DNA of 64,000 nucleotides. Source: Rhodopseudomonas palustris. Its GTDB lineage: Bacteria > Pseudomonadota > Alphaproteobacteria > Rhizobiales > Xanthobacteraceae. The position numbers and the translations under genes are program-made. Each line of letters begins with the position of its first letter. The first letter of the stretch is position 1. The notes under the pieces are model-generated. The model did not search any database, was not told the origin of the DNA, and was given only the letters and a program-made list of their open reading frames with translations. The stretch spans positions 45,478 to 109,477 of the forward strand of contig JACRJB010000004.1 in NCBI GenBank assembly GCA_016215605.1. Reading direction: 5' to 3'. This document shows, one piece after another, positions 1 to 64,000 of the stretch.

Positions 1-75
1 GCTCTCATCCGTCGTAACGGAACCGATTCGACTGCGGCGACTTGTCCAGCACGTTTCTCGAATGGGAGCTTCATC

Positions 76-495
76 ATGATTAATCGTTTTGTCGGAACCG
101 CTGCTGTGATCCTGGCGCTCGCCGCGCCTGCTGTCGCCAACGCCCAGGGCGTGCCGGGCGGCATCGAGCGGGGCGCACGTGAAGGCGAGCGTGCCGCGGG
201 TCCGGTCGGCGCCGTGGTCGGCGGTACCATCGGCGGTGTGGTCGGCGGCGTCGCCGGCATCCTCGGCGTCGACGACCGTCCGCGCTTTCGCTCCTATGTG
301 GTGGAGCAGCGCCGCCCGTCCTACACCTATCGCGACGAGGTTCGCGTCGGCGCTGTCCTGCCGGGCGAAGGCGTGACCTATTACGAAGTGCCGGCCGAAT
401 ACAGCTCCGCGCGCGACTATCGCTACACGGTCGTGAACGGCCGCACCGTGCTGGTCGAACCGCGCACGCACCGGATCGTCGAAATCATCGACTGA
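76..495 (+). CDS. Secreted glycine-zipper protein, DUF1236-like
   Basis: This is a 139-aa exported protein of unknown function. Residues 1-24 look like a Sec signal peptide: a short basic start, a hydrophobic Ala/Leu/Val core and an AxA-type end (VANAQG). Residues about 42-64 form a glycine zipper (repeated GxxxG, such as GGTIGGVVGG), which usually means a small outer-membrane or periplasm-associated segment. The C-terminal half, with YRYTVVNGRTVLVEPRT near the end, matches what I recall of the DUF1236 family, abundant in Bradyrhizobium and Rhodopseudomonas. It stands alone, with a hairpin terminator just downstream. Family assignment is from memory of the motif. Confidence 0.8.
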   Translation: MINRFVGTAAVILALAAPAVANAQGVPGGIERGAREGERAAGPVGAVVGGTIGGVVGGVAGILGVDDRPRFRSYVVEQRRPSYTYRDEVRVGAVLPGEGVTYYEVPAEYSSARDYRYTVVNGRTVLVEPRTHRIVEIID

Positions 496-523
496 TACAG
501 GTCTTCGGCTGACCACCACAGCA

Positions 524-555
524 AACGGGCCGCCCTTGTGGCGGCCCGTTCTTTT
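524..555 (+). terminator. Rho-independent terminator
   Basis: A perfect 11-bp stem (AACGGGCCGCC at 524-534 pairing with GGCGGCCCGTT at 540-550) with a 5-nt loop is followed by CTTTT. It lies 29 nt after the stop of the DUF1236-like gene and before the convergent AraC-type gene, so it may serve both. Confidence 0.85.
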
Positions 556-597
556 CGATTGGCAGGGTAGTTCTGGCGACGATCGCTGGAAGACGCT

Positions 598-1581
598 CTA
601 TCGACCCGAGCGGCCCAACGTCTCCGACGGGCGCTCTCCGAAAAATTCACGATAATCTTTGGCGAAGTGGCCGAGATTGGAAAAGCCGCAGGCAAAAGCC
701 GCTGCCGTCACAGTGGTGAGCGAGCGCCCCTGCTGCAGCATCTCGCGCGCGTGCTGCAGCCTGATTTGCTTGGCGAACGCCATCGGCGAATAGCCGCGGC
801 TGCGCTGGAAGGCCTTGAAGATGCCCCGTGCGCTGATCCCGGTGAGTTCGGTCAGCGTCTCGATGGTAATCGGCTTGGTCCAGTTGGCCTCGATATATTC
901 TTCGATCTTGCGCACGTGTTTGGGTGCCGCGCTGCGCGACTCCGTCTCCAGAAACCGCGTGAAATTGTGCCGGTAGGCGGTCAGGAACAGCAGGGTGATC
1001 GCCTCCTGCAGTTCGGCCAGCACGAGATGTGGCAGCGGGGCGGTCGGTGAATTGATCTGGCTGTTCACGAACGCGATCAGCCGGCGAAGATTGGCGGCCT
1101 GCGGCAGATCGTTGCTGGCGGCCGGTTCGAATTCGATCGCGCGCTTCGGCTTGGTGCCGAGCAGCGCGGTGAGCTTGCGGTCGAGCGCGCTACTCTGCAC
1201 ACGCAGCAGCAGGTGCTCGTAGGTCTGGCCGAACTCGGTGCAAGCGGCGCGCCCCGGCGAGGTGATACAGGCCTGCCGCGGATCGATCGACGTGGTGACG
1301 CCAGCGCTGCGGGTGCTCGACTGGCCGGTCAGCGCGATCTGCAACCGCGCGAAATCCGCTTCTGGAAAATCCACGACGAGTGGCGCGTAACCGGAGGTGA
1401 ACCCGAGCGCGATGTCCTGCAGCTGCACAAAATTTCCGCGGACGCGGAAGGTCCCGGCCGAGCCGGACTGGAAATGGCGAACGCCGTAGACGGTGGAGAG
1501 CGCCTGAGCCAGTTCGTCGGGATCGGACGTGTCCATTGCGCGGAACCGGCTGAGCGGCTCGCTGAGGAGTTCGACGGTCAT
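598..1581 (-). CDS. AraC-family transcriptional regulator
   Basis: This is a 327-aa regulator. The C-terminal ~100 residues carry the two helix-turn-helix units of the AraC/XylS family, including ITIETLTELTGISARGIFKA and the downstream FACGFSNLGHFAKDYREFFG signature. The N-terminal ~200 residues resemble the cupin-like AraC-binding domain found in AraC/XylS regulators of aromatic catabolism. The ligand and target genes cannot be read from the sequence, and no catabolic operon lies beside it. The ATG at 1581 gives the family's usual length of about 320 aa. Confidence 0.85.
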   Translation of the reverse strand: MTVELLSEPLSRFRAMDTSDPDELAQALSTVYGVRHFQSGSAGTFRVRGNFVQLQDIALGFTSGYAPLVVDFPEADFARLQIALTGQSSTRSAGVTTSIDPRQACITSPGRAACTEFGQTYEHLLLRVQSSALDRKLTALLGTKPKRAIEFEPAASNDLPQAANLRRLIAFVNSQINSPTAPLPHLVLAELQEAITLLFLTAYRHNFTRFLETESRSAAPKHVRKIEEYIEANWTKPITIETLTELTGISARGIFKAFQRSRGYSPMAFAKQIRLQHAREMLQQGRSLTTVTAAAFACGFSNLGHFAKDYREFFGERPSETLGRSGR

Positions 1582-1898
1582 CCTGAATAACGCCTCTACC
1601 TGAAGGTTCTTCGTTTCAGCCGCATGAGATGCGGATGATGATGGTCAAGATGACAGTGCGCGAGCTGACCAGGCGATGAACAAGGGAGCCGATGATCTGT
1701 CGATCATCATGTCATGTGGGTGGCCGCGTGCTGCCTAAAACCGGACAGTGTCATGGCGGAACGCTCGGCCGATACTCGTATAAATACGCGGTATGGCAGC
1801 GCCGGTTATTGCGAACAAGACGCAAGACCGCGCGCCGATTCCTTGTGGCAAACCGGCGGCATCAAACGGCCTAGAAACGGGATCGGACAGGTAAGTCG
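1582..1898. other. Intergenic stretch, no gene seen
   Basis: These 317 bases lie between the start of the AraC-type gene and the end of the MBL hydrolase gene. The short open frames here look like chance and have no recognisable domain or convincing ribosome binding site. The region should hold the AraC-type gene's promoter, but I could not pick out convincing -35/-10 boxes or a terminator. Confidence 0.5.
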
Positions 1899-2567
1899 CT
1901 ACATCGCGCCGGTCAGGAACGGGTTCGTCATGCGTTCCTGGCCGATGCTCGAACCGGGGCCGTGGCCGCAGATGAAGCCGACGTCGTCGCCGAGCGGCAG
2001 CAGCTTGTCGGTGATCGATTGGATCAGCGTGGCGTGGCTACCGCCGGGCAGATCGGTGCGGCCGACGGAGCCGGCGAACAATACGTCGCCGACCAGCGCG
2101 AACCGCATCGCGTCGTTGAAGAACACCACGCTTCCGGGCGAGTGGCCCGGGCAATGCAGGATCTGGAAGGTCAATTCGCCGACGCTGACGCTGTCGCCCT
2201 GGTCGAGCCAACGGTCCGGCGTGACGTCGCGCACCCCGTCGATGCCGAAGCTGCGGCCGCTGTTGACGACGTTGTCGAGCAGGAACTGGTCGTCGCGATG
2301 CGGCCCCTCGATCTGAACCTTGAGCGCATCGCGCAGCTCGGCCGCGCCGCCGACGTGGTCGATGTGGCCGTGGGTCAGCCAAATCTTCTCGACGCTGACG
2401 CCGGTCTTCTCGATCGCCGCCAGGATCTCCGGGACATCGCCGCCGGGATCGACCACCACCGCCTTGCGGGTGGCCTCGCACCACAACAGCGTGCAGTTTT
2501 GCTGGAACGGCGTCACCGGAATGATCGCGGCGCCGGCTTTGGCTTTGGTGTCGGACGGGGTGCTCAT
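1899..2567 (-). CDS. MBL-fold metallo-hydrolase (glyoxalase II-like)
   Basis: This is a 222-aa cytoplasmic metallo-beta-lactamase-fold hydrolase. The metal-binding HxHxDH motif is visible as THGHIDHVGG, with further ligands in the HCPGHSPGS and FICGHGPGS segments. The family usually hydrolyses thioesters such as S-lactoylglutathione or related glutathione conjugates; the substrate here is not proven. The open frame extends 67 codons upstream, but that extension runs through a palindromic repeat. The ATG at 2567 (MSTPSDTK) gives the usual length. Confidence 0.85.
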   Translation of the reverse strand: MSTPSDTKAKAGAAIIPVTPFQQNCTLLWCEATRKAVVVDPGGDVPEILAAIEKTGVSVEKIWLTHGHIDHVGGAAELRDALKVQIEGPHRDDQFLLDNVVNSGRSFGIDGVRDVTPDRWLDQGDSVSVGELTFQILHCPGHSPGSVVFFNDAMRFALVGDVLFAGSVGRTDLPGGSHATLIQSITDKLLPLGDDVGFICGHGPGSSIGQERMTNPFLTGAM

Positions 2568-2646
2568 GGCCGCACTTTGCCGCCTCCGTCGCGGCAAGTC
2601 AAAGCCGCGCAGGCTCGCCGAATTTCCGTGTCGGCACGGGCGCGTT

Positions 2647-2780
2647 ACCCTCTCCCCTAGTGACAGAGGGTGGCTTCGCGCAGCGAAGCCGGGTGAAGGG
2701 CGGCGAGCACGGCGCTTGCGGCCCCCCTCATCCGGCACGGACCTTCGGTCCGCGCCACCTTCTCCCACGAGGGGAGAAGG
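2647..2780. repeat. Large interspersed palindromic repeat, copy 1
   Basis: About 134 nt made of two outer arms, CCCTCTCCCCTAG near 2648 and CTTCTCCCACGAGGGGAGAAGG ending at 2780. Between them lie smaller hairpins (CTTCGCGCAGCGAAG and ACCTTCGGT) and the linkers GGGTGAAGGG and CCCCTCATCCGG. The same architecture recurs at 33098-33230, 35267-35428 and 46791-46918. Here it sits between the MBL hydrolase and the VWA gene. Confidence 0.8.
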
Positions 2781-2825
2781 AACTCAGCGCGCGACCGCGT
2801 GACGACGAACGATCAATTCGGCGCG

Positions 2826-3944
2826 CTACCGCTTCAGTTGCGCCTTCAGCGTCGCCTCGACCTCGCGATCGAACGACGAGGCCTGTTTCGGCTGCTTGTC
2901 GCGATGGGCCACCAGATAGGCGTCGCGCTGTTTGACCAGCGCGGCCAGCTGCTCGTTCAACGCTTTGCGCTCGGCCATTTCCGCCTCCACCTTGGCGGCG
3001 CGCTGCTCGGCCGGCAAGGCGCGCAGGCTGTCGGGCAGGTCCTCGTCCTTCACCTGATCGAGCTTCTGCCGGCCGGCCATCACGTCGCTGACCAGATCGC
3101 CGCCGCCGGTGACGGCCTCGGACGAGGTCCGCGCCCGCTTGTTGAGGTAGCTCGCCATGTCGGAGGCCGAGGCCGGCGCCGCGGCGGCAACCGTCGACAG
3201 TTGCCGGGTCTGCTCCTCGGTGCGCTTCTGCAACGGCGCCGGGCCGTAGGGAATCACGGTGCCGTTGATCCGGTTCTGCAGGATGATGATGTCCTGATCG
3301 TAGGGCGTCTCGATCACCACGATCTGACCGCCGTCCTGCGGGATCGGAATGTAGCGGCCGCGGCCGCCATCGGCGATCTCGTGCCACACCCGCTCGGTAT
3401 CGCGCGCGTGGCCGGCCTGCACGGCATTGACGACGATGTCCTTCTGCCGAGCCACCGCCAGCGTGGTCGAATATTTGGTGTCCTGGGCGTAGTCCATGTG
3501 CGGCGGCGCGTCGCCGACCAGAAAGACGATGCGTCGCGTGTCGCCGTCCTGGCTCCAGCGCAATTTGTTGACCGCGACATCGAGCGCCTCGTTGACGCTC
3601 TCCGGCCAGTCGCCGCCGCCGCGCGCCTGCAGCTCCAGCAGCCGCGCATACAGATCCTGTATGTCGGAGGTGAGCTCGACGCGGCGGGTGACGTAGTCGT
3701 CGCCGATGTCGCGATAGGCCACCAGTCCCATCCGGATGTCGGCGTCGGGATTGCTGTCGAGAATCGCCGTGGCGATCGACCAGATCTTCCGCTTGGCGCC
3801 TTCGATCAACCCGCTCATCGAGCCGGTGGTGTCGAGCACGAAAGCGACTTCCACCGCCGGCCGCGCGCTGGCCGTTGAAGGGAGCGCCAGCGGCGCAAGC
3901 AGCGCTGCAAGCGCCAGCGCTTTCAAAACAGTGATGCGTTTCAT
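2826..3944 (-). CDS. Exported von Willebrand factor A-domain protein
   Basis: This is a 372-aa protein with an N-terminal signal peptide (about residues 1-27, ending STASA). A VWA domain follows at once. Its MIDAS begins at DTTGSMSG, so it likely binds a divalent cation and a protein partner outside the cytoplasm. The C-terminal ~130 residues are rich in charged residues and predicted helix or coiled coil (QRAAKVEAEMAERKALNEQL). No transmembrane anchor is evident beyond the signal, so it is probably periplasmic. The partner is unknown, and flanking genes do not suggest one. Confidence 0.8.
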   Translation of the reverse strand: MKRITVLKALALAALLAPLALPSTASARPAVEVAFVLDTTGSMSGLIEGAKRKIWSIATAILDSNPDADIRMGLVAYRDIGDDYVTRRVELTSDIQDLYARLLELQARGGGDWPESVNEALDVAVNKLRWSQDGDTRRIVFLVGDAPPHMDYAQDTKYSTTLAVARQKDIVVNAVQAGHARDTERVWHEIADGGRGRYIPIPQDGGQIVVIETPYDQDIIILQNRINGTVIPYGPAPLQKRTEEQTRQLSTVAAAAPASASDMASYLNKRARTSSEAVTGGGDLVSDVMAGRQKLDQVKDEDLPDSLRALPAEQRAAKVEAEMAERKALNEQLAALVKQRDAYLVAHRDKQPKQASSFDREVEATLKAQLKR

Positions 3945-4097
3945 TCGACCGTCTCCAACTGCCCCGCCAGAGCCCGCGTGTCATCGCCTCGCCGCTCCAA
4001 CCGCGATCACGGCGCTTCGGCGATCTTTCTGCGGCCGAAATCGGGAACGCAGGCCCCGCTTGGGGGCGTGCGCCGAAATCGGCTAGACTTGGTCGCG

Positions 4098-4577
4098 ATG
4101 GAATCGAATGCCGTTCAGATGATTTTGCCGCCGGACCTGCGGCAGTCGGAAACCGCGCTCAAGATTGCGCGCGGCACCAGCCGGCTGTTGCGGTCGCTCG
4201 GCTTCGCCTGCGTCAGCGAACTGCCGCTGCCGTCGGGGCGGCGCGCCGATCTGGTGGCGTTGAACGAGCGCGGCGAGATCTGGATCGTCGAGATCAAGTC
4301 CTCGCTGGCGGATCTGCGCGCCGACCAGAAATGGCCGGAGTATCGGGCGCATTGCGACCGGCTGTTCTTCGCCTTCACCCAGGATCTGCCGTGCGAAATC
4401 TTTCCGGGCGACACCGGACTGATCGTCGCCGATGGTTACGGTGCGCACATGCAGTGCGAGGCGCCCGAGCACAAACTGCCAGCGCCGACCCGCAAGCTGA
4501 TGATGCTGCGCTTCGCGCTGGCCGCGGCGCAGCGGCTCAACCGGCTGAGCGACCCGCAAGGATTTGCCGAGGGCTGA
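4098..4577 (+). CDS. mmcB: MmcB-family DNA repair protein
   Basis: This 159-aa protein belongs to the MmcB family (PF06319), a PD-(D/E)xK-like nuclease-fold family linked to DNA damage tolerance in alphaproteobacteria. The visible nuclease-like core is RRADLVALNERGEIWIVEIKSS, with Asp, Glu and Lys in the E/D-x-K arrangement. I chose the ATG at 4098 (MESNAVQM). A longer open frame adds 40 poorly conserved residues whose DNA overlaps the promoter of the divergent VWA gene. It is monocistronic and converges on the CoxE-like gene. Family assignment is fairly sure; a biochemical role is not. Confidence 0.8.
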   Translation: MESNAVQMILPPDLRQSETALKIARGTSRLLRSLGFACVSELPLPSGRRADLVALNERGEIWIVEIKSSLADLRADQKWPEYRAHCDRLFFAFTQDLPCEIFPGDTGLIVADGYGAHMQCEAPEHKLPAPTRKLMMLRFALAAAQRLNRLSDPQGFAEG

Positions 4578-4605
4578 AAGACCGAAGCGAACGCGTTGCC
4601 TTCCG

Positions 4606-5994
4606 CTACTGATACGCCGCGACGATGTCCGACACCGCGCGTTCGAGCTGTTTGGCGGTCGCGCATTGCCGCACGGTGTTGCAGAACGGCGCGTAGCGGA
4701 ACATTTCGGAATCGCCCCAGCCCCAGCCCATCCGGCCTTCGGGGTTGAGCCAGACCACGCGCTTGGCCCGCTCGGATATGGTGCGCAGGATGTCGGTGCG
4801 CGGATCGAGCTTGTTGGTGCGGGCGTCGCCGAGCACGATCACCGTGGTCTTCGGCGTCACCGCGCGCAGCCAGCGCTTTTCGAAATCCGCGAAGGAATTG
4901 CCATAGTCGGACGAGCCGAAGCCGACCTTGGCCATGATCTCGCGCATAGCCGCTTCCGGCTCCTGCTTGTCGAGAATGTCGCTGACCTCGATCAGGTGGC
5001 CCGAGAACGCGAACGAGCGGACGTCGTCGACGACTTCGTGCAGGCTGTGAATCAGCAGCAGGAAGAAGTCGGAGACCTGCGCCACCGAGCCGGAGACGTC
5101 GCACAGCGCGACGATCTTCGGCCGGTCGCGATGCCGCCGCTTCCAGGCGGTGAGGAACGGAATGCCGCCCCAGGCGGCGTTGCGACGCATGGTGCGGCGA
5201 ACGTCGAGGTGGCCGCGGCGTTGCCGCTTGCGCGGTTTCGAGTAGCGCTCGCGCAGTCGCCGCGCGATGGCGCGAATCAGCAGCTTCATCTGCTCGACCT
5301 GCCGCCGCTCCAGCCGCGCCAGCGGCGCGTTGCGCAGGATCTCGTGGCGCAGATTCTCGGTTTCCTCGCGGCCGTACAGCAGCAGCGCCTGCGACACCCG
5401 TTCGCGCACGGCGTCGCGCAGGCCGTCGAGAAGGCCGGACAATCGCTCGGCTTCGGCCGGGTTGGCGGCCTTGAGCTGATCGAGATCGTCGCGCAGCCGG
5501 CCGATGCCGAGCGCTTCCATCATCCGGCTCTGGAACAGGCCGCGCTGGGTGAAGTAACGGATATCGGACAATGCAGCGGCATTCGCCGCACCGGACAATG
5601 CCGCGGCGACCGCGTTGCGATCCTGCGACAGCAGCATCTGCGCGAGCTCGCCGAGTTCCGGCGAGGCGCTGCCGCCGTCCTGCGGCGCGCCGCCGGCGCC
5701 GGCAGGGGAAGCCGCATCGTTCGCGTCGGATGCACCGGTGGCGTCGGCCTCCGGCACGTTCTCCGACTCGGCGGGCGGTTCGGGGTGGCTGAAGAACAGG
5801 TCGAAGCAGTCGCCGAGCGCCTGCTTTTCCTCCTGGCTTTTCGCCAGCGTCAGCAGCAGCGTGTCGCGCAGGATGGCGCGATCGGCGATGCCGACATCGG
5901 CGACCGCACGCATCGCGTCGATGCTTTCGGCCGGCGAGACCCGCACGCCGGCGCCGCGCGCCGCCCGGAAGAAGCGGTGCAGCTCCTCGCGCAT
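4606..5994 (-). CDS. CoxE-like VWA-domain protein
   Basis: This is a 462-aa cytoplasmic protein with a C-terminal VWA domain whose MIDAS reads CDVSGSVA. The N-terminal half is helical and acidic, with a low-complexity Ala/Gly/Asp stretch around residues 75-110. Proteins of this type (CoxE/YehP-like) pair with MoxR AAA+ ATPases to remodel or metallate target enzymes. Here the MoxR gene is immediately upstream and the two overlap by one base (TGATG at 5992-5996). Despite the name there are no CO dehydrogenase genes nearby, so the client is unknown. Confidence 0.85.
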   Translation of the reverse strand: MREELHRFFRAARGAGVRVSPAESIDAMRAVADVGIADRAILRDTLLLTLAKSQEEKQALGDCFDLFFSHPEPPAESENVPEADATGASDANDAASPAGAGGAPQDGGSASPELGELAQMLLSQDRNAVAAALSGAANAAALSDIRYFTQRGLFQSRMMEALGIGRLRDDLDQLKAANPAEAERLSGLLDGLRDAVRERVSQALLLYGREETENLRHEILRNAPLARLERRQVEQMKLLIRAIARRLRERYSKPRKRQRRGHLDVRRTMRRNAAWGGIPFLTAWKRRHRDRPKIVALCDVSGSVAQVSDFFLLLIHSLHEVVDDVRSFAFSGHLIEVSDILDKQEPEAAMREIMAKVGFGSSDYGNSFADFEKRWLRAVTPKTTVIVLGDARTNKLDPRTDILRTISERAKRVVWLNPEGRMGWGWGDSEMFRYAPFCNTVRQCATAKQLERAVSDIVAAYQ

Positions 5995-6941
5995 CAGCCG
6001 AACATGCCCGGCCGCCCGGCCTTGGCGACGAAGGCGGCGACTTGCGGCGTCGTGGTTTCGATGTCGGCTTCGTATTTCAACAGGACGTTGAGCGTGTCCT
6101 TCACCGTCTCGTGGTCCAGTTCGGTGGACTGCAGCAGCACCAGGACGCGTGCCCAGTCGATCGCCTCGCTCACCGACGGCAGCTTCTTCAGGTCGAGCGC
6201 GCGGACCTGGTTGATGAAGGCGACGAGCTGCGCGCGCAGAACCTGCGACGCGCCGGGCACGCGGCTCTCGACGATCCGCTCCTCGAGCTTCTGCTCCGGG
6301 AAGCCGATATGCAGATGCAGGCAGCGCCGCTTCAGCGCGTCGGACAGGTCGCGCTCGCCGTTCGAGGTCAGCAGCACCAGCGGCTTCACCACGGCGCTGA
6401 TGGTGCCGAGTTCAGGGATCGAGACCTGATAGTCCGACAGGATTTCGAGCAGCAGCGATTCGAACTCGGCGTCGGATTTGTCGATCTCGTCGACCAGCAG
6501 CACGCAGCCGTTGGGCTGCTCCAGCGCCTGCAGCAGCGGGCGCGGCTCGACGAATTCCTTGGAGAAGAACACGTCGCCGAAATCGTGCAGCCGGTCGAGC
6601 GCGCCCGCCAGCGTTTCGGCCCCGCCCAGCACTTCGCCGAGTTTGTCCTTCAGGATCTGCGTGTAGAGCAGTTGCTTGGCGTATTTCCACTCGTACAGCG
6701 CCTTGGCCTCGTCGAGGCCTTCGTAGCACTGCATCCGGATCATCCGCAGCCCGCGCCATTTCGCCAGCGCCTTGGCGAGCTCGGTCTTGCCGACGCCGGC
6801 CGGGCCCTCGACCAGGATCGGCTTCTCGATCCGCTCGGCCAGATACACCGCGGTCGCGATCTGCCGGCTGGCGATGTAGCCGACCGACGCGAGGCCCGCG
6901 GTGACGGCGTCGATGGATTCGATCGGCATGTGTGTGGTCAT
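5994..6941 (-). CDS. MoxR-family AAA+ ATPase
   Basis: This is a 315-aa AAA+ ATPase with Walker A GPAGVGKTELAK (about residues 45-56), Walker B VLLVDEIDKSD and a sensor-type TSNGERDLSDALKRR segment. MoxR ATPases act as chaperones with a VWA partner, and that partner is encoded directly downstream. The start at 6941 overlaps the end of the acyl-CoA dehydrogenase gene by 4 nt, indicating translational coupling of all three genes. A second Met (MPIESID) a few codons in is an alternative start. Confidence 0.9.
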   Translation of the reverse strand: MTTHMPIESIDAVTAGLASVGYIASRQIATAVYLAERIEKPILVEGPAGVGKTELAKALAKWRGLRMIRMQCYEGLDEAKALYEWKYAKQLLYTQILKDKLGEVLGGAETLAGALDRLHDFGDVFFSKEFVEPRPLLQALEQPNGCVLLVDEIDKSDAEFESLLLEILSDYQVSIPELGTISAVVKPLVLLTSNGERDLSDALKRRCLHLHIGFPEQKLEERIVESRVPGASQVLRAQLVAFINQVRALDLKKLPSVSEAIDWARVLVLLQSTELDHETVKDTLNVLLKYEADIETTTPQVAAFVAKAGRPGMFG

Positions 6942-8014
6942 TCGTGTCGTGCGCTCCAGAGGGATTGGCCGAGAGTGATCTGCCGCTGCTTGCGCGGTTC
7001 GCGCGCGACATTGGCGAGGACATCGTAGGCCGCCAGTGCGCGGCTGACGCCATCGTCGGTTCGCGCCACGGCGAAATGCGCGCGGATCTCGTCGACGATG
7101 TTACTGGCGAGAGCGCGGATTCCGATCAGACGCGCGGGCACTGGTGCCGTGCGGTCGTCCAGCGACAGGACGGCGGCCCGGCTCGCCGTCTCGATCAGCG
7201 AGACCTGCCCCTCGAGACGCCCGAGCCGCAGCGCGTGGTCCTGGCTCGGCTCGATCTGCGATGCGATCGCCCGCAGCAGCCACGCCAGAAAGCCGGCGGT
7301 GGTCGCGGTGCCGACGGTGTCCTCGATATCGCGGAACGGCAGCGCCATCGCCGGATAAGCATCGACGTCGCCGCCGATCCGCGCCGAAGCCGGCACCACG
7401 CAGTCGTCGAGCGCGAGCTCGCAATGCGAGGCCGGTGCGAGCACGTCGAGCGACGGCATTGGTGTCATCGTCAGCCCCGGCGTTTCGCGCGGCACGGCGA
7501 ACAGGCCATAGCGCTTGCGGCCGTCGTTGATCGCGACGATCGCCAGAACGAGGAAGACGTCGGCGACCGGGCCGTTGGTGATCCACGCCTTGCGGCCGTT
7601 GATGACGTAGTCGCCGCCCCGAGGCTCGGCGGCGGTCTTGAGAAGTTTCGGATGCGCGCCAGCGCCGGGCTCGGAGATCGCCACCGCGGCCCAGCAGGTG
7701 CCCGCGGCGATCCGAGACAGCAGATCGCCACGCTGGGCTTCGTTGGCGAAGCCGGCGATGAAGAACCGCGCGATCAGTTGACGTCCCGCAAAGGCGGTGG
7801 CGAGACCCAGCTCGCCAGTCGCCGCCGCAATCGCCTGCTCGGCGGTGGCGATCGCGCTGAAGCTGTCGAGGGACTCGATCGCGCCGGGCAGGCCGATCCG
7901 AAACAATCCGGCGCGCCGCATGGCGCCGAACGGATCGTTGCGGCGCTCGTCGGCTCCGATGGCGCGCCAGCGCAGCAGATGTTCGGCGACAGCCTCACTG
8001 GTGGCTTGTGGCAT
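6938..8014 (-). CDS. Divergent acyl-CoA dehydrogenase-family protein
   Basis: This 358-aa protein has the central acyl-CoA dehydrogenase signature (AAVAISEPGAGAHP, then the FAD-binding INGRKAWITNG). It should bind FAD and oxidise an acyl-CoA or related substrate in the cytoplasm. It is shorter than the usual ~380 aa, and its C-terminus lacks the common IYEGTSEI-type element, so the catalytic base is not obvious. It is the first gene of an operon with MoxR and a CoxE-like VWA protein (4-nt overlap). That makes it the most economical candidate client of that chaperone pair, which is inference. Confidence 0.8.
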   Translation of the reverse strand: MPQATSEAVAEHLLRWRAIGADERRNDPFGAMRRAGLFRIGLPGAIESLDSFSAIATAEQAIAAATGELGLATAFAGRQLIARFFIAGFANEAQRGDLLSRIAAGTCWAAVAISEPGAGAHPKLLKTAAEPRGGDYVINGRKAWITNGPVADVFLVLAIVAINDGRKRYGLFAVPRETPGLTMTPMPSLDVLAPASHCELALDDCVVPASARIGGDVDAYPAMALPFRDIEDTVGTATTAGFLAWLLRAIASQIEPSQDHALRLGRLEGQVSLIETASRAAVLSLDDRTAPVPARLIGIRALASNIVDEIRAHFAVARTDDGVSRALAAYDVLANVAREPRKQRQITLGQSLWSARHE

Positions 8015-8146
8015 CGATCGATCAGACCCGGTTGTGCGGCGCTACGTTGCCTTGCTGTCTAGAATAACCGGGCCTTGGTCGCGAGCGGATTCTTCCATTC
8101 CGTCGAGCGGAATGATGGGCGGTCATGCCGGCATTCACAGCGTCGT

Positions 8147-8186
8147 TGAAAAGCAAATGATCGGCCGGAGCGGTCCGGCCGATCAT
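8147..8186 (-). terminator. Rho-independent terminator of the catalase gene
   Basis: A perfect 13-bp stem (8157-8169 with 8174-8186, arm GATCGGCCGGA) has a GCGG loop. Read on the minus strand it is followed by TTTGCTTTTC. It lies 31 nt beyond the stop codon of katE. Confidence 0.85.
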
Positions 8187-8216
8187 CGCGATTTCGACGA
8201 GTAGTGTGTAGTCGGT

Positions 8217-10349
8217 CTATACCGCGTGAACCAACGCCTCGCGCTCCCAGAATCGCAGCTTGCCGCAGAGCTTGATGAAGCGCTCGGCGTCCGCCGGCTT
8301 GCTCAAGGCGAGGCAGCCGCCATCCGGTACGACCCCCGCCTTGTCGAACAACGGCTGCGCCGTCTCGGCGTAGGCGATGAACTTGGCGTGGGCGAAGGCA
8401 TCCGCCACGAAGTCGCGCGCGGTCGCGTCGCCCTGCAGCAGGGTTGCGCCTTCATCCGACACCAGAAGCGCCACCGCGTCGTACAGCACCGACGGTCCGC
8501 CATTGATCTTCTGCTTGGCGGGCAGCAATTCTCCGTCGGAGGTCTCGAAGCCGCCGACTTTGGGCGCAACCAGCTCGATCAGCACGTCGTGTTTGGCGGC
8601 GGCCGTCTGCAACGCAGCGAGCAGCTTGGCGTCGGTGCCGTCGCTGACCATCACGCCGATCTTCCGACCCGCAAAATCCTTCGGTCCGTTCAGAAGAATG
8701 CTGAGTGCGGGCGAGGCGTCGAGATCGTCGATCACCGGACGCGCCGGCTCTGCCGCATCGGGCACGTCCATACCGAGACCATCCGCGACCTGCCCCGCGA
8801 GATCCGCATCGACATTCACCAGATGCGACATCACGCGGGTGCGGATATCGGGCCGCTCCACTTTGCTCAATTCGAAGACGAACGCGTCCTGAATGTGGGT
8901 CTGCTCGATCTCGGTCTGGCTGATGTAGAACTGCCGGGCCTGGCTGTAGTGATCGGCGAACAGTTCAGCGCGTGCGCGCCGTTTCTCGCCCGTGAGTTCT
9001 TCCGGAAAGGTCTGGAATCCCTTTGGCGACTCGCGCGGCCCGCCCTCGGCGCCCCACGAATTCGGCTCGTAGTTGGCGCGACCCTTCGGATTGTTCAGCG
9101 TCATGTGTCCGTCCTGCTGGAAGGTGTGGAACGGGCATTTCGGCGCGTTGATCGGCAGGTCGTTGAAGTTGGGGCTGCCGAGCCGCTTCAACTGCGTATC
9201 GAGATAGGAGAAGTTGCGTCCCTGCAGCAGCGGATCGTTGGTGAAGTCGATACCCGGCACGATGTTGCCGGTCTGGAATGCGACCTGCTCGGTCTCGTTG
9301 AAGAAGTTGTCGACGGTCCGGTCCAGCACCAGCCGGCCGACGCGGCGGATCGGCACCATCTCTTCCGGGATGATCTTGGTGGCGTCGAGAATGTCGAAAT
9401 CGAATTCGTCGGCAAAGGCATCGTCGAACAGTTGCAGGCCCAGTTCCCATTCCGGATAGTTGCCGCTCTGGATCGCATCCCACAGATCACGGCGATGGAA
9501 ATCCGGATCGGCGCCGTTGAGCTTGACCGCCTCGTTCCACGCCACCGACTGCAGGCCCAGCTTCGGCTTCCAGTGAAATTTGACGTAGGTCGATTTGCCC
9601 TTCGCATTGATCATCCGGAAGCTGTGGACGCCGAAGCCTTCCATGAAGCGGAACGACCGCGGAATGGTGCGGTCGGACATGATCCACAGCGCCATGTGGA
9701 TCGACTCCGGCATCAGCGAGATGAAATCCCAGAAATTGTCGTGTGCGGTCTGCGCCTGCGGGAAGCCGCGATCAGGCTCCTGCTTGGCGGCATGGATCAG
9801 ATCTGGAAACTTGATCGCGTCCTGGATGAAGAACACCGGGATGTTGTTGCCGACCAGATCCCAGTTGCCTTCCTTGGTGTAGAACTTGACCGCGAAGCCG
9901 CGGACGTCGCGCGCAAGGTCGGCGGAGCCCTTGTTGCCGGCCACCGTCGAGAACCGGACGAACACCGGCGTCTTCTCGCCGGACCGCTGGAACAGGTCGG
10001 CGCGGGTGACGTCGGCGAGCGACTCGGTGGTCTCGAAGAAACCGTGGGCGCCGAAGCCGCGGGCGTGCACCACGCGTTCCGGAATGCGCTCGTGGTCGAA
10101 GTGGAAGATCTTTTCGCGGAAGTGCGAGTCTTCCATCAAGGTCGGACCACGGCTGCCGAGCTTGAGGCTGTTCTGATCGTCGCTGACCGGGACGCCCTGG
10201 CGCGTCGTCAGCACCGGCGTCTTGCCGGTCGCAACCTGATGCGTCTCGCCGCCCTCGCCACGCTGGATCGTCGCATCGGCGATCGTCGCGGCCGTGGTTT
10301 CGGGATTCGTCGGCGACGATTTCTTCGAAGTCGAGTTCTTAGGAGACAT
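8217..10349 (-). CDS. katE: Large-subunit catalase, KatE/HPII type
   Basis: This 710-aa haem catalase converts hydrogen peroxide to water and oxygen. The length and the C-terminal flavodoxin/GATase1-like domain (about the last 150 residues, starting near [11 protein letters not shown]) mark it as a clade-2, HPII-type enzyme. The active-site His lies in [15 protein letters not shown] and the haem-ligand Tyr in NFSYLDTQL. The N-terminal ~60 residues are Ser/Thr/Lys rich and likely disordered, as usual for this clade. I chose the ATG at 10349 (MSPKNSTS) because GAGG lies 5-6 nt upstream; the open frame itself begins 7 codons earlier. It is monocistronic with its own terminator. Confidence 0.93.
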
Positions 10350-10676
10350 GGAACCTCGCGGGCGCCGCACTCATCCGGGCGCAGGACATGGGAAAGACGG
10401 CCTTGCGGATCATGCAGCGAATGCAGGACTTCAACGACGGAGTTGATCGTCAATTCATGCTGCGTGGTGTCTACGACCAGTGTGCGAATTCGTTCCCGGC
10501 GTGGTCTTAATCGTGAACTGCCTGCGGACGGAAGGGGCGGGCAGGTGAGGTGCCTCGGGGGGCAGCTCGCGCAACGCCGCTCGTGGGGCTGTATTCAAAG
10601 CCAAGGCTATCGATTAGAGTGGCTGCATTCTTCAGCGACGTTTGCGCGGCGCCCCTCGATTTCGAGAGATTGCATC
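10350..10676. other. Divergent promoter region, no gene seen
   Basis: These 327 bases separate the divergently transcribed catalase and membrane-protein genes. They should contain both promoters. Long open frames on either strand here continue from antisense shadows of katE and show no domain. I see no RNA gene or terminator. Confidence 0.5.
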
Positions 10677-11306
10677 GTGAGCAAATCTCCTCAAAGCATT
10701 CGAAGATACCGGCGCTGGTTGATGCTGCTCGTCGCGGTTCCGTTTCTGCCGGAAGTCGTGATGATCGTTGCCGCACTTCTGGGGCGGGCGGTCGGGTGCC
10801 ATGCCGGCCAGGACGTCGAATGTCGCCTCGGTCCGATTGATCTCGGCCATCTAATTTCGGTAGCGTTTCGGCCGATCTCTTGGCTGACCTTTGGGTCTTC
10901 GAACGAGGCCGCATGGTCCATCGCGTTCTATCTAGTCGTCGCCGCATGGACGGTTTCTTGTTACCTCTTGATCGTGCGCGGTTGGACTTCGTTGCGCAGT
11001 CGGCTGTCAATTGGCTTCGTGATCGCAGTCACTCTTGCTGTTCTTCCGTATTCCGCCCCGCAGTTTACGATCGCAAGTATCGTCGATTTCAACAAGTGTC
11101 CGATCAACCTCGGCAAGGACGCTAAGTGCCTGGTCTTCGGTGGAAACATCGATCATTCCAACAGCGTGCTGATTCTCTCGAAACTGCTTTGGCAGCAGGC
11201 GGGGGGCGCGATCGCCGTGATGTTGTTCGTGGCGTTCGCCGTCGGAGTTCTGCTGATGGCGGCGCGTGGACGGAGTCGCACGGCGGAGAGCCGTCCCGAG
11301 CCGTGA
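10677..11306 (+). CDS. Unrecognised four-helix membrane protein
   Basis: This 209-aa protein is not one I recognise. Four hydrophobic spans stand out at roughly residues 14-35, 80-100, 113-130 and 175-198. Between the third and fourth is a loop with two Cys (NKCPINLGKDAKCLVFGG), and between the first and second another Cys pair (GCHAGQDVECRLG). Alternating Cys pairs in loops suggest extracytoplasmic disulfides or metal binding. The start is probably GTG at 10677, with GAGAG upstream. The open frame continues far upstream only because it overlaps the antisense of katE. No partner gene is evident. Confidence 0.6.
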   Translation: MSKSPQSIRRYRRWLMLLVAVPFLPEVVMIVAALLGRAVGCHAGQDVECRLGPIDLGHLISVAFRPISWLTFGSSNEAAWSIAFYLVVAAWTVSCYLLIVRGWTSLRSRLSIGFVIAVTLAVLPYSAPQFTIASIVDFNKCPINLGKDAKCLVFGGNIDHSNSVLILSKLLWQQAGGAIAVMLFVAFAVGVLLMAARGRSRTAESRPEP

Positions 11307-11417
11307 TGGTTCTGTTGTGTGTTGCAGACGGCCGAAAGTTGTGTCAGCATTTTCAGAGTTGCGAATAGTTATTTGTCGTTGCGTTCAAGGACCTGACTCA
11401 TTGCGGAGGTCTCGGCG

Positions 11418-12755
11418 ATGCGCGTTCAATTCAAGCTGGTCTTGTTGATTGTTGCGGTTTCAATCTCGTCGGTTCCCTCAGCGTCCGCCCAAAACGAATC
11501 GACGGCTCCGGTTCAGATCCGTGCGACCTACGCGGCGCCCTTGTCGCGCTACTATGCGCCCTACGCCATTCAGGCCGCTGCGGCCTATATTCCAAAAAAC
11601 GAAATCGATGCGACGTTGGGGCCGTCCGGGCAGCCGGCGCTCGATGGCGCCGATGTTGGGCGCGCGGTGGCCTATGTGACGGACGGCGATGCGACAGTGG
11701 CGCCGCTCGCGACCAAGTATCTGCGGGCCTGGCAATATCAGTTTGGGAGCGAGGGCTATCTGACGTGCTTCGAATCCGACCCTGAATGTCTGGCAGCGAT
11801 CGATCGGGACCGATGGACCCTCAGGATCGGAGGAGGGCCCGCCTTCCAGGTGTGGGCGCGAACGCGGTATCCGGCAAAAAACGGCGCTGCCTGCAGCGAA
11901 GTCAGCATCGCATTCCGCGGAACAACAGCGGCATTTGCCGACTGGATCGGGAATTTCGACGTCGTCACCGGAGGCTTCACAGATGATCATTACCGGCAGC
12001 TCCGGCGCAATGTCGACGCGATCATCAAGAAGGTCACGATGCTGGACTGCTATCGACGGGCGAGGCGGCCACCCCAGATCGTGTCGGTCGGGCATTCGCT
12101 CGGCGGAGGCCTCGCCCAGTTCGCTGGTCTCGCCAATCACCCGAGGCGCCCGCGCATTGCGAAGGTGTTCGCGTTCGATCCTTCGCCAGTGACTGGGGCG
12201 GCCTATGTCGACAAGCGGGTTCTGGCCGACAATGCACGCGGTTTGGAGATCGACCGCGTCTACCAGAGCGGCGAGGTGCTTCAGCGCCTGCGCGGATGGG
12301 CCCAGCGGCTGCCGCGTTCGCCGGTTCTGCCCTGTGTACGGGACGTCTCGTTCGATCTGATCAATTCCAACAACGCAATTCGCCTTCACAGTATGGCCGG
12401 GTTGGCCGGCGAACTCGTCAAGGTGTCGGCCCGCTATCAATACGAAGTGCCGGAGCCGCATCGGGGCTGCCCGGGCACCCGCTATCGCGCACCAGAGACG
12501 GACGATGACGTTGGCGAGCCCGATCAGGAGCGCGGTAGCGGGCCGATCGCCGCGCGGTCGCAGCCGCTGATCGCCTCGGCTTCGCCGGGCGGGACGTGGT
12601 TCAATTCGGGCGAGGCCCAGTATCCGGGTTCGGAGATGCCAGTCGCGCAACTCGCCGGCGCGCGCGCCATGAACGCCAACGCCCGGATCGCCCAAGTTAG
12701 GAGGATCGCAGCGGCCCATTCCGGGCGGCTCCGCGAGGCGCATGCGTCGCGATGA
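11418..12755 (+). CDS. Secreted class-3 lipase-like alpha/beta hydrolase
   Basis: This is a 445-aa exported protein with a clear signal peptide (residues 1-25, ending SASAQ). It has lipase class 3-like features: an oxyanion segment FRGT at about 166-169 and a nucleophile elbow GHSLGG at 225-230 with Ser227. Several cysteines in the N-terminal half could form disulfides in the periplasm or outside the cell. The C-terminal ~100 residues are low complexity and may be a linker. The ribosome binding site GGAGG at 11405-11409 supports the ATG at 11418. The substrate is unknown; ester or acylglycerol hydrolysis is expected. Confidence 0.8.
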   Translation: MRVQFKLVLLIVAVSISSVPSASAQNESTAPVQIRATYAAPLSRYYAPYAIQAAAAYIPKNEIDATLGPSGQPALDGADVGRAVAYVTDGDATVAPLATKYLRAWQYQFGSEGYLTCFESDPECLAAIDRDRWTLRIGGGPAFQVWARTRYPAKNGAACSEVSIAFRGTTAAFADWIGNFDVVTGGFTDDHYRQLRRNVDAIIKKVTMLDCYRRARRPPQIVSVGHSLGGGLAQFAGLANHPRRPRIAKVFAFDPSPVTGAAYVDKRVLADNARGLEIDRVYQSGEVLQRLRGWAQRLPRSPVLPCVRDVSFDLINSNNAIRLHSMAGLAGELVKVSARYQYEVPEPHRGCPGTRYRAPETDDDVGEPDQERGSGPIAARSQPLIASASPGGTWFNSGEAQYPGSEMPVAQLAGARAMNANARIAQVRRIAAAHSGRLREAHASR

Positions 12756-12856
12756 AAATCGACGCCTGGGCCGACATCCGTCGTCGCGCCGATGGCGTGC
12801 GGACGTCGAAAACCGGCACCTCACCTGCTGTCGGTCTCGCGCCGACGATCTGCGGC

Positions 12857-13444
12857 TTACAAATGCGCCAGATAGTGCGCCAGGGCGTAGATTTCCTCTT
12901 CGCTCAGCGGGTAGGCGACGTCGGCCATTGCGGCCATCGAGCCGCCGGAGCGCTGACCTGATTTGAATTCGTTCAGCGCCTTGATCAGGTATTCCTCGCG
13001 CTGGCCGGCGAGCCGCGCCGTGCCCTTGACGCCCGCGTAGGTGTCGGTGTGGCACGAGGCGCAACGCCGCCCGGCGGCGGCTTCGGCGCCCTTGCGGAAC
13101 AGCTCCGGGTTCTCGTCGGGCTTCGGGTTCTTCATCGGCGCCAGCGACGCGTAGTAGGCGCCGAGATTGCGGATGTCCTCGTTGGTCAGCTCTTCGACGA
13201 TCGTCTTCATGTTGGCGTTCTGACGCGTCCCGGCGCGGAAGAACACCAGTTGCCACTGGATGTAGAGGTCGGGCTGGCCGGCCAGCGACGGCGTGTACTC
13301 CATTTTCGAGACGCCGTTGTCGCCGTGACAGAACGAGCAGACCCCGGCCTTTTCCTTGCCGGCCTCGATATCGCCGGCGACGAGGGGCGAGGCGAACAGC
13401 GACAGCCCGAGGGCGAGCGAAACGGCGGCAGCGAGGCGAGTCAT
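12857..13444 (-). CDS. Dihaem cytochrome c, c4-like
   Basis: This 195-aa periplasmic cytochrome has a signal peptide (ending SPLVAG) and two haem-binding motifs, CSFCH and CASCH, in two similar halves, as in cytochrome c4. The ATG at 13444 has AGAGAG upstream; a longer frame adds 53 residues without a signal. It follows the sugar dehydrogenase gene on the same strand, 174 nt away. The cytochrome is therefore a plausible electron acceptor for that periplasmic oxidase. The pairing is inferred from position. Confidence 0.87.
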   Translation of the reverse strand: MTRLAAAVSLALGLSLFASPLVAGDIEAGKEKAGVCSFCHGDNGVSKMEYTPSLAGQPDLYIQWQLVFFRAGTRQNANMKTIVEELTNEDIRNLGAYYASLAPMKNPKPDENPELFRKGAEAAAGRRCASCHTDTYAGVKGTARLAGQREEYLIKALNEFKSGQRSGGSMAAMADVAYPLSEEEIYALAHYLAHL

Positions 13445-13551
13445 GCGAAATCTCTCTGTTGGGTCAGAGTTTGTGATTGACGATGGTCGGGCGATGAGGG
13501 GCTGGCGTGGTGCGGTGCGAAGCCGAGGTCCAGCTCTCGACAGGGGATCAG

Positions 13552-13587
13552 TTCCGGATGCGCTCGCTGACGAGAGCGCATCCGGAA
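13552..13587. repeat. Short perfect inverted repeat
   Basis: A 14-bp perfect stem (TTCCGGATGCGCTC with GAGCGCATCCGGAA) and an 8-nt loop lie between the sugar dehydrogenase and cytochrome c genes. There is no T-tract, so it may be a REP-like element or an RNA-processing hairpin rather than a terminator. Confidence 0.6.
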
Positions 13588-13618
13588 TGACGAGGTTGAG
13601 CACAGGCCGTCGCTCAGC

Positions 13619-14872
13619 TCACTTGCTGTAGCTGATGCGATAGATCGCCCCGGCCCAATCGTCGGCCACCAGCATCGAGCCGTCCTTGGCCAGCACGATG
13701 TCGGCGGGACGACCGAGATATCCCTGGTCGCCTTCGATCCAGCCGGTGGCGAAGTCTTCCTGCTTGGCGTTCTTGCCGTCCGGGTCGGCGATCACCCGCT
13801 TGATCAGGGCGCCCTGGTACTTGTGGCGATTCCAGGAGCCGTGCTCGGCGATGAAGATGTTGTTCTTGTACTCGGCGGGGAATTGATCGCCGGTGTAGAA
13901 CTTCATGCCCAAGGGGGCGACGTGGGCGCCGAGGTTCAGGACCGGCGGCGTGAACTCCGAGCACTTGTGACCCATGGCGAATTTCGGATCCGGCATGTCG
14001 CCCTGATGGCAATAGGGATAGCCGAAATGCTCGCCCATCTTCGAGATCATGTTGAGCTTGTCGCTCGGCATGTCGTCGCTGATCCAGTCGCGGGCGTTCT
14101 CGGTGAACCAGTACTTGCCGGTGCGCGGATCAACGTCGCCGCCGACCGAATTGCGCACGCCGAGCGCGACCAGCTCGGCATTGCCGGTCTTGGGATCGAC
14201 GCGGCGGATCTGCGACACCGAGGTCGGCGGCAGCCCGATGTTGAAGGGCGGGCCGAACGGCACGTAGAACCAGCCGTCCTTGTCGGGCGCCAGATACTTC
14301 CAGCCGTGCGCGACGTAGGACGGCATGTCGTCGTAAACGACCTTGCCCTGGCCGAGATTGTCGAGATTGGCCTCGGCATTGTCGTAACGGATCAGCTTGT
14401 CGATATCGATCACGTACAGCGCGCCGTTCTGGAACGCGAGGCCGGTCGGCATTTTCAGGCCCTTGAGGATGGTCTTGACCTGTTTCTTGCCGTCCTTGTC
14501 GGTGATCGCATAGACGTTGCCGAGCCCGAACGAGCCGACGAACAGAGTGCCGTTGTCGCCCCACGCCATCTGTCGCGCCGCCAGCACGCCGGAAGCGTAG
14601 ACCTCGATCTTGAAGCCGGGCGGCAGCTTGATCTTCTTCATCATCGCCGCGAGTTCGGCGTCGGAAGCTCCGGTCGGCGGGCCGGACGGCGGCGCCAGGC
14701 CCTTCTGCGCTTCCGTCTCGTCGCCGAGGAACCAGTCCGGCGGCGGATTGGTCCAGAAGTCCTTCTTGTCGGAATCGTATTTCTTGAGGCCTTGAGCGCT
14801 GGCTTGATGGATCGTCCCGATCGCCAGGATTGCAGCGCACGCAACAACGGATCGTCTGAAGACCGACTTCAT
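13619..14872 (-). CDS. Periplasmic glucose/sorbosone dehydrogenase-like protein
   Basis: This is a 417-aa exported protein with a signal peptide (residues 1-26, ending HQASAQG). A six-bladed beta-propeller of the GSDH/sorbosone dehydrogenase type follows, with repeated segments such as GTLFVGSFGLGNVYAI, GWFYVPFGPPFNIG and LVADDWAGAIYRI. Members often use PQQ to oxidise aldose or sorbosone-type sugars in the periplasm; PQQ use here is not proven. The ATG at 14872 has GAGGGAGTG upstream. A dihaem cytochrome c gene follows on the same strand and could take the electrons. Confidence 0.8.
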   Translation of the reverse strand: MKSVFRRSVVACAAILAIGTIHQASAQGLKKYDSDKKDFWTNPPPDWFLGDETEAQKGLAPPSGPPTGASDAELAAMMKKIKLPPGFKIEVYASGVLAARQMAWGDNGTLFVGSFGLGNVYAITDKDGKKQVKTILKGLKMPTGLAFQNGALYVIDIDKLIRYDNAEANLDNLGQGKVVYDDMPSYVAHGWKYLAPDKDGWFYVPFGPPFNIGLPPTSVSQIRRVDPKTGNAELVALGVRNSVGGDVDPRTGKYWFTENARDWISDDMPSDKLNMISKMGEHFGYPYCHQGDMPDPKFAMGHKCSEFTPPVLNLGAHVAPLGMKFYTGDQFPAEYKNNIFIAEHGSWNRHKYQGALIKRVIADPDGKNAKQEDFATGWIEGDQGYLGRPADIVLAKDGSMLVADDWAGAIYRISYSK

Positions 14873-15237
14873 CGCGTCACTCCCTCGCACGGCCGCTGCT
14901 GCAGCCGCATTATTGTTGTCGACGCCGCACAGGCATCGCAGCCAGCGTCAGATGCGCCGACTGCCCGACGCTATCATAACCGTTGCAACTGAGAAGGAGG
15001 ATTACGTGCAAATTGCGATCGAGACCGGGCCGGGTTCGATTAGTTCGCTGCGACGCGCGTTGAAAAATTCGCTGCGCTGCACTTGATGCAGCGCGTCCAA
15101 AGACCGGAGGTTGCTTCGACGAAGGAAGAGGCGGGCAGGCGCCGATATTGTGCGGCTGCGAAATCGGTTGCAAGAAAACGCGTTGGTGAAAGTCGCTGGG
15201 CGGCGGATGGCTCGCCGCCCAGCGTTGTCGCGAGGGC
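14873..15237. other. Intergenic stretch with one hairpin
   Basis: These 365 bases between the sugar dehydrogenase start and the OFA transporter end contain no convincing gene. The only structure I see is a 12-bp stem (CGCTGGGCGGCG at 15194-15205 with CGCCGCCCAGCG at 15213-15224), listed separately. The sugar dehydrogenase promoter should lie near 14890-15000. Confidence 0.55.
15194..15224 (-). terminator. Hairpin downstream of the formate operon
   Basis: A perfect 12-bp GC-rich stem with a 7-nt loop lies 14 nt beyond the stop of the OFA transporter gene. On the minus strand it is followed by ACTTTC, a weak T-tract. It probably ends the fds-transporter transcript. Confidence 0.6.
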
Positions 15238-16887
15238 TCAGAATATCTTGAGCGCGTTCTGGAGCGTGATCCACACGCCCCAGGCCAACGGAATGCCGAC
15301 GAAGGCCCAGAATGCCGCCGTGCCGGCGTCGAGGCCGCCCTTGCCGATGCCGTAGGAGCCGCCGCCGGTGCTGGCGGCTGCGCCCTTGGCCTGCAGCGCG
15401 GCGACTTCGTCGGGCTTCATGAACCATTTGTCGGCGAGCGGCCGCACCAGCGCGTTGCAGATCAGGCCGAGCACCAGCATCCCGGCCAGGATGTACATGG
15501 TGAAGTCGTAGACCTGCGCGCGTGGCACGCCGGCGGCGATCTGCGCCTCGCGGATGTAGTTGACCACCACCGGGCCGATGATGCCGGCGGTCGCCCAGGC
15601 GGTCAGCAGCCGGCCGTGGATGGCGCCGACGAACTGGGTGCCGAAGATGTCGGCCAGATAGGCCGGCACCGTGGCGAAGCCGCCGCCATACATCGACAGG
15701 ATGATGCCGAAGGCGAGCACGAACATCACCTTGCTGCCCATTGCCGCCAACGTGGGCACCATCGCGTAGAGCACGATGCCGAGGATGAAGAATACGTAGT
15801 AGGTGTTCTTGCGGCCGATCTTGTCCGACAGCGACGCCCAGAAGAACCGGCCGGCGATGTTGAACAGCGACAGCAGCCCCGCGAAGCCGGCGGCGATGCC
15901 GGCGATCAGCGTCTTCTGTTCGGCGGACAGCTGGTTGAAGCTGAGATCGGGCAGGCCGATCAGCTTGCCGGCGAAGATCTCCTGCAGCATCGGCGAGGCC
16001 ATGCCGATGACGCCGATGCCGGCCGAGACGTTGAGGCAGAGCACCGCCCAGATCAGCCAGAACTGGCGGGTCTTGTGCGCATCCCGCAGATGCACGTGGT
16101 GCGCGGTGATCATGGTGTTGGCCTTGGCCGGCGGCGTCCAGCCCTCGGGCCGCCAGTTCGGCGGCGTGATCCGATAGGCGAAGGCGCCGATCGTCATGAA
16201 CACGAAGTAGATCAGGCCCATGACGAGGAAGGTCTGCCAGACGCCGACGTCGGTCGGGGTCTTGAAGTAGTTCATCAGCATGTTGGCGAGCGGCGCGCCG
16301 ATCATCGCGCCGCCGCCGAAGCCCATGATCGCCATGCCGGTCGCCATGCCGCGGCGGTCCGGAAACCATTTCACCAGCGTCGACACCGGCGAAATGTAGC
16401 CGAGGCCGAGACCGATGCCGCCGATCACGCCGGAGCCGAGCCACAGCAGCCAAAGTTGATGCGTGTAGATGCCGATCGCGCCGAGCACCAATCCGCCGGA
16501 CCAGCAGATGGCCGAGACGAAACCCGCTTTGCGCGGCCCGACCCGTTCCAGCCAGCCGCCCCAGATCGCCGCCGACGCGCCGAGCAGCACGAAGAACAGC
16601 GTGTACATCCAGCCCATGCTGGCGACGCGCCAGTCGCAGGTGGTGGTGAACAGCTCCTGGATGATCGTCATGTCGCCGCAGACCTTCGGCGCCGACAATC
16701 CGACGGCGCGCGACAGCGGCAGCCAGAACACGCTGAAGCCGTAAGCCATACCAATGCACAAATGAATGCAGAGCGCGGCCGGCGGCACCAGCCAGCGATT
16801 GTACCCGGCAGCGGCGATGATCCGCTCGCGATCGAGTAGACCCGGCCGTGCGCCGGACAGGCGTCCGGTCCCTTCCAAGGTTGTCAT
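15238..16887 (-). CDS. OFA-family MFS transporter (oxalate/formate-type)
   Basis: This 549-aa inner-membrane protein has about 12 hydrophobic spans plus an extra span near the C-terminus (TAAFWAFVGIPLAWGVWI). MFS signatures include WLERVGPRKAGF after the second helix, KWFPDRRGMATGMAIMGFG and DKIGRKNTYYV in the second half. These fit the oxalate:formate antiporter (OFA) branch. It is 57 nt downstream of fdsD on the same strand, with AGGGGA before its ATG. That position supports formate or oxalate as the transported acid; substrate is inferred from context. Confidence 0.85.
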   Translation of the reverse strand: MTTLEGTGRLSGARPGLLDRERIIAAAGYNRWLVPPAALCIHLCIGMAYGFSVFWLPLSRAVGLSAPKVCGDMTIIQELFTTTCDWRVASMGWMYTLFFVLLGASAAIWGGWLERVGPRKAGFVSAICWSGGLVLGAIGIYTHQLWLLWLGSGVIGGIGLGLGYISPVSTLVKWFPDRRGMATGMAIMGFGGGAMIGAPLANMLMNYFKTPTDVGVWQTFLVMGLIYFVFMTIGAFAYRITPPNWRPEGWTPPAKANTMITAHHVHLRDAHKTRQFWLIWAVLCLNVSAGIGVIGMASPMLQEIFAGKLIGLPDLSFNQLSAEQKTLIAGIAAGFAGLLSLFNIAGRFFWASLSDKIGRKNTYYVFFILGIVLYAMVPTLAAMGSKVMFVLAFGIILSMYGGGFATVPAYLADIFGTQFVGAIHGRLLTAWATAGIIGPVVVNYIREAQIAAGVPRAQVYDFTMYILAGMLVLGLICNALVRPLADKWFMKPDEVAALQAKGAAASTGGGSYGIGKGGLDAGTAAFWAFVGIPLAWGVWITLQNALKIF

Positions 16888-16943
16888 GTTGCGTTTCCCC
16901 TTTTATCGCCCGATTTCGGGCTGATCTCGTTGGTCGTCGTCGA

Positions 16944-17162
16944 TTATTTGGCCACCGGCCTCAATGCCTCCACTGCCGCGCGGACTTCCGGCGCAAGCCC
17001 TTCGCCTCCCGACTCGAGATGCGCGACGATCGCGTTGCGCATCCGCGGATCCCAGAACTTCTTCAGATGCTCGGCGATGCCCGGCACCGCCTTGTCCGGC
17101 CCTTGGCTGCGAAAGAACGTGCCGATCTGATTGGCCATATGCACAAGCCGGTCAGGCGACAT
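16944..17162 (-). CDS. fdsD: Formate dehydrogenase delta subunit
   Basis: This 72-aa protein matches FdsD, the small subunit or assembly factor of soluble NAD-dependent formate dehydrogenases. Typical features are the N-terminal LVHMANQIGTFF and the KKFWDPRMRNAIVAHL segment. The start at 17162 overlaps fdhD by 11 nt. A longer frame upstream is the antisense-free continuation through fdhD and is not real. It is the last gene of the fds structural set. Confidence 0.88.
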   Translation of the reverse strand: MSPDRLVHMANQIGTFFRSQGPDKAVPGIAEHLKKFWDPRMRNAIVAHLESGGEGLAPEVRAAVEALRPVAK

Positions 17163-17985
17163 CGGCGGCTCCTTCGCTCTCGCCGCCACTGATCCGGCCG
17201 GGATGGGTGAATATTTCGAAGCCGTCGGCGCGTGCGACCGCCGCGAGCGTGATGCCGGCAGCGTCCGCCATCCGCACCGCCAAGGCGGTCGGCGCCGACA
17301 CCGCGACCAGCAGCGGCGCGCCGAGCGTGGCGGTCTTCTGGACCATCTCGACCGACACCCGGCTGGTGAGCAGCACGATGCCGTCGCCGGTCGCGACCTG
17401 CTGCCGCGCCAGCACGCCGGCAAGCTTGTCGAGCGCGTTGTGGCGGCCGACGTCTTCGCGGAGACCGACGATGCCGCGCGCCGGCGTCCAGAACGCCGCC
17501 GCATGCACGGCGCGGGTCTCGATGTTGAGTTTCTGCAGCGGCGGCATCGCCTCGATCGCGGCGACGATCTGCTGCGGCGTGAACCGGCCGCCCGGAGCGA
17601 CGACCGCTGCCGGGCGGAGCGCCTCGGCGATCGAGTCGACACCGCACAGCCCGCAGCCGGTGGGGCCTGCGATATGCCGGCGGCGCTGCTGCAGCTTGTC
17701 GGCGACGTCGCCGCCGAGCCACATCCGCAGTTCGATGCCGTCGTCGAGCGGCACGATCTCGAAACTGTCGATCTGCGCCGGCGCGGCGATCACGCCCTCA
17801 CTGAGGCTGAAGCCGATCGCAAAGTCCTCGAGGTCGGCCGGGGTCGCCATCATCACCGCGTGGGTGCCGCCGTTGTAGCTGATCGCAACCGGAGTTTCCT
17901 CGGGGATGGCACGCGCGCCGTCCTGCATCCGGCCGTTGCGCCAGGTCCGGGTGCTGCGGGTGTGGAGGGTCGGGCGCATCGTCAC
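17152..17985 (-). CDS. fdhD: Formate dehydrogenase accessory sulfurtransferase FdhD
   Basis: This 277-aa protein transfers sulfur to the molybdenum/bis-MGD cofactor of formate dehydrogenase, a step needed for activity. The conserved CxxC appears as CGLCGVDS, and EDFAIGFSLSEGVI and EDVGRHNALDKL are family signatures. Its start overlaps the end of fdsA by 4 nt (17982-17985). Its end overlaps fdsD by 11 nt, so the three are translationally coupled. Confidence 0.93.
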   Translation of the reverse strand: MTMRPTLHTRSTRTWRNGRMQDGARAIPEETPVAISYNGGTHAVMMATPADLEDFAIGFSLSEGVIAAPAQIDSFEIVPLDDGIELRMWLGGDVADKLQQRRRHIAGPTGCGLCGVDSIAEALRPAAVVAPGGRFTPQQIVAAIEAMPPLQKLNIETRAVHAAAFWTPARGIVGLREDVGRHNALDKLAGVLARQQVATGDGIVLLTSRVSVEMVQKTATLGAPLLVAVSAPTALAVRMADAAGITLAAVARADGFEIFTHPGRISGGESEGAADVA

Positions 17986-20828
17986 TCCGCGGCCTCGGCC
18001 GGCGAAGCGATCCGGCGCGCTGCGGCCGCCTGTTCCTCATAGGCGCGCTGCCATTCCGACGGACCGTTCGACGGCGCCACCTGCACCGCGGTCACCTTGT
18101 ATTCCGGGCAGTTGGTCGCCCAGTCGGAGTAATCGGTCGTGACGACGTTGGCCTGGGTGTCGGGATGATGGAACGTGGTGTAGACCACGCCCGGTGCGAC
18201 GCGGTCGGTGATCAGCGCGCGCAGCGTGGTCTCGCCGGCGCGGCTGGCGAGCCGGACCCAATCGCCATCGCGGACGCCGCGCTGCTCCGCGTCGTGCGGG
18301 TGGATCTCCAGCCGGTCCTCCTCGTGCCACACCGTGTTCGCGGTTCGCCTTGTCTGGGCGCCGACATTGTATTGCGACAGGATGCGGCCGGTGGTCAGCA
18401 GCAGCGGGAAGCGCGGCCCGGTGCGCTCGTCGGTGGCGACATATTCGGTGATGACGAACTTGCCCTTGCCGCGGACGAAATGATCGATGTGCATCACCGG
18501 GGTGCCGTCCGGCGCCCGTTCGTTGCAGGGCCACTGGATCGAGCCGAGTTCTTCGAGGCGCTCGTAGGACACGCCCGCAAAGGTCGGCGTCAGCGACGCG
18601 ATCTCGTCCATGATCTCGGACGGGTGCTGGTAGCTCATCGCGAAGCCCATCGCATTGGCGAGCCGCTGCGTGACTTCCCAGTCCTCCAGTCCGTTCTTCG
18701 GCGTCATCACCTTGCGAACCCGCTGGATGCGACGCTCGGCGTTGGTGAAGGTGCCGTTCTTCTCCAGGAAGGTCGAGCCCGGCAGGAAGACGTGCGCGTA
18801 GTTGGCGGTCTCGTTCAGGAACAGGTCGTGCACGATCACGCATTCCATCGCGGCGAGGCCAGCGGCGACGTGCTTGGTGTTGGGGTCGGACTGCAGGATG
18901 TCCTCGCCCTGTACGTAGAGCGCCTTGAACGAGCCGTCGACCGCGGCGTCGAGCATGTTGGGAATGCGCAGGCCGGGCTCGTTGTTCAGCGTCACGCCCC
19001 ACAGCGACTCGAAGCTCTCGCGCACCGCGTCGGTCGAGATGTGACGATAGCCCGGCAGCTCGTGCGGGAAAGAGCCCATGTCGCAGGCGCCCTGCACGTT
19101 GTTCTGGCCGCGCAGCGGGTTCACGCCGACGCCAGGCCGGCCGAGATTGCCGGTCGCCATCGCCAGATTGGCGATAGCCATCACCGTGGTCGAGCCCTGG
19201 CTGTGCTCGGTGACGCCGAGGCCGTAATAGATCGCGCCGTTGCCGCCGGTGGCGTACAGCCGCGCCGCCTCGCGCAACGCCTGCGGATCGACACCGGTCA
19301 TCGCCGCGGTCGCTTCCGGGCTGTTGTTCGGCTGCGCCACGAACGACGCCCAGTGCTCGTATTCGCTCCAGTCGCAGCGTTCGCGCACGAAGGCCTCGTT
19401 GGCGAGGCCCTCGGTGACGATCACATGGGCGATTGCGGTCAGCACCGCGACGTTGGTGCCGGGCTTCAGCGGCAGATGCTGCGACGCCTCGATATGCGCC
19501 GAGCGCACCAGATCGATCCGGCGCGGATCGACCACGATCAGCTTGGCGCCGGCGCGCAGCCGCTTCTTCAGGCGCGAGGCGAACACTGGATGGCCGTCGG
19601 TCGGATTGGCGCCGACGATCATCACCACGTCGGTGTGTTCGACCGAGTCGAAGTCCTGGGTGCCGGCCGAGGTGCCGAACGCGGTCGAGAGCCCGTAGCC
19701 GGTCGGCGAGTGGCAGACGCGGGCGCAGGTGTCGACATTGTTGTTGCCGAAACCGGCGCGGATCAGCTTCTGCACCAGGAAGGTTTCTTCATTGGTGCAG
19801 CGCGACGAGGTGATGCCGCCGATCGAGTCGCGGCCGTATTTAGCCTGAATGCGCTTCAGCTCGGAGGCCGCGTAGCTGAACGCCTCGTCCCAGCTCACTT
19901 CGCGCCACGGCTCGCTGATGCTGGAGCGGATCATCGGATTGAGGATGCGCTCCTTGTGGTTGGCGTAGCCCCAGGCGAACCGGCCCTTGACGCAGGAATG
20001 GCCGCGATTGGCCTTGCCGTCCTTGTAGGGCACCATGCGGACCAGCTCTTCGCCACGCATCTCGGCCTTGAAGGTGCAGCCGACGCCGCAATACGCGCAG
20101 GTGGTCACCACCGAACGCTCCGGCGTGCCGATCTCGATCACGCTCTTCTCGTTCAGCGTCGCGGTCGGACAGGCCTGCACGCAGGCGCCGCAGGAGACGC
20201 ATTCCGAGCCGAGGAAGCTCTCCTGCATGCCGGGCGACACCACGGAGTCGAAGCCGCGGCCGGCGATCGTCAGCGCGAAGGTGCCTTGCACTTCCTCGCA
20301 GGCGCGGACGCAGCGCGAGCAGACGATGCACTTCGACGCATCGTAGGTGAAGTAAGGATTGGACTCGTCGAGTCCGGGATTGGGGTGCTTCTCGCCGGAA
20401 TAGCCGTAGCGCACGTCGCGCAGGCCGACGGCGCCGGCCATGTCCTGCAGCTCGCAATCGCCGTTGGCCGAGCAGGTCAGGCAGTCGAGCGGGTGATCGG
20501 AGATGTACAGCTCCATCACGCCCTTGCGGATCTGCTTCAGCCGCTCGGTCTGGGTGTGAACGACGAGGCCATCGGCGACCGGCGTGGTGCACGACGCCGG
20601 CGTGCCGCTGCGGCCGTCGATCTCGATCAGGCACAGCCGGCACGAGCCGAACGCGTCGACCATGTCGGTGGCGCAGAGTTTCGGAATCGCGGTGCCGATC
20701 TCCATCGCGGCCCGCATGATCGAGGTGCCCTCGGGCACGCTGACGCTGCGGCCGTCGATGGTCAGCGTCACCATAGTCTCGGAGGGCGAGCGCGGCGTGC
20801 CGAAATCGGTTTCGTGGACCAGAGCCAT
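17982..20828 (-). CDS. fdsA: NAD-dependent formate dehydrogenase, alpha (catalytic) subunit
   Basis: This is a 948-aa cytoplasmic molybdopterin (or tungstopterin) enzyme that oxidises formate to CO2. An N-terminal [2Fe-2S] domain (Cys in FGSCRLCLIE) is followed by ferredoxin-type 4Fe-4S clusters (CIVCSRCVRACEEVQG, CVSCGACVQACP). Next comes the catalytic domain with CAYCGVGC. The active-site residue is Cys (NVDTCARVCHSPTG), not selenocysteine. The ATG at 20828 is 11 nt from fdsB. An upstream open extension of about 195 codons overlaps fdsB and is spurious. Length and domain order match FdsA of the soluble FDS enzymes. Confidence 0.95.
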   Translation of the reverse strand: MALVHETDFGTPRSPSETMVTLTIDGRSVSVPEGTSIMRAAMEIGTAIPKLCATDMVDAFGSCRLCLIEIDGRSGTPASCTTPVADGLVVHTQTERLKQIRKGVMELYISDHPLDCLTCSANGDCELQDMAGAVGLRDVRYGYSGEKHPNPGLDESNPYFTYDASKCIVCSRCVRACEEVQGTFALTIAGRGFDSVVSPGMQESFLGSECVSCGACVQACPTATLNEKSVIEIGTPERSVVTTCAYCGVGCTFKAEMRGEELVRMVPYKDGKANRGHSCVKGRFAWGYANHKERILNPMIRSSISEPWREVSWDEAFSYAASELKRIQAKYGRDSIGGITSSRCTNEETFLVQKLIRAGFGNNNVDTCARVCHSPTGYGLSTAFGTSAGTQDFDSVEHTDVVMIVGANPTDGHPVFASRLKKRLRAGAKLIVVDPRRIDLVRSAHIEASQHLPLKPGTNVAVLTAIAHVIVTEGLANEAFVRERCDWSEYEHWASFVAQPNNSPEATAAMTGVDPQALREAARLYATGGNGAIYYGLGVTEHSQGSTTVMAIANLAMATGNLGRPGVGVNPLRGQNNVQGACDMGSFPHELPGYRHISTDAVRESFESLWGVTLNNEPGLRIPNMLDAAVDGSFKALYVQGEDILQSDPNTKHVAAGLAAMECVIVHDLFLNETANYAHVFLPGSTFLEKNGTFTNAERRIQRVRKVMTPKNGLEDWEVTQRLANAMGFAMSYQHPSEIMDEIASLTPTFAGVSYERLEELGSIQWPCNERAPDGTPVMHIDHFVRGKGKFVITEYVATDERTGPRFPLLLTTGRILSQYNVGAQTRRTANTVWHEEDRLEIHPHDAEQRGVRDGDWVRLASRAGETTLRALITDRVAPGVVYTTFHHPDTQANVVTTDYSDWATNCPEYKVTAVQVAPSNGPSEWQRAYEEQAAAARRIASPAEAAE

Positions 20829-20839
20829 ATCGTCGTCCT

Positions 20840-22396
20840 TTATTCCGCGGCCTGCAGGCGGCGCGGCGCGAGGCCGAAATCTTCGGGGAAGTGCGTCAGC
20901 GCGGACAGCACCGGGATCGGCGCCAGCCCGCCCAGCGCGCACAGCGAGCCGAACTTCATGGTGTTGCAGAGGTCTTCGAGCACGGCGATGTTCGCCGCGG
21001 GCTTGTCGCCGGCGATGATCTTGTCGACGGTCTCGGCGCCGCGGGTGGAGCCGATGCGACACGGGGTGCATTTGCCACAGGACTCGATCGCGCAGAACTC
21101 CATCGCGAACCGCGCCTGCTTGGCCATGTCGACGGTGTCGTCGAATACCACCACGCCGCCATGGCCGACCATGCCGCTGCGCGCTGCAAACGCTTCGTAG
21201 TCGAACGGCGTGTCGAACAGCGCGCGCGGAAAATACGCGCCGAGCGGGCCGCCGACCTGCACGGCGCGGACCGGGCGACCGCTGAGCGTGCCGCCGCCGA
21301 TGTCGTCGATCAGTTCGCCGAGCGTGATGCCGAACGCCACCTCGAACAGCCCGCCATGCTTGACGTTGCCGGCGAGCTGGATCGGCTTGGTGCCGCGCGA
21401 GCGGCCCATGCCGCAATCCGCATAGGCCTGCGCGCCGCCGTCGAGGATGTACGGCACCGCCGAGAAGGTCAGCACGTTGTTGATCACCGTCGGCCGGCCG
21501 AACAGGCCCTTGTGCGCCGGCAGCGGCGGCTTGGCGCGGACGGTGCCGCGCTTGCCCTCGAGGCTTTCCAGCATCGAGGTTTCCTCGCCGCAGATATAGG
21601 CGCCGGCGCCGACACGGACTTCGATGTCGAAGGAATCGGTCGAATGGCAGATGTTGTCGCCGAGATAGCCGGTGCGCCGCGCCGCCTCGATCGCGGCGTT
21701 CATCGCCACCACAGCGTGCGGATATTCCGAGCGGATATAGATGTAGCCCTTGGTGGCGCCGACCGCGATTCCGGCGATCGTCATGCCTTCGATCACCATG
21801 AAGGGATCACCCTCCATCAGCATGCGATCGGCAAAGGTACCGCTGTCGCCCTCGTCGGCGTTGCAGCAGATGTATTTCTGGCCGCGGCCGGCCTGCGCCA
21901 CGGTGCGCCATTTGGTGCCGGTCGGAAAGCCGGCGCCGCCGCGGCCGCGCAGCCCCGATTTGACGACGTCGTCGATGATCGCGTCCGAGCTGAGCTTCAG
22001 CGCGCGCTCGAGCCCCTTGTAGCCGCCATGGGCGCGATAATCGTCGATCGAGCGCGGATCGACGATGCCGCAGCGGACGAAGGTGAGGCGGGTCTGCCGC
22101 TTCAGCCACGGAATCTGCTCGGTGAGGCCGAGCTTCAGCGGATGCGGGCCGTCGGACAGGATCGCATCGAGGATCGAGGCGACGTCCGCGACCGTCGTCG
22201 GCCCGAACGCGACGCGACCGGCCGGCGTCTCGACTTCGAGCATCGGCTCCAGCCAATACAGCCCGCGCGAGCCGGGGCGGACCAGATCGAGCGCGACGTC
22301 GCGTTCGTGTGCAACGCGATTCAGTTCGGCCGCGACCTCGTCGGCGCCCACCGCGAGGGAACCGGAGTCGCGGGGAACGAAGATACGAACGCTCAT
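20840..22396 (-). CDS. fdsB: NAD-dependent formate dehydrogenase, beta (NADH-binding) subunit
   Basis: This 518-aa subunit is homologous to NuoF fused to an N-terminal thioredoxin-like domain. It carries FMN, the NAD site (GRGGAGFPTGTKW) and a 4Fe-4S cluster (SCGKCTPCRIG). It passes electrons from the alpha subunit to NAD+. The start (MSVRIFVP, 22396) overlaps the fdsG stop by 4 nt. The longer open frame beginning at 22501 overlaps fdsG and is rejected. Confidence 0.94.
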   Translation of the reverse strand: MSVRIFVPRDSGSLAVGADEVAAELNRVAHERDVALDLVRPGSRGLYWLEPMLEVETPAGRVAFGPTTVADVASILDAILSDGPHPLKLGLTEQIPWLKRQTRLTFVRCGIVDPRSIDDYRAHGGYKGLERALKLSSDAIIDDVVKSGLRGRGGAGFPTGTKWRTVAQAGRGQKYICCNADEGDSGTFADRMLMEGDPFMVIEGMTIAGIAVGATKGYIYIRSEYPHAVVAMNAAIEAARRTGYLGDNICHSTDSFDIEVRVGAGAYICGEETSMLESLEGKRGTVRAKPPLPAHKGLFGRPTVINNVLTFSAVPYILDGGAQAYADCGMGRSRGTKPIQLAGNVKHGGLFEVAFGITLGELIDDIGGGTLSGRPVRAVQVGGPLGAYFPRALFDTPFDYEAFAARSGMVGHGGVVVFDDTVDMAKQARFAMEFCAIESCGKCTPCRIGSTRGAETVDKIIAGDKPAANIAVLEDLCNTMKFGSLCALGGLAPIPVLSALTHFPEDFGLAPRRLQAAE

Positions 22397-22863
22397 TGCT
22401 GGGCCTCCGCCATCAAGGCGTCGAGACGGGACGCATCGAGCCGGCCGATGACGCGATCGTCGAGCATCGCGGCCGGCGCCGTGGCGCACAGGCCGAGGCA
22501 ATAGGTCGGCTCCAGCGTCACCGCACCGTCCGCGGTGGTGGCGCCGAACCCGACTCCGAGCCGGTTTTCAACGCGCGCCGCCAGCGCATCGCCGCCCGCC
22601 GCCTGGCAGGCCTCGGCGCGGCACAGCTTCAGGACATGGCGGCCCGGCGGCTCACGGCGGAAGTCCGGATAGAAGGTGAGCACGCCGTGGACTTCGGCGC
22701 GCGACAGGTTGAGCGCCTGCGCCACCATCGGCTCCGCGGCCTCCGGGACATGGCCGAAGGCTTCCTGCAGCGCGTGCAGGATCACCAGCGTCGGTCCTTC
22801 CTTGTGCGTCAACCCGGCGATGATCTCAGCGGCGCGGGTCGGATCCCATGGTTCTTGGTGCAT
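22393..22863 (-). CDS. fdsG: NAD-dependent formate dehydrogenase, gamma subunit
   Basis: This 156-aa NuoE-like protein carries a [2Fe-2S] cluster, with Cys ligands in KLCRAEACQAAGG and YCLGLCATAPA. It is the first structural gene of the fdsG-B-A-fdhD-fdsD operon. The ATG at 22863 is preceded by an AAGAG-type ribosome binding site. The 113-nt space to the upstream LysR gene should hold the operon promoter. Confidence 0.93.
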   Translation of the reverse strand: MHQEPWDPTRAAEIIAGLTHKEGPTLVILHALQEAFGHVPEAAEPMVAQALNLSRAEVHGVLTFYPDFRREPPGRHVLKLCRAEACQAAGGDALAARVENRLGVGFGATTADGAVTLEPTYCLGLCATAPAAMLDDRVIGRLDASRLDALMAEAQQ

Positions 22864-22976
22864 CGGCGCTCTTTTCGGCGTTGGTTCGCGGCCGATGAGA
22901 ATAAGAATCGTTCAAGGAATCAATAAAGCTGTCACATGCTGCGATAAGGAAACGGTATCGAGGGAGGGCGGAGGCC

Positions 22977-23876
22977 TCAGGCCTCGCTCTCCAGCGACGG
23001 CGCGACTTCGCGGGCGACCTGCATCAGTGCGGCGACCAGCGGCGTGTAGGGTTCGCGCGGCGGAACCACCAGCCCGATACTGTAGGACACCATCGGGTCG
23101 ACGATCGGGATGGTGCGGACGCCGTCACCGAGACCGAGCGTTTCGGCGAGCTTGGCCGGCATGACGCTGGCCCAGCGGCCCGTCTTCACATGCGTGTACA
23201 GCACGATGATCGAATTCGATGTCAGCGTCGGATGCGCGATGGTGCCGGCGGCGCGCAGCGCGCGATCGATGATCCGGCGGTTCTGCATGTTGGGTGTCAG
23301 CAGGCACAGCGGAACCTGGCCGACCTCTTTCCATGTCACCTGATCGCGATCGCCGAACAGGCCGTCCGGCGAGGTGATCAACCGGTAGCTCTCCTGATAC
23401 AGCGGAATACTGCGGACTTTGCCGAGCGGCTCGTTCTCGATGTAGGTCAGGCCGGCATCGGCTTCGAGATTTTCGAGCAGGCCGAGCACCTCCGACGACG
23501 TGCAGGACAGAATACTGAAGCGGACATTGGGGTAGCGCGCGCGGAACGGCGTGGTCAGCGACGCCACCATGCCCAGAACCGTCGGGATCGCGGCAATCCG
23601 CAGGTCCCCGGACAAATCGCCCTTCATGGCGCCGATATCCTGGCGCATCGCCCTGCTGTCGGCGACGATGCGGCGGGCCCATTCCAGGGTGCGTTCGCCC
23701 TCCGGCGTGAAGCCGAGAAAGCGCGAGCCGCGCTGCACCAGCATCACCCCGAGGATCTCCTCGAGCTGCTTGATGCTGGTCGACATCGTCGGCTGGGTCA
23801 CGCCGCACGCCTCCGCGGCGCGGCCGAAGTGCCGTTCCTTGGCGAGCGCAAGCAGCAGCTCGAGCTTGTCGATCAA
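22977..23876 (-). CDS. LysR-family regulator, probable formate dehydrogenase regulator
   Basis: This is a 299-aa LysR-type protein. The N-terminal winged HTH is clear (HFGRAAEACGVTQPTMSTSI) and is followed by a substrate-binding domain (LRIAAIPTVLGMV). The longest frame has no ATG at its start. I chose TTG at 23876, which gives the family's length of about 300 aa and has GAGG five bases upstream. It is codirectional with and just upstream of fdsG. By analogy with FdsR-type regulators it likely controls the formate operon in response to formate or the cell's redox state; this is inferred from position. Confidence 0.8.
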   Translation of the reverse strand: MIDKLELLLALAKERHFGRAAEACGVTQPTMSTSIKQLEEILGVMLVQRGSRFLGFTPEGERTLEWARRIVADSRAMRQDIGAMKGDLSGDLRIAAIPTVLGMVASLTTPFRARYPNVRFSILSCTSSEVLGLLENLEADAGLTYIENEPLGKVRSIPLYQESYRLITSPDGLFGDRDQVTWKEVGQVPLCLLTPNMQNRRIIDRALRAAGTIAHPTLTSNSIIVLYTHVKTGRWASVMPAKLAETLGLGDGVRTIPIVDPMVSYSIGLVVPPREPYTPLVAALMQVAREVAPSLESEA

Positions 23877-24178
23877 ACCGGCCTCGGCGGATTTACTGAG
23901 AATTTCCCGAGTCTTGCCCGATCGGGCGGCATTCGGCAAGGCGGCCGCCGACGGACGCGGGCCGCCGCGACGAAACCGGGCATCGCCGAGCAACAAAACC
24001 CCGCCTCCCGATGGGCGGCATCGGGAGCGCGGGGCCAGTCAGGGGAGAGACGATTCTCGCACGCAGAACGCAATCCATTGCGTCAAGCATCGTCAGGTAT
24101 CTAAGTAGCTGAAAGCCAGCCGCGCAGCTTGAGGTGGATCAAATCGCACACCTTCGATGCGGACGTCCTCGAATTCGA

Positions 24179-25402
24179 TCAGTTCGGCCCGCCCGACCGC
24201 CGCGCGTAGCAATGGAAGCCGCCATAGATGCCGGAGCGGTCGCGGTCGAAGCCGATCGCGCTCCGCTCGTCGTCGCGCTGCCAGACCTCGCGCAGCGGCG
24301 CCAGCGCATCGGTCTCCAATGGCGATTCGGCGCCCGCGGTGCGGAAGATCACCCGCACCGAATCCTTGCCGGACCGATCGATCGCGTCCCACAGCGCGCG
24401 GATTTCGTCGGCCGCCATCCAGTCCTGCGAGTCGAGCAGCACGACCGCGTCGATCTGCCGGGCCGGCAGGCTTTCCAGGAACACGCGCAGGTTCTCGTGC
24501 ACCGGAATGATCAGCCCGGCGCCCGAGCGCATCTGCGCGTAGCGGCTGCGCTGCAGGTACAGCGGTAGGCAGGTGTCGCCGGGGCCCGGATAGCTCCGGC
24601 TCAGCGCCTGCCAGGCGAAGTAATTGGTCTCGTTCGGATAGACGTTGATCAGCCGCAGCAGCCGCTGATGCAGCACTTCGTTGAGCGGCTGGTCGCCGCC
24701 GAGCAGTTCGCGCTGCTGCGGCGGGATGCCGAGGCTGAACAGCAGAGCGGGCGTCCGCGTCAGCAGCCTGGCGAAGCGCGAATGGAACAGCCGATCGAGC
24801 TGCTGCAGCGCAGCCTGACGCTCCGCCGAATCCGGCGCCGCAGTCAGCAACGCCGACAGGTCGATCTTGGCGAATTTCGCCAGCAGATGCGCGAAGCCGA
24901 TGAAGCTGCCGAGCGCGCCGTGACGATAGAATCCGTTGGTGAAGTAACGATAGCGCGCCCGACCACGGAAATCGCGTTCGTCCCAGTAGCCGCGCGCGTC
25001 GCGTTCGAGCTGTGGCCGCAGCCGCATCCGGTACAGATCGGCATTGTCGTCGGCCGTGCCTTCGCCGAAGAAGCGCCAGAACTGATCGTAATCCGGCAGC
25101 GCTCGCAACCCGGCGAGCTTCAGCTTCAACAGAGCGAGGTGGGCTTCGTTGAGGTCGACCGCGAACACCTGCGCGGGCTTCGCCGTCAGGTACGACAGCG
25201 CGTTGCAGCCGCCCGACGAAATCGTCACGATGGTGGAACCGATCGGGAGTTGCAAAGCAGCAAGGTCGGCCTCGGGGTCTTCCCAGATCTGGGTGTAGAC
25301 CAGCCTGCGGAACCAGATCGAAAACAGACGATCCCAGATCGTCGACTCACTACGATCTTTGCTGTTGCGGACGGCATCCGCGATGAGTTGCTGCGTGTTC
25401 AT
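24179..25402 (-). CDS. btaA: BtaA: AdoMet:diacylglycerol 3-amino-3-carboxypropyltransferase
   Basis: This 407-aa protein matches the DUF3419/BtaA family, which makes diacylglyceryl-homoserine, the first step to the phosphorus-free betaine lipid DGTS. An AdoMet-binding loop is visible at IVTISSGGCNALSYL, followed by VFAVDLNEAHLALL. The N-terminal FSIWFRRLVYTQIWEDPEAD is a strong family signature. The ATG at 25402 has GAGGATAG upstream. btaB is transcribed divergently 157 nt away. Betaine lipids typically replace phospholipids under phosphate limitation, so the shared spacer might carry a Pho-type site, but I did not find an unmistakable Pho box. Confidence 0.9.
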   Translation of the reverse strand: MNTQQLIADAVRNSKDRSESTIWDRLFSIWFRRLVYTQIWEDPEADLAALQLPIGSTIVTISSGGCNALSYLTAKPAQVFAVDLNEAHLALLKLKLAGLRALPDYDQFWRFFGEGTADDNADLYRMRLRPQLERDARGYWDERDFRGRARYRYFTNGFYRHGALGSFIGFAHLLAKFAKIDLSALLTAAPDSAERQAALQQLDRLFHSRFARLLTRTPALLFSLGIPPQQRELLGGDQPLNEVLHQRLLRLINVYPNETNYFAWQALSRSYPGPGDTCLPLYLQRSRYAQMRSGAGLIIPVHENLRVFLESLPARQIDAVVLLDSQDWMAADEIRALWDAIDRSGKDSVRVIFRTAGAESPLETDALAPLREVWQRDDERSAIGFDRDRSGIYGGFHCYARRSGGPN

Positions 25403-25558
25403 CACTATCCTCGAATCGGCAATCGATCGAGAATAGCCGCGCTGCACTGCAGTTTTGCGACAGTGCGGCGGCGCCGATGCGCGCGATTGTCATCATCGTG
25501 TCGTCGCAAAGTTGGATGGATGGCGGAGGATTCCAGATCGAGGGCGCTTTCCGTGACG

Positions 25559-26260
25559 ATGATCCGCTCCGAAATCTCCGCCGATTCGTCGTGGCCGGTC
25601 GATGCGACATCGCGCATGAACCGGATGTACCGGTATCAGCGGCATATCTATGATACTACGCGTCGGTACTATCTTCTTGGTCGCGATGAATTGGTCGCCG
25701 GGCTGGCGCCCGCTGCCGGCGACAACGTCCTGGAAATCGGCTGCGGCACCGGCCGCAATCTGATCGCGGCGGCGAGCCGCTATCCGAACGCGCGGTTCTT
25801 CGGACTCGACGTGTCGACCGAGATGCTGACGTCGGCGATCAGCGGCATCGCCCGCGCCGGTCTGAGCGGGTCGGCGAAGGTCGCGCATGGCGATGCCACC
25901 AATTTCACCGCAAAGGCGGTGTTCGGTCAGCCGATCGCGTTCGATCGGGTGATGATCTCCTACAGCCTGTCGATGATTCCGGACTGGACGGCCGTGATCG
26001 AACGGGCGATCGCCAGCCTGAAGCCGGGTGGACAGCTGCACATCGTCGATTTCGGCGACCAGAGCGGGCTGCCGCCGTTCGCCCGCAATGCGCTGCGCCG
26101 CTGGCTGGCGCTGTTCGACGTCACCCCGCGCGACGAACTCGAAGCGACGCTGATGCAGATCGCGGTGCGCACCGGCGCCGGATTGAAGTTCGACCGGCCG
26201 TACCGCGGCTATGCGCAATCCGCGGTGCTGACCCTGCCGTCGCGGCGCCGCTCGCCATGA
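25559..26260 (+). CDS. btaB: BtaB: diacylglyceryl-homoserine N-methyltransferase
   Basis: This 233-aa class I AdoMet-dependent methyltransferase (glycine-rich loop LEIGCGTGRNLI) adds three methyl groups to diacylglyceryl-homoserine to give the betaine lipid DGTS. The N-terminal MYRYQRHIYDTTRRYYLLGRD matches BtaB proteins as I recall them. I chose ATG at 25559; a GTG two codons upstream is an alternative. A much longer open frame antisense to btaA is spurious. The stop overlaps the next gene's start by 4 nt. Confidence 0.9.
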   Translation: MIRSEISADSSWPVDATSRMNRMYRYQRHIYDTTRRYYLLGRDELVAGLAPAAGDNVLEIGCGTGRNLIAAASRYPNARFFGLDVSTEMLTSAISGIARAGLSGSAKVAHGDATNFTAKAVFGQPIAFDRVMISYSLSMIPDWTAVIERAIASLKPGGQLHIVDFGDQSGLPPFARNALRRWLALFDVTPRDELEATLMQIAVRTGAGLKFDRPYRGYAQSAVLTLPSRRRSP

Positions 26261-26580
26261 CCGGTTGGCTCGCGCTGCTTGCCGCGGGCCTGATGGAGAT
26301 CGTCTGGGCGGTGGGCCTGAAGCACTCCGACGGCTTCACCAAATTCTGGCCGGCCTTCGGCACGCTGGTGGCGATTCTGGCGAGCTTCGGCCTGATGAGC
26401 ATCGCCTTGAAGTCGCTGCCGTTCGGCACCGCCTATGCGGTCTGGACCGGGATCGGCGCCGCCGGCAGCATCGTGGTCGGGATGGCGGTCTATGGCGAGC
26501 CGGCCAATGCGGTGCGGGTGCTGTGCCTGTCGATGATCGTGGCCGGCATGATCGGGCTCAAGCTCAGCACGCCCGCCTGA
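26257..26580 (+). CDS. SMR-family exporter, SugE/Gdx type
   Basis: This is a 107-aa membrane protein with four transmembrane helices, the small multidrug resistance (SMR) fold. The essential membrane Glu is Glu14 in LMEIVWAVGLKHSDGF. The WAxGLKxSxGF pattern is typical of the SugE/Gdx branch, whose characterised members export guanidinium. It works as an antiparallel dimer driven by protons. ATGA overlap with btaB couples their translation. There is no guanidine riboswitch in front, consistent with its downstream position. Confidence 0.85.
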   Translation: MTGWLALLAAGLMEIVWAVGLKHSDGFTKFWPAFGTLVAILASFGLMSIALKSLPFGTAYAVWTGIGAAGSIVVGMAVYGEPANAVRVLCLSMIVAGMIGLKLSTPA

Positions 26581-26644
26581 CGCACGCCACGCCCGACCAA
26601 GGCGGCGATTGACAAAGCGGGTGCGTGCCCCTCCTATCGAACCG

Positions 26645-26830
26645 TTCAGGTGTGCCGGGAGTCTCCCGGCACAGGGAAGCCGGTCCGGGCGCCTCAGGCG
26701 GCGCCCCAAGCCGGCGCTGCGCCCGCAACTGTAGACGGCGAGCGATCCTTCAGGATGCCACTGGGCCCATCGGGCACGGGAAGGCGAGGGAGCGCGACGA
26801 CCCGTGAGCCAGGAGACCGGCCTGAACCGC
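26645..26830 (+). promoter_or_regulatory. Cobalamin riboswitch upstream of the Ni/Co permease
   Basis: The conserved order of an adenosylcobalamin riboswitch is visible: a 5' stem (GTGCCGGGAG...CTCCCGGCAC), then AGGGAAGCCGGT, then the B12-box core GCGCCCGCAACTGTAGA near 26718-26735, GCCACTGG, GGGAAGGCG, and the closing GAGCCAGGAGACCGGCCTG near 26808-26826. It precedes the plus-strand transport genes. In the family, ligand binding lowers expression. Boundaries are approximate. Confidence 0.93.
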
Positions 26831-26912
26831 GTCATCTTCCAGCGTGCGGTGCGCGCGGCTGGGGCGGTCCGCCGCATGGGTGACAGGAAACTGCTCACCG
26901 TTCGGGGATCCG

Positions 26913-27983
26913 ATGTCCGAGACAATTGCCCAAACCACCGCTGCGCCACCCTCCGATGGATTTCGCGTCCGCCTGGTCGCCGTGCTCGGCGGGCTGGTGA
27001 TCGCCAACATCGCCGCCTGGGCCTGGGCGCTGACCGCGTTCGCCGGCCAGCCGGTGCTGATCGGCACCGCCGTGCTGGCCTACAGCCTCGGCCTGCGCCA
27101 CGCGCTCGACGCCGACCACATCGCGGCGATCGACAACGTCACCCGCAAGCTGATGCAGGAGGGCAAGCGGCCGGTCGCGGTCGGGCTGTTCTTCGCGCTC
27201 GGCCACTCCACCGTGGTGCTGGTGGCGTCGCTGGCGATCGCGCTGGCGGCCAATTCGCTGACCGAGCGATTCTCCGGCTATCGCGAGATCGGCGGCGTGA
27301 TCGGGACTTCGGCCTCGGCGCTGTTCCTGTTCGCGATCGCGATCGCGAATCTGTCGGTGCTGAGCGGCGTGTATCGCGCCTTCAAGAAGGTGCGGGCCGG
27401 CGAGGCGGTGCACGACGACGACATCGACGCGCTGCTGCAGCAGCGCGGCTGGCTGGCGCGGCTGTTCCGGCCGCTGTTCCGCTTCGTGTCGAAGAGCTGG
27501 CAGCTGTTTCCGATCGGCCTGCTGTTCGCGCTCGGCTTCGAGACCGCCAGCGAGATCAGCCTGTTCGGCCTCGCCGCCAATGCCTCCGGCACGATCTCGC
27601 ACTGGTCCATCCTGATCTTTCCGGCGCTGTTCGCCGCCGGCATGACGCTGGTCGATACGCTCGACGGCGTGCTGATGCTCGGCGCCTATGGTTGGGCCTA
27701 TCGCAACCCGGTGCGCAAACTGTACTACAACATGACCATCACGTCGGTCTCGGTGCTGGTCGCGATCGTGATCGGCGGCATCGAGACGCTCGGGCTGCTC
27801 GGCGGGCGGCTGCATCTCGAAGGCGCGTTCTGGGACTGGATCTCCGACCTCAACGCCAATCTCGGCTCGCTCGGCTACGGCATCGTCGCGCTGTTCGTCG
27901 CGAGCTGGATCGTCTCGACCATCATCTATCGCGTCAACGGCTACCACCGGCTCGACGAGCGCGCTCCCGTCGTGCAGGAATGA
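26913..27983 (+). CDS. NiCoT-family nickel/cobalt transporter
   Basis: This 356-aa inner-membrane permease has about eight hydrophobic spans. The signature metal-binding motif HX4DH appears as LRHALDADHIAAIDNVTRKL and a second as LFFALGHSTVV, both typical of HoxN/NixA/NicT proteins. Position directly behind a cobalamin riboswitch points to cobalt uptake for B12 synthesis. The ATG at 26913 has GGGGA upstream; a longer frame starting at 26844 runs into the riboswitch 3' side and is rejected. Confidence 0.93.
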   Translation: MSETIAQTTAAPPSDGFRVRLVAVLGGLVIANIAAWAWALTAFAGQPVLIGTAVLAYSLGLRHALDADHIAAIDNVTRKLMQEGKRPVAVGLFFALGHSTVVLVASLAIALAANSLTERFSGYREIGGVIGTSASALFLFAIAIANLSVLSGVYRAFKKVRAGEAVHDDDIDALLQQRGWLARLFRPLFRFVSKSWQLFPIGLLFALGFETASEISLFGLAANASGTISHWSILIFPALFAAGMTLVDTLDGVLMLGAYGWAYRNPVRKLYYNMTITSVSVLVAIVIGGIETLGLLGGRLHLEGAFWDWISDLNANLGSLGYGIVALFVASWIVSTIIYRVNGYHRLDERAPVVQE

Positions 27984-27990
27984 GCCCGAC

Positions 27991-29016
27991 ATGACAGTGC
28001 GTTCAAATCCCGCCTCGCGCGCGGGGGCGGTCACGGCCGCCCTGCTGGTCGGGGTCGGCTTGCTCATGATCGGCTCGCTCGGCGTCGGACCGGTGAAGCT
28101 GTCGCCGCTCACGGTGATGGACGCGCTGATCGGCCGCGGCGGCGACGTGCCGCAGATCATCGTGCAGCAGATCCGCCTGCCGCGCGCGATCCTGGCGCTG
28201 GCGATCGGCGCGATTCTCGGGCTGTCGGGCGCGGCGCTGCAGGGCCTGCTGCGCAATCCGCTGGCTTCGCCGTCGCTGTTCGGCGCGCCGCAATCGGCGG
28301 CGTTCGGCGCGGTGCTGATCATCGCGCTGGGCTGGGCCGACGTCAGGTCCTATGCGCTGCCGGTCGCCGGCATCACCATGGCCTTCGTTTCGGTGTTCGT
28401 GCTGCTGTCGGTCGCCGGGCGCAGCGCCAGCCTGTTGCTCTTGATCCTCGCGGGTCTGGCGATCTCGAGTCTCGCCGGCGCCGCGACCGCCCTGGTGATG
28501 AACCTGTCGAGCAATCCGTTCGCCAGCCTCGAGATCGCGTTCTGGCTGCTCGGCTCGCTGGAGGATCGCAGCTTCCGCCATGTGGCGCTGGCACTGCCCT
28601 TCATCGTGGTCGGCGCCGCGCTGCTGCTCAGTCAGCGCGCCGCGTTCCGTGCGCTCAGCCTCGGCGAGGAGACGGCGCAGAGTCTCGGCGTCGACGTCGC
28701 CCGGCTGCGGCTGATCGTGATCGTCGGCGTCGCGCTCGGCGTCGGCGGCGCGGTGTCGGTGTCGGGCACGATCGGCTTCATCGGCCTCGTCGCGCCGCAT
28801 CTGGTGCGGCCGCTGATCGGCCACGATCCGGCGCGATTGCTGATCCCGAGCGCGCTCGCAGGTTCCGCGCTGCTGCTCGCCGCCGATATTGCGGTGCGGA
28901 TCATCCCGTCGACCACCGACATCAAGGTCGGCGTGCTGACCTCGATCATCGGCGTGCCGTTCTTCCTGTATCTGATCGTGCGCCAGCGACGCGCGCTGGG
29001 CGGAGGCGTCGCATGA
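27991..29016 (+). CDS. btuC: FecCD/BtuC-type ABC transporter permease
   Basis: This is a 341-aa permease of the FecCD/BtuC family with about ten hydrophobic segments. Signatures include RLPRAILALAIGAILGLSGAALQGLLRNPLASP and GFIGLVAPHLVRPLIGHD. It forms the membrane channel of an importer for a vitamin B12-like corrinoid (or a siderophore). Its riboswitch-controlled operon favours corrinoid. It is 7 nt downstream of the Ni/Co permease and overlaps the ATPase gene by 4 nt. The gene symbol rests on context. Confidence 0.85.
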   Translation: MTVRSNPASRAGAVTAALLVGVGLLMIGSLGVGPVKLSPLTVMDALIGRGGDVPQIIVQQIRLPRAILALAIGAILGLSGAALQGLLRNPLASPSLFGAPQSAAFGAVLIIALGWADVRSYALPVAGITMAFVSVFVLLSVAGRSASLLLLILAGLAISSLAGAATALVMNLSSNPFASLEIAFWLLGSLEDRSFRHVALALPFIVVGAALLLSQRAAFRALSLGEETAQSLGVDVARLRLIVIVGVALGVGGAVSVSGTIGFIGLVAPHLVRPLIGHDPARLLIPSALAGSALLLAADIAVRIIPSTTDIKVGVLTSIIGVPFFLYLIVRQRRALGGGVA

Positions 29017-29795
29017 GCACGCCGGCCTTCCTCGTCGCCCGCGATCTCGGCGTCATCCTCTCCGGCCGCGACGTGCTGCACGGCGTCTCGCTGCAGCTCG
29101 CGCGCGGCCATCTGGTCGCCTTGGTCGGCCCGAACGGCGCCGGCAAGACCACGCTGCTGCGCGCGCTGGCGGGGCTCGTCGAGTCGCGCGGCGAGGTGCG
29201 GGTCGGCGGCGATGCGCTGGCGGCGCTGCCGCTGCGCGAACGTGCCAAGCGGTTCGGCTATCTGCCGCAGGGTCATCTGGTGCATTGGCCGCTGCCGGTG
29301 CGCGACGTCGTCGCGCTCGGCCGGTTTCCGCACGGCGCCACCGATCCGGCGCGGTTGTCGCCGCGCGACGACGAAGCGGTCGCGCGCGCGATGCAGATCA
29401 CCGACGTGGTGCAGTTCGCCGAACGCAGCGTCACCGAACTCTCCGGCGGCGAGCGCAGCCGCGTCGCGCTGGCGCGGGTGCTGGCGGTCGAGGCGCCGGT
29501 GGTGCTGGCCGACGAGCCGACCGCGTCGCTCGATCCGCGCTATCAGCTCGACGTGATGCAGACGCTGCGCCGGGCCGCCGATGCCGGCGCGCTGGTGATC
29601 GTGGTGACGCACGATCTCGGCCTCGCCGCGCGCTTCGCCGACACCGTGCTGGTGATGGCCGGCGGCAAGCTCGCGGCGCAGGGCACGCCGCATCAGGCGT
29701 TGTCGGACGACATCCTGCGGCAGGTGTTTCGCGTCAGCGCCTATCGGGCCGACTATCAGGACAGCGGCGTGATCCTGCCCTGGGCTGGAGTCTGA
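29013..29795 (+). CDS. btuD: ABC transporter ATPase, BtuD-like
   Basis: This 260-aa ATP-binding subunit has Walker [12 protein letters not shown], the ABC signature LSGGERSRVALARVL and Walker B VVLADEPTASLD. It belongs to the iron-chelate/B12 importer group and partners the upstream permease, with which it overlaps by 4 nt. The binding protein is encoded 3 nt downstream. Corrinoid is the likely substrate given the riboswitch. Confidence 0.88.
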   Translation: MSTPAFLVARDLGVILSGRDVLHGVSLQLARGHLVALVGPNGAGKTTLLRALAGLVESRGEVRVGGDALAALPLRERAKRFGYLPQGHLVHWPLPVRDVVALGRFPHGATDPARLSPRDDEAVARAMQITDVVQFAERSVTELSGGERSRVALARVLAVEAPVVLADEPTASLDPRYQLDVMQTLRRAADAGALVIVVTHDLGLAARFADTVLVMAGGKLAAQGTPHQALSDDILRQVFRVSAYRADYQDSGVILPWAGV

Positions 29796-29798
29796 ACG

Positions 29799-30644
29799 AT
29801 GCGCGCCCGCGCATGGCCTCTGCTTCTGCTCGCCCTTGCGTTCGTCGCAGTGCTGTCCGCCGCCGCGGCCGCCGGGCCGCTGCCGCGGGTGGCGTCGATC
29901 AATGTCTGCACCGATCAGCTGGTGATGACGCTGGCCGATCCGGAGCAGATCCTCGGGCTCAGTCCCTATGCGCGCGACGAGGCGCGGTCGTTCCTGTCGG
30001 ATCGGGCCGGCGGCTTTCCGCTGTTGTCCGGCGAGGCCGAGGATGCGCTGATGCTGAGGGCGGACATCGTCGTCGCCGGCCGCTACACGAAGCGCGCGAC
30101 CCGCGAGTTGTTGAAGCAACAGGGCCAGCGCGTGATCGAGTTCGACTCGGCGCGCACGCTGGACGAGGTCAAGGCGCAGATCCGGGTGATGGGCGACCTG
30201 CTGGGTCACCCCGACCGCGCCGCGGCGGCGAACGCCCGGATCGACGCCGCGATCGAGCGCGCCCGGAAAGCCGCGTCCGACAAGCCTTTTCGCGTGTTGC
30301 CGGTGGAGCGGCGCGGCTGGGTCTCGGGTCGCGACAGCCTGATCAATGCGCTGCTGTCGACTGTCGGTCTGGCCAATGCCGCGGGCGCCCTCGGCATCAA
30401 ATCCGGCGGCTTCGCGTCGCTCGAAGCGATCGTCAGCGCGCAGCCGGACTATCTGCTGATCTCGGAAGACAGCGACTTTGCCGAGGACGAGGGCCGCGCC
30501 TTCGTGCTGCATCCGGCGCTGGAGCGGGCCTATCCGCCGTCGAAGCGGATCACGATCCCGGAAAAGCTGACGGTGTGCGGCGGGCCGATGCTCGCCGATG
30601 CGCTCGATCGCCTCACCGCGGAACTCTTGCGCCTGGAGCGCTGA
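29799..30644 (+). CDS. btuF: BtuF-like corrinoid/iron-chelate binding protein
   Basis: This 281-aa periplasmic protein has an N-terminal signal (residues 1-25, Ala/Leu-rich, ending AAAAG). The class III solute-binding fold follows (PRVASINVCTDQLVMTL at the first strand, then VVAGRYTKRATRELL). It should deliver corrinoid to the preceding BtuCD-like pair. It begins 3 nt after the ATPase stop and is followed 2 nt later by cbiB, so the five genes form one unit. No outer-membrane receptor gene is in this window. Confidence 0.82.
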   Translation: MRARAWPLLLLALAFVAVLSAAAAAGPLPRVASINVCTDQLVMTLADPEQILGLSPYARDEARSFLSDRAGGFPLLSGEAEDALMLRADIVVAGRYTKRATRELLKQQGQRVIEFDSARTLDEVKAQIRVMGDLLGHPDRAAAANARIDAAIERARKAASDKPFRVLPVERRGWVSGRDSLINALLSTVGLANAAGALGIKSGGFASLEAIVSAQPDYLLISEDSDFAEDEGRAFVLHPALERAYPPSKRITIPEKLTVCGGPMLADALDRLTAELLRLER

Positions 30645-30645
30645 C

Positions 30646-31617
30646 ATGCTGTTCGATTCCGACGCGCTGCTGATCGTCGTGCTGGCGCTGCTGATCGATG
30701 CGCTGATCGGCGATCCGGACTGGCTGTGGAAGCGGCTGGCGCATCCGGTGGTGCTGATCGGCGCGGTGATCGGCTGGCTCGATCGCGTGCTCAATCGCGA
30801 GGACTGGACCGAGCGTCGGCGCAAATTCGGCGGGATTCTTGCCGTTCTGGCGCTGATTACCATCGCTGGAATCATTGGTTTTTTTCTCGAGGCAAACTTG
30901 AGGCAAACCTGGGGCGGGTTTGCCGCAACAGCCGCGCTCGCGGCGACGCTGATCGCGCAGCGGAGTCTGTACGACCACGTCGCGCGAGTCCGCGACGCGT
31001 TCGGCGCCGGCGGCCTGGAGGCGGCGCGCGAGAAGGTGTCGCTGATCGTCGGCCGCGATCCGCAGACGCTGGACGAGGCGGGGGTGTGCCGCGCCGCGAT
31101 CGAATCCTGCGCCGAGAATTTTTCCGACGGCGTGGTCGCGCCGGTGTTCTGGCTGGCGCTGCTCGGGCTGCCGGGTCTGCTGATCTACAAGGCGATCAAC
31201 ACCGCGGATTCGATGATCGGTCATCTCAATCCGCGCTACCGGTCGTTCGGCTGGGCGGCGGCGCGGCTCGACGACCTCGTCAATCTCATTCCCGCGCGAC
31301 TATCAGGACTGCTGATCGCGCTCGTCGCGCCGGCGGTGCGCGGATCGGTCAAGCAGTCGTTTGCGACGATGCGCCGCGACGCGGGCAAACATCGCTCGCC
31401 GAATGCCGGCTGGCCGGAGGCGGCGATGGCTGGCGCGCTCGGCGTCGCGCTGGCCGGGCCGCGGACCTATGCGGGGCGAGTCACCGACGATCCGTTTCTC
31501 AACGACGGCGGACGCGCCGCGGCGACGCCGCAGGATATCGGCCGCGCCACCCGCGTGCTGATTGCGGCCTGCGTGCTGCAGGCGCTGGTCTACGCGGCGC
31601 TCTGGTTGGTGCTCTGA
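30646..31617 (+). CDS. cbiB: Adenosylcobinamide-phosphate synthase (CbiB/CobD)
   Basis: This 323-aa integral membrane enzyme attaches the aminopropanol (or its phosphate) arm to adenosylcobyric acid. Family signatures are [22 protein letters not shown] at the start and [25 protein letters not shown]. The start at 30646 follows btuF by 2 nt. The gene ends inside the convergent cobQ: the last 28 nt are shared tail to tail. The product is called CobD in the Pseudomonas-type nomenclature. Confidence 0.93.
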
Positions 31618-33077
31618 CGCGACCGGGCGATCGCGATCATTTGCTCGACGTCGAGATGCGCTTCGAGATGATCGGCCAGCGCATCGAGTGCGGCTTCGAC
31701 CTGGGTGTCGTAGGCGAGCTCGGAGGCGATGCCGAGGCCGGCGAGCCAGGCCTTGCGGAACGTATCGTTCGTAAACAGCCCGTGCAGATAAGTGCCCTGC
31801 ACCCGGCCGTCGCGCGAAATCGCGCCGTCGGGGCGGCCGTCGATCGTCACCACGGGGCGTGCGCAGTCCGGGCCGTGGCTGCGGCCGAGGTGGATCTCGT
31901 AGCCGTCGACCGGCGCGCCGGTGGCGCTGTGCGTGCCGCTGACTAGTGTGGTGGATTTGTCGCCCTGCATCAGCGTGTCGATGTCGAGCAGTCCGAGGCC
32001 GTCGACCGTGCCGGGCGCGCCGTCGATGCCGTCGGGATCGGCGATCGTGCGGCCGAGCATCTGATAGCCGCCGCACAGCCCGAGCAGATGGCCGCCGCGG
32101 CGGACATGGGCGGCGATGTCGATGTCCCAGCCCTGCGCGCGCAGGAAGGCGAGATCGCCGAGCGTCGACTTGCTGCCGGGAAGGATCACCACGTCGGCGT
32201 CCGCCGGAATCGGCTGGCCGGGCGGCACGAACACCAGCTTGACGCCGGGCTCCATGCCGAGCGGATCGAGGTCGTCGAAATTGGCGATCCGCGCCAGCAT
32301 CGGCACCGCGATGATGCGCTTCGACGATGAGGCGCGGGCGCGATCGAGATCGACCGCGTCTTCGGCCGGAAGTAACGCGGCGCTCGGCAGCCATGGCACC
32401 ACGCCGAGTGACGGCCAGCCGGTGAGCTCGGTGATCGCGACGAGGCCGTGATCGAACAGCCGGACGTCGCCGCGGAATTTGTTGATCAGATAGCCGCGCA
32501 TCATCGCGCGCTCATCATCGTTCAGCACCAGATGGGTGCCGGCGAGGCTGGCGATCACGCCGCCGCGCTCGATGTCGCCGGCGATCACCACCGGGACGTT
32601 GGCGGCGAGCGCGAAGCCCATATTGGCGATGTCGCCGGCGCGCAGATTGATCTCGGCCGGCGAGCCGGCGCCCTCGATCAGCACGATGTCGGCGCCGCGG
32701 GCCAGCCGCGCGAAGCTGTCGAGCACATGCGGCAGCAGCGCCGCCTTCTTGTCCAAGAAGTTCTTCGCGCCGAGCCGGCCGAAGCGCTGGCCCTGCACGA
32801 TCACCTGCGCGCCGGTGTCGGTCTCGGGCTTCAGCAGCACCGGATTCATGTGCACGCTCGGCGGCAGCCTGGCGGCGCGCGCCTGCACCGCCTGGGCGCG
32901 GCCGATCTCGCCGCCGTCCGCGGTGACGGCCGCATTGTTCGACATGTTCTGCGGCTTGAACGGCGCGACCTTCATGCCCCGCCGCACCAGCACCCGGCAC
33001 AACCCCGCCACCAGCGTCGACTTGCCGGCATTGGAGCAGGTGCCCTGGATCATCAGCGCGGGGGTGGGGGGACTCAT
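31590..33077 (-). CDS. cobQ: Cobyric acid synthase CobQ
   Basis: This 495-aa enzyme amidates adenosylcobyrinic acid a,c-diamide at four positions, using glutamine and ATP. The N-terminal P-loop-like segment reads [15 protein letters not shown] and the amidotransferase nucleophile is in [11 protein letters not shown]. The ATG at 33077 ([12 protein letters not shown]) gives the family length. An upstream extension of 47 codons comes from a palindromic repeat at 33098-33230. It is the last gene of the minus-strand cob operon; its 3' end overlaps cbiB by 28 nt in convergent orientation. Confidence 0.94.
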
Positions 33078-33097
33078 TGGCGCACGGCGTTCGTTGA

Positions 33098-33230
33098 ACC
33101 CCTGCCCCTTGCGGGGAGGGTCGGCCGAGCGAAGCGGAGGCCGGGGTGGGGGTACCACGAGCACAGTGCCTGGGGCACCCCCACCCGGCCGGCCTGCGGC
33201 CGTCCACCCTCCCCGCAAGGGGGAGGGTAA
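33098..33230. repeat. Large interspersed palindromic repeat, copy 2
   Basis: About 133 nt: one arm CCCCTTGCGGGGAGGG with GGGGTGGGGG and the opposite arm CCCCCACCC with CCCTCCCCGCAAGGGGGAGGG, plus internal GC hairpins (GGCCGGCCTGCGGCC). It sits between cobO and cobQ in the minus-strand operon, so it is probably transcribed and could act as an mRNA stabiliser. Same family as copies at 2647, 35267 and 46791. Confidence 0.8.
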
Positions 33231-33270
33231 GAGCAGTGGCGCCCCGGAATGACGAACGATGGGATGTGTA

Positions 33271-33897
33271 TCAAAACTCCACGCCCTTCTGCGCCTTCAC
33301 GCCGCTGCGGAACGGGTGCTTCACCAAAGTCATCTCGGTCACCAGATCGGCGATCTCGATCAGCGCCGGGTTGGCATTGCGGCCGGTGATCACCACGTGT
33401 TTGTCGGCCGGCTTTTCGTCGAGCAGGAAGGCGATCACTTCGGAGATCGGCAGATAGTCGTAGCGTAGCACGATGTTGAGTTCGTCGAGCAGCACCATGC
33501 GATGGCGGTCGTCGCGGATCAACTCCTTGGCGCGTTCCCAGCCGGCGCGGGCGGCGGCGACGTCGCGTTCGCGGTCCTGGGTTTCCCAGGTGAAGCCTTC
33601 GCCCATGATGTGCAGCGTCACCAGATCGGGGAATTTCGCCAGCAGTTTGGCCTCGCCGGTGTTCCATTTCTCCGACTTGGTGAAATGCACCACGCCGACC
33701 GGCATGTCGTGGCCGATGTGGCGGAACACCATGCCGAGCGCCGCCGAGGTCTTGCCCTTGCCGGTGCCGGTGTGGACGATCAGCAGGCCTTTCTGATCGG
33801 TCATGCCTTCGAGCTTGCGGTCGTGCGCAGCCTTGCGCTTCTTCGCCTTCTCGGCGTGGCGGGCGTTGTCGTCGCGCTCGGGGGCGGCGTCGGTCAT
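33271..33897 (-). CDS. cobO: Cob(I)yrinic acid a,c-diamide adenosyltransferase CobO
   Basis: This 208-aa ATP:corrinoid adenosyltransferase has a Walker A of [12 protein letters not shown] and the conserved [14 protein letters not shown] and [16 protein letters not shown] segments. It adds the upper adenosyl ligand to the corrinoid. The start at 33897 overlaps the cobN stop by 4 nt. A much longer frame upstream is a shadow of cobN. It feeds CobQ, encoded next in the same operon. Confidence 0.95.
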
Positions 33898-36800
33898 GCG
33901 GTTTCCTTGGTCATGAGTTCGGCGAGCAGATCGGCGGCGCGGTTGGAGCGCGGCGTCCACAGGCCGCGCCGGATCGCTTCGGCGAAGCGCTCGGCGGTGT
34001 CGCGCAGCGCCGCCGGGTTGGCGTCGTGCATGAAGTCGCGGACCTTGTCGTCGTCCAGATAGGCGGCGAACAGCTGGTCGAAATGGTGGTGCCCGACGGC
34101 GTCGGTCGAGGCGGCGAAGCCGAACAGATAGTCGACGGTCGCGGCGATCTCGGAGGCGCCCTTGTAGCCGTGGCGCATCACGCCTTTGATCCATTTCGGA
34201 TTGGCGGCGCGGCCGCGCACCACGCGGCTGATCTCGTGGCTCAGCGTCCGCGGCAGCGGCGCCTCCGGGCGCGAGCTGTCGACATGGGCGATCTTCGGCG
34301 CCGTGCCGGAGAGCGTCTCGACCGCCGCCGCGAGGCCGCCGATGAACTGGTAGTAATCGTCGGAATCGAGAATATCGTGCTCGCGGTTGTCCTGGGTCTG
34401 CGCCACCAGCTGCGTCGCCGTCAGCCGCGCCGCGAGGGCGTCGCGGGCCTCGCTGCCGTCGTGGCCGCTGCCATAGGCGTAGCCGCTCCAGGCCAGATAG
34501 GCGCCCGCGAGATCGCCGCGGCTGTCCCAACCGCCGTCGTCGATCAGCGCCTGCAGGCCGGCGCCATAGGCGCCGGGTTTGGAGCCGAACACGCGGTAGG
34601 CCGCCTGCCGCCGCGCTTGCACGGCGTCGAGGCCGGCCTGCGTGAGCTCGTCGGTGCGGACGCGGACATGGGCGGCGATCGGATTGCCGTCGTCCGGCTC
34701 GTCGAGCGCGGCGATCGCCGCGACCGCGCTGGCGATCAGGTCCATCTGCACCGGGAAGGCGTCGCGAAACAGGCCGGAGACGCGGAAAGTGACGTCGACG
34801 CGCGGCCGCTTCAGCTCGGACAGCGGCACGATGCTGAAGCCGGTGACGCGGCCGGTGGCGTCCTCCCAGGTCGGGCGGGCGCCGATCAGCGCCAGCGCCT
34901 GGGCGACGTCGTCGCCGCCGGTGCGCATGTTGGCGGTGCCCCACGCCGACAGCGCGATGCTCCGCGGCCACTGGCCTTCGCTCTGCCAATAGGACTCGAC
35001 CAGCCGCTCGGCGGCGAGCGCGCCGATCCGCCAGGCCGAGGGCGTCGGCACCGCGCGGACATCGACCGCGAAGAAATTGCGCCCGGTCGGCAGCACGTCG
35101 GGCCGGCCACGGGTCGGCGCGCCGGACGGGCCGGGCCGGACGAAGCGGCCGCCGAGCCCGCGCAGCAGCGCATCGCGCTCGGCATCGCCGGAGGCCTCGA
35201 TCGCGTGGCGGAGCGTGGCGGCGATCCAGTCGAGCACGGGCCGGGCGTGCGGCCATGCGTGCTCTTCACCCTCTCCCCTCGTGGGAGAGGGTGGCGCGGA
35301 TATCGTCCGCGCCGGGTGAGGGGGCGCCGCGCGCACGGATGACAACTGGAGGGCACCGTCTGCCGCCGACCCCTCACCCGGCACCGACTGCGTCGGTGCC
35401 ACCCTCTCCCGCAAGGGGAGAGGGTTGGGCTGTGCGCGTGGAAGGGCCGAGACTAACCGAGATGCAAGGAGCTCGATGCGTTCGACGGTGTCGCCATTGG
35501 TGCGCCAGAGGCTTTCGCTGAGATCGGCGAGAATCGCCGGGCGGGGGCCGGTGTAGTCCGCGGCCAGATCACGCGTCAGCGGATCGAACGCGCCGCCGCT
35601 CGCATCGGTGAGCCCCAGATCCAGCGCCAGCGCGCGGTGCAGCGAGGCGTCCTGCGGCTTGAGGTCGGAGCGCGGCAGCCGCGCGATCGACACCAGCAGG
35701 TCGTCGCGCTGCGCCGGCTTCGGGGTGCGGCCGAAGATGTGCAGGCCGTCGCGGATCTGCATGTCCTTGAGGTCGCACAGATGCGCGTCGATCGCCCGCA
35801 GCGCGTCGAGCGTCGGGGTGTCGCGGCCGATCGCGACGTCGGCGTCGAGCCGTGTGGCGCGGGCCAGCGACAGGATGTCGTCGGCGATCGCGTCGGCGCG
35901 TTTCGGATCGAGATCGGCGGCGAGCGCGTATTCGTCGACCAGCGCCTCCAGCCGCGCCATCTCGTCGTGCAGTTCGGCACGGGTCAGCGGCGGCGTCAGA
36001 TGATCGACGATCACCGCGGCGGTGCGGCGCTTGGCCTGGATGCCCTCGCCGGGGTCGTTGACGATGAACGGATAGAGATGCGGCAGCGGCCCGAGCAGCG
36101 CGCTCGGGAAACAGTCGCGCGACAGCCCGGCGCTCTTGCCCGGCAGCCATTCGAGATTGCCGTGCTTGCCGAGATGGATCGCCGCATGGGCGTCGAACGC
36201 GCGGCGCAGCCACAGATAGAACGCCAGATAATGATGCGGCGGCGCCAGATCCGGATCGTGGAAGCTGGACTTCGGATCGATGTTGTAGCCGCGCGCCGGC
36301 TGCACCCCGACCAGGATGTTGCCGAAGCGATGCAGGCCGAGCCGGAAACCGCCGTCGGCGACGTACGGATCGGCCTCGGGCCGTCCCCAGCGCGTTTCGA
36401 CGGCGCGGCGGATCGCGTCCGGTAATTGCGCGAAGGCGGCCTTGTAGTCCGCGACCGGCCAGGCCACGCCGCCGACGCGCTGATCGCGCCCGGCCAGCGC
36501 ATTGGTCGGACCGCGCTGCAGAATCTGCATCAGTTCCGCGGTGTCCATCGGCAGCGCACCGGTGTCGTAGCCCTCGGCGCGCAGCGCGAACAGCAGGTCG
36601 TGCAGCGATTGCGGCGTGTCGAGCCCGACGCCGTTGCCGAGCCGGCCGTCGCGATTCGGATAGTTGGCGAGCACGATGCTGATGCGGCGCTTGCGGATCG
36701 GCAGCCGGCGCAGCCGCACCCAGGCTTTCGCAAGATCGGCGGCGGCGTCGATGCGGTCGTCGAGCGGCTGATACACGGTCGGCGCGTATTCGCCATCGTC

Positions 36801-37778
36801 GCCGCTGCGCTGCTTGAAGGCGACCGCGCCGGCGAAGATCCGGCCGTCGACCTCCGGCAGCACGACGTGCATCGCCAGATCGCGCGGGTTGAGGCCGCGG
36901 CTCGATTGCTCCCAGCTGTTGCGGCTGACGCCGGCCTGCGCGATCTGCAGGACCGGACAATCCGCCGAGGCCAGCACGCCGGCATCGTCGGTCGCGGTCG
37001 CGGTGGCGAAGGCGGTGGCGTTGATGATGATGTCGGGCGGGTCGGCGGCGAGCGCGCTCTTCAGGAACGCGATCGAGCGCGCATCCTTCAGGCTGGTGAC
37101 GTAGAGGCAGGCGGCATCGAGGCCGCGCGCGTCCAGCGCCTTGCGCAGCGCGTCGATCGCGGCGGTGTCGCCGCTGGCAGCGAGCGCGCGATAGAAGATC
37201 ACCAGCGCGCGGCTGCGCGGCGATTTGGCCGGCTCGAAGGGCCAGAAACCGGCGGCCGGCATCGGCCGCGGCGGCGGCGGCGGGTCGCCGCGCAGGATCA
37301 TCCAGGCGGCGTAGCGCAGCGCGAGCTGCAGATTGTCGACGCCGCCCTCGGTGCAATAGCGCCACAGCGCATGGGCGTCGTCGGCATCGACATTGCCGCG
37401 CGCCGCGAGGTCGGCGTTCCAATACATTTCGCCCGGGATGCAGGCGAACAGCGCACCGCGGGCGAACGCATCGCGGCGCAGGCTCTCGACGCCGTGCGGC
37501 CAATAGGCTTCGCCGCCGAGCATCCGCAGGATCACGATCCGGGCGCGCGGCAGCGTGCGCTCGACATAGAGATCGACCGAAGCCGGATGGCCGAGGGCGA
37601 GGAGGTTGGTCAGCCGCAGGCTGGGGAAATCATCCGGCAGCGTCGCCCGCGCCGCCGCGAAGGCGGCGAGGTCGGTGTCCGCCGCCGACAGCACCACGAT
37701 CTCGGCCGGCTCCTGCTGCAGGTCACGCGCGACGTCGCCGTCGTCGATACTGGCGCTGGCATCGAGCTTCAGGTGCAT
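33894..37778 (-). CDS. cobN: Cobaltochelatase subunit CobN, with an in-frame repeat insertion
   Basis: This 1294-aa subunit of the aerobic, ATP-dependent cobaltochelatase (CobNST) inserts Co2+ into hydrogenobyrinic a,c-diamide. Long magnesium/cobalt-chelatase signatures are visible, such as AAIHLGKHGNLEWLPGKSAGLS and SKPGAYGAGLQALIDDGGWD. The ATG at 37778 has AGGTG six bases upstream. Residues about 784-837 are encoded by a palindromic repeat (35267-35428) also found in intergenic DNA here. The frame stays open through it, giving a Pro/Ser/Arg-rich segment between conserved parts. CobS and CobT chelatase subunits are not in this window. Confidence 0.93.
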   Translation of the reverse strand: MHLKLDASASIDDGDVARDLQQEPAEIVVLSAADTDLAAFAAARATLPDDFPSLRLTNLLALGHPASVDLYVERTLPRARIVILRMLGGEAYWPHGVESLRRDAFARGALFACIPGEMYWNADLAARGNVDADDAHALWRYCTEGGVDNLQLALRYAAWMILRGDPPPPPRPMPAAGFWPFEPAKSPRSRALVIFYRALAASGDTAAIDALRKALDARGLDAACLYVTSLKDARSIAFLKSALAADPPDIIINATAFATATATDDAGVLASADCPVLQIAQAGVSRNSWEQSSRGLNPRDLAMHVVLPEVDGRIFAGAVAFKQRSGDDGEYAPTVYQPLDDRIDAAADLAKAWVRLRRLPIRKRRISIVLANYPNRDGRLGNGVGLDTPQSLHDLLFALRAEGYDTGALPMDTAELMQILQRGPTNALAGRDQRVGGVAWPVADYKAAFAQLPDAIRRAVETRWGRPEADPYVADGGFRLGLHRFGNILVGVQPARGYNIDPKSSFHDPDLAPPHHYLAFYLWLRRAFDAHAAIHLGKHGNLEWLPGKSAGLSRDCFPSALLGPLPHLYPFIVNDPGEGIQAKRRTAAVIVDHLTPPLTRAELHDEMARLEALVDEYALAADLDPKRADAIADDILSLARATRLDADVAIGRDTPTLDALRAIDAHLCDLKDMQIRDGLHIFGRTPKPAQRDDLLVSIARLPRSDLKPQDASLHRALALDLGLTDASGGAFDPLTRDLAADYTGPRPAILADLSESLWRTNGDTVERIELLASRLVSALPRAQPNPLPLRERVAPTQSVPGEGSAADGALQLSSVRAAPPHPARTISAPPSPTRGEGEEHAWPHARPVLDWIAATLRHAIEASGDAERDALLRGLGGRFVRPGPSGAPTRGRPDVLPTGRNFFAVDVRAVPTPSAWRIGALAAERLVESYWQSEGQWPRSIALSAWGTANMRTGGDDVAQALALIGARPTWEDATGRVTGFSIVPLSELKRPRVDVTFRVSGLFRDAFPVQMDLIASAVAAIAALDEPDDGNPIAAHVRVRTDELTQAGLDAVQARRQAAYRVFGSKPGAYGAGLQALIDDGGWDSRGDLAGAYLAWSGYAYGSGHDGSEARDALAARLTATQLVAQTQDNREHDILDSDDYYQFIGGLAAAVETLSGTAPKIAHVDSSRPEAPLPRTLSHEISRVVRGRAANPKWIKGVMRHGYKGASEIAATVDYLFGFAASTDAVGHHHFDQLFAAYLDDDKVRDFMHDANPAALRDTAERFAEAIRRGLWTPRSNRAADLLAELMTKETA
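35267..35428. repeat. Large palindromic repeat, copy 3, inside cobN
   Basis: About 162 nt with arms CACCCTCTCCCCTC and GAGAGGGTGG around 35267-35293, a hairpin GCGCGGATATCGTCCGCGC, then GGTGAGGGG, and the mirror arm CCCCTCACCCGG to GGGGAGAGGG ending near 35425. It matches copies 1, 2 and 4 in order of parts. It is read in frame within cobN, adding about 54 codons with no stop. Confidence 0.88.
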
Positions 37779-37808
37779 GCGGGGCACCTGGGTTGCCGAA
37801 GCACCGCA

Positions 37809-37902
37809 CTCTCCCCGTCATTGCGAGCGTAGCGAAGCAATCCAGTCCAGTGCACGGAGCCGGATTGCTTCGTCGCTGCGCTCCTCGCAATGACGGGGAG
37901 AG
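37809..37902. repeat. Long inverted repeat between cobN and cobW
   Basis: The 19-nt outer arms are perfect: CTCTCCCCGTCATTGCGAG at 37809-37827 and its complement at 37884-37902. The inner parts AGCGAAGCAATCC and GGATTGCTTCGTCGCT also pair. The CGTCATTGCGAG...GAAGCAATCC module is a dispersed repeat I know from many Bradyrhizobiaceae and other genomes. It sits within the cob operon. Confidence 0.85.
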
Positions 37903-37910
37903 GCATGTGA

Positions 37911-38915
<1,005 letters not shown>

Positions 38916-38916
38916 A

Positions 38917-39441
38917 TTAGTTCTCCTGCTTCAGCCACAGCGGCAGGCCGGCTGCGACGAACACGACATTGGGGACGGCGGCGGCGACGATCTGGTTGAG
39001 CCGGCCCTGGGCATCGCGGAAGGCGCGGCCGAGCGGCGTCTCCGGGACCAGGCCGAGCCCGACTTCGTTGGACACCAGCACGATCGGGGCGGCGGCGACG
39101 CCGAGATAGCGCGTCAGCCGCTTGGCCTCGACCTCGGGATCGCGGCCGGCTTCCATCACGTTGAACAGCCACAGCGTCAGGCAGTCGACCAGCACGGCGC
39201 GGCCGCGACCGGCCTCGCGGGTCAGAGCGTCGACCAGCGCCAGCGGCTCCTCCACCGTGGTCCAGCCGTCGCCGCGGCGCGCGCGATGATGCACGATTCG
39301 CTGCGTCATCTCGTCGTCGCTGCGGGTCGCGGTGGCGAGGTAGATCTTGGCGAGGCCGCTGTCGGCGACCAGCTTTTCGCCGAACACCGATTTGCCGGAG
39401 CGCGCGCCGCCGAGCACCAGGGTGGACACCAGCGCCGTCAT
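38917..39441 (-). CDS. cobP: Adenosylcobinamide kinase/guanylyltransferase
   Basis: This 174-aa bifunctional enzyme phosphorylates adenosylcobinamide and then converts the phosphate to GDP-cobinamide. The P-loop is VLGGARSGKS, and further signatures are VLVDCLTLWLFNV and IVLVSNEVGLGLVPETPLGRAFRD. The start at 39441 overlaps the DUF1636 gene by 4 nt. CobU is the enteric name for the same enzyme. Confidence 0.94.
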   Translation of the reverse strand: MTALVSTLVLGGARSGKSVFGEKLVADSGLAKIYLATATRSDDEMTQRIVHHRARRGDGWTTVEEPLALVDALTREAGRGRAVLVDCLTLWLFNVMEAGRDPEVEAKRLTRYLGVAAAPIVLVSNEVGLGLVPETPLGRAFRDAQGRLNQIVAAAVPNVVFVAAGLPLWLKQEN

Positions 39442-39902
39442 GTCGGGGCGCGCCCGTCGTCGGGCGACCAGCCGAGCGGCGGCAGCCGGGCCACCATGCC
39501 CTTGCGCAGCACCTCGGCGCGCTGCCGCCACGGCACCAGGCCGTAATTGCTGTCGCGATAGGCCGCGGCGAACGACGCGATGGCCTCGGTGGCCGTCTCC
39601 GGCACCAGATCGCCGAACACGAAGCTGTAGCCGTCGGCGCTCGACACCGCGACGGTGGCGGGGCGTTTGCAGACGCTGAGGCATTGCACCGGGCGCACGC
39701 GGACGTCGGCGCCCTCGCCGAGCGCGGCGCGCAACGCTTCCAGCATCGGGGCGCCGGCATTGCCGCCATCGGCGGCCTTGCAGCTGATGCACACGCTGAT
39801 CACCACCGGGCCGCTCGGCCTGGTCGATCCTTGTGGCACGTCAGCAGGTTGCAGGTCGGGCGCCGGTGTGGCGGCCGGCTCGTCGGTGGGGCTGCGATCC
39901 AT
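39438..39902 (-). CDS. DUF1636 small cysteine protein in the cob operon
   Basis: This 154-aa protein has a CxxC (CISCKAADGG) and a second Cys pair (CLSVCKRPATV), a layout like thioredoxin-fold [2Fe-2S] ferredoxins or metal chaperones. It matches DUF1636 as I recall it. The N-terminal ~35 residues are Pro/Ala-rich. It is the first gene after the minus-strand cobalamin riboswitch and overlaps cobP by 4 nt. A role in delivering electrons or metal for corrinoid synthesis is plausible but unproven. The start is the ATG at 39902; the frame continues upstream into the riboswitch. Confidence 0.8.
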   Translation of the reverse strand: MDRSPTDEPAATPAPDLQPADVPQGSTRPSGPVVISVCISCKAADGGNAGAPMLEALRAALGEGADVRVRPVQCLSVCKRPATVAVSSADGYSFVFGDLVPETATEAIASFAAAYRDSNYGLVPWRQRAEVLRKGMVARLPPLGWSPDDGRAPT

Positions 39903-40044
39903 GCCCTCGCTCTCGGCAGCGCCTCTGGGACTGGCGCCGTGCGGCTTCGAGCTTTGTCGGATCGCGCGAGGTGACGCGCGAGGCATCACCGTGCTGCTTT
40001 CCGTCCGGTGCACCCCGCCCCGACGCCGCCAAAGCACAGTTCGC

Positions 40045-40232
40045 GATGGCAGGTCTCCTGGCTCGCGAGTCGTCGCCCTTGTCGCCGCCTTCCCGGGAAC
40101 TCCCAGTGGCCGTGGCGCGGGCTCGTCGCTTACAGTTGCGGGGGCAGCACCGGGATTGAGTTCGCTCCAACCGAGCGGGCTCGCACCGGATTCCCTTTTC
40201 ACCCTCCTTGCGGAAGGACCATCGCCGACCAC
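40045..40232 (-). promoter_or_regulatory. Cobalamin riboswitch of the cob biosynthesis operon
   Basis: Read on the minus strand the order is GGTGAAAAGGGAATCCGGTGCG near 40205-40184, then the B12-box core GCCCCCGCAACTGTAAGCG near 40148-40128, GCCACTGGGAG, CCGGGAAGGCGG, and the closing GCGAGCCAGGAGACCTGCC near 40070-40050. It leads into DUF1636, cobP, cobW, cobN, cobO and cobQ. Boundaries are approximate. Confidence 0.93.
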
Positions 40233-40331
40233 GCTAGCTGCGGTACCCGGCTCGGTCAACCACGCGAAGGTGGTGTTGACGTATGGGCCTGAGACGAGTC
40301 AGTTGCGCGGCTTCACCAGCAGGGGACCGCG

Positions 40332-41387
40332 ATGCAGACCGAGACTCTCGTTGCCTGGCCAAAGCCGACGATCGCGCCGGTGGATCCCGCCTTGCACGCC
40401 GCGTTGCGGGCGCGGGTCGACGGTAAGGCCAAGCCGCCCGGCTCGCTCGGCCGGATCGAGACCCTCGCGGTCGAGCTCGGCGCGATGCGGCATCCGGCGG
40501 AGCCGCGCGCCGACAATGCGGTGCTGATGGTGTTCGCCGGCGATCACGGACTGACTGCGGAAGGCGTGTCGCAATATCCGTCCGCCGTGACGGTGGCGAT
40601 GGTGATGACCTATCTGGCCGGCAAGGCCTGCGCCAATGCGTTCGCGGCCGGCAGCCATGTCGACGTCCGGGTGATCGACGCCGGCGTCGCCGCGGAGCTG
40701 CCGAAGCATCCCGATCTGATCGACGCCAAGGTGCGGATGGGCACCGGCAATGCGGCGCGCGAGCCGGCGATGAGCGCCGACGAGGCCGCGCTGGCGCTGA
40801 CCCGCGGCAGCGAGCTGGCGATCGCCGAGATCAAGGCCGGCGCCGACGTCATCGCGCTCGGCGAAATGGGGATCGGCAACACCGCGTCGTCGTCGCTGCT
40901 GCTGCACCGGCTGGCGCCGGCGCCGCTCGACGCCTGCATCGGCATCGGGGCGGGCCAGGACGCGCCCGGCATGGCGAAGAAACGCGCCGCGATCGAAATG
41001 GCGGCCGCGCGCAGCGCCGCGACCGCGCCGTTCGAGGTGCTGTGCGAATTCGGCGGGTTGGAAATCGCCATGATGGCCGGCGCGGTGCTCGGCGCGGCGT
41101 CGCAGCGCCGCCCGGTGATCGTCGACGGCTTCATCGCCACCGCCGCCGCGCTGCTGGCGGTGCGGCTGGTGCCGGAGGCGCGCGGCTATTGCGTGTTCGC
41201 GCATCGCTCCGCCGAGCGCGGCCACGATCTCGCGCTGCAGGCGCTGCAGGCCAGTCCGTTGCTCGATCTCGAGCTGCGGCTCGGCGAGGGCACCGGCGCG
41301 ATCCTCGCGGTGCCGCTGCTGCGCGCCGCCGCGCGGCTGATCACCGATGTCGCCGAGCTTCGCGACGTGCTGGAGGGCCGGCTGTGA
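40332..41387 (+). CDS. cobT: Nicotinate-nucleotide:dimethylbenzimidazole phosphoribosyltransferase
   Basis: This 351-aa enzyme makes alpha-ribazole phosphate, activating the lower ligand of B12. The N-terminal KAKPPGSLGRIETLAVELG and the catalytic-Glu region GEMGIGNTASSSLL are clear signatures. It is transcribed away from the minus-strand riboswitch, so its promoter should lie at 40233-40331. It overlaps bluB by 4 nt (GTGA). This CobT is not the cobaltochelatase subunit of the same name. Confidence 0.95.
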   Translation: MQTETLVAWPKPTIAPVDPALHAALRARVDGKAKPPGSLGRIETLAVELGAMRHPAEPRADNAVLMVFAGDHGLTAEGVSQYPSAVTVAMVMTYLAGKACANAFAAGSHVDVRVIDAGVAAELPKHPDLIDAKVRMGTGNAAREPAMSADEAALALTRGSELAIAEIKAGADVIALGEMGIGNTASSSLLLHRLAPAPLDACIGIGAGQDAPGMAKKRAAIEMAAARSAATAPFEVLCEFGGLEIAMMAGAVLGAASQRRPVIVDGFIATAAALLAVRLVPEARGYCVFAHRSAERGHDLALQALQASPLLDLELRLGEGTGAILAVPLLRAAARLITDVAELRDVLEGRL

Positions 41388-42073
41388 GTACGGAGCAGGA
41401 TGGCGAGATGACCGGGCAGAACGGAGCCGCAGGCGCCAAGCCGCCGGAGTTCGACTCGAATTTTCAGCGGAAACTCGCCGAACTGATCGCATGGCGGCGC
41501 GACGTGCGCCGCTTCCGGCCCGATCCGGTCGATCCGGCACTGATCGAGCACCTGCTCGATCTCGCCCAGCTCGCGCCCTCGGTCGGCAACAGCCAGCCGT
41601 GGCGCTGGGTCAGCGTCGACAGCGCCGCGATGCGCGGCAAGATGCGGGACAATTTCAACCGCTGCAACGAGCTCGCCGCCAGCGCGTATCGCGGCCAGCG
41701 CGCCTCGCAATATGCGCAGCTCAAGCTCGAAGGCATCGACGTCGCGCCGCGGCAGTTCGCGCTGTTCTGCGATCGCACCACGCCGCAGGGGCTCGGCGTC
41801 GGCCGCCAGACCATGCCGGAAGCGCTCGATTACTCCGTGGTGGCGATGATCGAGACGTTCTGGCTGGCGGCGCGCGCGCTCGGCCTCGGCGTCGGCTGGG
41901 TCTCGATCCTCGATCCCAAGATCGCCACCGCCGATCTCGACGTGCCGGCCGACTGGAAATTCATCGCCTATCTGTGCGTCGGCTGGCCGGTCGAGGAACA
42001 CGTCGATCCCGAACTGGTCCGCTTCAACTGGCAGGATCGCACCTCGGTCGGGCGCGGTGTGTTGTATCGCTGA
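41384..42073 (+). CDS. bluB: 5,6-dimethylbenzimidazole synthase BluB
   Basis: This 229-aa nitroreductase-fold flavoenzyme breaks down FMN with oxygen to give 5,6-dimethylbenzimidazole, the lower ligand of cobalamin. Signatures are WRRDVRRFRPDPV at the start of the fold and LAQLAPSVGNSQPWRWV. I chose the GTG at 41384, which overlaps cobT's stop as GTGA; ATG at 41408 is an alternative. It directly supplies CobT, encoded just upstream. Need for O2 fits the aerobic CobN-type pathway. Confidence 0.92.
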   Translation: MSTEQDGEMTGQNGAAGAKPPEFDSNFQRKLAELIAWRRDVRRFRPDPVDPALIEHLLDLAQLAPSVGNSQPWRWVSVDSAAMRGKMRDNFNRCNELAASAYRGQRASQYAQLKLEGIDVAPRQFALFCDRTTPQGLGVGRQTMPEALDYSVVAMIETFWLAARALGLGVGWVSILDPKIATADLDVPADWKFIAYLCVGWPVEEHVDPELVRFNWQDRTSVGRGVLYR

Positions 42074-42226
42074 TCGTGGTTGGTGCGCAGCCGTACCGCG
42101 TCGTGGCGTCTGGCGTCCGCGTATTTAACAGATGTTAAGCAAAGCGGCGCGGCGGCGTCGCGTTTGCAAGAATTCGTCACAATTTTTCTGAATGATCCGG
42201 CCCGTTCCGACAAGGAGGACCGGATC

Positions 42227-42472
42227 GTGACGACATCGCGTAGCACTATCTTCGGCATCGCCACCCTCGCCGCGGCGAGCCTGCTGGCGGCACCCGCGCT
42301 GGCGAACAATCAGGACCAGCACGGCAGCGTCAGCGCAGCGCCCTCGAACGGCTGCAGCTCCTACATGAAAGCGCCGGACGGAAGCTGGACCCGGATTCCC
42401 TGCGAGGAAGCCGGCGCGCGTGCCTCCGCTGCGAAACGCAGCAGCACCCGCACATCGGAAAAATCCGAATAG
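42227..42472 (+). CDS. Small exported protein of unknown function
   Basis: This is an 81-aa protein with a signal peptide (residues 1-27, ending PALAN) and a short hydrophilic tail holding two Cys. A strong AAGGAGG at 42212-42218 lies nine bases before a GTG at 42227, which fixes the start. The frame continues 49 codons upstream without a better site. The mature part is only about 54 residues with no domain I recognise. Confidence 0.65.
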   Translation: MTTSRSTIFGIATLAAASLLAAPALANNQDQHGSVSAAPSNGCSSYMKAPDGSWTRIPCEEAGARASAAKRSSTRTSEKSE

Positions 42473-42523
42473 AGCGGTTCATCGTTTGATTGAAGCGACA
42501 GAGCCTTTCGAGATGCATTGAAT

Positions 42524-42630
42524 CCTCATCCTGAGGAGCTCGGCGAAGCCGGGCGTCTCGGAGGATGGGGCGACGCATCGCCTATGGCGCATGGTTCGAG
42601 ACGGCGCTACGCGCCTCCTCACCATGAGGT
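42524..42630. repeat. REP-like interspersed repeat
   Basis: Arms CCTCATCCTGAGGAG (42524-42538) and CTCCTCACCATGAGG (42616-42630) pair imperfectly. Between them are a GGCGAAGCCGGGCGTCTCG hairpin side and GGTTCGAGACGGCGCTACGCGC. This composition (CTCATCCTGAGGAGC...GCGCATGGTTCGAGAC) is a dispersed repeat I know from Rhodopseudomonas and Bradyrhizobium. Confidence 0.8.
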
Positions 42631-42648
42631 CTTGCCTGTGGTCAGCGA

Positions 42649-43164
42649 TCAGGTCCGCTTGACGGGCGGCTCGTCCGCCCGCTTCGGCGTCGGCCGGATC
42701 AGCAGCGGGAAGCCGGAAAAGAACGTATCGGAATCGATCAGCTCCGGAATCCCAAGCAGCTGAGACAGCGTGCGGGGACCGCGTCGTATGGCGTCCGATC
42801 CGTTGCGCGGCGCGGCGGCGGTCCTCGCCGGTTGAGGCGTGGCCGGTTCGGGCTTGGTCGCGGCGAGCCGGCTCGGCGGCGAAGCATTCGGCGGCTGCGG
42901 CGGCGTCGGCGCGGTTACGATGGCCGGCTTCGCGGTTGCGGCGGCCGGGGTGGGCGCCGCGCCCGGACTGCCATTGGCATGGCGCTTGAGGATCTGCTCG
43001 ACCCGGACCGCGGTGCCGAACGGCGCCTCGACCTGCAGCGTGGTCTTGCCGCGCCCCTCCGCTCCCGCGATCAGCTCGGCATTGGTGAAGCCGCGCGACC
43101 GCAATTCGTCGAGCGCGGCGTTGGCGCGGCTGGGATTGTCGAATACGCGGGTGATCTGCGTCAT
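42649..43164 (-). CDS. Conserved hypothetical with an N-terminal stress-protein-like domain
   Basis: This 171-aa protein begins with about 65 ordered residues (ITRVFDNPSRANAALDELRSRGF...) that look like the YflT/general stress protein 17M-type fold. A long Ala/Pro-rich low-complexity linker follows, then a short conserved-looking C-terminal part. No signal peptide. The ATG at 43164 (MTQITRVF) is chosen over an upstream extension of 37 residues that lacks conservation. Function unknown. Confidence 0.7.
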   Translation of the reverse strand: MTQITRVFDNPSRANAALDELRSRGFTNAELIAGAEGRGKTTLQVEAPFGTAVRVEQILKRHANGSPGAAPTPAAATAKPAIVTAPTPPQPPNASPPSRLAATKPEPATPQPARTAAAPRNGSDAIRRGPRTLSQLLGIPELIDSDTFFSGFPLLIRPTPKRADEPPVKRT

Positions 43165-43284
43165 GTGCTTCACGGCCTCGGATTGGGGGATCGCTGGCGT
43201 GAAGAACGACGCTCGACACCGGTTCGTTCCGCGCCGAAGCTCCGGGCTTGCCGAGCTATGGAGCCGCAGAGGCAAACGCGGCGG

Positions 43285-43908
43285 TCAGACGACGTCGGGA
43301 ACCCGGCTTTGCTGCTCGGCCCACGCCGCGGTGTGCCGGCACATCCATCCGATCGCCTCGATGATTTCGGCGTGGGTCGCCGTCGTGTCGCGATGGAAGA
43401 TCGGTTCGTGGTGGGCGATCCGATTGCGGAAACGCCGCAGCGCATTGAAGCGCGAATGGACGGCCCTTCGGGGCTTTCCGCCGCCGGCAAGGAATGCCTT
43501 GTAAAGGCACAGTCGCCACAAGGTGGCGTCGTATTGTGGTCCGAGAAGTCCCACCCAGAACGAGAACTTCAGCTCTGCGATCACTTTCCCCGGCAGCACT
43601 TCTCGCCGATCGCGCTGCAGCTCCTCGATGGCATCGAAGATCATTTGCTGGGAGCCAGTGTTCAATGGCACGGACCGATTCCGAAACCACTCGTCGCCGT
43701 AGCGGATCGACAGCTCGCGGCTCAGGCAGTTGCGCAGGCAGATTTCGAGGCATTGAAGCGGGCTGTAAAAGGCCTCGGACAGACGCGTATTCTTCTCGTA
43801 CAATCCGATTGCCGCATCCAGATCCTGGCCGGCCGCCTCCAAATACTTTCCAAGCCGCTCTCTCGTCAGAGTGCGTTCCAAAGCCTCATTGATGGCGGCC
43901 GTCCGCAC
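43285..43908 (-). CDS. Abi-like protein with HEPN-type RNase motif
   Basis: This 207-aa protein resembles the Abi_2/AbiD family of phage abortive-infection proteins. The C-terminal RFRNRIAHHEPIF carries the Rx4-6H HEPN ribonuclease motif (R161...H166). An N-terminal helical region with LQCLEICLRNCLS leads up to it. The only start in the N-terminal region is GTG at 43908, with a weak ribosome binding site. It stands alone rather than next to a known toxin or antitoxin. It may limit phage growth by cutting RNA, which is inference from the family. Confidence 0.72.
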   Translation of the reverse strand: MRTAAINEALERTLTRERLGKYLEAAGQDLDAAIGLYEKNTRLSEAFYSPLQCLEICLRNCLSRELSIRYGDEWFRNRSVPLNTGSQQMIFDAIEELQRDRREVLPGKVIAELKFSFWVGLLGPQYDATLWRLCLYKAFLAGGGKPRRAVHSRFNALRRFRNRIAHHEPIFHRDTTATHAEIIEAIGWMCRHTAAWAEQQSRVPDVV

Positions 43909-44123
43909 AAGAAATCACTTGTCGCTGAAATGATCGTTGCTATATTCGCAATGTACACCCCGGGTCGGCCTCTGTCGCAAGACATGCTCCCGGGGTCAGT
44001 CGTTTTTGGATGCAGCAATGTCTGCGCCCCGTCGTCGCCTTGTCAATCTGGACGCGACTGTTTACCGCCCTTGATGACGGCCATGCTCCGCCCCAATGCC
44101 TCGGGATACCGCTGTCGGCTTCG

Positions 44124-44336
44124 TCAGGCGCAGAGGTCCGGCGTGCAGCGGCCGCAGCCGCCGGCGCCGTCGCACATCGGCACGGCCGGGCCGGCCTTGG
44201 CGGGCTTGGCGATCAGCGACAATTGCTGGTCGAGATCGGTGCTTTCGCAGGTCGGGCAGACCGCGGTCTCGTTGGCGTACAGCAGCGTCTCGAAGCTGTG
44301 GCCGCATTTGTTGCAGACGTAACCGTAGATCGGCAT
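44124..44336 (-). CDS. FmdB-type zinc ribbon protein
   Basis: This 70-aa protein starts MPIYGYVCNKCGHSFETL and has a second Cys pair CPTCES, forming a single zinc ribbon of the FmdB family. Two further Cys (GGCGRCTPDLC) follow in a Gly-rich tail. FmdB-type proteins are assumed to be small regulatory or chaperone factors. The start at 44336 is preferred over a frame extended 24 codons upstream. Confidence 0.85.
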   Translation of the reverse strand: MPIYGYVCNKCGHSFETLLYANETAVCPTCESTDLDQQLSLIAKPAKAGPAVPMCDGAGGCGRCTPDLCA

Positions 44337-44463
44337 GAACTCGTCCTGATCGGATGGCGGTCGGGGGCGGATCGCCCGACAGTCTAGGATCGCGCCCTGC
44401 CGCCGCATTGCGCCAGATCAGTTCGGGTCCGACAAGCGGAGCCTTTCGCGAGGGAGCAGCAAG

Positions 44464-44790
44464 ATGAGTGAGCCCGAAGCCAGCGTGGTGATGGTGACCG
44501 CGCCCACCAAGGACGAGGCGGAACGATTGGCAGTCGCAGCTCTCGAAGCCCGGCTCGCCGCTTGCGTCCAGATCCAGGCGATCGCCAGCCATTATTGGTG
44601 GGACGGCAAGATCACCAGCGACGCCGAGCAACTGCTGATGTTCAAGACGCTGCCTGCGAAATTCGTGGCTCTGCGCGACCTGATCGCGTCGCTGCATTGC
44701 TACGACACGCCGGAGATCATCCAGCTGCCGGTGACGGCCGGGGCGGACAAATATCTGGCGTGGATTCGCCGCGAAGTGAGCGCGGACTAA
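44464..44790 (+). CDS. cutA: CutA divalent-cation tolerance protein
   Basis: This 108-aa protein has the CutA fold signatures: VVMVTAPTKDEAERLA at the first strand, AACVQIQAIASHYWWDGKI, and HCYDTPEIIQLPV near the C-terminus. CutA is a very stable trimer linked with copper tolerance, though its biochemical role is unsettled. An upstream GAGGGAG-type ribosome binding site supports the ATG at 44464. It converges on the GIY-YIG gene, sharing 4 nt at their ends. Confidence 0.92.
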   Translation: MSEPEASVVMVTAPTKDEAERLAVAALEARLAACVQIQAIASHYWWDGKITSDAEQLLMFKTLPAKFVALRDLIASLHCYDTPEIIQLPVTAGADKYLAWIRREVSAD

Positions 44791-45248
44791 GCGTTCGCGC
44801 AGAGCCACACCGGATCGCTGCCGCCCCCGGCCGCGAGCGCGGCGACGATGGCGGAACGCGGCACGCGGCGCGGCCAGCGCAGCAGATGGCTGCGGCAGCT
44901 GGCGCAATCGCTGGCGCCGAAGCCGTCGATCGGAACCGGAAGAAAACCCAGCCGGCGCACCAGCGCGCATTCGTCGCCCTGCGCCACCGCCCAGGCGCCG
45001 AGCACCTCGCCCGCAGTGGTCAACTGATCGACATGCCAGCGGATCGATTTAGCCTTGCGGAAGTGGCGGCCGAGCCGCGCCGGCAAGCCGCCCGGGCCGT
45101 AGGCCGACCCGCAATACAGATAGCGCCCGGCGCGCAGCATCGTCGGCGCGGCCCGGCCGAGACGGATCGGGACCGGCGCGGGAAGCGCCAGCGCCACCAC
45201 ATAGGCGCCTCGATCTTTCGGACATTGGGCGAGCTGCAGATGCGCCAT
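44787..45248 (-). CDS. GIY-YIG-like DUF123 protein
   Basis: This 153-aa protein fits the DUF123 branch of the GIY-YIG nuclease superfamily. RGAYVVALALP and AGRYLYCGSAYGPGGLPARL resemble the GIY and YIG strands with a following Arg. C-terminal Cys and His residues (SDCASCRSHLLRW) could bind zinc. The ATG at 45248 is chosen, dropping 16 upstream codons. The biochemical role of this branch is not established. Confidence 0.82.
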   Translation of the reverse strand: MAHLQLAQCPKDRGAYVVALALPAPVPIRLGRAAPTMLRAGRYLYCGSAYGPGGLPARLGRHFRKAKSIRWHVDQLTTAGEVLGAWAVAQGDECALVRRLGFLPVPIDGFGASDCASCRSHLLRWPRRVPRSAIVAALAAGGGSDPVWLCANA

Positions 45249-45311
45249 CGCGGCATGTTGCACGCGGCGGCCGGTCGTTGATACGCGCCGGATCAAACCG
45301 GCGCGGCGCGC

Positions 45312-45506
45312 TCAGTGCTTGGTCGGCACCTGGCTCAGCAGCATCCGCTTCAGCTTGGCGCGGGCGTGCATCTCGCTGGCGGATTTCATCACCAGATCCT
45401 TGGGCTCATCGGCCAGCGCGGCGGCCTGCGCCCATTCGGCGGCGGCGATGAATTCCATATCGTCGGGTGACAGGTCGCGAAATTGTCCCGCGTGTTGCGG
45501 CTTCAT
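45312..45506 (-). CDS. Small conserved hypothetical protein
   Basis: This 64-aa soluble, mostly helical protein has no domain I recognise. The ATG at 45506 gives MKPQHAGQFR, followed by a DMEFIAAAEWAQAAALADEP segment. It follows the GIY-YIG gene's start on the same strand by 63 nt, so they might be cotranscribed. Kept because the start context and codon use look real. Confidence 0.5.
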   Translation of the reverse strand: MKPQHAGQFRDLSPDDMEFIAAAEWAQAAALADEPKDLVMKSASEMHARAKLKRMLLSQVPTKH

Positions 45507-45829
45507 GGCGCTTCCTCGAGCTTCGCCCACGCTGCAATGGCGTCGGCCTCTTGTTGTGAGGTGAGCTTACTGTGGAGCCGGCGGAGCGCAACAGGGTTCG
45601 CGCCGGCGCCGTCCGGATTCGGCGGATTGCGCTGTTCGCGGCGGCGCCACGGGTAGTATCGTGTCCGGCGGCGCGCGGCGGCGGCCTGGTTCGCGCCGCT
45701 GATGTGGCGTTGTCCGGAGTCGTTCGCAGGTTCTGCAGGCGCGTGCGGGATGTTGACGTCGCCCGGCGCGGCGCGGCAGGGTGCCGGCGCTCCCCGCCAG
45801 TCACGGGCCTGTCCCGAACGATCCATCTC

Positions 45830-46792
45830 ATGCTCGATTATCACGCGCCGTGGTGGCTGCCCGGCGGCCATCTGCAGACGATCTGGCCGGCGCTGTTTGC
45901 GCGGCCGCGGCCGGCCGAGGCGTTGCCGCTGGCGCGCGAGCGCTGGCGTGCGCCCGACGGCGACTTCATCGATGTCGATCATCTGCAGGGGCCGGATGGC
46001 GCGCCGTGGCTGGTGCTGTTTCACGGCCTCGAAGGTTCGTCGTCGAGCCGCTACGCGATCGCCTTCGCGCAGGCGGCGCAGGCGCGCGGCTGGCGCTTCA
46101 GCATTCCGCATTTCCGCGGCTGCTCGGGCGAGATCAATCTCGCGCCGCGCTCCTATCACTCCGGCGATTTCGAGGAGATCGGCTGGCTGCTCGGCCGGGT
46201 GCGCGAACGCGCCGGGCGGCCGGTGATCGCCGCCGGCGTGTCGCTCGGCGGCAATGCGCTGCTGCGCTGGGCCGAGGAGGCGGGAGACAGCGCCGCGCAG
46301 ACAGCACAGGCGGTGGCGGCGATCTCGGCGCCGCTCGATCTGATCGCCGCCGGCGCCGCGATCGATCAGGGGCTCAACCGGCAGATCTACACCCGCAACT
46401 TCCTGCGCACGATGAAGCCGCGCGCGGTGGCCAAGCTTCAGCAGCATCCCGGCCTGTTCGATCGCGCCAGGCTCGAAGCCGCCACCACGCTGCGCGCGTT
46501 CGACGACGCCTTCACGGCGCCGCTGCACGGCTTCCGCGATGTCGACGATTACTGGACGCGGGCGTCGGCGCGGCCGCATCTGCACAGGATCCGCGTGCCG
46601 GCGCTGGTGCTGAACGCGCGCAACGACCCGTTCGTGCCGGGCTGTTCGCTGCCGGCGCCGCATCAGGTCGGCGATGCCGTCACGCTGGCGCAGCCGGACG
46701 ACGGCGGCCATGTCGGCTTCGCGACGGGGCCGTTTCCCGGCGCCGTGCACGCAATGCCGGAGGCGGTGTGTGATTGGCTGGGTGCCGTCTAA
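45830..46792 (+). CDS. YheT-family alpha/beta hydrolase
   Basis: This 320-aa alpha/beta hydrolase matches YheT proteins: it opens with HAPWWLPGGHLQTIWPALF, a strong signature. The oxyanion segment is LFHGLEGS, the nucleophile elbow GVSLGGN (Ser138), the acid in NARNDPFVP, and the His in GGHVGF. The usual cytoplasmic esterase role is assumed; substrate unknown. The ATG at 45830 is chosen over a frame that begins 86 codons earlier and overlaps the divergent gene's promoter. Confidence 0.88.
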   Translation: MLDYHAPWWLPGGHLQTIWPALFARPRPAEALPLARERWRAPDGDFIDVDHLQGPDGAPWLVLFHGLEGSSSSRYAIAFAQAAQARGWRFSIPHFRGCSGEINLAPRSYHSGDFEEIGWLLGRVRERAGRPVIAAGVSLGGNALLRWAEEAGDSAAQTAQAVAAISAPLDLIAAGAAIDQGLNRQIYTRNFLRTMKPRAVAKLQQHPGLFDRARLEAATTLRAFDDAFTAPLHGFRDVDDYWTRASARPHLHRIRVPALVLNARNDPFVPGCSLPAPHQVGDAVTLAQPDDGGHVGFATGPFPGAVHAMPEAVCDWLGAV

Positions 46793-46918
46793 CCTCTCCC
46801 GCTTGCGGGAGAGGTCGACGCGCGAAGCGCGGCGGGTGAGGGCACTCCGCTCGGCGAGTCGCTGACTCACTGCTCGGCGCGCCCTCACCCCAACCCTCTC
46901 CCGCAAGCGGGAGAGGGA
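46791..46918. repeat. Large interspersed palindromic repeat, copy 4
   Basis: About 128 nt: AACCTCTCCCGCTTGCGGGAGAGG at one end and CCCTCTCCCGCAAGCGGGAGAGGG at the other, with GCGGGTGAGGGC and GCGCCCTCACCCC between. It lies between the convergent YheT hydrolase and LivJ-like genes, its first bases touching the hydrolase stop codon. It could also work as a bidirectional terminator. Confidence 0.85.
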
Positions 46919-46948
46919 GCGCGCCGCGGTCGGGGAAAGGCTGCGCTA

Positions 46949-48166
46949 CTACTCCTTGGTCTGGTCGGTGATGATGTCGCCGAAGCGTTCCCATTTCTCG
47001 CCGTCGAATTTGGCCATCTGGAACTGCTTGTTGACGCGGTAGTCGGTCGGGGTGGTGGTGACGGTGATGCCGGGCAGCAGCATGTCGAGCGGCACGTTGC
47101 TGAGGTTGCTGGCCTGGCGCATGACGTTGTCGCGCGTCAGGTCGTCGCCGCACTGCTTCAGCACCTGCACCAGCAGCTGCGCGGTGATGTAGCCGTAGAC
47201 GTTGAAGCTCGAATTGCGGTCGCCGTCCGGATAGTACTTCGCCATGAAGTCGAGATAGCGCTTGTTGCCCGGATCGTTCGCCCATTGCGGATCGTCCGGC
47301 TCCTTGACGTAGCCGACGCTGATCACGCCCTTCGACGCCTCGAGTCCGGCCGGTTTCAGCACTGCGCCGATCGAACCGGCGTTGATGTCGATGATGTGCA
47401 CCGGGTGCCAGCCGATCTCGTACAGCTTCTTGATCGCCTGTGCGGCCTGCTTCGGCGTCGCGGCGCTGAACAACAGGTCGGCGCCGGAGTCGCGGATCTT
47501 CAGGATCTGCGAGTCGATGGTCGGCTCCGACAGCTCGTAGGACGCTTCGGCGACGATCATCTTGGCCGCCTTGTCGCCGAGCCCGGCCTTGATGCCGGCC
47601 AGATAGTCCTTGCCGAGGTCGTCGTTCTGCCACAGCACGCCGACCTTGGCGTTCGGGTGCTGCTTCAGGATGAACTGTCCGTAGATCCGGCCCTCGACGA
47701 AGTAACTCGGGTTGAAGCCCATCGTCCAGGGGAAGTTCTTCGGGTCGGTGAAGCGCGCCGCGCCGGTGGCGGCGAACAGTTGCGGCACCTTCTTGGCGTT
47801 GAGATATTTCAGCACCGCGGCATTCGGAGCGGTGCCGATGATCTGGAACGTCAGCAGCACCTCGTCGCCCTCGACCAGCCGGCGCACCTGCTCCACCGTC
47901 TTCGGCGGCGAGTAGGCGTCGTCGTACTGGATCAGGTTGATCTTGCGGCCGCCCACGCCGCCCTGCTCGTTGATCATCCGCATATAGGCGGCCTGGGTCT
48001 TGGCGATCGACGAATAGGCCGAGGCGGGGCCGGACAGCGGCACGGTCTGGCCGACCTTGATCTCGCTGTCGGTGGCGCCGGCATCGTATTTCTTCTGCGC
48101 GTGGGCGACGGGTACGGCGCAGGCGATGGCCATCGCGGCGGCGAGGCCGACGGCTGTTAGCTTCAT
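46949..48166 (-). CDS. LivJ/LivK-like periplasmic binding protein
   Basis: This 405-aa exported protein has a signal peptide (residues 1-23, ending PVAHAQK). The class I solute-binding fold of branched-chain amino acid/urea/aromatic importers follows (DSEIKVGQTVPLSGPAS, then GGVGGRKINLIQYDDAYSP). The ATG at 48166 has GAGGA five bases upstream; an ATG four codons earlier is an alternative. There is no permease or ATPase gene beside it, so its membrane partners are elsewhere. In Rhodopseudomonas many such orphan binding proteins handle aromatic acids; the ligand here is unknown. Confidence 0.85.
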   Translation of the reverse strand: MKLTAVGLAAAMAIACAVPVAHAQKKYDAGATDSEIKVGQTVPLSGPASAYSSIAKTQAAYMRMINEQGGVGGRKINLIQYDDAYSPPKTVEQVRRLVEGDEVLLTFQIIGTAPNAAVLKYLNAKKVPQLFAATGAARFTDPKNFPWTMGFNPSYFVEGRIYGQFILKQHPNAKVGVLWQNDDLGKDYLAGIKAGLGDKAAKMIVAEASYELSEPTIDSQILKIRDSGADLLFSAATPKQAAQAIKKLYEIGWHPVHIIDINAGSIGAVLKPAGLEASKGVISVGYVKEPDDPQWANDPGNKRYLDFMAKYYPDGDRNSSFNVYGYITAQLLVQVLKQCGDDLTRDNVMRQASNLSNVPLDMLLPGITVTTTPTDYRVNKQFQMAKFDGEKWERFGDIITDQTKE

Positions 48167-48192
48167 GGCGTTCCTCATTGTGATGTCGAAGT

Positions 48193-48216
48193 GTTGTTGT
48201 TGTTGTTGTTGTCGTT
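48193..48216. repeat. Trinucleotide repeat (GTT)
   Basis: Six GTT units, one GTC and one more GTT run from 48193 to 48216. Read on the minus strand it is a CAA-rich leader just upstream of the LivJ-like gene's start, likely unstructured mRNA. Copy number may vary between strains. Confidence 0.7.
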
Positions 48217-48239
48217 GTCCGTTGCGGGCGACCCGTGGG

Positions 48240-49217
48240 CTATTGCTGTCCTTTCAGGCCGGCCTGTTCGATCACCTTGCTCCATTTGCTGGTTTCATCA
48301 TCGATGAAGGCGGCGAAGTCGGCGCCGCTGCGGCCGCTGGCTTCGAGGCCCTGTTCGAGCAGCTTCTTCTTGACGGTGGGGTCCTGCAGCGCCCGCAGCA
48401 CGGTGTCCTGCAGCCTGGCGACGATCGGCGCAGGCGTGGCGGCGGGCGCCATGAAGCCGTACCAGCCGGCGGCGACGATCTGCGGGAAGCCCAGCTCGAC
48501 CAGCGTCGGCGCGTCCGGATAGATCGTGCTGCGCTGGGCGGAGGCGACGCCGAGCACGCGGAAATTGCCGGCCTGAATGTGCGGCAGCGCCGAACTGATC
48601 GCCGTGAAGGTGGCGTCGACGCGGCCGGCGAGCAGCTCGGTGTAGGCGGCGGAGTCGCCGCGGAACGGGATGTTGAGGCCCTTCACGCCCGCCGTCCTGA
48701 ACAGCAGTTCGGCGGCGAGATGCGGCTGCGAGCCGGGGCCGGGCGAGCCGAAGGTCAGGCCGTCGGGCTTCGCCTTGCCGTAGGCGATCAGCTCGGGCAG
48801 CGTCTTGTAGTCGGACTTGGCGTTGATGATCAGGAAGATCGGCGCGATCACCGCCATCGCCACCGGCGTCAGGTCCTTGCGCTCGTAGCCGAGCTTGCCG
48901 AACAGCGCCTCGGCGGTGGCGTAGGGCGCGGCGGCGTAGAGGAAGGTGTGGCCGTCGGGCGCGGCGTGCGCCACCATCTCGTTGGCGATGCGGGTGCCGG
49001 CGCCGGGCTTGTTCTCGACGATGAACTGCTGCTTCAGCTCGCGCTCGAAGTACGCGTTGAAGATCCGCAGCGAGATGTCGTTGGCGCCGCCGGCGCCGTA
49101 GGGCGAGATCATCCGCACCAGCCGCGTCGGCCATTCGGCCTCGGCGAAAGCCGGCACAACTTGCATCGCGGCGAGGGCGGCGGCCGAGGCCAGCAGCGCG
49201 CGTCGGGTCAGGGGCAT
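48240..49217 (-). CDS. TctC/Bug-family periplasmic binding protein
   Basis: This 325-aa protein of the tripartite tricarboxylate receptor (Bug) family has an N-terminal TAT-like or Sec signal (MPLTRRALLASAAALAA). Family signatures follow: RMISPYGAGGANDISLR, VENKPGAGTRIA and FGSPGPGSQPHLAAELL. The ATG at 49217 has GGAGGACGAC upstream. No TctA or TctB gene accompanies it. Such receptors bind carboxylates or amides; the ligand is unknown. It is 80 nt downstream of the IclR-type gene's end on the same strand. Confidence 0.87.
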   Translation of the reverse strand: MPLTRRALLASAAALAAMQVVPAFAEAEWPTRLVRMISPYGAGGANDISLRIFNAYFERELKQQFIVENKPGAGTRIANEMVAHAAPDGHTFLYAAAPYATAEALFGKLGYERKDLTPVAMAVIAPIFLIINAKSDYKTLPELIAYGKAKPDGLTFGSPGPGSQPHLAAELLFRTAGVKGLNIPFRGDSAAYTELLAGRVDATFTAISSALPHIQAGNFRVLGVASAQRSTIYPDAPTLVELGFPQIVAAGWYGFMAPAATPAPIVARLQDTVLRALQDPTVKKKLLEQGLEASGRSGADFAAFIDDETSKWSKVIEQAGLKGQQ

Positions 49218-49296
49218 GTCGTCCTCCAATGTTGTTCCGGTCCGCTCGTTGAGCCGGCGGGCCTGGAGTCGTTCGATCGACGTCGCAGCGCCCGGC

Positions 49297-50175
49297 TCAG
49301 GGAGTCGTCGGATCCTTTCGCGGGTTGATCACGGGTTCGGCTTCACCGACCAGCGCGCGGATGCTGGCCGCCAGCGCGCGCAGGCGCGGCCCGATCTCGG
49401 CTTCGAGCTGGCCTGGCTGCAGGCGGAATTCCGGAATGCCGCAATTGATCGCGAAGGTCCGCTGCAGCGACTTGGCGCGAAACAGCGGCGCCGCGACGGC
49501 GTGGATCGCCGGCATGTACTCGCCGAAGCAGCTGCAGAAGCCGCGCTCGGCGCATTGCGCCAGACCCGCGCGATAAAGCTCGGCGTAGCTCTCCCACATC
49601 GCCGCGTCCGACGCCGCGAGCCGCGTCGCCAGCGCGGCGGCTTCGTCGTCCGGCAGCAGCGCCGCGGCGGCGCGTCCCATCGCGGTGCGGACCACCGGGA
49701 TCGGCAGGCCGATGTCCGGACTATGCGGCCCGACGTCGCCGGAGCGGGCGGTCTCGACATAGATGATCGACGGCCCGTCGAGCAGGCCGATCGACACGGT
49801 GCCGCGGACGCTGACCGCGAGATCCTGCATCAGCGGCCGCGCCAGCTGGCGGAACGGCATGTCGGCGAGCAGCGGGCGGACGATCCGCAGCGCCCGGGTG
49901 CCGAGGCCGTATTTCGACAGCGCCGGGTCGTGGCGCAGGTAGCCGAGCTCGGCGAGCGTGTGGGTCAGCCGCGCCACCGTCGGCCGCGGAATTCCGGTAC
50001 GCACCGAGATCTGCATGTTGCCGAGCAGCGGCGCGGCGGCATCGAACGCCTCGAGCACGATCAGGCCCTTGGCGAGCGTGGTGGCGAAGGCGGCATCGCC
50101 GGCGCTCTCCGCCAGCATGGTTTCGGCGGACAGCATCGGGGTGGCGAGCGGGCGGGACTGAGCGTCTTCGATCAT
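49297..50175 (-). CDS. IclR-family transcriptional regulator
   Basis: This 292-aa regulator has an N-terminal winged HTH (LLGNMQISVRTGIPRPTVARL) and a C-terminal GAF-like effector domain (SIIYVETARSGD, GRAAAALLPDDE). The chosen ATG at 50175 (MIEDAQSR) gives the usual size. An ATG 15 codons upstream lies in the AT-rich promoter stretch. It is upstream of and codirectional with the Bug and LivJ-like genes, so it may control one or both. Targets are inferred from position only. Confidence 0.87.
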   Translation of the reverse strand: MIEDAQSRPLATPMLSAETMLAESAGDAAFATTLAKGLIVLEAFDAAAPLLGNMQISVRTGIPRPTVARLTHTLAELGYLRHDPALSKYGLGTRALRIVRPLLADMPFRQLARPLMQDLAVSVRGTVSIGLLDGPSIIYVETARSGDVGPHSPDIGLPIPVVRTAMGRAAAALLPDDEAAALATRLAASDAAMWESYAELYRAGLAQCAERGFCSCFGEYMPAIHAVAAPLFRAKSLQRTFAINCGIPEFRLQPGQLEAEIGPRLRALAASIRALVGEAEPVINPRKDPTTP

Positions 50176-50334
50176 GCCGCCATTATGAAGCGGATCGCCG
50201 CGATGTCCAATTATTATCACTATCGGTTATTCATCGTCCATTATGTGGACACCACACACCAACGATCGTCGACCGGCACCATTGGTCGCGACGCGCGTTG
50301 TTCCATCAGCAACTTTCAAGATTGGGAGCGAGCG

Positions 50335-50523
50335 ATGCCCGACCAGACCAATCCGGACGAACTCGAGCCGGACGACTTTCCGGTGCATGTGGAAAGCACC
50401 GAACTGAAAACCCAGGACGGCGAGAAGATCGCGGAGGCGAAATCCAAGGCGCTCGCCGAGAACATCGCGCAGCGGCTGAACGAGCAGGCGCAACGCGAGG
50501 AAGAGGATCGCTGGTCGGCCTGA
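50335..50523 (+). CDS. Small acidic hypothetical protein
   Basis: This 62-aa, highly charged protein (MPDQTNPDELEPDDFPVHVE...) is predicted to be helical in its second half (EKIAEAKSKALAENIAQRLNEQ). GGGAGCGAG lies just before the ATG at 50335. I do not recognise a domain. Similar small proteins are conserved in Rhodopseudomonas and Bradyrhizobium in my recollection. It lies divergent to the IclR gene. Confidence 0.6.
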   Translation: MPDQTNPDELEPDDFPVHVESTELKTQDGEKIAEAKSKALAENIAQRLNEQAQREEEDRWSA

Positions 50524-50852
50524 CCCGCGACCGCGGCTCGCGCGGCTCGCGTGGTCCGCGCCGCGCGTCACGTCGCCGCATCGGTTCGGTTGCGTGCCGA
50601 GCGACGAGACCAGAAACGCCGTCGGACCGCCGCCGCGCGCGGAGCGCGGCTACGTCGCATGGTTCCCTTTGAACGATTCCAGGCGTGCAGGTCTGTACTC
50701 GCGCGCCCGCCGCGGTAGAGCCAGTCGGGGTTGTTCGAACAGAACGCCCGGCTGACTGCTACGAGGTGCAACGCGACGTCTTCGATCGTCGAGATCCGTT
50801 ACGCGCCGCGTTCGTCAGCGTGACAATCGAAGACGAGCGAGGCGGTGTCGGC
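50524..50852. other. Intergenic stretch, no gene seen
   Basis: These 329 bases hold GC-rich inverted bits (GCGCGCGGAGCGCGGC near 50636) but no convincing gene or terminator. The PepSY gene's frame extends into the right part of the stretch, but I place its start at 50853. A promoter for that gene is expected near 50750-50830. Confidence 0.5.
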
Positions 50853-52172
50853 ATGAGAGCGATGTTCGGGCGATTGCACCGCTGGGCCGGGCTGCTCACC
50901 GCCGCGTTTCTGTTCTTCTCCGGCGTCACCGGCGCAATCATCTCGTGGGATCACGAGATCGACGAAACGCTCAACGCCAAGTTCTACGATGTCACATCAC
51001 CGGGGCCGGCGATCCCTTCGGTCGAACTCGTGAAGCAGATCGAACAGCGCGATCCGCGGGCGCGCGTGATCTTCTTTCCGATGACGCCGGAGCCCGGCCA
51101 TTCGCTGGCGTTCTTCGTGCAGCCGCGGATCGATCCGGCGACCGGCAAGCGCTACACGCTCGACTACAACCAGATCTTCCTCGACCCCAACACCGGCGCC
51201 GAACTCGGCCGGCGCTATTGGGGGGCGGTGTGGCCGGTCACCAGCGAGAACTTCGTCTCGTTCCTGTACAAGCTGCACTACACCATGCACGTCCCCGAAT
51301 TCTGGGGCAGCGACCGCTGGGGCGCGCGGCTGCTCGGCATCATCGCGATCATCTGGACGATCGACTGCTTCGTCGGCTTCTATCTGACGCTGCCGGCGCG
51401 ACGGCTGCTGCGCGCCGGGCAGGCGCCGGCGGTGAAGCGCGAGCTCGGCAAGGGTTTCTGGGCGCGCTGGGCGCCGGCCTGGAAGATCAAAACCTCGGGC
51501 AGCGCCTACCGGATCAATTTCGACATCCACCGCGCCTTCAGCCTGTGGACCTGGGCGGTGCTGTTCGTGGTCGCCTTCACGGCGTTCTCGCTCAATCTGT
51601 ATTTCGAGGTGTTTTCGCCGCTGATGAAGACGGTGTCGAACTACACGCCGACGCCGTTCGAGCAGCGGCCGTATCGCAGCCTCGACGACCCGATCGAACC
51701 GAAGATGAATTTCGCGCAGATCGCCGAGCGCGCCGCCGCGGACGGCAAGGCGCGCGGCTTCACCGCGCCGGTCGGCTCGCTGTTCTACGGCCCGGCGCAC
51801 GGCGTCTACGCGGCGGCGTTCTTCAAGCCGGGCGACGACCACGGCGCCGCCGGCGTCGGTCCGGCGCAATTGTACTACGACAGCGAGGACGGCCGGCCGC
51901 TCGGCGAGCGGCTGCCGTGGGTCGGCACGGCCGCCGACGTGTTCGTGCAGATGCAGTTCCCGCTGCATTCCGGCCGCATCCTCGGTCTGCCGGGCCGCAT
52001 CCTGATCTCGGCGATGGGCCTCGTCGTCGCGGCGCTGTCGGTCACCGGCGTGGTGATCTGGGCGCGCAAGCGGCGGGCTCGGCTTGCCTCGCGCCGCGGC
52101 GCGGCGTCGGCAGCATCGCGCCCGGACAAATCGCGCTGGGTGGTGCCCGGCGAGGCCGAGCGCGCAAGGTAG
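50853..52172 (+). CDS. PepSY-domain membrane protein (PiuB-like)
   Basis: This 439-aa inner-membrane protein has four main hydrophobic spans at about residues 12-32, 165-190, 230-255 and 385-405, with a large periplasmic loop between the first and second. PepSY-like segments are present (FVSFLYKLHYTMHVPEFWG; HSGRILGLPGRIL). The GRLHRWAGLLTAAFLFFSGVTG start is typical of the PiuB/iron-uptake-associated family, which often serves in ferric siderophore reduction. No siderophore receptor gene is beside it. ATG at 50862 is an alternative start. Confidence 0.82.
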   Translation: MRAMFGRLHRWAGLLTAAFLFFSGVTGAIISWDHEIDETLNAKFYDVTSPGPAIPSVELVKQIEQRDPRARVIFFPMTPEPGHSLAFFVQPRIDPATGKRYTLDYNQIFLDPNTGAELGRRYWGAVWPVTSENFVSFLYKLHYTMHVPEFWGSDRWGARLLGIIAIIWTIDCFVGFYLTLPARRLLRAGQAPAVKRELGKGFWARWAPAWKIKTSGSAYRINFDIHRAFSLWTWAVLFVVAFTAFSLNLYFEVFSPLMKTVSNYTPTPFEQRPYRSLDDPIEPKMNFAQIAERAAADGKARGFTAPVGSLFYGPAHGVYAAAFFKPGDDHGAAGVGPAQLYYDSEDGRPLGERLPWVGTAADVFVQMQFPLHSGRILGLPGRILISAMGLVVAALSVTGVVIWARKRRARLASRRGAASAASRPDKSRWVVPGEAERAR

Positions 52173-52358
52173 ACGCCGCGACCGGTCGCTCCACGCTCCG
52201 GATCGCCTCGATCAGTTCCTCGACGGCTCGCTTGCGGCCACCGTCATGGCCCGCGCCCGGGTTCCTTCGCGTGTTGCCAACTGTGTGAACCTGCGGCGGG
52301 TCGGCTGCATTTCGCAGACGGGCGTGTACTATTGATCGAGCGAAGTCGGGTGACGGCG

Positions 52359-53240
52359 ATGACGTGGCGAAGCGAACAGATCGCGTGGGCCTGGGACGAC
52401 AAGCCGGTCAATGTCGCGCAGACGTGGCATGGCGACGGGCCGACCGTCCTGATGTTGCCGGCGCTGAGTTCGATCTCGACGCGGCGCGAGATGCGGCCGT
52501 TGCAACAGCAACTCGGCGGCGCGTTCCGAACGGTGGCGATCGACTGGCCGGGCTTCGGCGATCTGCCGCGGCCGAAGATCGACTGGCGACCTGAGACCTA
52601 CCACGCCTTCCTGAAGCAGGCGGCCGAGCGAATCCGGCCCGCGGCCACCATCGCGGTCGGCCATGCCGCCGGCTACGCGCTCGCCGCGGCGGCAGAAGCC
52701 GAAGGCACGCTCGGCGCGCTGAGCCTGATCTCGCCGACCTGGCGCGGGCCGCTGCCGACCATGGCCGGCAGGCGCCTCGCCGCGTTCGGGTCGATCGCCC
52801 GGGCGGTCGATTGGCCGGTGCTCGGCGCGCTGCTGTATCGGCTCAACGTCAACCGCCCGGTGATCGGCATGATGGCGCGCGGCCATGTCTATGCCGATCC
52901 CGCCTGGCTGACGCCGGAGCGACTACGCGACAAGCTCGCGGTGACGGAAGCGCCCGGCGCGCGCTACGCGTCGGTCCGGTTCGTCGCCGGCGAACTGGAC
53001 GCGTTTGTGCAGCGGGTCGATTTTCTCGCCGCCGCGGCGCGGCTGCGGACGCCGCTGCAGGTCGTCTACGGCGCGCAGGCGCCGCGCAAGTCGAAGGCCG
53101 ACATGGTCGCGCTGGCGGCGCTCGACCATGTCGATGCGACCGAACTGCCGGTCGGCAAGCTCTCGGTCTACGAGGAATATCCGGAGGTTGTCGCGCCGGT
53201 CGTGGCTGCGTTTCTGCGCAGCCACCTGAAAACCGGGTAG
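52359..53240 (+). CDS. Alpha/beta-fold hydrolase-like protein lacking the serine nucleophile
   Basis: This 293-aa protein has the alpha/beta hydrolase core: strand-turn IDWPGFGDLP and the elbow IAVGHAAGYALAA. The nucleophile elbow reads GHAAG (101-105), so Ala sits where the catalytic Ser should be. The usual catalytic His is also not evident near the C-terminus (KLSVYEEYPEVV). It may be a non-hydrolytic relative such as a ligand-binding or biosynthetic protein. The ATG at 52359 is chosen; TTG at 52332 begins the longer frame. Not in an obvious operon. Confidence 0.7.
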   Translation: MTWRSEQIAWAWDDKPVNVAQTWHGDGPTVLMLPALSSISTRREMRPLQQQLGGAFRTVAIDWPGFGDLPRPKIDWRPETYHAFLKQAAERIRPAATIAVGHAAGYALAAAAEAEGTLGALSLISPTWRGPLPTMAGRRLAAFGSIARAVDWPVLGALLYRLNVNRPVIGMMARGHVYADPAWLTPERLRDKLAVTEAPGARYASVRFVAGELDAFVQRVDFLAAAARLRTPLQVVYGAQAPRKSKADMVALAALDHVDATELPVGKLSVYEEYPEVVAPVVAAFLRSHLKTG

Positions 53241-53283
53241 CGGCGTCGACGCGCCGCTCCCCGGGCCACGGCCCCGCGAAGGC

Positions 53284-54255
53284 TTACGCCCGGCAGGCCA
53301 TGAAGCCGTGTTCGATCACGTCCTTGGGCAGATTGCGGCCGATCAGGACGAGGCGGCTGACGCGGGCTTCGCCGTCCTTCCACGGCCGCTGGTGATCGCC
53401 CTCCAGCAGCATGTGCACAGCCTGCACGACGAAGCGCTCGTCGTCGTCCTTGAAGGCGATGATGCCCTTCATCCGCAGCAGATCGATGCCGAACTGCTGG
53501 GTGATGGTGCCGATCCACGGCAGGAACTTCGCCGGATCGAGCGGCTCCCCCGTCACCAGCGAGAAGCTGCCGATGTGATCGTCGTGGGCGTGCTCGTGGA
53601 ATTCGTCGAGGAAGTCGGGCTCGACTTCGAGAATGCGGTCGAGATCGAACGCGCCGCGGCCGAGCACATGGTTGAGATCGATGGCGCAGCGTTCGGTCTG
53701 ATGGATCGTCGCGGTTGGGTTGATGCGGCGGATGCGGGCCTGAACCTGGTTCAGTTCCTCGGCCGAGACCAGATCGGTCTTGTTGAGCAGCACGGTGTCG
53801 GCGAAAGCGAGCTGCTCCTGCGCCTCGTGCGCGGTGTCGATCTCGCCGAGCAGATGCCGGGCGTCGACCACGGTGACGATCGAGTCCAGCTTGGTCTTCG
53901 CCCGCACGTCGTCGTCGACGAAGAAGGTCTGCGCCACCGGGGCCGGATCGGCGAGGCCGGTGGTCTCGACCAGGATCGCGTCGAACTTGGTCCGGCGCAG
54001 CATCAGCCCCTGGATGATCCGGATCAGATCGCCGCGCACGGTGCAGCAGATGCAGCCGTTGTTCATCTCGAACACTTCCTCGTCGGTGTCGACCACCAGA
54101 TCGTTGTCGATCCCGACCTCGCCGAACTCGTTGACGATCACGGCGTAGCGCTTGCCGTGCTGTTCGGTGAGGATGCGGTTGAGCAGCGTGGTCTTGCCGG
54201 CGCCGAGATAGCCGGTCAGCACCGTCACGGGGGTCGGGGATTGCGGCTGGGGCAT
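53284..54255 (-). CDS. COG0523 G3E GTPase, probable zinc metallochaperone
   Basis: This 323-aa G3E GTPase has Walker [16 protein letters not shown], the CxCC motif [11 protein letters not shown] and a C-terminal CobW_C domain. An acidic/His segment (FHEHAHDDH) could hold metal. It resembles CobW but stands away from the cob genes, behind a perfect Zur-type palindrome at 54317-54336. That points to a zinc-starvation chaperone (ZNG1/YeiR/ZigA type). The ATG at 54255 with AAGGA upstream is chosen; the longer frame starts within the operator. Confidence 0.87.
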
Positions 54256-54316
54256 CGTGCTGTCCTTCTGCGTGGCCGGGACCGGGGAGCCTCCGACATT
54301 CCTACGGGTCAATTTG

Positions 54317-54336
54317 TGCAATGTTATAACATTGCA
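54317..54336. promoter_or_regulatory. Zur-box-like perfect palindrome
   Basis: TGCAATGTTA/TAACATTGCA is a perfect 20-bp palindrome in an AT-rich patch 61 nt upstream of the COG0523 start codon. The core AATGTTATAACATT matches alphaproteobacterial Zur (Fur-family) operators as I know them. It should repress the gene when zinc is plentiful. Confidence 0.82.
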
Positions 54337-54515
54337 TAAAATTCCGTCAAAGATTCAGAAGGTTTCGGTGGCGAGAAGACGACTGGCTGTCTGATCGCGG
54401 ACGATCAAAGATTGCCGACGGGCGGCCGCTATCTGCGCCGGTCTACCCACATGGCAAAGCGCAGCGGCCCCGAACGACGGGGCCGCCGCAATGCTTCGGC
54501 GTGACGGGGCCGGCG

Positions 54516-56258
54516 CTATTGATGCCAGGCGACCAGCGGCAGGTAGTGATGCGGCAGGCGCATCACGATCAGGTCCTTGCGGCGCACCACATTGGTCGGG
54601 TACGGCGTGTCGAGATTGCTGGTGTCGATCGCAGTGCTGGCGCTCTCTTCGCGATCGAGCACCGCCGTCTCCTGGCGCGGAAACGCGAAATTGTCCGGGC
54701 CGAACACGGCGCTGGCGCCGAGGAAGCCGCGCGCCGGATCGATCACGTTGGCGAAGGCGAGATACAGATTGTTCTCGCCGCTGCGGATCCGGAAGGCGTG
54801 CCAGTGATACGGATCGGCGCTCTTCGGGATCGGGTAGTTGTGCGGGATCGACGTGCCGGCATGCGAACCGGTGAATACGCCGGCGATCGCGGAGGGGCAG
54901 GCGACGATGTCGCAGCCGCGCAGCGCCAGCGTCCGGATCGCTTCCGGATACAGCGCGTCGTGGCCGAGCGCCAGACCGACGCGGCCGATCGGCAAGTCGA
55001 AGGTCCTGAACTTGTCGCCGGCGCTGGCCCAGCCGGCATCGGCATTGCCGAGATGAATCTTGCGATAGCTGCCGACCAGGCCTTCGGGGCCGGCGAGCAG
55101 CGCGGTGTTGTACAGCGTGCTGCCATCGCGCTCGGCGATGCCGGCGACCAGATAGGTGCGCAGCTTCATCGCCAGCCGGGTGAAGGCTGCGACCGTCGCG
55201 CCGTCGAGCGCCTCGGCGCGGGACGCCGGATCGGTCAGCCCGGTCAGCGACAATTCGGGGAACACGATCAGCTCCGGCCTGTCGTGCGCCAGCAGCTCGC
55301 GGGCCTTGCTCTCGATCGTCGCCAGATTCGCCGCCGGATCGTCGGACGGGGCGAACTGCACCACGGCGAGCTGCGAAATCTTGCCCTTCGGGATCGGCTG
55401 ATAGCCGTACAGCCGGAAGAAGTCGTTCGGATTCCAGGTGAAGCTGTTGCTCATCAGTTCGGCATAGAGTTCGGGCCGGCGTTTCTCGAACACCTTCTCG
55501 CCGAGCACTTCGCGGCGGCGGACCCGGTCGAGATCGATCTGCGCGGTGGCGACGCCGTCGCCGGAATCGATCGACGCCGCGATGCTGCCGTCGGGCGCGA
55601 TCACGCAACTGCCGCCGGAGAATTGCACGGTGCGCTCCAGCCCCCAGCGATTGGCCTCGATCACGTAGCAGGAATTCTCGAACGCCCGGGTGATCCAATA
55701 CGGCGCCGGGGTGCGCTCCGCCAGCCAGTTGGAGATGTGGCAGATCACGTCGACGCCGGCGACGGCTTCCAGCCGCGCGGTCTCGAAGAAGTGCAGGTCC
55801 ATGCAGACCAGCAGGCCGATGCGGCCGAGCTCGGTGTCGAACACCTGATGGGCGATGTCGCCGTTCGCCGCCCATTTCGGCTCGGCGATGTAGGGATGCG
55901 ACTTGCGGTGCTTGCCGACGATGCCGTGCGGGCCGATCAGCACCGCGCTGTTGTAGTACAGCTCGGTCGCGGCATCGACCTCGGGCATGCCGAGCACGAT
56001 GTAGCAATTGTGCGCCTCGCAGATCCGCTGGAAGCGGTCGGTCGACGGCCCCGGCACGGTCTCGACGAACGGCTTCACCTCGTCGCGGTCGTACCAGCAA
56101 TAGCCCGTCGTCCCCATCTCCGGCGTCACGATCAGCCGCGCACCCTTCGCGGCGGCGTCCTCGCACAGCGCCGCCAGCCGCGCGATGTTGCGCTCTTTCT
56201 CATACATCGTCGGCTCGAACTGAACCGTGGCGGCAAGATAGCTCGGATTGGTCGTCAT
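54516..56258 (-). CDS. Tandem nitrilase-superfamily protein with a degenerate second domain
   Basis: This is a 580-aa protein with two carbon-nitrogen hydrolase domains. Domain 1 (about 5-260) has the full triad: Glu47 (TPEMGTTGY), Lys119 (KHRKSHPY) and Cys152 (LVCMDLHFFE). Domain 2 (about 292-575) keeps Glu335 (FPELSLTGL) and Lys400 (SYRKIHLG) but has Gly432 where Cys is expected (GLALGHDALYPEA). Only domain 1 should hydrolyse a nitrile or amide. The second may be structural or bind ligand. The ATG at 56258 is chosen, dropping 17 upstream codons. It appears monocistronic. Confidence 0.85.
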   Translation of the reverse strand: MTTNPSYLAATVQFEPTMYEKERNIARLAALCEDAAAKGARLIVTPEMGTTGYCWYDRDEVKPFVETVPGPSTDRFQRICEAHNCYIVLGMPEVDAATELYYNSAVLIGPHGIVGKHRKSHPYIAEPKWAANGDIAHQVFDTELGRIGLLVCMDLHFFETARLEAVAGVDVICHISNWLAERTPAPYWITRAFENSCYVIEANRWGLERTVQFSGGSCVIAPDGSIAASIDSGDGVATAQIDLDRVRRREVLGEKVFEKRRPELYAELMSNSFTWNPNDFFRLYGYQPIPKGKISQLAVVQFAPSDDPAANLATIESKARELLAHDRPELIVFPELSLTGLTDPASRAEALDGATVAAFTRLAMKLRTYLVAGIAERDGSTLYNTALLAGPEGLVGSYRKIHLGNADAGWASAGDKFRTFDLPIGRVGLALGHDALYPEAIRTLALRGCDIVACPSAIAGVFTGSHAGTSIPHNYPIPKSADPYHWHAFRIRSGENNLYLAFANVIDPARGFLGASAVFGPDNFAFPRQETAVLDREESASTAIDTSNLDTPYPTNVVRRKDLIVMRLPHHYLPLVAWHQ

Positions 56259-56517
56259 GCACGGGCTCCGATCGGCGGCCGCCGGGCGGCCAGCTTGTGG
56301 TGAACGCACGTCTTCGGTCGTCGCGTGGGCGACGTCGGACGAGTCTCGGTTTGAAATGAGCTGACGGCCCTGTCAGCGGAGGATGATCAGCCACACCATC
56401 GTCGCGCGAGCGCGCCGGTGGGCTTCATCGTCGCAGCACGACGCACGAATGGCGCGTCCCGCACCCGAAGCGCGGCCTCGACGGACCGAGGAGGACGCTC
56501 GAGAACATCGGTACGAG

Positions 56518-56934
56518 ATGTTTCAAAATTCAAGCATCGTTCAGCAGGTCGCGCAAGGGAATTTCGGAGGCAACGACGACCTGGCCTCGGTGCGGGTCTC
56601 CGACAGCCAGAGCGTGTGCGACGGCGTCACGGCCGACAGCCGCGCGTTCGAGCAGGCGAGGCGGGCGATGAATCTGGTGGCCAACACACGCTCGACGAAG
56701 CGCTCGATCTCGCCGGGGCGATCGACAGCATCGGCGTGATCCAGACCCGGCTGTCCAACGCGGCGGCGTCGATCCGGAAGGCCAGTTCGTACCGGACCGA
56801 ATATCAGTCCTACGCGCAGACGCTGGGAATCGACCTGACGCGTCGACGTCGCGGCGGTGACGGCGAAACCGTCGACCTATCCGGCGCAGCTGACGGCGTC
56901 CTACGCCCCGGCGCCGCCGCGCATGTTCTGCTGA
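56518..56934 (+). pseudogene. Decayed flagellin-like C-terminal remnant
   Basis: Three pieces in different frames read in order as one protein: MFQNSSIVQQVAQGNFGGND...ARRAMNLVAN, then LDEALDLAGAIDSIGVIQTRLSNAA...YRTEYQSYAQTLGIDLT, then VDVAAVTAKPSTYPAQLTASYAP ending at a stop near 56932. The middle part resembles the C-terminal helix region of flagellins and related proteins. Frameshifts near 56690 and 56840 break the gene, and no flagellar genes lie nearby. Identity is moderate because only a fragment remains. Confidence 0.6.
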
Positions 56935-57027
56935 TCGATGAAATTCGAGACCGGATGAGTGGCTCAACGGCGCCCGGATCGGGCGATCCGCCAGACAGAC
57001 AGCAATTACGCGAGACCGCGCGAAAAC

Positions 57028-57072
57028 TGGCGCACCCGACACGATTCGAACGTGTGACCTTTGCCTTCGGAG
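57028..57072 (-). tRNA. 3' fragment of a tRNA-Arg(CCG) gene (attachment site)
   Basis: On the minus strand this 45-nt piece reads CTCCGAAGGC...CCA: the anticodon loop with CCG, the variable loop, an intact T-arm (ACGTTCGAATCGTGT) and the acceptor strand GGGTGCG with CCA. The 5' half of the tRNA (D-arm and 5' acceptor strand) is absent on the 57073 side. It is the displaced 3' end left by integration of the element to its right. The reconstituted tRNA should lie at the far end, outside the window. Confidence 0.82.
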
Positions 57073-57214
57073 CAATTTAGCCTGCCTATCCTAAATGCAC
57101 GACAGGGCACGCTACAATGCGATATGTAACTGAAGATACTAGACAATTCGTATTTCCGCGCCGAACTGTCTATCCAGAATTTCGCTCCGATATCCATCCG
57201 GTTGCTTCCGTGGT

Positions 57215-57256
57215 GCTTCCGCGGAAGCAGCCCCTCACTAGCGAGGGGAACACCTC
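57215..57256 (+). promoter_or_regulatory. Hairpins covering the integrase ribosome binding site
   Basis: A 14-bp perfect palindrome GCTTCCGCGGAAGC (57215-57228) is followed by CCCCTC/ACTAGC/GAGGGG (57231-57248), whose right arm is the likely ribosome binding site of the integrase (ATG at 57257). GAGG at 57243-57246 can alternatively pair with CCTC at 57253-57256. The arrangement could limit translation. Confidence 0.55.
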
Positions 57257-58618
57257 ATGGCAAAGCTGACCAAGCGGATCGTGGACGCTGCCGATGTTCG
57301 CGAGAAGGACTATTTTATCTGGGACGACGAACTGCCCGGTTTCGGCCTCCGCGTGTTCGCCTCCGGCAAGCGCAGCTACCTCATCCAATATCGCGCTGTT
57401 GGACGCACGCGACGCTACACCATCGGCCTGCATGGCGTGTGGACGCCGGAGACAGCCCGGCAAGAAGCGAAGGTCCAACTCGGGCGCGTCGCGCGCGGCG
57501 ACAACCCTTCCGAAGAACGTCAGCTCGATCACAAGGCCATCACGGTCAAGGAGCTTTGCGCCCTCTATACCGCTGATCTGAACGCGGGCCTCATTCTGGG
57601 TAAGGGCGGGCGACCGAAAAAGCCCACCACCATCGTCACCGACACTGGCCGTATCGAGCGGCACATCATCCCGCTGATCGGCGCGCGCCGGGTCAAGGAT
57701 CTCACCAAGGCCGACATCAACAAGGTCTTGAAGGACATCATGGCCGGCAAGACGCGCGTCGCCGTCAAGACGAAAAAGCTGCGAGGAAAGGCCATTGTTC
57801 GTGGTGGCGCGGGCACCGCCACGCGCACCGTCGGCCTATTGGGCGGAATCCTCACCTACGCTGTCGATGCTGGGATTATAGAGGTCAATCCGGCGCACGG
57901 CATCAAGAAGCCCAAGGACAATGTTCGGAATCGTAGGCTGACCGAGGCGGAGTATCGCACCCTCGGGCAAATGCTTCGCGATGCCGCGGCGAACGAAAAA
58001 TACGCCATGACCGTGGACATCATCCGGCAGATCGCGCTCACCGGCTGCCGCCGCTCGGAAATGATCTCGCTAATGTGGATCGAAGCTGACACCGACGCGA
58101 GCTGCATGCGCCTGGTGGACAGCAAGGAAGGTGAGTCCATTCGTCCAATCGGATTGCCCGTCGTCGAGTATCTGGAGGAACGGCGCAAGACCGCAGCGGG
58201 CACCTATGTCTTCCCAGGTCAGGGCGAGGACCATGCGTTCGGCAGCTTCCCGAACCATTGGGAACAGATTTTCAGCGACAGTCCGCTCGCCGGCGTCACC
58301 CCGCATGTCCTGCGTCACAGCTTTGCCAGCATCGCCAACGATCTCGGTTTCACCGAGGTGACCATCGCGGCGCTCGTCGGCCACTCCAAGGGCTCGGTGA
58401 CGAGCAAATACATTCACACGCTCGACACTGCGCTCATCATGGCCGCCGACACGATCTCCGGTTACATCCAAGGGCTACTCGAGGGGATCGAATTCAAACA
58501 GACGGCCTACGCATTGGATCGTGATTCTCGTCGAGCTGCGCTTGACCTCTTCCTGACCAAAGCGGTTGGAGAGCCGGGGAACGAAGCCGAGGACGAGGAG
58601 CGTCGCTTGGCAGCTTGA
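57257..58618 (+). CDS. int: Tyrosine recombinase/integrase of the island
   Basis: This 453-aa site-specific recombinase has an N-terminal arm-binding/DUF4102-type domain (IWDDELPGFGLRVFASGKRSY), a core-binding helix bundle (about 94-215) and a catalytic domain. The catalytic residues are visible: Arg265 in TGCRRSE, His350 and Arg353 in HVLRHSF, His376 in GHSKGS and the nucleophile Tyr385. It lies 184 nt from the tRNA-Arg fragment, the usual placement for a tRNA-targeting integrase. The tail after about residue 400 is longer than usual. Confidence 0.94.
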   Translation: MAKLTKRIVDAADVREKDYFIWDDELPGFGLRVFASGKRSYLIQYRAVGRTRRYTIGLHGVWTPETARQEAKVQLGRVARGDNPSEERQLDHKAITVKELCALYTADLNAGLILGKGGRPKKPTTIVTDTGRIERHIIPLIGARRVKDLTKADINKVLKDIMAGKTRVAVKTKKLRGKAIVRGGAGTATRTVGLLGGILTYAVDAGIIEVNPAHGIKKPKDNVRNRRLTEAEYRTLGQMLRDAAANEKYAMTVDIIRQIALTGCRRSEMISLMWIEADTDASCMRLVDSKEGESIRPIGLPVVEYLEERRKTAAGTYVFPGQGEDHAFGSFPNHWEQIFSDSPLAGVTPHVLRHSFASIANDLGFTEVTIAALVGHSKGSVTSKYIHTLDTALIMAADTISGYIQGLLEGIEFKQTAYALDRDSRRAALDLFLTKAVGEPGNEAEDEERRLAA

Positions 58619-58924
58619 GGCTTGCGATCAGCCACTGGTCGGCGAGCAATTCATCGCCGCCCACGATGCAGTCGAAAAAGCTTTTTGAAGAAATCGACGA
58701 TCTTCGGTTTGGCGCCATCGGCGACCAGGTCATTTGCTCCGAACCGGCAGACCATCCTGACACTCCTGCACACCGAGCGCAGCCGTAGCGGCGCGTTGTC
58801 TCGTTCGACCGCTTGATCGCCCGCTGCCGCATTGGCTCCGCCAGCATTGGAGACTTTCTGAGGCAGGAACGTCTCGCAGAGGGGGCATCTGACGCAATCG
58901 CCTCACGCCCCCGTTGCGCGCAAT
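58619..58924. other. Intergenic stretch between convergent genes
   Basis: These 306 bases separate the ends of the integrase and the convergent caspase-helicase gene. The only structure I see is a 12-bp palindrome AAAAAGCTTTTT at 58675-58686. Neither a classic GC-rich terminator nor a gene is evident. Confidence 0.5.
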
Positions 58925-61900
58925 TTAGGGCACATATACTTCAAGGATCGGGGCGGAAGGCGCCACCGCTTCGGCCCGACGCTTGGCAACGCGCTTCGCC
59001 GCATCGCGGACAAGTGCAAGCTTGCGCCTGTCCTTGTCCACGCATGCCAGAATTTGGTCATCAGTTGCGGCGTCGATCTGTTCGGGCTCACAGAGCTGCG
59101 CGGCGGCCAAGCGGCAATAGTCGCCCCGCAGCAAATCGGCTCCAGCGAATTGGGCGAGGTCGACGGCGGCGCTGGGCACGCCATATGTCAACCGGATCGC
59201 CAGACGTCTCACACGGTCACCGAGATCGAGCGTGGGGTGCAGGATCTCGGCGACGCGAGCCGCGACCGGCATCAGATCGCAAGTCCGCGCTGCGACCGCG
59301 CGTATGGGGCCGGCGGCGCCGCCAAACGCACCACCGAACTGCGTCAGCACGCGCTCGATCTCGCTCATGGCACGACCGGACACGAACAAAAGACAAGCGA
59401 CCGCCTTCTTCGCACGCAGGGTCGCCTGATGATCTTCTGTTGTCCCGCGCTGAAGCGCGTTCAGGACGTGCCACGGCACATTCTGCCTCTGCAGCTCGTT
59501 GGGCCATAGCTGAGGCTCTTTCTGCGTGCTTTTTCGGTTGATCGGAAAAAGGAGTTGATCGACCTCGACCGTCGTTTGAGCTGCGGCAATCAGGACGGGA
59601 TCGCTGATTTCTTGGGGCTGAAGCGAGCCGAGGCAATCTACGAGCGCGACGATGGACCCGACCTCTGCCGCGCTTTCGCCAGCGAGACGGCCCAGCTTGG
59701 TCAATTCATACGCGCCTGTAGCGTTCTTCTGCACCAGGCCGTGGCGTTCCAAATCCGCTAGGGCCGAAAGCAGATCCGGCCGGCTCCACTGCCACGCGCT
59801 ATGGGCGCGCCGGGCTTGGAACGCGCCGAAGCTCGATTCCAGAAATTCGACAATCTCCTCGCTCGGCACGCCTTCGCCGGCCGCTCGTTGTGCCGCGACT
59901 AGGACGCGGATAATCAGGGAGCGTGGGTCGGTTGTACCGTCGAGGAAGCGGGACACCAAGTCTTCCGGCTCCGCGGTCACGTATCGCGACCACAGATCAT
60001 GCTCGGCGCGCGGATCGAGCGCCAGCAGATACGAAGCTCCCTTCTCGGCGAAGCCAAGCCTTCCCGCGCGACCGACTAGGTTCTTGTATTCGGCTACCGA
60101 ATAGGGCTCGTCGCCGGGATGATTCAAGCCGGCGATGATGACCGATGACGCGGGCGTGTTCACGCCCATCGCCAGCGTCGTCGTGGCTGCGATGACGCGC
60201 AGGCCCGAGCCGCTACGGCGAAATTCTTCCTCGATGACGCGCCGCTCTTCGCGGTCGAGATCCGAGTTGTGGAAAGCGACGCCGCGCCCCAGCGCGCTCC
60301 GCAAGTCGGCGCTGGCCTGCGAGGGATCGCCGCCGGGCATCTGCGTCAGCGCCTCGGCAGCCGGAGGCAATCCGAGCGACTCTGCGAGATAGTTGGCGCA
60401 GCCGCGGGCTTCGCCCTTGGTTTCGCGAAACACGATCACCTGCTGGCCTTCGGCGACAAGCTTGCGCACCAGCGGGATGATCCAATCCTGGCTGGATCCT
60501 TTGCCGCCGACAAGACGCCGAACGAGCGGCCCCTCAACCTGCTCATTGCCATTCTCCGGGTCAAGAAAGCGGAAATGCCCGGTGCCGAGCAACAAGCCCT
60601 CCTCAAGCGGAACGGGCCGCTCCGTGCGCCGCAAGAGCCGCGCGCCGAGCCATTGCTCAAGGCCGTTCGTGTCCCCGATCACAGCCGAAAGCGCGATCAG
60701 TTGGGGCTCGATCCCCTCACGCCGGCGCATCCGGATGAGCGTCAAAATGAACTCCAGATTCGCGCCGCGGCCACGGTCGGCGATCATCTGCGCTTCGTCG
60801 ATCACGATCGCGCCGACCTGCGCCAGCACATGAGGGAATGTCAGCGCGATCGCGGCGAACTTCTCATAGGTCAGGAGACCGACATCGTATTGGCCCCGCA
60901 GCAGAGGCGCGATGTCGTCCGTCTCGCCCGTCGCTTCCACCGTGCGGACCCCGAAACCGCCATAGACGCTCTCGAAGTGCCGCCGCTTGTCTGCCACAAG
61001 GGCCTTAAGCGGCAGCAGAAACAAAGCCCGTTTGCGATCCAGCACGTTCCGGAGCGCCGCGAGCTCGCCCACCATCGTCTTGCCCGAGGATGTCGGGGCC
61101 GACACCACCAGGTTCTCGCCGTCCAGCACGCCGAAGTCGGTGATGGCGGAGATCTGAAGCGCATTCAAGGACGGGATCGCTCCAGCCCAGGCGGTGACAA
61201 GCGCGTCGGGGAAACCGGCCGACGAGAGGCTGGCAAGATCGGACGTCACCTTGGCAGGCAGACGCGCCGGGAAGGCCGCCCGATACTTAGCGCCCGGCAC
61301 GAACACGGGCCACGCGACATCGCCGTCGATGCTCCCGCGCATGGTCGGGTTCTGCTCTTTGCCGCCCTGCAGCGCGGCCGCCCGGACGCGGCTCGTGACA
61401 TGCTCGAGGAGGCGGTAGAGCGAGAGCTTGCCGCCGCTCACGACTTCCTCGGCGCCACATAGCGCCTCAAGCAGAAAGTGGGTCAGAAAGCCGTGCCCGA
61501 ACCGGCGGTGCTCATAGGCGGGCTCGGTCGCCGCGGAGGCGGTGAAGATGATCCGACCAGCGCCGCCAAGCTGAGCCAGGCGCGCTTCGGCGGACAAAAG
61601 GCTGCGCGGCTTCGCATCGACGTGCAGAACCTTCGCCCCAATGCCGCCGGAAAAACAACAGTCGAGGAACAGGATCAGGCGCTTTGCCGGTATCCGCGAG
61701 AACCATTCCTGCAACAGCTCGAGCGGGATCGCGGAGCCGGCGAGATCATCTGGATTCGCGTCGTGGGTGACGAGCTCATGTGTCTCCGACCCATGGCCGG
61801 AGAACGCGATCACCACCGTATCCTCGGGGCCGCAGCCGGCCAGGTCGGCAAATGCGTCCTCAATCCGCTGCCGCGTGGCCTCCGCATCTGCCAGCAAGAC

Positions 61901-62029
61901 TGTGCTGCCGCCCAGCGTGTCGAAGAACAGTGCCTCCAGCGCCGTCGCGTCGCGACGCGCGCAGGTCAGCTCATCAATGCCGGTCGAGCTATAACGGTCG
62001 ATGCCGATGAACAGGCCGCGAAACGGCAT
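58925..62029 (-). CDS. Caspase-like protease fused to a Ski2-like helicase
   Basis: This 1034-aa protein joins two machines. Residues about 1-240 form a caspase (C14) fold with His79 in FSGHGSE and Cys125 in LFLDCCFSGG. Residues about 285-760 form a superfamily 2 helicase of the Ski2/Hel308 type: Walker A APTSSGKT (311-318), DEAQ (411-414), motif V ATTTLAMGVNTPA and motif VI LVGRAGRLG (652-659). A helical C-terminal region of about 270 residues follows. It starts 11 nt after a DUF2158 gene. The fusion suggests nucleic-acid sensing coupled to proteolysis, as in defence systems; this is inference. Confidence 0.85.
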   Translation of the reverse strand: MPFRGLFIGIDRYSSTGIDELTCARRDATALEALFFDTLGGSTVLLADAEATRQRIEDAFADLAGCGPEDTVVIAFSGHGSETHELVTHDANPDDLAGSAIPLELLQEWFSRIPAKRLILFLDCCFSGGIGAKVLHVDAKPRSLLSAEARLAQLGGAGRIIFTASAATEPAYEHRRFGHGFLTHFLLEALCGAEEVVSGGKLSLYRLLEHVTSRVRAAALQGGKEQNPTMRGSIDGDVAWPVFVPGAKYRAAFPARLPAKVTSDLASLSSAGFPDALVTAWAGAIPSLNALQISAITDFGVLDGENLVVSAPTSSGKTMVGELAALRNVLDRKRALFLLPLKALVADKRRHFESVYGGFGVRTVEATGETDDIAPLLRGQYDVGLLTYEKFAAIALTFPHVLAQVGAIVIDEAQMIADRGRGANLEFILTLIRMRRREGIEPQLIALSAVIGDTNGLEQWLGARLLRRTERPVPLEEGLLLGTGHFRFLDPENGNEQVEGPLVRRLVGGKGSSQDWIIPLVRKLVAEGQQVIVFRETKGEARGCANYLAESLGLPPAAEALTQMPGGDPSQASADLRSALGRGVAFHNSDLDREERRVIEEEFRRSGSGLRVIAATTTLAMGVNTPASSVIIAGLNHPGDEPYSVAEYKNLVGRAGRLGFAEKGASYLLALDPRAEHDLWSRYVTAEPEDLVSRFLDGTTDPRSLIIRVLVAAQRAAGEGVPSEEIVEFLESSFGAFQARRAHSAWQWSRPDLLSALADLERHGLVQKNATGAYELTKLGRLAGESAAEVGSIVALVDCLGSLQPQEISDPVLIAAAQTTVEVDQLLFPINRKSTQKEPQLWPNELQRQNVPWHVLNALQRGTTEDHQATLRAKKAVACLLFVSGRAMSEIERVLTQFGGAFGGAAGPIRAVAARTCDLMPVAARVAEILHPTLDLGDRVRRLAIRLTYGVPSAAVDLAQFAGADLLRGDYCRLAAAQLCEPEQIDAATDDQILACVDKDRRKLALVRDAAKRVAKRRAEAVAPSAPILEVYVP

Positions 62030-62040
62030 GAGGCACCACG

Positions 62041-62277
62041 CTACGCCCGAACGACGCCGACGGAGAACGCGGCTCGTGGCTTCTCAGCCTTCTCCAGCAC
62101 GACCGGCGCGAACGTGTCTTTCCGCGCGACCTGCTTGTTGCCCACCTTCTCGAACCAGACACACCAGACGGCATCCTCCTCCAGCATGGCCGTCTTCCCG
62201 ACCTGCTCGACCGTCATGATCGGCCCGCCTGACTTCACCCGCACAAGATCGCCGGGCTTGAATTCGGTAGCATCCAT
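62041..62277 (-). CDS. DUF2158 (YodC-like) small protein
   Basis: This 78-aa protein starts MDATEFKPGDLVRVKSGGP and has the SH3-like beta barrel signature of DUF2158, including MTVEQVG and VWCVWFE. It lies 11 nt upstream of the caspase-helicase gene on the same strand, so they are probably cotranscribed. DUF2158 proteins commonly act as small adaptors; no activity is known for this one. Confidence 0.85.
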   Translation of the reverse strand: MDATEFKPGDLVRVKSGGPIMTVEQVGKTAMLEEDAVWCVWFEKVGNKQVARKDTFAPVVLEKAEKPRAAFSVGVVRA

Positions 62278-62523
62278 TCTCCACGCTCCTTCTCGATGCC
62301 TATCTGTCCTCGCCAGGCACCGGAGGAGGTCGCAAGAAGCTCGCCCACGTCCCCACCACCATGAGTGGAGACGCGCACGTGCTAGGAGATCGCCCCATGC
62401 CTAACATCAATATATGGTGTGTCGGTCATTCCTTGCACAAGGATTTCGGCGAAGACCGTGTAAGCTCCTGATAGATGTTCTTGATTTGTCTCTTAGGGCT
62501 GCGCTGCGTTCCGAAGCGGGATA

Positions 62524-62548
62524 GCCCGACGGCAACCTGCCGTCGGGC
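62524..62548 (-). terminator. Hairpin after the DUF6527 gene
   Basis: A perfect 11-bp stem (GCCCGACGGCA with TGCCGTCGGGC) and ACC loop lie 7 nt beyond the DUF6527 stop codon on the minus strand. The following tract (CTATCCCGC) is poor in T, so this may be a weak terminator. The 277-nt gap to DUF2158 otherwise shows only an AT-rich patch (CAATATATGG near 62407) that may belong to a promoter. Confidence 0.6.
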
Positions 62549-62554
62549 CTATCG

Positions 62555-62995
62555 TCACGATCTGCCAGATAGCCAACGCCAGGCGCGGCGCCAGAAGCCG
62601 GGAGCCGCCTTGACGGGAGCGGGCTGAACGGCAAGTTCGATCGCTGGCGTCTGCCCGTAGAAGCGCGCTTTGGCAGCGCGGTCACGACGACGCTCGGCTT
62701 CGACCTGCTCGTCACTCCAGGGGCCGGCCTCGATCACCTTGCTGCGGTCGATCACATAGTGTGACCGGCATTTCAGCGTCCAATTGCCGATCGACGGCCG
62801 AAGGGAGACGGTCTCGCCATCGAACGTCATCTTCCAGTCCGTCGGCGTGAAGGGGGCGACGACCTCCTCGCCGCAACCGCAGCAGCAGCTGTGGGCTGAT
62901 GTGGCATATTCCATCGAAACATAGAGAATGCCTGCCTCAAGGCGCTCAGGGATGTGTTCGACGAAACGATGTTCGAGTCGCTTGTGCCGTATCAC
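62555..62995 (-). CDS. DUF6527-type cysteine-rich protein
   Basis: This 146-aa protein has a compact Cys/His cluster: SCCCGCGEEVV (residues 36-46) and KCRSHYV with Cys76 and His79, likely one zinc site. The core TDWKMTFDGETVSLRPSIGNW fits DUF6527 as I recall it, a family found beside ThiF/E1-like genes. A Trp/Arg-rich tail (FWRRAWRWLSGR) could touch a membrane or nucleic acid. The GTG at 62995 overlaps the ThiF gene's stop (GTGA), so the two are translated together. Confidence 0.78.
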   Translation of the reverse strand: MIRHKRLEHRFVEHIPERLEAGILYVSMEYATSAHSCCCGCGEEVVAPFTPTDWKMTFDGETVSLRPSIGNWTLKCRSHYVIDRSKVIEAGPWSDEQVEAERRRDRAAKARFYGQTPAIELAVQPAPVKAAPGFWRRAWRWLSGRS

Positions 62996-64000
62996 GCGAG
63001 ATCCCCGTTGATCAGCATGTTGCCGTCGGTGGTGTAGGTGCAGTGATGCTCGCGCTCGAGGTCGCGGTAGAAGCCGCGAATCTTCTTCCACTTGACGACC
63101 GCGAGGACAGCATTCAGGGCGTTGAGATCCGCGACCTGGATGTTGGAGGCGTAGATGTCCTTGGCGCCGCCGCCGACGAAGGAAATGCGCTGCCGCGCGT
63201 GATCGCGCTTCTCCGGCGTACTGGCGGTGACGCGCAGGATGCCGCCCAGCGACCCCTCGTCGAGCTCGAGCCCCATGCCAACATCGACGAACGCGGCGCC
63301 GATCGCCTCGAGCTTCTCTACGATCAGCCGCTTAGCGTCACCCGCATCGAGGGACAGGAACGCGAAGGTGACGCCGTCGAGAAGGTGAATGTTGTCGACG
63401 CCGAGCGCGACATCGTGCGCCACGATGTTCCGGTGCATCCGGCTGTAGATGCGCTTCAGGTATTCGACCTTCTTGGGCGCTTCCCGCAATTCCTCCAGGC
63501 TCGGAGCGCCCGGCGCGCGAAACGCGTTATGGGTCAGGAACTCGTCGCTGTCGAACAGCCGGATTTCCCGGACAGGCGTCTTGGCGACGAAATCCAGGAT
63601 GTAGCCGCCGGTCCCCCCGACGCCGATGATGGCGACCCGCTCGTTGACGAGTCGCTCGGTCAGGACGCCGATCCCGACACGGTCGGAGGCGGTCTCGACA
63701 TAGTTGAAGACGCTGTCCTCCTCCTCTTCCGGTTCGCGGAAGGTGCGAGGCGTCGCGCCGGACTTCAGCACTGCGGCCGGGCCCGCGAGGATATTCGCGT
63801 AGCTCGTCATCTTGTGGTGGTAGTCCGAGTAGCCGCCGTCTGGCTTGCTGGAGAAGCTGTGCGTCGCCTTCAGGCCGTGGCCGAGATCGAAGGCGCCGGC
63901 CGCATGCGAGATGCCCTGGATGGGCCTGCCGTCGGCGTGGCACGGGAAATCGCCGTCCCAGTGGATGACATGGGTGTCGGGCGGGCGCGTCTGATCTCCG
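62992..64000 (-). CDS. ThiF/E1-like adenylyltransferase with DUF6791-like N-terminus (partial)
   Basis: The frame stays open to the window edge, so the N-terminus lies beyond it; at least 335 residues are visible. The E1-type Rossmann nucleotide site is GVGGTGGYILD, and the catalytic Asp/Asn/Arg set is LFDSDEFLTHNAFRAPG. The part before it (GLKATHSFSSKPDGGYSDYHHKM) matches the DUF6791 domain as I recall it. E1-like enzymes adenylate the C-terminus of ubiquitin-like proteins. Few Cys are visible (CHADG, HHCTYTT), so whether a thioester forms is open. It couples to DUF6527 by a 4-nt overlap. Confidence 0.85.
   Translation of the reverse strand, partial: GDQTRPPDTHVIHWDGDFPCHADGRPIQGISHAAGAFDLGHGLKATHSFSSKPDGGYSDYHHKMTSYANILAGPAAVLKSGATPRTFREPEEEEDSVFNYVETASDRVGIGVLTERLVNERVAIIGVGGTGGYILDFVAKTPVREIRLFDSDEFLTHNAFRAPGAPSLEELREAPKKVEYLKRIYSRMHRNIVAHDVALGVDNIHLLDGVTFAFLSLDAGDAKRLIVEKLEAIGAAFVDVGMGLELDEGSLGGILRVTASTPEKRDHARQRISFVGGGAKDIYASNIQVADLNALNAVLAVVKWKKIRGFYRDLEREHHCTYTTDGNMLINGDLA

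Follow-up and report, generated by a model that had tools for sequence, protein, structure and literature searches.

The window analysed here is a 64,000-nucleotide stretch of DNA from Rhodopseudomonas palustris. Towards its end lies part of an apparently mobile element that carries a gene for a caspase-helicase fusion protein. The features of this region are as follows.

57025..57061, minus strand: left element boundary, similar to a tRNA 3' end (T loop, CCA), likely attachment site; identity with other records starts at 57025-57062
57257..58618, plus strand: tyrosine integrase, 453 aa (PF00589, E 3.6e-15; PF13356)
58925..62029, minus strand: coding sequence of the caspase-Hel308 fusion, 1034 aa (open reading frame, Pfam/NCBIfam matches, full-length homologues)
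58991..61246, minus strand: Hel308-type helicase, residues 262-1013, with C-terminal winged-helix and ratchet-type domains
60788..60799, minus strand: motif II DEAQ (DExQ box), DE in 87/87 loci
61079..61081, minus strand: Walker A Lys317
61295..62029, minus strand: caspase (C14) domain, residues 1-245, dyad His79 and Cys125 (Pfam, predicted structure, conservation)
61604..61606, minus strand: Arg142, 17 residues past the catalytic Cys, predicted site of self-cleavage in the loop between the subunits (conservation; low pLDDT)
61949..61951, minus strand: Asp27, predicted S1-pocket acid, paired with Asp123 (61661-61663)
62041..62277, minus strand: small DUF2158 protein of 78 aa, encoded upstream of the fusion at a distance of 11 bp and likely in the same operon (PF09926, E 1.8e-9)
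62555..63091, minus strand: DUF6527 protein, island cargo (PF20137, E 6.1e-23)
62992..63999, minus strand: DUF6791-ThiF E1-like enzyme, island cargo, cut by the contig end (PF20590, E 4.3e-37; PF00899, E 4.1e-8)

The fusion is a real, full-length gene that joins a caspase-fold domain to a complete Hel308-type helicase. Its open reading frame spans 58925-62029 on the minus strand, and the opposite (plus) frame there is interrupted by stops. The original prediction described a single 1034-aa protein with a caspase dyad followed by the core SF2 helicase motifs, and this anatomy was borne out: codons checked on the DNA placed His79 at 61793-61795, Cys125 at 61655-61657 and GRAGR at 60059-60073, and Lys317 and DEAQ likewise lay where they had been assigned. 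Three Pfam matches exceeded their curated cut-offs, namely caspase PF00656 over residues 6-232 (E 5.1e-12), DEAD over residues 292-451 (E 2.5e-21), and Helicase_C over residues 578-659 (E 3.5e-9).

Next, we examined how widely the fusion is conserved. In a search of 5.8 billion proteins, 1475 of the 7991 scored proteins had E<=1e-3. Among the 120 homologues listed, 114 were 1005-1059 aa long and all three Pfam domains were present in 114; hence the fusion is not a chance product, and the further caspase-helicase fusions that had been recommended as a search target proved to be many. Loci were then collected from genomes (80 kept of 145 confirmed) and from plasmids (17 matches, 12 of them with a coverage of at least 80%, and 10 of those 12 read). 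Eighty-seven of these 90 loci were readable, L062 having been dropped for stops/frameshifts and L037 and L060 because they are cut by contig ends; L034, among the 87, ends early at 842 aa. H79, C125, D27, D123, K317, D411, E412, G653, R654, G656 and R657 are kept in 87/87 loci, and thus both halves are co-conserved, active site with active site, across about eleven phylum labels. A tree of 64 non-redundant proteins (quick method, midpoint root, with a warning for long branches) split into two large clades, one of which holds the copy in the window. Its labels were Pseudomonadota, Actinomycetota, Chloroflexota, Cyanobacteriota, Acidobacteriota, Armatimonadota, Bacteroidota, Bacillota and two candidate phyla; a plasmid homologue added Nitrospirota. 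A scan of IMG/VR together with phage records led to nothing usable on the fusion.

The helicase half had been called Ski2-like. That it is a helicase held, while the subtype had to be refined: the best PDB sequence matches of the fusion were archaeal Hel308/Hjm (160.7 bits) and then DNA polymerase theta (130 bits), with HamB (80.2 bits) and Ski2 (54-57 bits) further down. When the predicted model of residues 262..1013 was compared with 9b15_B, 673 of the 680 residues of 9b15_B aligned, which indicates a whole Hel308 fold from the RecA pair to the C-terminal domains. PRK02362, the NCBIfam ATP-dependent DNA helicase model, spans residues 285-999 below its cut-off, and the top PADLOC match of the fusion was a HamB model (105.6 bits). 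The protein was rejected as a Hel308 orthologue, since the NCBIfam Hel308 equivalog model, spanning residues 285-716, scored 193.5 bits and missed its cut-off of 1200 by far. Compared with Hel308 and the helicase domain of polymerase theta, the fusion has a DExQ motif II and an additional N-terminal caspase, and it is bacterial and mobile. The departure of DEAQ from the usual DEAH/DExH box, already pointed out in the original prediction, is a family trait, with Q as the last residue in 84/87 loci and H in 3/87. A search for the same helicase lacking the caspase returned one of 398 genomes, the fusion's own, with two candidates scored per genome.

The caspase half was analyzed in the same way. 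Pfam and the predicted structure agree on a caspase fold with a His/Cys dyad in residues 1-245, so that structure prediction of the first ~240 residues, put forward earlier as a check, supported the fold rather than contradicted it. The domain was not accepted as an EACC1-type caspase, because it scored 89.2 bits against the curated cut-off of 140 for NF047832 (EACC1-associated caspase). Asp27, Asp123 and Cys125 align to Asp25, Asp137 and Cys139 of Arabidopsis metacaspase-4, and both acids are invariant in 87/87 loci. We take the aligned metacaspase acids to be those that set Arg/Lys specificity; the acidic S1 positions of the metacaspase type are present in the fusion, and Arg/Lys specificity itself is a prediction.

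On inspecting the loop that follows the catalytic Cys, we noted a near-invariant basic residue at position +17, that is, Arg142 in the window. Among 116 full-length relatives (the 120 listed homologues minus four lacking the caspase motif region) this position was R in 114 and K in 2; among 120 relatives of the N-terminal set it was R in 112, K in 7 and Q in 1, the Q exception having R at +16. It was basic in 235/236 homologues overall, and R in 85 and K in 2 of the 87 loci. The surroundings are variable, with entropies of 2.4-3.1 bits over +11 to +15 and 2.4-3.6 bits when +19 to +20 are included, and residues 138-142 have an AlphaFold pLDDT below 50. Mostly P, S or A precedes the basic residue and mostly D, S, N or A follows it. 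Procaspases are cut in the linker, the inter-subunit loop. Since a basic +17 residue in a variable, low-confidence loop coincides with the invariant metacaspase-type Asp27 and Asp123, Arg/Lys-specific self-processing is predicted; the interchange of R and K, the small preceding residues and the D27/D123 pair agree with self-cleavage at a basic residue within the linker. The main alternative is that Arg142 could be structural, position +8 being likewise basic in 120/120 relatives of the N-terminal set. For a comparison of +17 with stand-alone caspases, just two neighboring ones fitted the pattern, and neither had a basic residue there. Relative to metacaspases and prokaryotic orthocaspases, the fusion stands apart in the conserved basic +17 residue of the post-Cys loop and in its helicase.

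The element around the gene is apparently mobile and common to unrelated bacteria, as judged from sequence sharing. Positions 57025-64000 of the window are 98.0-99.99% identical in nine other records, from Bradyrhizobium manausense, B. campsiandrae, B. japonicum, Xanthobacter, two Sphingomonas (one a MAG) and three further MAGs; among these nine, ~15 kb are 98.9-99.99% identical. With an integrase at one end and near-identical DNA in unrelated bacteria, the description of a mobile island given earlier stands. The tRNA-like nature of the left boundary was read by eye; ARAGORN called no tRNA there, and within the own genome the boundary sequence matched nothing but itself. Three genomes (those of L015, L016 and L020) were compared further, and in these the shared DNA reaches ~30 kb from the boundary, interrupted in one of them by an insertion of ~6.5 kb. 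The island is therefore larger than the window, whose end is exactly the contig end. The fusion occurs in 1/16 genomes of the genus and 2/397 genomes of the order, the own genome counted in both (two candidates scored per genome for the order). Such rarity alongside near-identical sharing is the behavior of accessory cargo. We also noted a Hankyongella copy of the element, 92-94% identical, in which the fusion gene is broken by stops/frameshifts (L062:10001-13100), and a 4 kb contig of a Kiritimatiellae MAG (L037), nearly identical to the window and possibly mis-binned.

The island carries further cargo. The copy of the element at L094 encodes a UvrD/M78/PDDEXK protein, a multiubiquitin protein (PF14452, three matched stretches) beyond the DUF6791-ThiF E1, an AbiEii/AbiEi-type pair (L094:7790-10458) and a DUF3800 protein. 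The set UvrD/M78/PDDEXK, multiubiquitin, DUF6791/ThiF E1 and DUF6527 falls at 62555-63999 of the window and at L094:546-6413; because the same set adjoins the plasmid homologue L007, and in part L008, it may travel with the fusion. The original prediction would have fallen had homologues never occurred in defence or mobile contexts; near ten annotated plasmid homologues, in a sample that is biased as plasmids are, we found TIR, caspase, Piwi, restriction, SAVED, ABC-three-component, toxin-antitoxin or transposase/integrase genes. A Pfam tally of 192 neighboring ORFs of at least 100 aa at the genome loci (crude ORF-picking rule, nine plasmid loci left out) gave, among the families listed (the first 25 per batch), at least four caspases and at least two each of TIR_2, Mrr, N6 methylase and resolvase, as well as at least five ribonucleotide reductases and GAPDH, PhaC and other metabolic genes. 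As this survey had no random control, the defence association of the neighborhood is suggestive, not proven. In four non-redundant loci (L004, L005, L027 and L092) a TIR-type gene and a stand-alone caspase gene lie within ~4 kb of the fusion, an arrangement that recalls TIR-caspase (Thoeris-like) systems.

We then compared the fusion with known systems. According to the available part of one study, the helicase HamB of HamAB holds the effector HamA until DNA damage is met (PMC12278908). The consulted sections of another describe a protease-Hachiman that depends on residues of its helicase, its protease and its nuclease alike and whose protease-HamA cuts the pro-nuclease HamM, and also Canu, a bacterial caspase in phage defence whose CanA component carries an Ig-like domain and is partnered by a nuclease (PMC12799240). 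As in Hachiman and HamMAB, a Ski2/Hel308-like helicase would be coupled to an effector, and the effector arm of HamMAB includes a protease (PMC12278908, PMC12799240, in the same parts). Unlike in HamMAB, the protease of the fusion is a caspase, not trypsin-like, and shares one chain with the helicase; and unlike Hachiman, the fusion has a helicase nearer in sequence to Hel308 than to HamB. Membership of protease-Hachiman (HamMAB) was hence rejected, that system having a trypsin-like protease fused to HamA, plus HamM. HamA (PF08878) had no match in the own genome, but the control likewise gave none, and the contig extends just 2 kb upstream of the fusion; in the L094 copy, ten upstream ORFs were scanned and none was HamA. 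Like Canu, the fusion contains a bacterial caspase; unlike Canu, it has a helicase in cis. Membership of Canu was also rejected, as the helicase directly follows the caspase and there is no Ig-like Pfam match.

The architecture itself has been tallied before. An earlier survey assigned helicase activity to 12 of 671 caspase sequences (PMC3501461), and a count of cyanobacterial orthocaspases listed three DEAD and three Helicase_C domains (PMC8283722); the portions of both papers available propose no mechanism. Within the open-licence literature we found no description of a caspase-Hel308 defence system, a statement confined to that literature. As far as these partial sources go, the proposed helicase-sensor/protease-effector immunity in one chain is a new variant.

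The computed steps concerned the fold and family of both halves, the conservation of their active sites, the sharing of the element, the upstream DUF2158 gene and the near-invariant Arg142. By analogy with HamAB and protease-Hachiman, we infer a defence role, a protease activity and gating by DNA, and our best reading is that the fusion would work like protease-Hachiman, yet is no member of it. We put a probability of roughly 55% on immunity by a single chain, whose helicase part would detect aberrant DNA and turn on the protease part. With neither foreign nor damaged DNA engaged, the caspase would be kept as a zymogen. Once the helicase, driven by ATP, loads onto the 3'-tailed or forked DNA that phage or plasmid replication produces, the caspase would be released, as HamB reportedly releases HamA in Hachiman; a self-cut after Arg142 would give full activity with Arg/Lys specificity, and the active caspase would cleave host or partner proteins, leading to growth stop or cell death before the invader spreads. 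The earlier proposal of sensing and release is supported in part, as to the caspase and helicase anatomy, with Hel308-like in place of Ski2-like.

The genes directly upstream bear on what the caspase might cleave. The DUF2158 gene, which had been overlooked, sits between the DUF6527 gene and the fusion, and DUF2158 occupies the same upstream spot (2-11 bp) in 7/64 non-redundant loci, two in the clade of the window and five in the other. Its linked loci fall in separate clades, so at least two changes are required on the tree, counting labelled rows only. The DUF2158 proteins of the window and L007 share 68% identity over 66 residues, and the two fusions share 39%. Among the matches listed, eleven contigs are apparently common to relatives of DUF2158 and of the fusion, consistent with linkage. 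In other clades the same spot (2-25 bp) is taken by a 201-204-aa LGELLFYRR family with no Pfam match or by an Mrr_cat nuclease, and in another clade by a gene pair, the first with a weak AbiEi-type match (E 0.0067) and the second with no Pfam match. An RNase_T-BRCT exonuclease lies 116 bp downstream of the fusion in L010. Separately, a 201-208-aa family adjoins the fusion at L004:7390-7995, L005:7388-7993, L025:9380-9994 and L050:13101-13727; the three members scanned (L004, L005 and L025) had no Pfam match above the cut-off and end in DLLKKLGG, a Gly-Gly tail.

Such a succession of different neighbors in different clades, with the downstream exonuclease, could mean that the caspase activates a pro-enzyme encoded next to it (DUF2158, the Lentzea/Nocardia Mrr-type nuclease, the Pinirhizobacter-type gene pair or the Hymenobacter exonuclease), which would be the real effector; the cutting of HamM by protease-HamA offers a precedent, going by the part of PMC12799240 consulted. 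However, the commonest neighbor family, DUF2158, is present in so few loci that it was rejected as a fixed partner for the whole family and is not required family-wide, and the fusion seems able to act with no fixed partner. We therefore consider this explanation unlikely.

Less probable still is a role in repair or replication, on behalf of the element or of its host, rather than immunity, in which the helicase would travel on DNA and the caspase would clip proteins that are crosslinked to it or block its path. Hel308 and polymerase theta, the nearest solved relatives, are repair helicases, and a motor and a protease in one chain would suit the removal of roadblocks. The patchy, horizontally moved distribution and the defence-type cargo are, however, unlike those of a housekeeping repair gene, and the conserved linker Arg suggests a regulated zymogen. 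Finally, the fusion might serve the element for its own maintenance (addiction) or against competitors, rather than against phages, with DUF2158 acting as the antidote. The antitoxin-like order of the small upstream gene, the spread of the element and the plasmid copies could point to this, but it is improbable, given how few loci carry DUF2158 and that addiction has no need for an ATP-driven DNA helicase.

Within the preferred reading of a helicase-gated caspase, the DUF2158 protein may act as a regulator, possibly holding the protease by its C-terminal tail, which is often Arg-Ala/Gly/Ser/Thr. This R-[AGST] tail was seen in 65/90 length-intact relatives; among the remaining 25, VV is the ending in 11. 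By contrast, DUF2158 genes elsewhere in the order had neither a fusion within ~1.5 kb nor the tail in 28/28 cases; this set comprised 29 loci from 22 of 150 genomes searched, less the linked copy of the window (L110), with ~1.5 kb covered on each side and tails read by eye. The tail as a pseudo-substrate is too weak an indication to lean on. The most specific version of the proposal is a widespread immune system built on an Arg-specific self-processing procaspase, whose lock would be opened by its own Hel308-type helicase, which would be cut at R142, and which would be restrained by a DUF2158 Arg-Ala/Gly tail mimicking the cut site, in effect a one-chain 'DNA-sensing inflammasome'. We offer this version tentatively and consider it less likely than not.

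If the proposal is true, a caspase, the type of protease at work in animal cell death and inflammation, would be joined to a DNA-repair-type helicase in one protein. The fusion would then allow the switching of a caspase by a DNA motor to be studied in a simple setting, with C125, K317, R142 and D123 as the key residues. It would also suggest that helicase-gated proteases arose more than once, in protease-Hachiman and in the caspase-Hel308 fusion.
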